Shown: piece after piece, positions 1-32,848 of the stretch
How the letters are laid out: each line of letters begins with the position of its first letter
Numbering within the stretch: position 1 is the stretch's first letter
Source of the DNA: Acetobacteraceae bacterium
GTDB lineage: Bacteria > Pseudomonadota > Alphaproteobacteria > Acetobacterales > Acetobacteraceae
Direction: 5' to 3'
NCBI GenBank assembly: GCA_027323595.1
Contig: DAHWBL010000253.1
Location: 1-32,848 of the forward strand
DNA: 32,848 bases
Notes under the pieces: model-generated
Seen by the model: only the letters and a program-made list of their open reading frames with translations
The model's database searches: none
What the model was told of the DNA's origin: nothing
Program-made: the position numbers and the translations under genes

Positions 1-36
1 CAGGCTCAACGCGGCACAAAGGACGGCCAGTCGCAT
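1..36 (-). CDS. 5' end of a secreted protein (signal peptide start MRLAVLCAALSL...), truncated by window edge
   Basis: Reverse complement of 1-36 reads ATGCGACTGGCCGTCCTTTGTGCCGCGTTGAGCCTG; the ATG overlaps the amidase stop (TGATG), as with the other coupled genes of this operon. Confidence 0.45.
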   Translation of the reverse strand, partial: MRLAVLCAALSL

Positions 37-1391
37 CAATATGCTCCCGGCACGATCTGTTCGATCGCGGCGGCGAGCGCGAAAAGGTCGGCATCGCGCC
101 CGCGATAGCCGATCAATTGCAGCCCAAGCGGCAACCCACCGTCAGCGAGCTTCGGAAGGGTGACGACCGGCACGCCAAGGAGCGAGCCCGGAACAACGAA
201 AATCGGATTTCCCGTGGAGCCGAGCCCGACGGGTGCCGCGCCCGGCGCGGTGAGGCTGATGGCGCAATCGGCGTGCGCGAGCAGGCGCGCGTGCAGGGTG
301 CGAATTTCCTCGCGCCGCTGCAAGGCGCGCACGTAATCGTCCGCGGTCAGACGCGCCATCGCCTCCATCCGCTCCTGGATGGATGGGCTGAGTGCTGCAT
401 GGTCACGTCGGCCAAACACGTTGAGCGGCCAGCGCCATTCCCAGGCATTGATGGTGCGCGTCACCGGCTCGGCTTCGGGCAATGCAGCTTCCAGCGCGGC
501 GATATCGGGCGTGTCGTCAGCGCTGATCACGTTGATGCCGGCGGCGCGCAACGCCTCGGCCGCACGCAGCAACTCGGCTTTCGCGTCGCTGGTGGCGATG
601 GGCCAGCCATCGGTGCGCAGCAGCGCGACGCACGTGGGCCGGCGCGGCGCGGGCGGCGCGTCCGGCCCGGCGAGCGGCGCGTAACCAGGATCGCCGCCCA
701 CACGTTCAGCGATCGCACGCGCGGTGAGCCATGCATCGCCGAGCGATGCCGCCAGCACACCGGTGCAGGATTGGCTGAGCAGATCGAGCGATCCGCCGCG
801 ATTGAGCGCGCCGAGCGACGGCTTGAAGCCCACGACACCGCAAAATCCGGACGGGCGGATGATCGACCCCACGACCTGCGTGCCCAGGGCCGCGGGCAGC
901 ATGCCGCAGCCGACCGATGCGGCCGAGCCACTCGACGAGCCGCCGGGCGTGCGGGCCAGATCCCAAGGGTTGCGGGTGCCGCGCGGTTGGGTGGCGGCGA
1001 ATTCGGTGGTGACGGTCTTGCCCACCACGACAGCACCGGCCTCGCGCAAGGCCGAGACCGAGGCGCTGTCGAACCAGGGGCGATATTGCTCGAAGATCGG
1101 CGAGCCCATTTTGGTCGGAAGATCGGCGGTTTCGATAATATCCTTGATGCCGACAGGCATGCCGTCGATCTGGCTCGCCGGCGTGCCGGCCGCCCAGCGT
1201 GCGCTGGACTGGTCGGATGCGGCGCGCGCGGCGTCGAGATCAAGCGACACGAAGGCGCCGACCGAGGGCTCCAATTCGGTGATCCGCTCGATGCAGGCTT
1301 CAAGAAAATCACGCGGTGTGCGGGTGCCGTCGCGAAACGCGGCGGTATTTTCGTGATAGGGAGCCATGGTCGGGGCGGATCTGGTCATCAT
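36..1391 (-). CDS. Amidase (amidase signature family)
   Basis: 451 aa; VGIKDIIETADLPT (catalytic Lys region), PGGSSSGSAASVGCGMLPAALGTQVVGSIIRPSGFCGVVGFKPS (AS Ser-Ser motif). Confidence 0.92.
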   Translation of the reverse strand: MMTRSAPTMAPYHENTAAFRDGTRTPRDFLEACIERITELEPSVGAFVSLDLDAARAASDQSSARWAAGTPASQIDGMPVGIKDIIETADLPTKMGSPIFEQYRPWFDSASVSALREAGAVVVGKTVTTEFAATQPRGTRNPWDLARTPGGSSSGSAASVGCGMLPAALGTQVVGSIIRPSGFCGVVGFKPSLGALNRGGSLDLLSQSCTGVLAASLGDAWLTARAIAERVGGDPGYAPLAGPDAPPAPRRPTCVALLRTDGWPIATSDAKAELLRAAEALRAAGINVISADDTPDIAALEAALPEAEPVTRTINAWEWRWPLNVFGRRDHAALSPSIQERMEAMARLTADDYVRALQRREEIRTLHARLLAHADCAISLTAPGAAPVGLGSTGNPIFVVPGSLLGVPVVTLPKLADGGLPLGLQLIGYRGRDADLFALAAAIEQIVPGAY

Positions 1392-2608
1392 GCGGCCTCC
1401 TGCAATGTCATCGACGCGGCACGGCGCTGGCTTGCCAGCATGGCCGAGTTTTGCATGAACTGTACCGCCCGCGCGGGGTCCGCGGCGATCTGCGCCAACT
1501 CATCGAGATTGCGCCCGCGCACCACCGGATCGCGCTCTTCAAGACGCTTCTTGTTGCCGATCGACGCGGTCTGCACGAATTCGGTCGCCACCGTGCGGCG
1601 TTGCAGATCATACAGATCAAGCAGGCGCTGGTCCGCGCCGCCGATCACCGCGACGAGCTTTTCGACAAGGTTCGCCGCATCCTGCAAACCGCCATTGAGC
1701 CCCATTCCGCCGATCGGATTGTTCACATGCGCCGCGTCACCGGCGAGCAGGATTCGCCCGGCGCGGAACGATGCCGCCACGCGCTGGTGGGTGACGTAGA
1801 GGTTGCGATGCACCACTTCGTACGGGGTGGTGGAAGGAAAAAACCGTTGCAGCCGTGCCTGCACCGCCGCGTCCGACAGCAACGCTTCCTCGCTGGCCGC
1901 GGGGTCGGTGGGGAACACGGTGCGCCACAGGCCGGGCGGGCCGTCTGCCGACACCTTGAAGCAATTGCACCACTCATCGGGATCGGCGAAATAGCTGCGC
2001 GGGCAGTAGCCGCGTTCCGCCTCGAAATCGAACGGGGTGGTCAGCACGATGAAACGTTCCGGCCAGGTGAAGCCGTCGAAGGCGATGCCGGCGGATTTGC
2101 GCACCAGGCTGCGGCCGCCATCGGCGCCGACCAGCCAGGCGCCGCGGTGGGTCTGCTCGCCCGCCGGGCCGCGCACGCGCAGGCTGACGCCGGTGCTGTC
2201 CTGTTCGGCGGCGATGACCTCGTGTCCGTAGTTGATTTCGACGTTGTCGAGCTCGCGCAGACGTTCGAGGATGAGTTGCGCGGTTTTGAATTGTTCGCAC
2301 TGGATCACGAACGGATACGGCGTGAGCCCGGCGAGCAGGCCGTGATCGAACTCCGCGACCTTGCGGCCCGAAGGGCGGTCCCAGAACTGGAATTTCGGTG
2401 CGACCAGGCCGACCCGCGCCATGTCTTCGACCAGCCCCGCCTGCCCCAGCACTTCGAGCGTGCCGGGATGGGTGGTGGCGGCGCGGGGATCGTTCTGCGG
2501 GCATTCATTGAGATCGAACAGCCGCACACCGACCCCGGCGCGACCGAGCAGCAGGGCCACGAACAGCCCGACCGGCCCGCCACCGGAGATCAGCACCGGC
2601 TGATTCAT
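1388..2608 (-). CDS. FAD-dependent aromatic monooxygenase (PHBH/phenol hydroxylase-like)
   Basis: From MNQPVLISGGGPVGLFVALLLGRAGVGVRLFD (GxGxxG) to GDAAHVNNPIGGMGLNGGLQDAANL (second FAD motif). ORF track extends to 2794 but the motif-bearing start is at 2608, overlapping the cupin stop. Confidence 0.9.
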   Translation of the reverse strand: MNQPVLISGGGPVGLFVALLLGRAGVGVRLFDLNECPQNDPRAATTHPGTLEVLGQAGLVEDMARVGLVAPKFQFWDRPSGRKVAEFDHGLLAGLTPYPFVIQCEQFKTAQLILERLRELDNVEINYGHEVIAAEQDSTGVSLRVRGPAGEQTHRGAWLVGADGGRSLVRKSAGIAFDGFTWPERFIVLTTPFDFEAERGYCPRSYFADPDEWCNCFKVSADGPPGLWRTVFPTDPAASEEALLSDAAVQARLQRFFPSTTPYEVVHRNLYVTHQRVAASFRAGRILLAGDAAHVNNPIGGMGLNGGLQDAANLVEKLVAVIGGADQRLLDLYDLQRRTVATEFVQTASIGNKKRLEERDPVVRGRNLDELAQIAADPARAVQFMQNSAMLASQRRAASMTLQEAA

Positions 2609-2994
2609 GCCTTGCGGCTTTCGTCGTAGTAGTGAATTTCGTAGAGCACACAACCGGTTTCGGATTTGAACGGGCCGTGCACCGCGCCCGGCGGGCGGCA
2701 TGCATAGGTTGGCGCCTTGAAGTTCTCGCCGCCATTGCCCTGCGCGTCGTTGCCCACGGTCAGATCTCCGGACACCAGATACACTTCCTCCCAATGGTCA
2801 TGCACGAACGGTGCCTTGGTGTAGGCGCCCGGAGCGAAGCGCAGCAGGCGGGTGCGGCTGCCGGTCTTGGCGACTTCATCGATGTCGGCGGCGAGGATTT
2901 TCTGCTGGATGTCGTCGGGATAGCCCGGCGGGGGCGCGAACCCCTCCTCCATGGACAACCGGACGAACTCGATATGCGGCTTGTTGAAGGGCAT
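2605..2994 (-). CDS. Cupin-domain protein (small, single domain)
   Basis: 129 aa; RLLRFAPGAYTKAPFVHDHWEEVYLVSGDLTVG and YACRPPGAVHGPFKSETGCVLYEIHYY resemble the two cupin motifs. Confidence 0.82.
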   Translation of the reverse strand: MPFNKPHIEFVRLSMEEGFAPPPGYPDDIQQKILAADIDEVAKTGSRTRLLRFAPGAYTKAPFVHDHWEEVYLVSGDLTVGNDAQGNGGENFKAPTYACRPPGAVHGPFKSETGCVLYEIHYYDESRKA

Positions 2995-3018
2995 CGGGGA
3001 ACTCCTTTTCAGAAATCG

Positions 3019-3720
3019 TCAGATATGGCTGGCAACGTTGCGTCGGAAGCTGTCCACATGGGCGTGCATGGCGCGTTCGGCGGCGTCGCCATCGCGCGCG
3101 CGCAGTGCCGCGGCGATCGCCTCATGCTCCTCCTGCACCTCGGCATGGTGGCTCGCCGAGCTGAGCGCGATGAACCAGAATCGCAGCGACCGGTCCTGCA
3201 GGCGGCCGAGCAGTTCGGCCAGCACCAGATTTCGCCCGGCCTGCGCCAGCAGATGATGAAAGGCGCGGTCCAGCAGCATCAATTGTTCGACGTCGCGCGC
3301 CTGCACGAAGGCTGCGGAGCGGGCGACGATCCGATCGATCTCGTCGAGCTCGGCGGAGGTCGCGCGATCGGCGGCCAGACGCGCGGCCGCGGGCTCGTTG
3401 AGCAGGCGCGCCTCGATGATCTGCATCACCTCGTCGAGGCTGACCGGCTTCACGATCACGCCCTTGCGCGGCATCACCTCCACCAGCCCCTCCAGACGCA
3501 GCCGATCCAGCGCCTGGTGCACCGGGGTTCGACCGATCCCGAGCATCGCCGACACCGACGCCTCGTTCAGGTAGTCGCCAGGGCGGAACGCGCAAGTGAT
3601 GATGCGGTGTTTGATCGCCTCATAGGCCTCCTCGCGCAGCGAGCGCACCACCACCAGCCGCGGACGCGACGCGCGCGGCGGCGGGGCGGCATGGCGCGGC
3701 AGGGTGGCCGAGGCGCTCAT
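3019..3720 (-). CDS. GntR family transcriptional regulator (FCD type)
   Basis: 233 aa; EEAYEAIKHRIITCAFRPGDYLNEASVSAMLGIGRTPVHQALDRLRLEGLVEVMPRKGVIV wHTH followed by alpha-helical effector domain. Confidence 0.93.
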   Translation of the reverse strand: MSASATLPRHAAPPPRASRPRLVVVRSLREEAYEAIKHRIITCAFRPGDYLNEASVSAMLGIGRTPVHQALDRLRLEGLVEVMPRKGVIVKPVSLDEVMQIIEARLLNEPAAARLAADRATSAELDEIDRIVARSAAFVQARDVEQLMLLDRAFHHLLAQAGRNLVLAELLGRLQDRSLRFWFIALSSASHHAEVQEEHEAIAAALRARDGDAAERAMHAHVDSFRRNVASHI

Positions 3721-4418
3721 TCGGTGATCGGCAGGTGCTGGATGTCGTAGCCATGCGCGATCGAGCGTCCGGTGACCGGGTCGTCGATCTCGAACTCGAA
3801 CCGGTCGGACGGGCGGATGCCGCCCTTTGCCGCCATGGTGCCGCAGAACATCAGCGTGCCCTCGGGCAGGCCGTCGCCGAAGGGGAAGCGCGCCATCAGT
3901 TCCAGCGGGTCGAGCATGCTGGCGACCGAGCCGGACTGGTAGGCGACGCGGGCGCCGTTTTCATAAATGAAGGAGCGCAACTGAAGCTGATCCCAATGGC
4001 CCTGCACGCTGTCGAACGGCCAGAACACCGGGGCGATCGGCTTGTCGCAGATTTGCTTGGAGATGGTCATCCCCAGCGTCTCCACGTCGCGGTCGGTATG
4101 GTCCGAACCGGTACCGACCCATAGGCGGCCGCCGCTGCGCAGCAGCAGGAACTCGACCTCGCCCGACGAGCTGGTGCCGGTGCAGGTGATGCCCGGTGCG
4201 GTGGTCAGCCGACCGGGCGCGAGGCGCATGAACAGCGGGGTGGTGGTCGGGCGCCGCACGCCGAGCAATTCGAGCTCGGCGATGTGGTGTTCGAGTGCCG
4301 CCTTGTCGCGCCCGGTCCAGCCGGCGACCACCAGATGCTGGATCGCGACCGGGCCTTGTGCCGCCTCGTCGCGGTCATGCAGCAGAAGATCGAGCGTGTG
4401 CGGTGGCAGCATGGGCAC
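3717..4418 (-). CDS. DUF2848 family protein
   Basis: 233 aa; GTGSDHTDRDVETLGMTISKQICDKPIAPVFWP and LPEGTLMFCGTMAAKGGIRPSDRFEFEIDDPVTGRSI; ATGA overlap with gntR. Confidence 0.8.
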   Translation of the reverse strand: MPMLPPHTLDLLLHDRDEAAQGPVAIQHLVVAGWTGRDKAALEHHIAELELLGVRRPTTTPLFMRLAPGRLTTAPGITCTGTSSSGEVEFLLLRSGGRLWVGTGSDHTDRDVETLGMTISKQICDKPIAPVFWPFDSVQGHWDQLQLRSFIYENGARVAYQSGSVASMLDPLELMARFPFGDGLPEGTLMFCGTMAAKGGIRPSDRFEFEIDDPVTGRSIAHGYDIQHLPITE

Positions 4419-4556
4419 TCCGGGGGCGCGTGGCAGGGTTGCAAGGCATGTGAAATATCACTGCACGCGAAGCTGGTCAATCGATTGCGCGCACCTCGCG
4501 CGCCCTGTAGCTGATTTATTCTTGCCACGTTCGACCCACAGCACCGGACCAGTCCC

Positions 4557-5897
4557 ATGCTCGACCAGCTCGCCGACGACCTCGCCTCCGGCCGCACCAC
4601 TGCCCGCGCGCTGGTGGGCGGCTGTCTCGACCGCATCGCCGACCCCGCCGGCGAGGGCGGGCGGGCGTTCGTACGCACCGACCCCGACCTGGCACTCGCC
4701 GAGGCGGACCATGCCGACCGGATGCGTGCGGCGGGTGCGGCGCCGCGTTTCGCCGGCATCCCGATCTCGGTGAAGGACCTGTTCGATGTCGCCGGCCAGG
4801 TGACCAAGGCGGGCACGCGCTTTTTGGCCGGCACTGCACCCGCGCGGGCGGATGCGCCGGCTATCGCGCGGCTGCGGGCGGCCGGGTTTGTTATTGTCGG
4901 GCGCACCAACATGACCGAGCTGGCGTTTTCCGGCCTGGGGCTGAACCCGCATTACGGCACGCCGGCGAACCCGTTCGATCGGGCCACCGGGCGCATTCCC
5001 GGCGGCAGCTCCGCGGGTGCGGCGGTGTCGATCACAGATCGGATGGCGTTTGGCGCGATCGGCACCGACACTGGCGGGTCCTGCAGAATTCCCGCAGCGC
5101 TGTGCGGCATCGTCGGCTTCAAGCCGACCGCGCGGCGGGTGCCGACCGCCGGCGCCGTGCCGTTGTCCACCACGCTCGATTCGGTCGGACCGCTCGCCAA
5201 TTGCGTGCGCGATGTCGCGATCCTGGATGTGATCATGGCCGGCGAGGCGACGGCGGCGCGCGCGGTGCCACCCGTGCGCGGGCTGCGGCTTGCGGTGCCG
5301 CGCGATGTGGTGCTGGACGGCATGGACGCGGCGGTGGAAGCAGGCTTCGCCCGCGCGCTCGACCGGCTTGGTGCGGCCGGGGCGCTGGTTTCGTACGTAT
5401 CGATGCCGCACTTCGCTGAGCTGGCCGGCATCAATGCCAAGGGCGGGTTTTCCGCCGCCGAGGCGTATCACTGGAACCGGCCTTATATCGACACCCAGGC
5501 CGATCTGTATGATCCGCGCGTCATTGTGCGCATCCGCCGCGGCGCGGGACAGAGTGCCGCCGATTATCTCGATCTGCTCGCCGCGCGTGCGGACGCCATC
5601 GCGCGGCTGGATGCGGCGACCGCGGATTGGGACGCGCTGATCATGCCCACGGTGCCCACCATCGCGCCGGCGATCGATGATCTGGATGACGACGCGGAAT
5701 TCGCCCGCGTCAATTTGTTGATGCTGCGCAACCCGACCTTCGCCAATTTCTTTGATCGGTGCGCGCTGTCGATCCCGGTGCAGGAAGCGGGCACCGCGCC
5801 GGTGGGGCTGATGCTGATGGGGCGGACCGGCGACGATGCGCGGCTGCTGGGCATCGGTGCGGCGCTCGAAGGCATGTTGTCGCCACCGGCAAGGTAA
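4557..5897 (+). CDS. Amidase (amidase signature family), distinct from the first amidase
   Basis: 446 aa; ISVKDLFDVAGQVTKAGT, GRIPGGSSAGAAVSI, GTDTGGSCRIPAALCGIVGFKPT. Confidence 0.93.
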   Translation: MLDQLADDLASGRTTARALVGGCLDRIADPAGEGGRAFVRTDPDLALAEADHADRMRAAGAAPRFAGIPISVKDLFDVAGQVTKAGTRFLAGTAPARADAPAIARLRAAGFVIVGRTNMTELAFSGLGLNPHYGTPANPFDRATGRIPGGSSAGAAVSITDRMAFGAIGTDTGGSCRIPAALCGIVGFKPTARRVPTAGAVPLSTTLDSVGPLANCVRDVAILDVIMAGEATAARAVPPVRGLRLAVPRDVVLDGMDAAVEAGFARALDRLGAAGALVSYVSMPHFAELAGINAKGGFSAAEAYHWNRPYIDTQADLYDPRVIVRIRRGAGQSAADYLDLLAARADAIARLDAATADWDALIMPTVPTIAPAIDDLDDDAEFARVNLLMLRNPTFANFFDRCALSIPVQEAGTAPVGLMLMGRTGDDARLLGIGAALEGMLSPPAR

Positions 5898-5974
5898 CAA
5901 AGCGCGGCGGCCCCTCCCCGACGCGGGCGAAATCTGTCAGGATTTGCGCGAGGCGGGCACGGACGGGGGACGAT

Positions 5975-6439
5975 ATGGCTGATGTCGCTTTATCGGTAAA
6001 CGGTCAGAAACGCAGCATCAGCGTGCGTGATCCGGACATGCCGCTGCTGTACGGGTTGCGCAACGCGCTTGGCCTGAACGGGCCGAAATTCGGGTGCGGC
6101 CTTGGGCAGTGCGGCGCCTGCACGGTTATCATCGATGGTGTGGCGCAGCGTTCCTGCATGATCAGCGTCAGGGACGCCGCCGGGCATGAGGTCACGACGC
6201 TCGAAGGTCTGGGCAGCGCGACCGCTCCGGGGCGGGTGCAGCGCGCGTTCATCGCCGAGGTGGCGGCGCAATGCGGGTATTGCACGAACGGCATGATCAT
6301 GACGGTGCATGCGCTGCTGACGCGCGATCCGCATCCGAGCGAGGCGGACGTGCGCCGCGAGCTGGCAGGCAATCTGTGTCGCTGCGGCAGCCATGTGCGG
6401 GTGCTGGCCGCGGCCCGGCGCGCCGCGGCGGAGGGCTGA
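5975..6439 (+). CDS. (2Fe-2S)-binding small subunit of molybdenum hydroxylase (IorA-like)
   Basis: MADVALSVNGQKRSISVRDPDMPLLYGLRNALGL; CGLGQCGACTVIIDG and CGYCTNGMIM...NLCRCGSH cysteine motifs. ORF track start 5759 is upstream and overlaps the amidase; 5975 is the motif-consistent start. Confidence 0.93.
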   Translation: MADVALSVNGQKRSISVRDPDMPLLYGLRNALGLNGPKFGCGLGQCGACTVIIDGVAQRSCMISVRDAAGHEVTTLEGLGSATAPGRVQRAFIAEVAAQCGYCTNGMIMTVHALLTRDPHPSEADVRRELAGNLCRCGSHVRVLAAARRAAAEG

Positions 6440-6442
6440 GCG

Positions 6443-8641
6443 ATGGATGCTCCCCTCGCCCGCCCGCTTGCCACCCGCCGCGCGCTGTTGCGGGCCGGGG
6501 GCTGTCTGATCGTGAGCTTCAGCCTCGCGCCCGAAGTGCGCGCCGCCGAGGACCAAACCGCGTTTCCGCTTGATCAGACCGACAGTTTTCTGGCCATCGA
6601 CCGCGCCGGCATCGTCACCATCCATAGCGGCAAGGTCGATCTGGGTACCGGCGCGCGGGCGACCTATCGGATGATCGTCGCCGAGGAACTCGATCTGGAT
6701 CCCGCGACATTGCAGATGGTGGAAGGCGACACCGCGCGCACGCCCAACCAGGGGCCGACCACCGGCAGCAACGGTGTGAGCACCGGGGGCATGCAGTTGC
6801 GCCATGCCGCGGCCACCGCGCGCGCCGGCCTGATGCGGCTTGCCGCGGACAGGCTCGGCGTGCCGGTGGAGCAGCTTCGTATGGAGCGCGGCGTCATCAA
6901 CGGCGGTGACAAGACGATCGATTTTGGCGCGCTGGTCGGCGGCGGGCGATTTGATTTGAAGCTCGATCCGAAGGCGCCCACCAAAGACCCGGCGCGGTAC
7001 CGGCTGATCGGCGGATCGATCCCGCGCCCGGACCTGCCGGGCAAGCTCACCGGCGCGCATGTCTATGTGCATGACTTCAAACTTCCTGACATGCTGCATG
7101 GTCGGGTGATCCGTCCGCCGGCGCTGGGTGCGCGCCTTTTAGAAGTTGGCGAGGCGCCGCTGCCGGGCGTGCGGGTGGTTCGGATCGGCGATTTCCTGGG
7201 CGTCGTCGCCGATGACGAGTGGGACGCGATCCGTGCCGCGCGCATGCTGAGCGCGCGTTGGTCGCAGCCGCGTGAACTGCCTGGCTCGGACAATATCTAC
7301 GAGCACGTGCGTTCGACGCCGATGGTGCGGACCGAGAGCCTGGCCGAGCATGGCAGCGGCGATCCGTTCGCCATCGCGGTGCGCACGGTTGCCGCGAGCT
7401 ATGAATGGCCGGCGCAGTCGCATGGCTCGATCGGACCATCCTGCGCGGTGGCCGATGTCACCGCGAGTGCGGCGACGATCTGGACCGCGAGCCAGGCGAC
7501 CCACAAATATCGTGATGTGTTCGCGACGTTTCTCGGGCTGCCGCGCGAGCAGGTGCGTCTGATCTATCTCGATGGTGCCGGCTGCTATGGCATGAACGGG
7601 CATGACGACGCGGCTGCCGATGCGGCGTTGTTGTCGCGCGCGGTGGGGCGGCCGGTGCGGGTGCAATGGTCGCGCGAGGATGAACTCGGCTGGGACCCCA
7701 AGGGGCCGCCGCAGGTGATCGACCGGCAGGCCGCGATCGATGCGTCGGACAATATCACCGGCTGGAAAACCACGGGGCTGCTGCCGCAGAACACGAAGGG
7801 GCTTCAGGCGGTGCCGCTGCTGGCGCCGCTCGCCGCCGGGCTGGATATCGCGGATGGGCAAAATGCCGGCCAGTTGCAGGGGAATCTGGAACCGCCGTAT
7901 GAATTTGCCCGCAGCTCGATCGCGGTGCGGTGGCTGCGCGACACGCCGTTGCGCGCATCAAACCTGCGTGCGCCTGGCAAGATCGCGAACGTGTTCGCGG
8001 TGGAATGTTTTCTGGACGAGCTCGCGGTGGCGACCGGCGCCGATCCGCTGGCGCTGCGGCTGGAGCTTTTGCCATCCTCACGAGGCCGGCAGGTGCTGCG
8101 CACCATGGCCAATCGGCTCGGCTGGAAGCCTCGGCTGTCTCCCGCGGTTGGGCAGGATTCCGTGGTGCTGCGTGGCCGCGGCATCGCCTACGTGCACTAC
8201 AAGGGCGCCGATAATCATGTCGCCACCGGCATCGAGGTCGCGGTGACCAGAACGACCGGGGCGATCGTGGTGGAACGCGTCGTCTGCGCGCATGATTGCG
8301 GGCAGATCATCAACCTCGACGGCACCCTCGCACAGGTCGAGGGCAGCATCCTGCAAACCCTCAGCCGTGCGCTGTTCGAGGAGGTCACCTTCGACCAGGG
8401 GCGGGTGACCAGCACCGACTGGGCGAGCTATCGGTTGCTGACGTTCCCTGATGTGCCAAGGATCGAAATCGATCTGCTCGACAATCCGGGCGGCCATCCG
8501 CTCGGTGCGGGCGAGGCCGCGACGACACCGGTGGCCGCGGCACTCGGCAACGCGATCTTCGACGCGACCGGGGTGCGGATGCGCCGGGTGCCGTTCAGCC
8601 CCGAGCGGTTGAAGGCCGGACTTGCCGGCCTTCCCGCCTGA
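6443..8641 (+). CDS. Molybdopterin-binding large subunit (isoquinoline 1-oxidoreductase beta/IorB-like)
   Basis: 732 aa; twin-Arg-like leader TRRALLRAGGCLIVSFSLAPEVRAA; tandem aldehyde oxidase/xanthine dehydrogenase large-subunit motifs; terminal GAGEAATTPVAAALGNAIFDATGVRM. Confidence 0.9.
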   Translation: MDAPLARPLATRRALLRAGGCLIVSFSLAPEVRAAEDQTAFPLDQTDSFLAIDRAGIVTIHSGKVDLGTGARATYRMIVAEELDLDPATLQMVEGDTARTPNQGPTTGSNGVSTGGMQLRHAAATARAGLMRLAADRLGVPVEQLRMERGVINGGDKTIDFGALVGGGRFDLKLDPKAPTKDPARYRLIGGSIPRPDLPGKLTGAHVYVHDFKLPDMLHGRVIRPPALGARLLEVGEAPLPGVRVVRIGDFLGVVADDEWDAIRAARMLSARWSQPRELPGSDNIYEHVRSTPMVRTESLAEHGSGDPFAIAVRTVAASYEWPAQSHGSIGPSCAVADVTASAATIWTASQATHKYRDVFATFLGLPREQVRLIYLDGAGCYGMNGHDDAAADAALLSRAVGRPVRVQWSREDELGWDPKGPPQVIDRQAAIDASDNITGWKTTGLLPQNTKGLQAVPLLAPLAAGLDIADGQNAGQLQGNLEPPYEFARSSIAVRWLRDTPLRASNLRAPGKIANVFAVECFLDELAVATGADPLALRLELLPSSRGRQVLRTMANRLGWKPRLSPAVGQDSVVLRGRGIAYVHYKGADNHVATGIEVAVTRTTGAIVVERVVCAHDCGQIINLDGTLAQVEGSILQTLSRALFEEVTFDQGRVTSTDWASYRLLTFPDVPRIEIDLLDNPGGHPLGAGEAATTPVAAALGNAIFDATGVRMRRVPFSPERLKAGLAGLPA
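8611..8633. terminator. Candidate hairpin between convergent genes, inside the 3' end of the IorB-like gene
   Basis: Perfect 9-bp inverted repeat GAAGGCCGG-acttg-CCGGCCTTC, 8 bp before the stop; no U-tract. Confidence 0.45.
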
Positions 8642-8648
8642 GCGACCT

Positions 8649-9860
8649 TCAGCGCGGGAAGCGCGCCGAGACGTCGATGTTGAACAGCTTCGCCGCGGTC
8701 TCGCCAAGGATGTTGCGCCGCGCCTGTTCGGACAGGAAATCGAGGTCCCACACGGTGGTCGGCAGGTCCATGTCCCAATGCGGATAATCCGATGAATAGA
8801 GCAACTGGGTCTCGGCGTTGATCATCTGCATCGTCACCTCGAGCGCGGCGCGGTTGTTCACCGTCTCCATCGGCTGGGTCGAGTAATACATCTGGCGCAT
8901 ATAGTCGCTCGGCAGATGTTTCAGCGCCGGTGCCTCCGACGAGCGCATGCGGTAGTCATTGTCCAGCCGCTGCATCAGCCACGGTATCCAGGCAAGCCCG
9001 CTTTCGATCCAGATCACCTTGAGTTTGGGGAAGCGCTCAGGCAGCCCGTTGATCACCCAGTTGGCGCAATGCACCGCGTTGAACACGGTGAAGCCCACCG
9101 CGTGGGCGGTGATGAAACGGTTCGCCACCGAGATGAGCTGGTCGTTCCAGTGGTAGGAGGCATGAAACGCGATCGGCAGGCCGAGCTCCTCCAGCAGCGC
9201 GTAGGTTTTCATGTAGGCATTGTCGGCCACCGATTTATAGCGGGTGGACACCACCATGAACCCGACCACGCCCTTGCGGCCGGCGAACTCCTTGACGATG
9301 TTGTAGGTGGCTTCGGGATCGTTGAAGGGCAGGTACAGCATCGAGCGCAGCCGGTCGTTCGACGGCAGCACGTTCTCGCAGATCCAGCGATTATAGGCGC
9401 GGGCGAGATTCGCCTCGATCTCGGGCTGGGGGTGCAGCCCCAGGAACAGCATGGGGGTGGGAAACAGGCAGGCGTAATCGACGCACAGCGCGTCCATCCA
9501 GCGCAGCGTCTGCGCCACTTCGCGCGACAGGCCGGGCGCTTCCACCTTCTCGCCCTTGCGCATCTGGTAGCGCATCACCCGCCCGCCCATGTCCTGATAG
9601 CCTGGCTGGTCCATCAGCATGGCCGCCGGGCCCTTGTAGCTGAAGGTGTTGAGCGCGATCTGGCGCAGATTGGGGTCGTCGATATATTGCAGGATCGGAC
9701 CAAAATTGTCGGTTTCGTAGTGATGGCAATCGACATCGATCACCAGCATCTTGTCCAGGCCGCGCTTTTCGGCCTCGGCGCGAGCGTGGCGCAGATGTTT
9801 GCCGCTGTCGAAATCATCGACGGTGCGGTTGTAATCGGGGTCGCTCGAATGAAACAGCAT
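8649..9860 (-). CDS. Amidohydrolase family protein (ACMSD/decarboxylase-like metal-dependent hydrolase)
   Basis: 403 aa; VIDVDCHHYE, LPIAFHASYHW, FPKLKVIWIESGLAWIPWLMQRLD, LLYSSDYPHWD. Confidence 0.88.
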   Translation of the reverse strand: MLFHSSDPDYNRTVDDFDSGKHLRHARAEAEKRGLDKMLVIDVDCHHYETDNFGPILQYIDDPNLRQIALNTFSYKGPAAMLMDQPGYQDMGGRVMRYQMRKGEKVEAPGLSREVAQTLRWMDALCVDYACLFPTPMLFLGLHPQPEIEANLARAYNRWICENVLPSNDRLRSMLYLPFNDPEATYNIVKEFAGRKGVVGFMVVSTRYKSVADNAYMKTYALLEELGLPIAFHASYHWNDQLISVANRFITAHAVGFTVFNAVHCANWVINGLPERFPKLKVIWIESGLAWIPWLMQRLDNDYRMRSSEAPALKHLPSDYMRQMYYSTQPMETVNNRAALEVTMQMINAETQLLYSSDYPHWDMDLPTTVWDLDFLSEQARRNILGETAAKLFNIDVSARFPR

Positions 9861-9870
9861 GGTGCCTCTC

Positions 9871-10251
9871 CTATTGCGCGGCCGGCAGGCGGACGAACAC
9901 GTCGCCGTCGCGCTCGATCACCTCGAAGCGACGCAGCGCGAAACGCGGGTCTCCGGCGGTGCGCCCGGTGGCGATGTCGAATTCCCAGCCGTGCCAGGGA
10001 CAGACCAGATTGAGCCGCGTGCTGTCGAAGCGCATGCCGTGATAGGTGTGATCCGCGGCGAGCACCTCCTCGACCTTGTGGATCAGCATGCCCTCGCAGA
10101 CCGGTCCGCCCTGATGCGGACAATGGTTGGAAAATGCGTGCAGCCGCCCCTGGGCACGCAACACGCCGACCTCGCGCGCGCCGTGCACGATGATCCGCCG
10201 CTCCCCTTCGCCCGCCAGTTCGGCGGCGTGCGCCACGAACACGTCCTGCAT
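9871..10251 (-). CDS. Rieske 2Fe-2S ferredoxin
   Basis: CPHQGGPVCEG and CPWHGWEFDIATG Rieske motifs; start MQDVFVAHAAEL at 10251 preferred over ORF start 10293. Confidence 0.9.
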   Translation of the reverse strand: MQDVFVAHAAELAGEGERRIIVHGAREVGVLRAQGRLHAFSNHCPHQGGPVCEGMLIHKVEEVLAADHTYHGMRFDSTRLNLVCPWHGWEFDIATGRTAGDPRFALRRFEVIERDGDVFVRLPAAQ

Positions 10252-10334
10252 GCGTTGTCTCCCCCGATCACCCGTTGGATATGTTCTGACCATTGCCCGG
10301 GCGCGGGCGCAACGGCGGAATTTTCGCGGGGCAC

Positions 10335-10349
10335 ATGAATTTTCTTCAT
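10335..10349. promoter_or_regulatory. Candidate LysR-type operator ATGAA-N5-TTCAT
   Basis: ATGAATTTTCTTCAT, perfect 5-bp arms, contains T-N11-A; 30 bp before the LysR start, in the divergent Rieske/LysR intergenic region. Confidence 0.5.
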
Positions 10350-10379
10350 CGTCCCGGCGATCGCGGCTATAAGGCCGCC

Positions 10380-11288
10380 ATGATCCGCCGCCTGCCCTCG
10401 CTTGCCTCGCTGCGCGCCTTCGAGGCCGCCGCCCGCCACATGAGCTTCACCCGCGCCGCCGCCGAGCTGAACCTCACCCAGACGGCGGTGAGCCACCAGA
10501 TCCGCAATCTGGAGGAGCATCTGGGCCTGGCTTTGTTCCAGCGGGAGCGCAACTCGCTGCTGCTCACCGCCGCGGCGCGCGACTATCTGGAATCGATCCG
10601 CGCGATCCTGCTCCAGCTCGCCGAGGCGACCGACCGCACCGCCGATCGGGGTCGCGACGAGGTGCTGACATTGGCCTGTCTGAACACCTTCGCGATCAAG
10701 TGTCTGCTGCCGGCGCTGGGCGCCTTCCGGGCCGCCGCACCGGGAATTTCGCTGCGCATCCGCACGGTGATCTCGTTCGATAACCTGCCGCGCCACGACT
10801 ATGATGTCGGCATCCGTTACGGTGTCGGTGACTGGCCGGGACATGTCTGTCAGCGGATCACCTATGATGAGCTGCTGCCGGTCTGTGCGCCCGATCTCGC
10901 GCGCCGGCTGCACAGCCCCGCTGATCTGGCCGCCGAGGTCTGCATCCGCACCATTTCGCCCAATCTGCGCGATGACTGGCCGCTGTGGCTCGACCAGGCC
11001 GGGCTGCGCGATCTGGCGTTCGCCGACGAGCTGACCAGCGATTTTCTGGCGATCTCGCTGCAGGCTGCGGTGGACGGGCTGGGGGTGGCGATGGGGCGTG
11101 GGGCGGTGGTGGCCGAGGACCTGGCGCGCGGGCGGCTGGTGGCGCCGTTCGGGCTGCGCGTGCCAACCCGGCTTGGCTATCACATCGCCGCCCCCGAGGA
11201 CCGCGCCGGTCGCGCCAAGGTTGCCGTGTTCACCAACTGGGCGATGGCACGCTTCACCCCGCTGTCGGGGCCGCCGCCGCGCTCCTGA
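10380..11288 (+). CDS. LysR family transcriptional regulator (GcvA-like)
   Basis: MIRRLPSLASLRAFEAAARHMSFTRAAAELNLTQTAVSHQIRNLEEHLGLALFQR HTH; ORF upstream extension to 10293 judged non-coding. Confidence 0.94.
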   Translation: MIRRLPSLASLRAFEAAARHMSFTRAAAELNLTQTAVSHQIRNLEEHLGLALFQRERNSLLLTAAARDYLESIRAILLQLAEATDRTADRGRDEVLTLACLNTFAIKCLLPALGAFRAAAPGISLRIRTVISFDNLPRHDYDVGIRYGVGDWPGHVCQRITYDELLPVCAPDLARRLHSPADLAAEVCIRTISPNLRDDWPLWLDQAGLRDLAFADELTSDFLAISLQAAVDGLGVAMGRGAVVAEDLARGRLVAPFGLRVPTRLGYHIAAPEDRAGRAKVAVFTNWAMARFTPLSGPPPRS

Positions 11289-11295
11289 GGCGCGA

Positions 11296-12573
11296 TCAGG
11301 CCGCGCGCGGGACCGCCTCCGGCAGCTCCTCGACGAACGGCTGGTCGGGCCGCAGCCAGTGCGCCAGCACCGCGCCGACCAGCAGCAACCCGATCGACAT
11401 CGCGAACGGCCATTGCCACGAGCCGGTGAGGTCCACCGCGAGCCCGAAGCAGAGCGGCGAGAGAATCCCGGCCGCGGCGAAGCCGATGCTGAGATATCCC
11501 CCCGCGGTGCCGGAATAGCGTGGCGCGATGTCCAGGGTGCACAGCCACAGCGGGCCGACCGCGATTTCGAGGAAGAACAGCGCGATGGTCAGCGCAAGCG
11601 CGACGGTGGTGAGATCGGTGGTGATCAGCACGGTGCACAGCGCGAGGAAGGTGAGCAACAGCCCGACGGTGATCTGCCAGGTGCGGGCGATCTCCAGCCG
11701 GCCGGTGCGGCGATAGAGGAAATCGCTGAGCAGCCCGCCAGCGGCGTCGCCGAGCACGCCGCCGAGCAGGATGCCGCCGGAGAACAGCGCCGAGCCTTTC
11801 AAATTCATGTGATATTCCTGCAGAAAGAAGGTCGGCAGCCAGGTCAGATAGACCCAAAGCGTCCAGCCGTAGCAGAAGAAGGTGGCGCTGAGCGGCCATA
11901 GCCGGATGCCCAGCCGCTTGAGCGGGATGCGCTCGCCGGGCACGCGCGGGCGGATCGGGCGCAGGCGCGCGAGTTCGGCGGCCGAGACCCGTGGGTGCTG
12001 GGCGGGGTCGTCGCGGAACCAAGCATACCAGATCACCGCGCACAGCAAGGTGGCGACGCCGACGATGTAGAAGGAGCTGCGCCAGTTGGTCGCCAGGATC
12101 AGCGTGGCGATCAGCGGCGGGGTGATGGCGGTGGCGACGCGGGCGAAGGCGTGGGTGAAGCCCTGGCCGAAGCCCCAGCGTTCCTGCGGCAGCCAGTTGG
12201 TCATCGCGCGGGTCATGGTGGACAGCGCGGCACCTTCACCCAGCCCGACCAGGGCGCGCGCGCCGATCAGCCCGGCCATGCCGCCGGCGGCACCGGTGAG
12301 CAACGTGCCGGCGGCGAAGGACAGCATATACAACGTGAACACCCGGCGCGGGCCAAACCGGTCGGCGAGCCAGCCGCCGAACAGGGTGATCGCGGCATAG
12401 GGATAGGAGAAGGCCGAGAACACCAGCCCCAGATCGGTGTTGGACAGATGCAGCTCGCGGCGCATCTCACCGGCGGCGGTGCCGATGTTGGCGCGATCCA
12501 CGTAGAGGATGAAATACATCAGGCAGATCAGCAGAAAAGTCAGATTCGTTGTTTTCAGCCGCGGCCTGTCCAT
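11296..12573 (-). CDS. MFS transporter (ACS-like anion:cation symporter type)
   Basis: MDRPRLKTTNLTFLLICLMYFILYVDRANIGTA...GGWLADRFGPRRVF; multiple hydrophobic helices. Alternative start at 12618. Confidence 0.9.
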   Translation of the reverse strand: MDRPRLKTTNLTFLLICLMYFILYVDRANIGTAAGEMRRELHLSNTDLGLVFSAFSYPYAAITLFGGWLADRFGPRRVFTLYMLSFAAGTLLTGAAGGMAGLIGARALVGLGEGAALSTMTRAMTNWLPQERWGFGQGFTHAFARVATAITPPLIATLILATNWRSSFYIVGVATLLCAVIWYAWFRDDPAQHPRVSAAELARLRPIRPRVPGERIPLKRLGIRLWPLSATFFCYGWTLWVYLTWLPTFFLQEYHMNLKGSALFSGGILLGGVLGDAAGGLLSDFLYRRTGRLEIARTWQITVGLLLTFLALCTVLITTDLTTVALALTIALFFLEIAVGPLWLCTLDIAPRYSGTAGGYLSIGFAAAGILSPLCFGLAVDLTGSWQWPFAMSIGLLLVGAVLAHWLRPDQPFVEELPEAVPRAA

Positions 12574-12674
12574 GTGCGTTTCCCCCTTGTGATCCCGCCG
12601 GCCGCTTGATTGCGACACTCAATTGCACCATCGCCGGGTCCGCGTTCTGGCGCGACCACGAATTGCATGCCCTT

Positions 12675-12695
12675 GGGATGAAGTTTATTCATCCC
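12675..12695. promoter_or_regulatory. Candidate LysR-type operator GGGATGAA-N5-TTCATCCC
   Basis: Perfect 8-bp inverted repeat around 5-bp spacer in the divergent MFS/CoxG-like intergenic region; core ATGAA-N5-TTCAT identical to the site at 10335-10349; extra half-site TTGGGATGAA at 12774-12783. Confidence 0.6.
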
Positions 12696-12844
12696 ATATC
12701 CCCGACGCCGGCGCCATACCGCCCGGATCGTTGACAGCACGGCGATCCGGCTGCAAAGCCTGCGGCACGTCAGTTGGGATGAAACAGCGTGCGGGTGATC
12801 GACGTCCAGGCATCACGCGGCCGCTTGCAGGTGGGTATGTCAAC

Positions 12845-13336
12845 ATGAAATTCGACGGCGGCTTCACCGTTCCGGCTGAGCGTGAGATCGTGTTCGCCCG
12901 GCTCAATGACCCGCATTTCTTCGCCTCCTGCCTCGATGGGGTGAGCGAGCTCGTCGAGGTCGATCCGACGCATTTCACCGCCCGGCTGGCCACCCGCATC
13001 GCCTACATCAAGTTCAACTTCGCCATCTCCGTCGAGATCGCCGAGATCGTCGCGCCGAGCCGGGTGGTGGCCAAATCCGAGGGCACACCGCTGGGCATCG
13101 TGGGGCGGCTGACCGCGCTCGCCACCGCGGATCTGCAGGCGAGCGTGGCCGAGGATGGCAGCGCGCAGACCGAGGTGACCTACGAGATCGACGTGTCGCT
13201 TGCCGGCAAGCTTGGCAGCATCGGCCAGCCGGTGCTGCGCTCCAAGGCGCGCGAGATGGAGCGATCGTTCGTCGAGAAGCTGCACGCCGCCTTCGCGACC
13301 GCGCCGGATGGCACCGTCCAGGAGATCGTATCATGA
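12845..13336 (+). CDS. CoxG-like SRPBCC family protein
   Basis: MKFDGGFTVPAEREIVFARLNDPHFFASCLDGVSELVEVD...; position directly before the molybdenum hydroxylase genes. ORF start 12623 lies upstream across the intergenic dyad. Confidence 0.87.
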   Translation: MKFDGGFTVPAEREIVFARLNDPHFFASCLDGVSELVEVDPTHFTARLATRIAYIKFNFAISVEIAEIVAPSRVVAKSEGTPLGIVGRLTALATADLQASVAEDGSAQTEVTYEIDVSLAGKLGSIGQPVLRSKAREMERSFVEKLHAAFATAPDGTVQEIVS

Positions 13337-14193
13337 GAGGCTTCGAGTTCCTTCGCCCCGGCACGCTGAACGAGGCATCGGCGCTGCTCGCCACCGGTGA
13401 CGCGGCGGCGCGGCCTTTCGCCGGCGGCACCGGGCTGATGCTGATGATGAAGACCGGTGTGTTCTCGCCCTCGCGCCTGGTGTGCCTGCGGCAGACCGAG
13501 GCCGAGCATCGCGCCATCACGCCGACCGGGGATGGCGGCGCGCGCATCGGCGCGTTGGCGAGCCTCAGCCAGATCGAGCATGATCCGCTGCTGTGCCGGC
13601 TCGCCCCGGTGATCGCGCGCACCATGACGACGCTGGCCAATGTGCGGGTGCGCAATGTGGCGCGCATCGGCGGCACGCTGGCGCATGGCGACCCGCACAT
13701 GGACATGCCGCCGACGCTGGCCGCGTTGCGCGCGAGCGTGGTCACCAGCGGCACCGCCAGCCGCACCGTGCCGGTCGAGGCGCTCTATGCCGGCTATTAT
13801 GAAACCATCCTTCAGCCCGGCGAGCTGATCTCGGCCGTGCTGCTGCCCGATCAGACAGGCTGGCACAGTGTTTATCTGAAATGCACGACCCGCAGCGCGG
13901 ATGACTGGCCGGCGCTGGGGGTGGCGGTGTCGGTGCGCATGGACGGCACCACGATCACCGACAGCAGGGTGATCATTTCGGCCGCGACCGAAAAACTGAC
14001 CCGTGTTGCCGCCGCCGAGGCGGTGCTGAACGGGGCAACCGCGGGGCTTGCGGCATTCACCGCGGCGGGAGAGGCGGCGCGCGCGGTGGAGACGATCGAG
14101 GATGCGCGCGGCTCGGCCGCCTACAAGACCGAGCTGGTCGGGGTTTATGTGCGGCGCGCGTTGCAGCAGGCCACCGGCGCGGGAGGGAACTGA
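13333..14193 (+). CDS. FAD-binding medium subunit of xanthine dehydrogenase/CoxM family
   Basis: MRGFEFLRPGTLNEASALLATGDAAARPFAGGTGLMLMMK; TLANVRVRNVARIGGTLAHGDPHMDMPPTLAAL; ATGA overlap with preceding gene. Confidence 0.93.
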   Translation: MRGFEFLRPGTLNEASALLATGDAAARPFAGGTGLMLMMKTGVFSPSRLVCLRQTEAEHRAITPTGDGGARIGALASLSQIEHDPLLCRLAPVIARTMTTLANVRVRNVARIGGTLAHGDPHMDMPPTLAALRASVVTSGTASRTVPVEALYAGYYETILQPGELISAVLLPDQTGWHSVYLKCTTRSADDWPALGVAVSVRMDGTTITDSRVIISAATEKLTRVAAAEAVLNGATAGLAAFTAAGEAARAVETIEDARGSAAYKTELVGVYVRRALQQATGAGGN

Positions 14194-14194
14194 G

Positions 14195-16486
14195 ATGAAC
14201 GAGATCCGCAGCATCTCCGCAAAGCAGGTCGGCCGCGATGTGCCGCGGCTGGAAAGTCGCCAGAAGGTCACTGGCCGGGCCGAATACACCCACAACATCA
14301 CCCTGCCCGGCATGCTGTATGCCAAGCTGTGCCGCAGCACCGTCGCGCATGGGCGCATCCTGTCGATCGATGTGTCCGCTGCGCGGGATTTGCCGGGGGT
14401 TCACGCGGTCTATACCGGCGAGACGATCCGCACGCTGATCGCCGAGCCCTATTTCGGTCCGGCCTTTCATGATCAGCCGATTCTGGCGATCGGCAAGGTG
14501 CATTTCGTCGGCGAGCCGATCGCGGTGGTGCTGGCCGCCGACCCCTATGTCGCGGCCGAGGCGGCGCAGATGATCGTCGCCGAGTATGAGGAGCTGCCGG
14601 CGGTGTTCGATGAGGTCGAGGCGATGACCTCGGCGGCGATCGTGCATGAGACGCTGAAGCCGGCGGGCACCTTCGCCGATCTGAAGCATCTGTCGGGCAA
14701 GAGCAACACCAACGTCGCGCTCGATTATCAACTGCGTCGCGGCGACACCGATGCCGCCTTCGCCGCCGCCGAGCATGTGTTCGAGCATGAATTCCATACC
14801 CAGCAGGTGATGCACACGCCGCTCGAACCGATGGTCTCCATCGCCGAGCCGGGCGACAATTGCCTGACCATCTATACCGCCTCGCAAAGCCCCTCGTTCG
14901 TGTGCACCGAGATCGCGCGGCTGTTCGGCTGGCGCGAGAATCAGGTGCGGGTGAAGGTGCCGTATCTGGGCGGCGGGTTCGGCGCCAAGCTGTACATCAA
15001 GCTGGAGGCGCTGGTCGCGGCCGCGGCTATGCTCGCGCGCCGGCCGGTGAAATTGTCGCTGACGATGGAAGAACAATTCTACACCATCACCAAGCACGCA
15101 TCGACGTTTCGGATCAAAAGCGCGGTGAACAAGGATGGCCGCATCACCGCGCGGCGCTGCGAGATTTTCTGGAATGGCGGCGCCTTCGCCGACATCGGGC
15201 CACGGGTGACGCAGAAATCCGGATTCACCTCGCCGGGGCCGTATGACATCGACAATGTCTCGGTGGATTCGTACGCGCTCTACACCAACCGTCCGCCCGC
15301 CGGCGCGCTGCGCGGCTTTGGCATTCCGCAGCTGGTCTGGGCCTATGAGAGCCACACCGACCTCCTGGCGCGCGGCATCGGCATGGACGCGGTGGAATTC
15401 CGCCGTCGCAACCTGCTGCGCGAGGGCCGTCCGCAGGCGACCGGAACTTTGATGCACGATGCTGCCATCATCGAGGTTCTGGACAAGACCGCCGAGCTGA
15501 TGAACTGGACCGCGCCGTTCGAGCGTGGCGAGGGAGTGATCCGCCGTGGCCGCGCGATCGCCATCGGCTTCAAGGCGGTGGTGGCGCCGACCACCTCGGG
15601 GGCGATCGTCAATCTGTCCGCCGATGGGTCCGCGGCACTTTACATGTCCACCGTCGATATGGGCCAGGGCAGCGACACCGCGATGGCGCAGATCGTTGCC
15701 GAAACGCTCGGACTTGTCGCCGAACGGGTGAAGGTGGTGCATCCCGATACCGACGTGACCCCGTATGACATGGCAACGCTTGGATCGCGCTCCACTTTCC
15801 ATATGGGCAATGCGGTGAAGCTCGCCTCGCTGCATGCGCTGGAGCAGCTTGGCGCGATGGCACGCGAGGTTGGTCTGCCGGAGGGCACCAACTACGAGAT
15901 CCGGGATATCTTCCTGAAGAAATATGGCATGCAGGCCGGCAATATCATCGGTGTGGGCAGCTACGTGCCGCCCTACACCTCGCCGCAGAAGGGCACCGGG
16001 CTGTCCGACAACGTCACCCCGTTCTGGATGGTGGGCGCGGCGGGTGTGGAACTGTCGGTCGATACCGAGACTGGGCATGTGACGATCGACCGGCTGATCA
16101 ATGTCGCCGATGTGGGCCGGCCGCTGAACCCGGCGATCGTCGCCACCCAGCTATCGGGTGCGGCGATGATGCAGTTGGGCTTCACCCTGTTCGAGAACAT
16201 GGATCTCGATCACGGCCAGGTCACCAACGCCTCGCTCGCCGACTACAAGATACCGGGCATGCACGACCTGCCGACGGTGATGGACAACGTGATCGTCGAT
16301 AACAACCAGCAGAACGGCCCTTACGGCGCCAAGGGGGTTGGCGAGACCGCCACCTTCGGCGTGTCGCCGGCGATCGCCAACGCCATCGAGGACGCGGTGG
16401 GCGTGCGTCTGACTTCCCTGCCGCTGACGCCCGAATCGGTGTTGCGCGGCATCCGCGCGCTGCGCGGCGAAAAGCTGGAGGGCTGA
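14195..16486 (+). CDS. Molybdopterin-binding large subunit, xanthine dehydrogenase/CoxL family (not a CO dehydrogenase signature)
   Basis: MNEIRSISAKQVGRDVPRLESRQKVTGRAEYTHNITLPGMLYAKL; PYLGGGFGAK; PPAGALRGFGIPQ; GPYGAKGVGETATFGVSPAIANAI. ORF start at 14048 overlaps the upstream gene; 14195 is motif-consistent. Confidence 0.93.
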   Translation: MNEIRSISAKQVGRDVPRLESRQKVTGRAEYTHNITLPGMLYAKLCRSTVAHGRILSIDVSAARDLPGVHAVYTGETIRTLIAEPYFGPAFHDQPILAIGKVHFVGEPIAVVLAADPYVAAEAAQMIVAEYEELPAVFDEVEAMTSAAIVHETLKPAGTFADLKHLSGKSNTNVALDYQLRRGDTDAAFAAAEHVFEHEFHTQQVMHTPLEPMVSIAEPGDNCLTIYTASQSPSFVCTEIARLFGWRENQVRVKVPYLGGGFGAKLYIKLEALVAAAAMLARRPVKLSLTMEEQFYTITKHASTFRIKSAVNKDGRITARRCEIFWNGGAFADIGPRVTQKSGFTSPGPYDIDNVSVDSYALYTNRPPAGALRGFGIPQLVWAYESHTDLLARGIGMDAVEFRRRNLLREGRPQATGTLMHDAAIIEVLDKTAELMNWTAPFERGEGVIRRGRAIAIGFKAVVAPTTSGAIVNLSADGSAALYMSTVDMGQGSDTAMAQIVAETLGLVAERVKVVHPDTDVTPYDMATLGSRSTFHMGNAVKLASLHALEQLGAMAREVGLPEGTNYEIRDIFLKKYGMQAGNIIGVGSYVPPYTSPQKGTGLSDNVTPFWMVGAAGVELSVDTETGHVTIDRLINVADVGRPLNPAIVATQLSGAAMMQLGFTLFENMDLDHGQVTNASLADYKIPGMHDLPTVMDNVIVDNNQQNGPYGAKGVGETATFGVSPAIANAIEDAVGVRLTSLPLTPESVLRGIRALRGEKLEG

Positions 16487-16488
16487 AC

Positions 16489-16977
16489 ATGACCGAGGTC
16501 AGATGCGATATCGCCTTCACCCTCAATGGCGCGCCGGTCGCGCTCAACATCGGCGGGCATGAGAACATCGTTGATGTGCTCAAGCGCCTTGGCCTGAGCG
16601 GCGCGCGCGAGAGCTGCGGCCAGGGCCTGTGCGGCTGCTGCACCGTGATCATCGACGGCGTCGCCGAATCCGGCTGTCTGACGCTGGCGCAACTGGTTGA
16701 TGGGCGCTCGGTGCAGACCATCGAGGGGCTGGATGCCGACGGGGCGCTGAGCCCGGTGCAGCAGGCCTTCATCGATGCCGGCGCGCTGCAATGCGGCTTC
16801 TGCGCGCCTGGCTTCGTGCTGATGAGCCACCAGTTGCTGGCCGCCAATCCCGACCCGAGCGAGGCCGAGATCCGCGATTATCTGAGCGGCAATCTGTGTC
16901 GCTGCGCCACCTATCCGGAGATCATCAAGGCGGTGCGCCTGGCGGCGAGCCGGATGCGCGCCGCCCAGGCGGCCTGA
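16489..16977 (+). CDS. (2Fe-2S)-binding small subunit, CoxS family
   Basis: ESCGQGLCGCCTVIIDG, CGFCAPGFVLMSHQLL, NLCRCATYPEIIKAV. Confidence 0.95.
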   Translation: MTEVRCDIAFTLNGAPVALNIGGHENIVDVLKRLGLSGARESCGQGLCGCCTVIIDGVAESGCLTLAQLVDGRSVQTIEGLDADGALSPVQQAFIDAGALQCGFCAPGFVLMSHQLLAANPDPSEAEIRDYLSGNLCRCATYPEIIKAVRLAASRMRAAQAA

Positions 16978-16992
16978 CTGGCGGAGGGCGCG

Positions 16993-18330
16993 ATGACCAC
17001 GCACGCGACAGCCGCCCCGGATGTGGCCTGGTACAAAGCGCTCGATCGCTCGCAATGGACGACCCTGCTGGCCACCAATCTGGGCTGGCTGTTCGACGGC
17101 TATGAGAATTACGCGCTGATCCTCACCGTTGGCCCGGCGTTGCATCAGCTGCTGGTGCCGGCGGAATATGCGCGCATTCCGTTCTTCGCCGGCGCGGTGA
17201 TCGCGATCAATCTGCTGGGCTGGGGCATCGGTGGGCTGATCGGCGGCGTGCTCGCCGATTATATCGGCCGCAAGCGGATGATGCTGATTTCCATCCTCGC
17301 CTATTCGCTGCTGACCGGTGCCTCCGCGCTCGCGGCCAACTGGTGGAGCTTCGCGATCCTGCGTTTCATGGTCGGGCTCGCGGTTGGTTCGGAATGGGCG
17401 ACCGGCAGCAGCATGATCGCCGAATTGTGGCCCGACCGTGCGCGTGGGCGTGGCGCGGGGCTGATGCAATGCGGGCTGGGCATCGGGTTTTTCGTCGCCG
17501 CCTTCGTCTGGCTGTTCGTCGCGCCGTTCGGCGCCGGCGCCTGGCGGGCGATGTATCTGATCGGCGTGCTGCCGGCGCTGCTCACCTTGTGGCTGCGCCG
17601 TTCGATCGACGAATCGGTGCTGTGGCGGGCGGCCAAGGCGCGGCGCGACGCCGCGATCGCGCGGCGGCGGGCGGGCGCGCGGCTGACCGAGGCGGAGCAT
17701 CAGACCACCAAATTCACCCTCACCGATCTGTTCTCGGACCGCGCGACGCGCGGGCGCACCATCGCTGTGTTCGCGATGTCGCTGACCACCACGTTCGGCT
17801 TTTGGAGCATCTCAAGCTGGGTGCCGCCGTATGTCGGGGGCATCGCCGCGGCCGGCGGGCTGGCGGCGGCGCAATGGGCGAGCTTCGCGGGCATGGCTTA
17901 TACCGGCGGGTCGGTGGCCGGCTATGTGGCGTTCGGGTTTCTGGCCGACTGGCTGGGCCGCAAGCCGGTGACGCTGGCCTTCATGCTGCTGGCGCTGCTG
18001 CTCACCCCGGTATTGTTCTTCGCCACCCACGATCTGGTGTGGTTGCTGGTGCTGGCTTTCGCGAACGCGATCTTTTCCAACGGCCAATATAGCTGGATGC
18101 CGGTGTGGCTGCCCGAATTGTATCCCACCCGCATGCGCGCCACCGCGTTGGCATTTGCCTTCAACGCGCCACGGCTGATCGCGTTTCTGGGGCCGCTGCT
18201 GGCAGGCACCATGATCGCCGATTTCGGCGGGTTCGGGCGCGCGGCGATGGTGTTTTCCTCGATCTATGTGCTCGGGCTGATCGCCACGTTCTTCCTGCCG
18301 GAAACCCTGGGACAGAAGCTGCCCGAATAG
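16993..18330 (+). CDS. MFS transporter (aromatic acid/sugar porter-like)
   Basis: 445 aa; NLGWLFDGYENYALILTVGPAL, GGVLADYIGRKRMM, RFMVGLAVGSEWATGSSMIAELWP. Confidence 0.9.
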   Translation: MTTHATAAPDVAWYKALDRSQWTTLLATNLGWLFDGYENYALILTVGPALHQLLVPAEYARIPFFAGAVIAINLLGWGIGGLIGGVLADYIGRKRMMLISILAYSLLTGASALAANWWSFAILRFMVGLAVGSEWATGSSMIAELWPDRARGRGAGLMQCGLGIGFFVAAFVWLFVAPFGAGAWRAMYLIGVLPALLTLWLRRSIDESVLWRAAKARRDAAIARRRAGARLTEAEHQTTKFTLTDLFSDRATRGRTIAVFAMSLTTTFGFWSISSWVPPYVGGIAAAGGLAAAQWASFAGMAYTGGSVAGYVAFGFLADWLGRKPVTLAFMLLALLLTPVLFFATHDLVWLLVLAFANAIFSNGQYSWMPVWLPELYPTRMRATALAFAFNAPRLIAFLGPLLAGTMIADFGGFGRAAMVFSSIYVLGLIATFFLPETLGQKLPE

Positions 18331-18404
18331 GCCGGCCGGATCGGCCCTTCCCAACCCTGGGGCGGGCCTGCTACCTGCGGGTGGTTCTCCCACGCGGAGG
18401 TTTT

Positions 18405-19490
18405 GTGGACACACGCCCGCCAGCCGGCGCCCGACCGACCAGCGCCCCCGCGCCCACGCGCGGCGCCCCGGTGCGCGCGCGCGCACCGTTGCGGCTGGGC
18501 CTGGCCGGCGGCGGTACCGACGTGTCGCCCTACGCCGATCTGCATGGCGGCGCGGTGATGAACGCCACCATCGACCGTTTCGTCTATTGCTCGCTGAGCT
18601 GGCGCGATGACCAGCAGGTGGAGCTGGAAAGTGTCGATCTGGCGCAGTCGGCGCGCTATCCGGCGACGGGGCTTTTGCCGATCGACGGGCGGCTCGATCT
18701 GCCCAAGGCGGTCTATAATCGGGTGATGCGCGATTATTTCGGCGGCCAGGCGCTGCCGCTGCATCTGACCACCTATTCACAGGCGCCGGCCGGCTCGGGG
18801 CTTGGTTCCTCCTCGACCCTGGTGGTGGCGGTGTTGCAGGCCTTCACCGAATTGCTGTCGCTGCCGCTTGGCGAATATGACGTGGCGCATTTGGCCTATG
18901 TGATCGAGCGGGTCGAGCTGGGGCTGCATGGCGGCCGGCAGGACCAGTACGCGGCCACCTTCGGCGGCTTCAATTTCATGGAATTTCGCGACGCCGACGC
19001 GGTGATCGTCAATCCGCTGCGGATCAAGGCGGCGGTCATCAACGAGCTGGAGGCGCAGTTGCTGCTGTGCTTCTCCGGGGTCAGCCGCGACAGCGCCACC
19101 ATCATCGCCGAGCAGTCGCGCAATGTCGAAGCCGGCTCCAGCAAATCCATCGAGGCGATGCATCGGCTGAAGGCGTCGGCGGTGTCGATGAAGGAGGCGC
19201 TGCTGAAGGGCAATCTCGCGGCGCTGGCCGACAGTCTGCGCGAGGGCTGGGACAGCAAGCGCGACATGGCGTCCGGCATCAGCACCTCGCACATCGAGCA
19301 GGCGCTGCGCATCGCGATGGCGGCCGGGGCGCATGCCGGCAAGGTGTCGGGCGCTGGCGGCGGTGGCTTCATCATGCTGCTCGCGCCGCTGGAGCGCCGC
19401 CCGTCGGTGATCGCGGCCCTGGCCGATGCCGGGTTTCGCGCCGAATCCTGCCGTTTCACCGCCGAGGGAGCCACCGCATGGCGGATCTGA
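18405..19490 (+). CDS. hddA: GHMP kinase, D-glycero-D-manno-heptose 7-phosphate kinase-like
   Basis: RAPLRLGLAGGGTDVSPYADLHGGAVMNATIDRF, GSGLGSSSTLVVAVLQAF, GAGGGGFIMLL; GTG start at 18405 preceded by GGAGG; followed by gmhA/hddC/gmhB. Confidence 0.87.
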   Translation: MDTRPPAGARPTSAPAPTRGAPVRARAPLRLGLAGGGTDVSPYADLHGGAVMNATIDRFVYCSLSWRDDQQVELESVDLAQSARYPATGLLPIDGRLDLPKAVYNRVMRDYFGGQALPLHLTTYSQAPAGSGLGSSSTLVVAVLQAFTELLSLPLGEYDVAHLAYVIERVELGLHGGRQDQYAATFGGFNFMEFRDADAVIVNPLRIKAAVINELEAQLLLCFSGVSRDSATIIAEQSRNVEAGSSKSIEAMHRLKASAVSMKEALLKGNLAALADSLREGWDSKRDMASGISTSHIEQALRIAMAAGAHAGKVSGAGGGGFIMLLAPLERRPSVIAALADAGFRAESCRFTAEGATAWRI

Positions 19491-20092
19491 CCGCATCCGA
19501 CCCGTCCCGCGCCGCCACCGTGGCCAGCTCGATCCGCGGTTCGGCCGAATTGCTGGCACGGGTCGCCGCGGATGCCGCACTGTGCGCCGTGACCGAACAG
19601 GCCGCCGCCCTGGTGTGCGCGCGGCTGCGGGCGGGCAACAAGCTGTTGCTGTGCGGCAATGGCGGCAGTGCGGCGGACGCGCAGCATTGGGCCGGCGAGC
19701 TGGTGTCGCGCTTCAATTACGACCGTCCCGGCCTTGCCGCCGTGGCGCTCACCACCGACAGCTCGAACCTGACGGCGATCGGCAACGACTATGGCTATGA
19801 GCGGGTCTTCTCGCGCCAGGTCGAGGCGCTCGGGCAGCCGGGCGATGTGCTGTTCGCGCTGTCCACCTCCGGCCGGTCGCCCAACATCGTGGCCGCGCTG
19901 GTCGCGGCGCGGGCGCGTGGGCTGGCGAGCGTGGGGTTCACCGGGGCGAGCGGCGGTGACATGGCGGCGCTGTGCGACCTCATCGTTCGCGTGCCCAGCA
20001 CGGCCACTCCGGCGATCCAGGAAGTGCATGAGGTGCTGGGGCACATCATCTGCGGCATGATCGAGGCCGAGATGTTCCCTCGGCCTGGCTGA
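19478..20092 (+). CDS. gmhA: SIS-domain phosphoheptose isomerase
   Basis: KLLLCGNGGSAADAQHWAGELVSRFNYDRPGL, NDYGYERVFSRQVEALG, FALSTSGRSPNI; start ATG 19478 overlaps hddA end. Confidence 0.92.
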   Translation: MADLTASDPSRAATVASSIRGSAELLARVAADAALCAVTEQAAALVCARLRAGNKLLLCGNGGSAADAQHWAGELVSRFNYDRPGLAAVALTTDSSNLTAIGNDYGYERVFSRQVEALGQPGDVLFALSTSGRSPNIVAALVAARARGLASVGFTGASGGDMAALCDLIVRVPSTATPAIQEVHEVLGHIICGMIEAEMFPRPG

Positions 20093-20797
20093 ATGGACGC
20101 GCCGACCGAGGCCATCGTGCTCGCCGGCGGGCTGGGCACGCGGTTGCGACCGGTGGTCGCGGATGTGCCCAAACCGCTGGCGCCGATCGCCGGCAAGCCG
20201 TTTCTGTTCTGGCTGCTCGACGGGCTGGCGCGCCAGGGCATCGGCCATGTGCTGCTCGCCACCGGCTATATGAGCGGGGCGATCGCCGAGGCGGTCGGAC
20301 CGGCCCATGCGGGCATGCGGATCAGCCATCTGCCGGAGCCGGCGCCGCTTGGCACCGGCGGGGCGATCTGGGCGGCGCTTGGCGCGTGTTCCACCGAGCG
20401 GGTGCTGGTGGCCAACGGGGATAGCTGGATCGGCGCGCGCATCGCGGACCTGGCCGCGCACGCGCCGGCCGCCGACATCGTGCTGACCTTGCGCCCGGTG
20501 CCGGACCGGGCGCGCTATGGCAGCGTGCGGCTGGCGGGCGACCTAGTGCTGGGGCTGGACGAAAAAGGGCAATCCGGGCCGGGACTGGTCAATGCCGGGC
20601 TGTATCTGATGCGCGCGGATCTGCCGGCGCGGCGGATGATGCCCGCCTCGTTCAGTCTGGAGACCGAGGTTTTCGCGCGGCCCGACGGGCTCGATGTGCG
20701 CGGCTGGCAGACCGATGCGCCGTTCATCGACATCGGCACACCACAGGATTTCGCCGCCGCGCAGGCGCTGCTGCCGCGCTGGGCCGCGCAGGCATGA
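20093..20797 (+). CDS. hddC: Nucleotidyltransferase, D-glycero-D-manno-heptose 1-phosphate guanylyltransferase-like
   Basis: AIVLAGGLGTRLRPVVADVPKPLAPIAGKPFLFWLLDGL; stop/start junction TGAATG with gmhA. Confidence 0.87.
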   Translation: MDAPTEAIVLAGGLGTRLRPVVADVPKPLAPIAGKPFLFWLLDGLARQGIGHVLLATGYMSGAIAEAVGPAHAGMRISHLPEPAPLGTGGAIWAALGACSTERVLVANGDSWIGARIADLAAHAPAADIVLTLRPVPDRARYGSVRLAGDLVLGLDEKGQSGPGLVNAGLYLMRADLPARRMMPASFSLETEVFARPDGLDVRGWQTDAPFIDIGTPQDFAAAQALLPRWAAQA

Positions 20798-21357
20798 CCC
20801 CGCGGCACCTGGTCCCGGCGCTGTTTCTGGATCGCGACGGCATCATCAATCTCGATCTGGGCTATGTGCATCGCATCGAGGATTTCATCTTTCGCGACGG
20901 CATTTTCGCGCTGTGCGCCGCCGCCCAGGCGCGCGGGCTGGCGCTGGTGATCGTCACCAACCAGGCCGGGATCGGGCGCGGCTATTTCACCGAGGCCGAT
21001 TTTCATCTGCTCACCGAGTGGATGACCGGCGAGTTCGCGCGCCAGGGCATCGTCATCGCCGGCGTCGAGTTCTGCCCCGACCACCCCACCCACGGCATCG
21101 GCGCGTATCGTCGCGACAGCCCTCGCCGCAAGCCCGCACCGGGGATGATCCTGGACGCCGCGGCCACGCACGGGCTCGATCCGGCGGGCTCGGTGATGCT
21201 GGGCGATCGTGCCACCGACATGCTGGCCGGGCGCGCCGCCGGGGTGGGCCGGCTGCTGCTGCTGCCGGCGGACGCCGCCGAGGCGCGGGCCGCACCGGCG
21301 GGAACCATCATCATCGAAAATGCCGGCCCGGCCGGGGCGATCGAGCATCTTCCCTGA
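20794..21357 (+). CDS. gmhB: HAD-family D-glycero-D-manno-heptose 1,7-bisphosphate 7-phosphatase
   Basis: ALFLDRDGIINLDLGYVHRIEDFIF, VIVTNQAGIGRGYFTE, RKPAPGMILDAA, MLGDRATDMLAG. Confidence 0.91.
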   Translation: MTPRHLVPALFLDRDGIINLDLGYVHRIEDFIFRDGIFALCAAAQARGLALVIVTNQAGIGRGYFTEADFHLLTEWMTGEFARQGIVIAGVEFCPDHPTHGIGAYRRDSPRRKPAPGMILDAAATHGLDPAGSVMLGDRATDMLAGRAAGVGRLLLLPADAAEARAAPAGTIIIENAGPAGAIEHLP

Positions 21358-21371
21358 CGCGGGCGACGGTG

Positions 21372-22565
21372 TCACAAAAGTCCGGGGAATCCCTGCTGCA
21401 CCAGTGCGCGAAACCGTGGCGCGAGTGCCACCGGCAGGCGCGAGTCGCGGGCCGCCGCCAGATTGGCGACCTGGGCGGCGTAGCGATGTGGGTCCGCGGC
21501 GGTGAGGATGTCCTCGATCGCGGTGGCGAAGCCGGAATCGTCGGCGCAGAGCGAGCCGATATCGCCATATTCATCGAAGAACTGCCGGGTCAGCGGCACG
21601 TCGCTGGTCACCACCGGGCGGGTCCAGGTGACGGCGTCGATCAGGCCGCCGGAAGCGGCGAAATCATAATAGCCGCGCTGGAACGGCAAGGTGATGAAGT
21701 GGGTTTCGTCCACCCGGCGGGCGAACTCGTCGCGCGGCAGCGGCTGATCGGTCAGCGGATAGGCCAGCACCGCGTTCGCCGCCGGGTCATGCGGCTTGTT
21801 GGCGCGGCCGATATGGACGAATTCGGCGCGTTCGCCCCAGCGCGCCTTCACCTGTCGGGCGGCATCGAGGAAGCGGTCGAAGCCCTTGGCCGGGCTGCCC
21901 CAGCCGACGAAGCCGAAGCGGATCGGCCAGCCCAGCGTCGCCGGGCTCGATGCTTTGGCCTCGCGGGTCAGGATGGGCAGCGGCAGCACATCGGTGCGCG
22001 CGGCCGCCGCGATCGACACGCCGGCCAGGGTTTGTTTGATGATTTGCTCCAGCACCAGAAACCGCACCGGCAGCCGCCAGCGATGGTCCAGCCCGGCGCG
22101 GATGTCGAAGGCGCGGGCCAGCGGATTGCGCGATCGTGGGCTCAGCGCCTCGCTCAGATTGCCGTGCCAGCCGACCAGCACGCCGCAGCGCCGGCCGGAC
22201 AGATGGGCCGCCGCGGCGGCGGCGAAGGTCGCGGTCGCGGTGGTGGAGATGAGGAAGATCAGGCAGCTTTCGCCCTTCGGAACCAGCGCCAGCCCGGCGC
22301 GGAAGGTGGCGAACTCATGCCAGGCGCGGCTGGCGCGCACATGCTGGGTGTGATCGCGCGCACCCGGCCACAGGCCGATCGGCGCGAGACGCAGATTGGG
22401 CAGCGCCGCCACCTCGGGGTCGCGATTCACCTGTTCGAGATGCGCGGCCGAACCGAGCATCAACACCTGCTGTTCGGGAAAAGCCCTGGCCAGGGATTGC
22501 ACGGTGGCGCTGTTGCCGGGCGCGTGCATGGTGCCGTCCCAGGTGGTTTCGAACACGAGGATCAC
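21372..22565 (-). CDS. Glycosyltransferase-like protein (group 1 / GT-B fold suspected)
   Basis: 397 aa; IRFGFVGWGSPAKGFDRFLDAARQVKARWGERAEFVHIGR and GGLIDAVTWTRPVVTSDVPLTRQFFDEYGDIGSLCADD resemble C-terminal GT-B nucleotide-sugar region. Confidence 0.65.
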   Translation of the reverse strand: MILVFETTWDGTMHAPGNSATVQSLARAFPEQQVLMLGSAAHLEQVNRDPEVAALPNLRLAPIGLWPGARDHTQHVRASRAWHEFATFRAGLALVPKGESCLIFLISTTATATFAAAAAAHLSGRRCGVLVGWHGNLSEALSPRSRNPLARAFDIRAGLDHRWRLPVRFLVLEQIIKQTLAGVSIAAAARTDVLPLPILTREAKASSPATLGWPIRFGFVGWGSPAKGFDRFLDAARQVKARWGERAEFVHIGRANKPHDPAANAVLAYPLTDQPLPRDEFARRVDETHFITLPFQRGYYDFAASGGLIDAVTWTRPVVTSDVPLTRQFFDEYGDIGSLCADDSGFATAIEDILTAADPHRYAAQVANLAAARDSRLPVALAPRFRALVQQGFPGLL

Positions 22566-22580
22566 GTCGGATGCCCCGGC

Positions 22581-23447
22581 TCAGTCGGCGAACACGACGG
22601 TTTTGTGGCCATTGATGATCACCCGGTCCTCCAGATGGTAGCGCACCCCGCGCGCCAGCACGCGGCGCTCGATGTCGCGCCCCTTGCGCACGAGGTCCTC
22701 GGGGGTGTCGCGATGGGTGATGCGCTCGACATCCTGCTCGATGATCGGCCCCTCATCGAGGTCCGGCGTGACGTAGTGGGCGGTGGCGCCGATGAGCTTC
22801 ACCCCGCGCGCGTGCGCCTGGTGATAAGGGCGGGCGCCCTTGAAGCCGGGCAGGAAGGAGTGATGGATGTTGATGCAGCGCCCCATCAGCCGCGAGGACA
22901 GATCGTCCGACAGGATTTGCATGTAGCGCGCCAGCACCACCAGATCGGCCTGGCTGGACTCGATCAGATCGAGCAGCCGCGCCTCGGCGGCGGCTTTTTC
23001 GCCTTTCGCCACGGCGATGTGATGGAACGGGATACCGGCCAGCTCGATGCCGGCGAGGCTCTCGCGCGGGTGGTTGGACACCACCGCCACCGGGTCCATC
23101 GGCAGCTCGTCGATCTTCCAGCGATAGAGCAGGTCTTCGAGGCAATGGTGAAAGCTGGAGACCATCAGCAGCACCTTTCGCCTCGCACTGCGCCGGCGCA
23201 TCGTCCAGCTCATGTCGAAGGCGCGCGCGATGGCGCCGAATTCCTCCACGATGGGGCCGAGATCACTGCCGCCGTCGGTGCGGTTGAACACCACGCGCAT
23301 GAAGAATTTGCCGGTCTCCGCGGCGTCATATTGCTGCGCGTCGGAGATGTTGGCGCCGTGGCGGAACAGATAGTTCGACACCGCCGCGACGATGCCTGGC
23401 CGGTTCGGACAGGACAGGGTGGCAATGAAATCTTCGGTGGCTGGCAT
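22581..23447 (-). CDS. purU: Formyltetrahydrofolate deformylase
   Basis: [39 protein letters not shown] (ACT), [66 protein letters not shown]. Confidence 0.96.
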
Positions 23448-23501
23448 CGGGCACGGTCCTTGGGGCGGGTCGTCTGACACGCCGGACCATACGGGGGCTT
23501 T

Positions 23502-23535
23502 GCGATTTCGGCAAAATCGCCTGCCGCGGGCAGGC
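23502..23535. terminator. Two abutting perfect dyads between SBP stop and purU
   Basis: GCGATTT-cggca-AAATCGC (23502-23520) and GCCTGCC-gcg-GGCAGGC (23519-23535). Confidence 0.45.
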
Positions 23536-24587
23536 TATTGGGCCTGCACGCCCTGATGCGCCAGCGCGGCCACCACGCCTGCGTCGGCGGCGGCGCCGAC
23601 ACCGGCGAACAGCGCGCGCGCGCGCAGCAGCGGCGCGGTATCGACCAGCTTCGTCAGATCGAGCCCCGGCTTCATCTGCCCGCCCGCCTCCAGCGTGTGC
23701 TGGAGCCAGGCGAGGCGCTGCATCGGCGGCTCGAAGCTGGTGTCGAGCACGCCAAGGCGCATCGGCTGGTCGTAGCCATCCTCGGGCTCGGGCGCACTGG
23801 CGGGCGCGTGGGTGATCGCGCGGGTGAGCGCGATGGTGGCGTCGCGATGCGCCATCGACCAGTGATAGGCGGCCATCTCCGCCGCCAGGAAGCGCGCCAC
23901 CGCGTCCGGCTTGGCCGCCACCAGCGCGCCGGAGGTGAAATAGCAGCGATAGGGCGCGAGCGGGGTGACCTCCTCGGCGCGCGCGACCACGTGCAGGCCA
24001 AGCCCGATCGCGCGGGTTTCGTATTCGGACGGGGTGGCGGTGGCGGCGAGGACGCCGGTGGCGATCGCGTTGATCAGGTCCGAGGGCACGCCGGCGGCGA
24101 CGAAGCGCACTTCGTTCGGCGCCACCCCCACGGTTGCGAGGGCGGCGCGCATGAAGATGTCGGGCGCGGAGCCAGGCGAGGAGATGCCCAGTGTCTTGCC
24201 GCGCAGATCGACGAGCGTGCCGACCGATGCGTTGGCGATCAGGCGGTAGGTCTGCCGGTTCCAGCCGCAGCCGACGATTTTCACATCCGCGCCGCGGCTG
24301 GCGGCCACCAGCGGGCTGGCCGGGCCGCCGATATAGCTGTCGAGTTCGCCGGCCAGCATGGCCTTGAGCAGCAGCGGGTCTCCCTTCAGCGCCAGCATGG
24401 TGATGTCGATGCCGAACGGCGCGCCGAAGCCGCCGCGCGAGGCCATGTACATCATCCCGGCATCGCCATTGGGCAGCACCGTGCCCTCGCGCCAGGCAAT
24501 GGCATCCGCGGCCGCGGCCGCGCCCGTCCACAGGCTGGCCAGCAGCATGACCGATCGCCCCAAGCCCCCACGCATACGCGCCCCCAT
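23535..24587 (-). CDS. ABC transporter substrate-binding protein (NMT1/SsuA-like), orphan
   Basis: Signal peptide MGARMRGGLGRSVMLLASLWTGAAAAADA; MLAGELDSYIGGPASPLVAASRGADVKIVG; LRGKTLGISSPGSAPDIFMRAAL. Confidence 0.82.
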   Translation of the reverse strand: MGARMRGGLGRSVMLLASLWTGAAAAADAIAWREGTVLPNGDAGMMYMASRGGFGAPFGIDITMLALKGDPLLLKAMLAGELDSYIGGPASPLVAASRGADVKIVGCGWNRQTYRLIANASVGTLVDLRGKTLGISSPGSAPDIFMRAALATVGVAPNEVRFVAAGVPSDLINAIATGVLAATATPSEYETRAIGLGLHVVARAEEVTPLAPYRCYFTSGALVAAKPDAVARFLAAEMAAYHWSMAHRDATIALTRAITHAPASAPEPEDGYDQPMRLGVLDTSFEPPMQRLAWLQHTLEAGGQMKPGLDLTKLVDTAPLLRARALFAGVGAAADAGVVAALAHQGVQAQ

Positions 24588-24691
24588 GCTGATCCGACGG
24601 TTCAGGCAAGTTTCGAGCCGGCATCCTGGTTGACCGTGCCCGGACATTCCAAGCACAATCGTATGACCAGTGGAAAATAGGTGGGGCGATC

Positions 24692-25765
24692 ATGGAATTC
24701 GGCATCATGTCCAACGGCTTTCGGCCGCACACCTCCGCCGGCCAGACCTATGACGAGGACATCGCCGAGATCGTGCTGGCCGACCAGCTCGGTTTTCGCG
24801 ACGCCTATATCAGCGAGCATCACGCCGAACCGCCGCATCTGGACCGGGTGGACACGATCCCCGTGCCGGAGCTGATGATGTGCAAGGCCGCCGCGCTGAC
24901 CAGCCGCATCCGCATGGGCGCGGCGGTGAAGCTCGCGCATCTGCAACATCCGGTGGATGTCGCGGTGTCCGCCGCGGTGACCGACCATATGCTCGGCGGG
25001 CGCTTTATTTTCGGTTTTGGCACCGGCTTCGGCAATCCGTCCTTTTGCGAGGAACGCGGGCTGAGTTTCGACGACCGCCATGAGCGGCTGCGCGAATCCA
25101 TCGCGTTCATCGAAAAATGCTGGAGCAGCCGCACCCCGTTCGACTGGGAGGGCAAGCATTGGCAGGGGCGCGGGGTGCTGATGCTGCCCAAGCCGGTCAA
25201 TGCGCAGATGCCGATGGCGGTGGACACCGATACCGACGCGATGATCGAGCACGCCGCGCGCAATGGCTGGACGCTGCTGATCGCCTTTGTCGAGAATGCC
25301 GAACGCATTCGCCACAAGGTCGAGCTGTATGTCGCCGCCGGTCGCGCCGCCGGACAGCCGGACCCGATGCGCCGGATCGCGGTGGCGCGCGCGGTCTACA
25401 TCGCCGATTCGAAGCAGCAGGCGATGGACGACATGCGCGAGGCGGTGGCGATCGAGGTGGGGGTGCAGGCGCAGCGCGGCTTTTTGAACATGATGCGCCA
25501 GCGCTATGGCATCGAAATCCGCGCCGACCACACCGCGATCGAGCAACTGGTCGAAGCCGGACTGTATATCGTCGGCACACCCGACGAGGTGGCGGCGCGG
25601 CTGATCGATTTCCATGCGGTGAGCGGCGGGTGGGGCACCTTCATGATCGTGTGCGGCAAGGCGTGGGCGGACCGTGCGCGGCGGGCGCGGTCGATGCGGT
25701 TGTTCATGGAGCAGGTGGCGCCGAGGCTGCGCGCGCTGGAACAGCCGGCGGTGGCCGCGCAATAG
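24692..25765 (+). CDS. LLM class flavin-dependent oxidoreductase (luciferase-like monooxygenase)
   Basis: 357 aa; MEFGIMSNGFRPHTSAGQTYDEDIAEIVLADQLGFRDAYISEHH; VTDHMLGGRFIFGFGTGFGNP. Confidence 0.92.
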   Translation: MEFGIMSNGFRPHTSAGQTYDEDIAEIVLADQLGFRDAYISEHHAEPPHLDRVDTIPVPELMMCKAAALTSRIRMGAAVKLAHLQHPVDVAVSAAVTDHMLGGRFIFGFGTGFGNPSFCEERGLSFDDRHERLRESIAFIEKCWSSRTPFDWEGKHWQGRGVLMLPKPVNAQMPMAVDTDTDAMIEHAARNGWTLLIAFVENAERIRHKVELYVAAGRAAGQPDPMRRIAVARAVYIADSKQQAMDDMREAVAIEVGVQAQRGFLNMMRQRYGIEIRADHTAIEQLVEAGLYIVGTPDEVAARLIDFHAVSGGWGTFMIVCGKAWADRARRARSMRLFMEQVAPRLRALEQPAVAAQ

Positions 25766-25973
25766 GGCGCGGGGCGGCGCGGCGGTTAAATGACTTCCGA
25801 AGAAACATCTACGTTTTTGAAAATTAAGATTATATCGAAACGTTGGATTTTTGTTTCCAATGCGTGGCAAAACAGTTCATTGTCATTGAATAATTTCCGG
25901 ACGCGCAAAATGCCGTCGCGGTAAGGCCGGGCCTGCCCCCGCGCCGATCATGAGTGGAGCGGAGGGTTTGTTC

Positions 25974-27017
25974 ATGCTCATCGGCCGCCGCCGGGCGATC
26001 GCCCGGTCGCTGCTCGCCGTGCCCGCGCTTGCGTTGCCCGGTCTTGCGTTGCCCGGTCTTGCCGCGTCGCCAGCCCGGGCCGATGGCGGGCAGCGGGTGC
26101 GCATCGGGGTGTTGCGCCTGTCCTCGTCCGGCGCGGTGTTCATCGCCAAGAGCCGCGGCTATTTCGCCGATGCCGGCCTTGATGCCGAACTGGTCTTTTT
26201 CGACGCCGCTCAGCCGATCGCGCTCGCCGCAGCGTCCGGCGACATCGATATCGGTGTGTCGGCCTTCACCACGGCCTTGTTCACGCTCGCCCGGCGCGGC
26301 GCGCTGTCGGTCATCGCCGGGCAGAGCCGCGAAGCGCCAGGCTATCCGCTGATCGGCTATCTCGCCTCCACCCATGCGCCGGCGGCGAGCAAATTCTATC
26401 GGCCGCAGGATTTCGTCGGCCACACGATCGGGATCACCCAGACCGGCTCGACATTTCAAGACAGCCTCGGGTTGCTGGCCGACAAATATCATTTTCCGCT
26501 GGATCAGGTGCGGCTGACGGCGCTGCAATCGCTGGCCAACGTAGCCGCGGCGGTCAGGAGCGGTACGGTTGACGGTGCGCTTCTGCCGGTCACCACCGCG
26601 AGGCCGCTGCTGGATTCGGGCGATGCCAGGCTGCTCGGCTGGGTGGGCGACATCACCCCATGGCAACTCGGCGCCGCGTTCGTCTCCGGCCGCGCGCGCG
26701 CCAACACCGGCATGATCACCCGCTTTCTCACCGCCTATCGCCGCGGGCTGCACGAGTATCATGACGTCCTGCTCGCCGCAGAGCAGGACGGGGTGGTGCC
26801 GGTGACCGCGCAGACGCAGCCGCTGCTGGCCATGATCGCCGAGGCCACCGGCCAGAGCATCGAGCAGGTTCGCATCGGCCTGCCCTATGTCGATCCCGAT
26901 GGGCGGCTGGACCTCGCCGATGTCGCCAACCAGATCGCCTGGAACCAGAAGCAGGGCTTTCTTGATCGCGGCTTCGGCCTCGACCAGGTGATCGACCGGC
27001 GCTTCGTCACCTACTGA
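25974..27017 (+). CDS. ABC transporter substrate-binding protein (NMT1/SsuA-like), orphan
   Basis: Leader MLIGRRRAIARSLLAVPALALPGLALPGLAASPARA; VRIGVLRLSSSGAVFIAKSRGYFADAGLDAELVFFDAAQPIALAAASGDIDIGVSAFT. ORF-track start is 25950. Confidence 0.88.
   Translation: MLIGRRRAIARSLLAVPALALPGLALPGLAASPARADGGQRVRIGVLRLSSSGAVFIAKSRGYFADAGLDAELVFFDAAQPIALAAASGDIDIGVSAFTTALFTLARRGALSVIAGQSREAPGYPLIGYLASTHAPAASKFYRPQDFVGHTIGITQTGSTFQDSLGLLADKYHFPLDQVRLTALQSLANVAAAVRSGTVDGALLPVTTARPLLDSGDARLLGWVGDITPWQLGAAFVSGRARANTGMITRFLTAYRRGLHEYHDVLLAAEQDGVVPVTAQTQPLLAMIAEATGQSIEQVRIGLPYVDPDGRLDLADVANQIAWNQKQGFLDRGFGLDQVIDRRFVTY
26028..26057 (+). repeat. 15-bp tandem repeat, 2 full copies, in signal-peptide coding region
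   Basis: CTTGCGTTGCCCGGT x2 followed by CTTGCC; encodes the duplicated LALPG LALPG. Confidence 0.85.
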
Positions 27018-27139
27018 CGGCCACCGCCAGCCGCGAAGCATGCCGCTTTGCCGGGGCTGTGCGCAAATCGCGGGCATTGCGTCGTGCCCAATCGTTAGGC
27101 AGCCGATCCGGCGCCATTTGCCACCCGATCATGGCGGCA

Positions 27140-27155
27140 TGGCATGGAGCTTGCA
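27140..27155 (+). promoter_or_regulatory. Candidate sigma-54 (-24/-12) promoter for urtA
   Basis: TGGCATGGAGCTTGCA: TGGCA-(N)-TTGCA with GG-N10-GC spacing, about 40 bp before the urtA ATG. Confidence 0.65.
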
Positions 27156-27195
27156 CCCTTCCGACCATCTCAGACACCACAGGAAGGGAACCGGA

Positions 27196-28509
27196 ATGGC
27201 TTCGCTCAGAAAACTCCTCGCCGGCGCAACGTTTGCCGCCGGCGTCGCGGCCGCGGCACTTGCCCCGGTCGTTGCCCCGCGCACCGCTCTGGCCGCCGAT
27301 GACACCATCAAGGTCGGCATTTTGCACTCGCTGTCGGGCACCATGGCAATCAGCGAGACCACGTTGAAAGACGTCATGCTGATGCTGATCGAGGATCAGA
27401 ACAAAAAGGGCGGCCTGCTGGGCAAGAAACTCGAAGCCGTGGTGGTCGATCCGGCGTCGGACTGGCCGCTGTTCGCCGAAAAGGCGCGTGAGCTGATCTC
27501 GGTGGACAAGGTCGCCGCGGTGTTTGGCTGCTGGACCTCGGTGTCGCGCAAATCCGTGCTGCCGGTGTTCGAGGAGCTGAACTCCATCCTGTTCTACCCC
27601 GTGCAGTATGAGGGCGAGGAGAGCAGCAGGAACGTGTTCTATACCGGCGCCGCACCGAACCAGCAGGCGATCCCGGCGGTGGATTATCTGGCCAAGGAAG
27701 AAGGCGTGAAGCGCTGGGTTCTGGCCGGAACCGATTACGTTTATCCGCGCACCACCAACAAGATTCTGGAAGCCTATCTGAAATCCAAGGGCGTGAAGGA
27801 TGAGGACATCCTGATCAACTACACCCCGTTCGGTCATTCCGACTGGCAGGGCATCGTTTCGCAGATCAAGAAGTTCGGCACCGCCGGCAAGAAAACCGCG
27901 GTTATCTCCACCATCAATGGTGACGCCAACGTGCCGTTCTACAAGGAGCTCGGCAACCAGGGCATCAAGGCGACCGACATTCCGGTCATCGCCTTCTCGG
28001 TCGGTGAGGAAGAACTGGCCGGCATGGACACCAAGCCGCTGCTCGGCCACCTGGCGGCGTGGAACTATTTCGAGAGCGTCAAGAGCCCGGCGAACAAGGC
28101 GTTCATCGACCGCTGGCACGCCTACACCAAGAATGCGAAGCGTACCACCAACGATCCGATGGAGGCACATGTCATCGGCTTCAACATGTGGATCAAGGCG
28201 GTTGAGAAGGCCGGGACAACCGACCCGTCGAAGGTGATCGATGCCATGATCGGCGTCGCGGTGCCCAATCTGTCCGGCGGCATCGCCACGATGATGCCCA
28301 ATCACCACATCACCAAGCCGGTGCTGATCGGCGAGATCGAGAATAACGGCCAGTTCAACATCGTCTCGCAGACCCCCGGCACGATCGTCGCGCAGGAATG
28401 GTCGCCCTATCTCGAAGGCTCGCGCGATCTGATCGCGGATTGGCGTGCGCCGATGAGCTGCGGCAACTACAACGTGAAGCTCGGCAAGTGCGGCGGCGCC
28501 AGCAAATAG
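27196..28509 (+). CDS. urtA: Urea ABC transporter substrate-binding protein
   Basis: IKVGILHSLSGTMAISETTLKDVMLMLIEDQNKKGGLLGKKLEAVVVDPASDWPLFAEKARELI; VFGCWTSVSRKSVLPVFEELNSILFYPVQYEGEESS. Confidence 0.97.
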   Translation: MASLRKLLAGATFAAGVAAAALAPVVAPRTALAADDTIKVGILHSLSGTMAISETTLKDVMLMLIEDQNKKGGLLGKKLEAVVVDPASDWPLFAEKARELISVDKVAAVFGCWTSVSRKSVLPVFEELNSILFYPVQYEGEESSRNVFYTGAAPNQQAIPAVDYLAKEEGVKRWVLAGTDYVYPRTTNKILEAYLKSKGVKDEDILINYTPFGHSDWQGIVSQIKKFGTAGKKTAVISTINGDANVPFYKELGNQGIKATDIPVIAFSVGEEELAGMDTKPLLGHLAAWNYFESVKSPANKAFIDRWHAYTKNAKRTTNDPMEAHVIGFNMWIKAVEKAGTTDPSKVIDAMIGVAVPNLSGGIATMMPNHHITKPVLIGEIENNGQFNIVSQTPGTIVAQEWSPYLEGSRDLIADWRAPMSCGNYNVKLGKCGGASK

Positions 28510-28523
28510 CGGCGCGCGACCAG

Positions 28524-28560
28524 GGCGGGGTGGCCAGCCGGCCGCCCCGTCGCTTTTTTT
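28524..28560 (+). terminator. Intrinsic terminator/attenuator between urtA and urtB
   Basis: Stem GGCGGGGTGGCC-agcc-GGCCGCCCCGTC (12 bp including G-U pairs) followed by GC and T7. Confidence 0.75.
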
Positions 28561-28574
28561 CCAAGCTGGAACTC

Positions 28575-30170
28575 ATGATGTTGCGTGCCGCGCTCTTGCT
28601 GTTGCTTGTCCTGTTCGGCCCGCTCGCCGCCCGCGCCGAGGATGCGCCCGCCAATCCGGGCTGGTCACTGCTGTCGGGCAGCTACGACGATCTGCGCCAC
28701 GGCGTCGAGGAACTGGCCACTTCGGGCGCACCCAATGTCGCCACCGCGCTGGACGCGCTGATGGCTGGTCAACTGGTTGTCGATGGGGACAGCCATCTTT
28801 TCATCCAGGCCGATGACGGCAGCCTCGTCGATGCGATCACCGGCGCGCCGGTGGGCGGGGATGCGGTCGATGCCGACACGCTGCGCCCGATCCGCGTCAA
28901 CAACGCGGTGCGCCGTGCGATCGAGGCCGCGCTGGGAAATCTGCGTCTGTTCTCGACCGACCCCGCCATTCGCCGCGCGGCTGCCGACGCCGTGTTCAAG
29001 GCGCGCGATGCCGCCGCCCTGCCCGCGCTCGACCGTGCCATCGCGCAGGAAAAAGACAGCTCCATCCGCACTGCTTTGCAACAGGCGCGTGCTGCGGCGA
29101 TCCTCGCCGGCAATGCGCCGGAGGCCGACCGTCTCGCGGCCGTGGCCACCATCGCCGCACGCGGCGACATCGATGCGCGCTCGGTTCTCGCAAGCCTTGG
29201 CGACCAGCCGGCCACGGTTGCCACCGCCGCGGCGACCGCGCTGACATCGCTGGATCGCATCGCCCAACTGTGGGGCGTTCTGCAATCGGTCTATTATGGC
29301 GTCAGCCTCGGATCGGTTCTGCTGCTCGCCGCAGCCGGGCTTGCCATCACCTTCGGCGTGATGGGCGTGATCAACATGGCGCATGGCGAAATGGTGATGC
29401 TCGGCGCCTACACCACCTATGTCGTGCAGCAATTTTTCCGCGACCACGCCCCTGCCCTGTTCGGCCTCAGCCTGCCGATCGCGGTGCCGCTTGCCTTCAT
29501 CGTCGCCGGCGCGGTTGGCATCGCGATCGAGCGTGGGCTGATCCGGTTTCTGTATGGCAGGCCGCTTGAAACATTGCTGGCGACCTGGGGATTGTCGCTG
29601 ATCCTGCAACAGTTTGTGCGCACGATCTTCGGCCCGTCCAACCGCGAGGTCGGCACGCCGGATTGGATGAGCGGCGCGTTCCAGCTTGGCGGACTGACCA
29701 TCACCTGGAACCGTCTGATCATCATTCTGTTCGCCATCGTGGTGCTGGCGGCGCTGATGGCGGTGCTGCGTTTCACCGCACTTGGGTTGCAGATGCGCGC
29801 GGTGACGCAGAACCGGCGGATGGCGGCATCGATGGGCATTCGCACGCCATGGATCGACGCACTCACCTTCGGCCTGGGCTCCGGTGTGGCCGGCATTGCC
29901 GGTGTCGCGCTCAGCCAGATCGACAATGTCAGCCCCAATCTTGGCCAGGGCTACATCATCGACAGCTTCATGGTGGTGGTGTTCGGTGGTGTCGGTAATC
30001 TGTGGGGCACCGTGCTCGGCGCGCTGACGCTTGGCGTGGTCAACAAATTTCTTGAACCGATCGCCGGTGCGGTGCTCGGCAAGATCGCGGTTCTGGTGCT
30101 GCTGATCCTGTTCATCCAGCGCCGCCCCCGCGGCATGTTTCCGCTGCGTGGCCGCGCGGTGGAATCATGA
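28575..30170 (+). CDS. urtB: Urea ABC transporter permease UrtB (long form with periplasmic N-terminal domain)
   Basis: GVMGVINMAHGEMVMLGAYTTYVVQQFF; long N-terminal region after a signal peptide; follows urtA. Confidence 0.96.
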   Translation: MMLRAALLLLLVLFGPLAARAEDAPANPGWSLLSGSYDDLRHGVEELATSGAPNVATALDALMAGQLVVDGDSHLFIQADDGSLVDAITGAPVGGDAVDADTLRPIRVNNAVRRAIEAALGNLRLFSTDPAIRRAAADAVFKARDAAALPALDRAIAQEKDSSIRTALQQARAAAILAGNAPEADRLAAVATIAARGDIDARSVLASLGDQPATVATAAATALTSLDRIAQLWGVLQSVYYGVSLGSVLLLAAAGLAITFGVMGVINMAHGEMVMLGAYTTYVVQQFFRDHAPALFGLSLPIAVPLAFIVAGAVGIAIERGLIRFLYGRPLETLLATWGLSLILQQFVRTIFGPSNREVGTPDWMSGAFQLGGLTITWNRLIIILFAIVVLAALMAVLRFTALGLQMRAVTQNRRMAASMGIRTPWIDALTFGLGSGVAGIAGVALSQIDNVSPNLGQGYIIDSFMVVVFGGVGNLWGTVLGALTLGVVNKFLEPIAGAVLGKIAVLVLLILFIQRRPRGMFPLRGRAVES

Positions 30171-31261
30171 TGACGCGCGGCGCCACGCGGGTTGCCTACG
30201 CGCTGATCATCGGCATCGCGGTGCTGATCGCGGGGCTCAATCTTGCGCTGCCAGAGACATCAGCGTTGCATCCGTCCACCTTCGTCATGTCGTTGACGGG
30301 CAAATATCTCAGCTACGCGATCCTCGCCTTGTCGGTTGATCTGGTCTGGGGGTTCGCCGGCATCCTCAGCCTCGGCCACGCCGCGTTTTTCGCGCTCGGC
30401 GGATACGCCATGGGCATGTATCTGATGCGCCAGATCGGCGGTCGCGGGGTGTATGGCAACGCGGTGCTGCCCGACTTCATGGTGTTCCTGAACTACAAAT
30501 CCCTGCCCTGGTACTGGCACGGATTCGACATGGGCGGCTTTGCGATCCTGATGGCGATCCTGGTGCCGGGGCTGATCGCGCTGATTTTCGGCTGGCTCAC
30601 CTTCCGCAGCCGGGTCAGCGGCGTGTATCTGTCGATCATCACCCAGGCACTGACCTATGCGTTGCTGCTCGCATTTTTTCGCAACGACATGGGCTTCGGC
30701 GGCAATAATGGCCTGACCGATTTCAAGGACATGTTCGGACTGAAGCTGCAATCCGATGCGGTTCGCGCGGGGCTGCTGGTTGCCACCGCGATTATCCTTT
30801 GCCTGCAACTCGCACTTGCGCAATTCGTGGTCCGCTCGCGCTTCGGCAAGGTGTTGATCGCGGTGCGCGACACCGAGAGTCGTACGCGCTTTCTTGGCTA
30901 CCGCCCGGAATCCTACAAGCTCGTGGTCTGGGTGCTGTCGGCGATGATGGCGGGCATCGGCGGCGCGCTGTATGTGCCGCAGGTCGGTATCATCAACCCT
31001 GGCGAGTTCGCGCCTGGAAACTCCATCGAGGCGGTGATCTGGGTTGCCGTCGGCGGTCGCGGCACACTCATCGGCCCGATCATCGGCGCGGTCATCGTCA
31101 ATCTGGGCAAGACCTGGTTCACCGCGATCCTTCCGGAATACTGGCTCTATGCGCTTGGCGCGTTGTTCGTTCTGGTCACCATCTTTTTGCCCAATGGCAT
31201 TCTGGGACTGTTGCGCGCGCGTCGTTCCGGCAAGGCTGAAGCGCGCGCGGTGGCGCCATGA
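30167..31261 (+). CDS. urtC: Urea ABC transporter permease UrtC
   Basis: DLVWGFAGILSLGHAAFFALGGYAMGMYLMRQIG; NNGLTDFKDMFG; ATGA overlap with urtB. Confidence 0.96.
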   Translation: MMTRGATRVAYALIIGIAVLIAGLNLALPETSALHPSTFVMSLTGKYLSYAILALSVDLVWGFAGILSLGHAAFFALGGYAMGMYLMRQIGGRGVYGNAVLPDFMVFLNYKSLPWYWHGFDMGGFAILMAILVPGLIALIFGWLTFRSRVSGVYLSIITQALTYALLLAFFRNDMGFGGNNGLTDFKDMFGLKLQSDAVRAGLLVATAIILCLQLALAQFVVRSRFGKVLIAVRDTESRTRFLGYRPESYKLVVWVLSAMMAGIGGALYVPQVGIINPGEFAPGNSIEAVIWVAVGGRGTLIGPIIGAVIVNLGKTWFTAILPEYWLYALGALFVLVTIFLPNGILGLLRARRSGKAEARAVAP

Positions 31262-32007
31262 CCGAGGACACGGCGAGCCTGCTGTATCTTGACGGCATCT
31301 GCGTCAGCTTCGACGGGTTCAAGGCGCTCAATAACCTGTCGTTGCTGCTGGCACCTGGTGAAATGCGCGCGGTGATCGGCCCGAACGGGGCCGGCAAGAC
31401 CACGATGATGGACGTGATCACCGGCAAGACCCGCCCCGACGAGGGCCGCGCGATTTTTGGGGAGGCCACCGACCTCACCAAGCTCGACGAACCCTCGATC
31501 GCCGCACTGGGCATCGGCCGCAAATTCCAAAAGCCGACAGTGTTCGAGCCACACACGGTGCGCGACAATCTGCTGCTGGCGCTCGCCTCCGACCGGCGGG
31601 CGCGCTTCACCATGTTCGCCCGCGAGACCAGCGAAGAAGCAGACAGGATCGCGGAAATTCTGACCACCATCCGGCTCGTCGAGCAATCGGCCCGGCGGGC
31701 GGGCGACCTGTCGCACGGTCAGAAACAATGGCTGGAGATCGGCATGCTGATCGCGCAGGACCCGGCATTGCTGCTGGTGGATGAACCGGTGGCCGGCATG
31801 ACCGATGCCGAAACCGAGCAAACCGCCGAACTGCTGCGCGAGATCAACCGCACCCGCGCGGTCGTGGTGGTGGAGCATGACATGGATTTCGTTCGCGCGC
31901 TTGGCGTGAAGGTCACGGTGCTGCATGAAGGGTCGGTGCTGTCCGAAGGCAGCCTCGACCATGTCAGCAACGATCCGCGCGTCATCGAAGTCTATCTGGG
32001 CCGCTGA
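31258..32007 (+). CDS. urtD: Urea ABC transporter ATP-binding protein UrtD
   Basis: VIGPNGAGKTTMMDVITGKTRPDEG, DLSHGQKQWLEIGMLIAQDPALLLVDEPVAGMTDAE. Confidence 0.96.
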   Translation: MTEDTASLLYLDGICVSFDGFKALNNLSLLLAPGEMRAVIGPNGAGKTTMMDVITGKTRPDEGRAIFGEATDLTKLDEPSIAALGIGRKFQKPTVFEPHTVRDNLLLALASDRRARFTMFARETSEEADRIAEILTTIRLVEQSARRAGDLSHGQKQWLEIGMLIAQDPALLLVDEPVAGMTDAETEQTAELLREINRTRAVVVVEHDMDFVRALGVKVTVLHEGSVLSEGSLDHVSNDPRVIEVYLGR

Positions 32008-32010
32008 TCC

Positions 32011-32706
32011 ATGCTCCAACTCGACCAGATCGATCTGTATTACGGCGCGGCGATCGCGCTGCGTTCGGTCAGCCTCACCGCCAGGGTCGGCGAGGTCACC
32101 TGTTTGCTCGGGCGCAATGGCGTGGGCAAGACCAGCCTGCTGCGCGCGGTCACCGGCACGCATCCGGTGCGCGCCGGGCGCATCAGTTGGGAAGGCGCCG
32201 ACATCACCCGGCTGCCGGCGTTCGAGCGCGCGCGCCGCGGCATCGCCTGTGTGCCGCAGGGACGCGACATTTTCCCGCTGCTCAGCGTGCGCGAAAATCT
32301 GGAGACCGGATTCGCTGTTCTGCCGCGCCGCGAACGCCGCGTTCCCGACGAGATTTTCGAGTTGTTTCCCGTGCTGAAATCCATGCTGTCGCGCCGCGGC
32401 GGCGATCTTTCCGGTGGCCAGCAGCAGCAGCTCGCAATCGGGCGCGCGCTGGTCATGCGGCCTCGCCTGCTGGTGTTGGACGAGCCGACGGAGGGCATCC
32501 AGCCGTCGATCATCAAGGATATCGGCCGCGTCATCACGCTGTTGCGCGGCCGCGGCACGATGGCGATTTTGCTCGTGGAACAATATTTCGACTTTGCCCA
32601 TGAACTGGCGCAACATATCGCGGTGATGGATCGCGGCAGCATCGTCCTTGACGGACCCACCGAACAGCTCGACGCGCAGGATGTCAGACGGCGCCTGTCT
32701 GTCTGA
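32011..32706 (+). CDS. urtE: Urea ABC transporter ATP-binding protein UrtE
   Basis: LLGRNGVGKTSLLRAVTGTHPVRAG, DLSGGQQQQLAIGRALVMRPRLLVLDEPTEGIQPSII. Confidence 0.96.
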   Translation: MLQLDQIDLYYGAAIALRSVSLTARVGEVTCLLGRNGVGKTSLLRAVTGTHPVRAGRISWEGADITRLPAFERARRGIACVPQGRDIFPLLSVRENLETGFAVLPRRERRVPDEIFELFPVLKSMLSRRGGDLSGGQQQQLAIGRALVMRPRLLVLDEPTEGIQPSIIKDIGRVITLLRGRGTMAILLVEQYFDFAHELAQHIAVMDRGSIVLDGPTEQLDAQDVRRRLSV

Positions 32707-32710
32707 TCGC

Positions 32711-32848
32711 GTGCCCCTGCAACGCGCGCGCGGCGTGCTCACGCTTGGCGTCGCCAGGCGCGAGGGTGGCGGCACCGCGCTCGCCCGCCTGCGCCAGGAG
32801 GGGTGCCTCAAGGCGCGTCTGCCCGCCATCGAGCGTGGCGCGGATCTC
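32711..32848 (+). CDS. ureD: Urease accessory protein UreD, 5' part only (truncated by window edge)
   Basis: GTG start 4 bp after urtE; uninterrupted 46 codons VPLQRARGVLTLGVARREGGGTALARLRQEGCLKARLPAIERGADL, matching the typical UreD N-terminus (R..G.L.L.F..R.G.T.L..L.Q.G..K.RLP). Not in the ORF track. Confidence 0.82.
   Translation, partial: MPLQRARGVLTLGVARREGGGTALARLRQEGCLKARLPAIERGADL

Follow-up and report, generated by a model that had tools for sequence, protein, structure and literature searches.

Genomic context of the two dyads

The window, i.e. the whole 32,848 nt stretch of DNA analysed, contains a GcvA-subfamily LysR-type regulator gene with a divergent Rieske–amidohydrolase gene pair on one side and, on the other, an MFS transporter gene and a molybdenum hydroxylase operon (Table 1). 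A literature search for this gene set found no match. Two divergent intergenic regions carry an exact ATGAA-N5-TTCAT dyad. Site 1 lies between the starts of the Rieske gene (10251, − strand) and lysR (10380, + strand); site 2 lies in the 271 bp gap between the starts of the MFS gene (12573, − strand) and coxG (12845, + strand). The preliminary description of this DNA had reported an identical dyad core and spacer length in the two regions, and both matches are indeed exact, site 1 at the position assigned to it and site 2 within a longer, 21 bp perfect dyad at 12675–12695 (GGGATGAA-gttta-TTCATCCC). Both interrupted dyads also have the T-N11-A form of LysR boxes that had been proposed for them. 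Elsewhere in the window, at 18105–21357, a row of GHMP kinase, SIS, nucleotidyltransferase and HAD genes resembles an activated-heptose pathway.

Table 1. Genes, dyads and candidate promoter elements around the two intergenic regions
Feature	Position	Strand	Remarks
Amidohydrolase (Amidohydro_2)	8649..9860	-	PF04909; congener copy 94 % identical
Rieske [2Fe-2S] protein	9871..10251	-	PF00355; congener copy 77 % identical
Candidate -35 TTGCGC of Rieske–amidohydrolase promoter	10307..10312	-	Predicted; block common to congener
Degenerate second element CAACGGCGGAATTTTC, counterpart of homologue block CAAACGATnnTTTGTC	10310..10325	+	Centre 24.5 bp from site 1; 8/14 matches
Site 1 ATGAATTTTCTTCAT, predicted high-affinity recognition site (RBS) of LysR regulator	10335..10349	none	Perfect in congener; matrix rank 1
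GcvA-subfamily LysR-type regulator, recognition helix LNLTQTAVSHQIRNLE	10380..11288	+	PF00126 + PF03466; NF008352
MFS transporter	11296..12573	-	PF07690
TCGCGC, candidate -35 facing MFS	12650..12655	-	Predicted; spaced from site 2 as TTGCGC is from site 1
Site 2 ATGAAGTTTATTCAT, predicted operator	12678..12692	none	Matrix rank 2; absent in congener
Candidate coxG promoter TTGACA-N17-CAAAGC	12731..12759	+	Kept in congener; -10 not consensus
coxG-FAD-MoCo-FeS (molybdenum hydroxylase) operon	12845..16977	+	PF06240, PF00941, PF02738/PF20256, PF01799

Within the window the exact motif is confined to sites 1 and 2, and shuffled versions of the window contained a mean of 0.01 matches and never two. 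The scan was extended to the 3,337,721 bases (3.34 Mb) of the genome, where three exact matches were found; two of these are the intergenic sites described here, which are separated by 2.3 kb. The remaining match falls across the start codon of a nucleotide-sugar-dehydrogenase-like gene in a different contig and is therefore probably a chance occurrence. The looser form ATGA-N7-TCAT has 17 genomic matches, mostly inside long open frames; alone it is not diagnostic.

Identity of the regulator

The regulator scores 297.4 bits against the GcvA-subfamily model NF008352, narrowly over the curated cut-off of 288. The genome contains 15 LysR-type helix–turn–helix matches. A scan of ten other LysRs found no second full GcvA-type regulator (best score 167 vs 288 bits). 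L174, L176, L178 and L179 stood outside that scan; the first two align with the query regulator at 26–29 % identity (44–56 bits), and the last two gave no usable alignment. No site comparable to the dyads was found upstream of the other aligned LysR genes of the genome. Likewise, a whole-genome model search found no MetR (best score 55 bits vs a cut-off of 382). The genome is about 92 % complete, hence neither absence is absolute. As neither MetR nor another full GcvA-type regulator turned up, site 2 has its natural and simplest candidate ligand in the local LysR.

Likeness to MetR boxes had also been pointed out, and the motif is identical to the published metR–metE consensus ATGAA-n5-TTCAT (PMC5002191). 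The likeness holds for the DNA and does not extend to the protein, which belongs by score to the GcvA subfamily. Ownership of both sites by MetR is extremely improbable, given that MetR was not found in the 92 %-complete genome, that there are no methionine genes at the sites and that the motif, as described below, tracks a LysR lineage across genera.

Conservation of site 1 and of its motif

In the only close relative compared, a congener (G001) whose LysR is 80 % identical, all 15 bases of site 1 are identical (L005/L034). The distance to lysR is also the same (-45), and the flanks have diverged. Outside the genus, even the closest LysR homologues do not exceed 49 % identity, and ATGA-N7-TCAT or a near variant is often located directly 5′ of their genes. 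The exact form occurs within 65 bp upstream in 26 of 28 non-identical homologues with a Gln-Thr recognition helix, the type present in the window regulator, and in 2 of 41 with other residues there, counts that are inflated by kinship, above all within Bradyrhizobium, and are not independent. The background expectation in the same loci is about 0.0003 per 65 bp. Besides Bradyrhizobium, the Gln-Thr group has members in several genera of the window's own family and in a Pseudomonas; the motif follows this LysR lineage across genera.

Site 1 is conserved and separates the regulator gene from a divergent target. Because it is perfect in the congener, and because the same motif is found in the same place upstream of many homologues, its predicted role as an operator of the adjacent GcvA-like LysR is strongly supported.

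The case for site 2

A symmetric matrix was built from the homologues alone, with the window and the congener left out; its sequences are related, many of them from Bradyrhizobium. Among 32,832 window positions, the two highest scores fell on site 1 (22.7 bits) and site 2 (21.7 bits), and the third was 12.9. Intergenic-like random sequence would yield about 0.0002 scores this high in a gap the size of that between MFS and coxG. Given this rank and the failure to find another full GcvA-type or MetR regulator, site 2 is a well supported predicted operator of the same GcvA-like LysR. The earlier proposal of a LysR operator is thus upheld at both sites, more firmly at site 1.

An alternative is that only site 1 is a LysR operator, site 2 being a chance dyad or the site of another regulator, with the MFS gene and the coxG operon outside the regulon. 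The congener, which retains both MFS and coxG yet lacks site 2, is consistent with this, as are the longer (8 bp) arms of site 2 and its flanks, which are unlike those of site 1. It is nevertheless unlikely, since the two sites share all 10 arm bases and an AT-rich spacer, since site 2 ranks second in the matrix scan and since no MetR or other full GcvA-type LysR was found (ten others scanned for GcvA). A second alternative takes site 2 for an RNA hairpin, either leader or terminator, and not for a site of protein binding. Its folding energy of -13.4 kcal/mol (z -2.4) would fit; the reading is very unlikely for a dyad that is flanked by two divergent gene starts, precedes a conserved candidate coxG promoter, has no T-run after it and resembles site 1 in sequence beyond mere symmetry.

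Comparison of orthologous intergenic regions, proposed in the preliminary description, was possible for this one congener and bore out site 1 and not site 2. In the congener a RidA-like gene (named by eye from the sequence) is located between MFS and coxG, and the best matrix score in the MFS–ridA–coxG region is 7.7, in the coxG start. A search of 398 family genomes for coxG orthologues found the congener alone, and the motif was not found in the stretches examined around distant MFS homologues (50–56 % identical). The congener's MFS upstream region (L115, G001:C497, reverse complement ~500–530) has a perfect dyad of its own, GCGACACTC-ATTGC-GAGTGTCGC, of which the left half alone is kept in the window, at ~12611–12619.

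Promoter geometry

In 89 homologues an CAAACGATnnTTTGTC element is located 23.5–24.5 bp from the dyad; its counterpart beside site 1 is degenerate and weak on its own. On the Rieske side of site 1, the two species have the block ATTCCGCnnTTGCGCC in common. With TTGCGC as its -35 element, the Rieske promoter would start transcription near 10277, and site 1 would be centred near -65. Scans of both regions found no consensus promoters.

When the MFS-facing flank of site 2 is set against the Rieske side of site 1, 11 of 17 positions are identical (P 0.003 for each such comparison; the 17-position block was picked after looking), as against 5 of 17 for the coxG-facing flank. Over the whole 32 bp flank the likeness is weak (14/32, P 0.05). 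Site 2 would be near -81 of the candidate coxG promoter, an atypical distance in comparison with the usual -65. The resemblance of the MFS-side flank to the Rieske-side flank of site 1, together with the -81 position for coxG, suggests that MFS is a likelier target of site 2 than coxG. The congener shares the candidate coxG promoter and little of the remaining gap sequence.

At the GcvA spacing, a second copy beside site 1 is degenerate (3/8 matches), and reading of the sequence at the expected 22 bp from site 2 found no second inverted repeat. The best CAAACGATnnTTTGTC-like element beside site 2 (9/14 matches, 23.5 bp away) is in the opposite orientation and was given no weight.

Proposed regulation

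Both dyads are probable operators of the GcvA-like LysR, and the likely arrangement is that this intervening regulator recognizes site 1 for control of the Rieske–amidohydrolase pair and of itself, and site 2 most likely for control of MFS and possibly of coxG. A regulator dimer on site 1 would cover the promoter region of lysR itself, at about -65 relative to the predicted Rieske–amidohydrolase start, and its occupancy could lead to autorepression of lysR. In the presence of a catabolic inducer, the same site may support activation of the Rieske–amidohydrolase pair through contact with the weaker second element near the -35. From site 2 the same LysR would most likely control MFS, and possibly the coxG molybdenum hydroxylase operon, in this species only. 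Autorepression combined with inducer-dependent activation would be expected by analogy with gcvA–gcvB and metR–metE (PMC5002191). Binding, the direction of regulation, the inducer and the side served by site 2 are inferred.

The preliminary description had placed four transcription units in one regulon. That proposal is supported only in part: the absence of site 2 from the sole close relative and the atypical coxG promoter distance make the four-unit regulon possible or plausible rather than probable. More tentatively still, at somewhat less than even chances, the regulator may be a genus-restricted GcvA-type protein with a MetR-like operator, whose Gln-Thr helix fixes the ATGA half-site and to which a recent second operator has added MFS and the molybdenum hydroxylase operon in this species only.

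Systems of this kind are well known, and self-binding sites beside a LysR gene are ordinary biology. An uncharacterized regulator does gain a concrete predicted operator and an initial set of candidate targets, by which the Rieske–amidohydrolase pair would be linked, perhaps together with a molybdenum hydroxylase of uncharacterized substrate. Additionally, the tie seen in homologues between recognition-helix residues and half-site could help to predict the operators of many GcvA-like regulators.

Comparison with known systems

The E. coli gcvA–gcvB system involves the same LysR subfamily by NCBIfam and likewise has a 15 bp T-N11-A dyad between the regulator and a divergent target, near -65; the inverted repeats at gcvB are located at -65 and -43 (PMC5002191). 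Unlike the present locus, E. coli GcvA has the half-site ATTAG (ATTAG-n5-CTAAT) in place of ATGAA, and neither dyad has that E. coli form. It also has two repeats 22 bp apart, the second of which is degenerate at site 1, and its targets are gcvB and gcvTHP instead of catabolic genes. The MetR boxes of metR–metE share the divergent layout as well as the consensus, whereas family scoring does not class the window regulator as MetR, and no methionine genes lie at the sites.

GcvA-like LysRs of Bradyrhizobium (48–49 % identical) also have ATGA-N7-TCAT directly 5′ of the gene, and some have amidohydrolase and Rieske genes in the vicinity, a few kb away in several loci. The gene order differs from that of the window, and a coxG operon of this kind was not found in the stretches examined. 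A second exact ATGA-N7-TCAT is often present 121 bp further upstream; in L036–L060 the two copies are at about -157 and -36 of the LysR gene.

Two further inverted repeats were seen in the stretches examined. In L127 (1495–1520) a dyad, GATCATGAG-CTTGT-CTCATGATC, lies upstream of a dksA-like gene and scores 21.3 bits with the matrix, with no LysR gene near within the stretch. In L125 and L126 (~1490–1525) a short hairpin, CCCGCATGAGC-N-GCTCATACGGGCTAC, is present in two copies on different contigs and is perhaps a repeat element.
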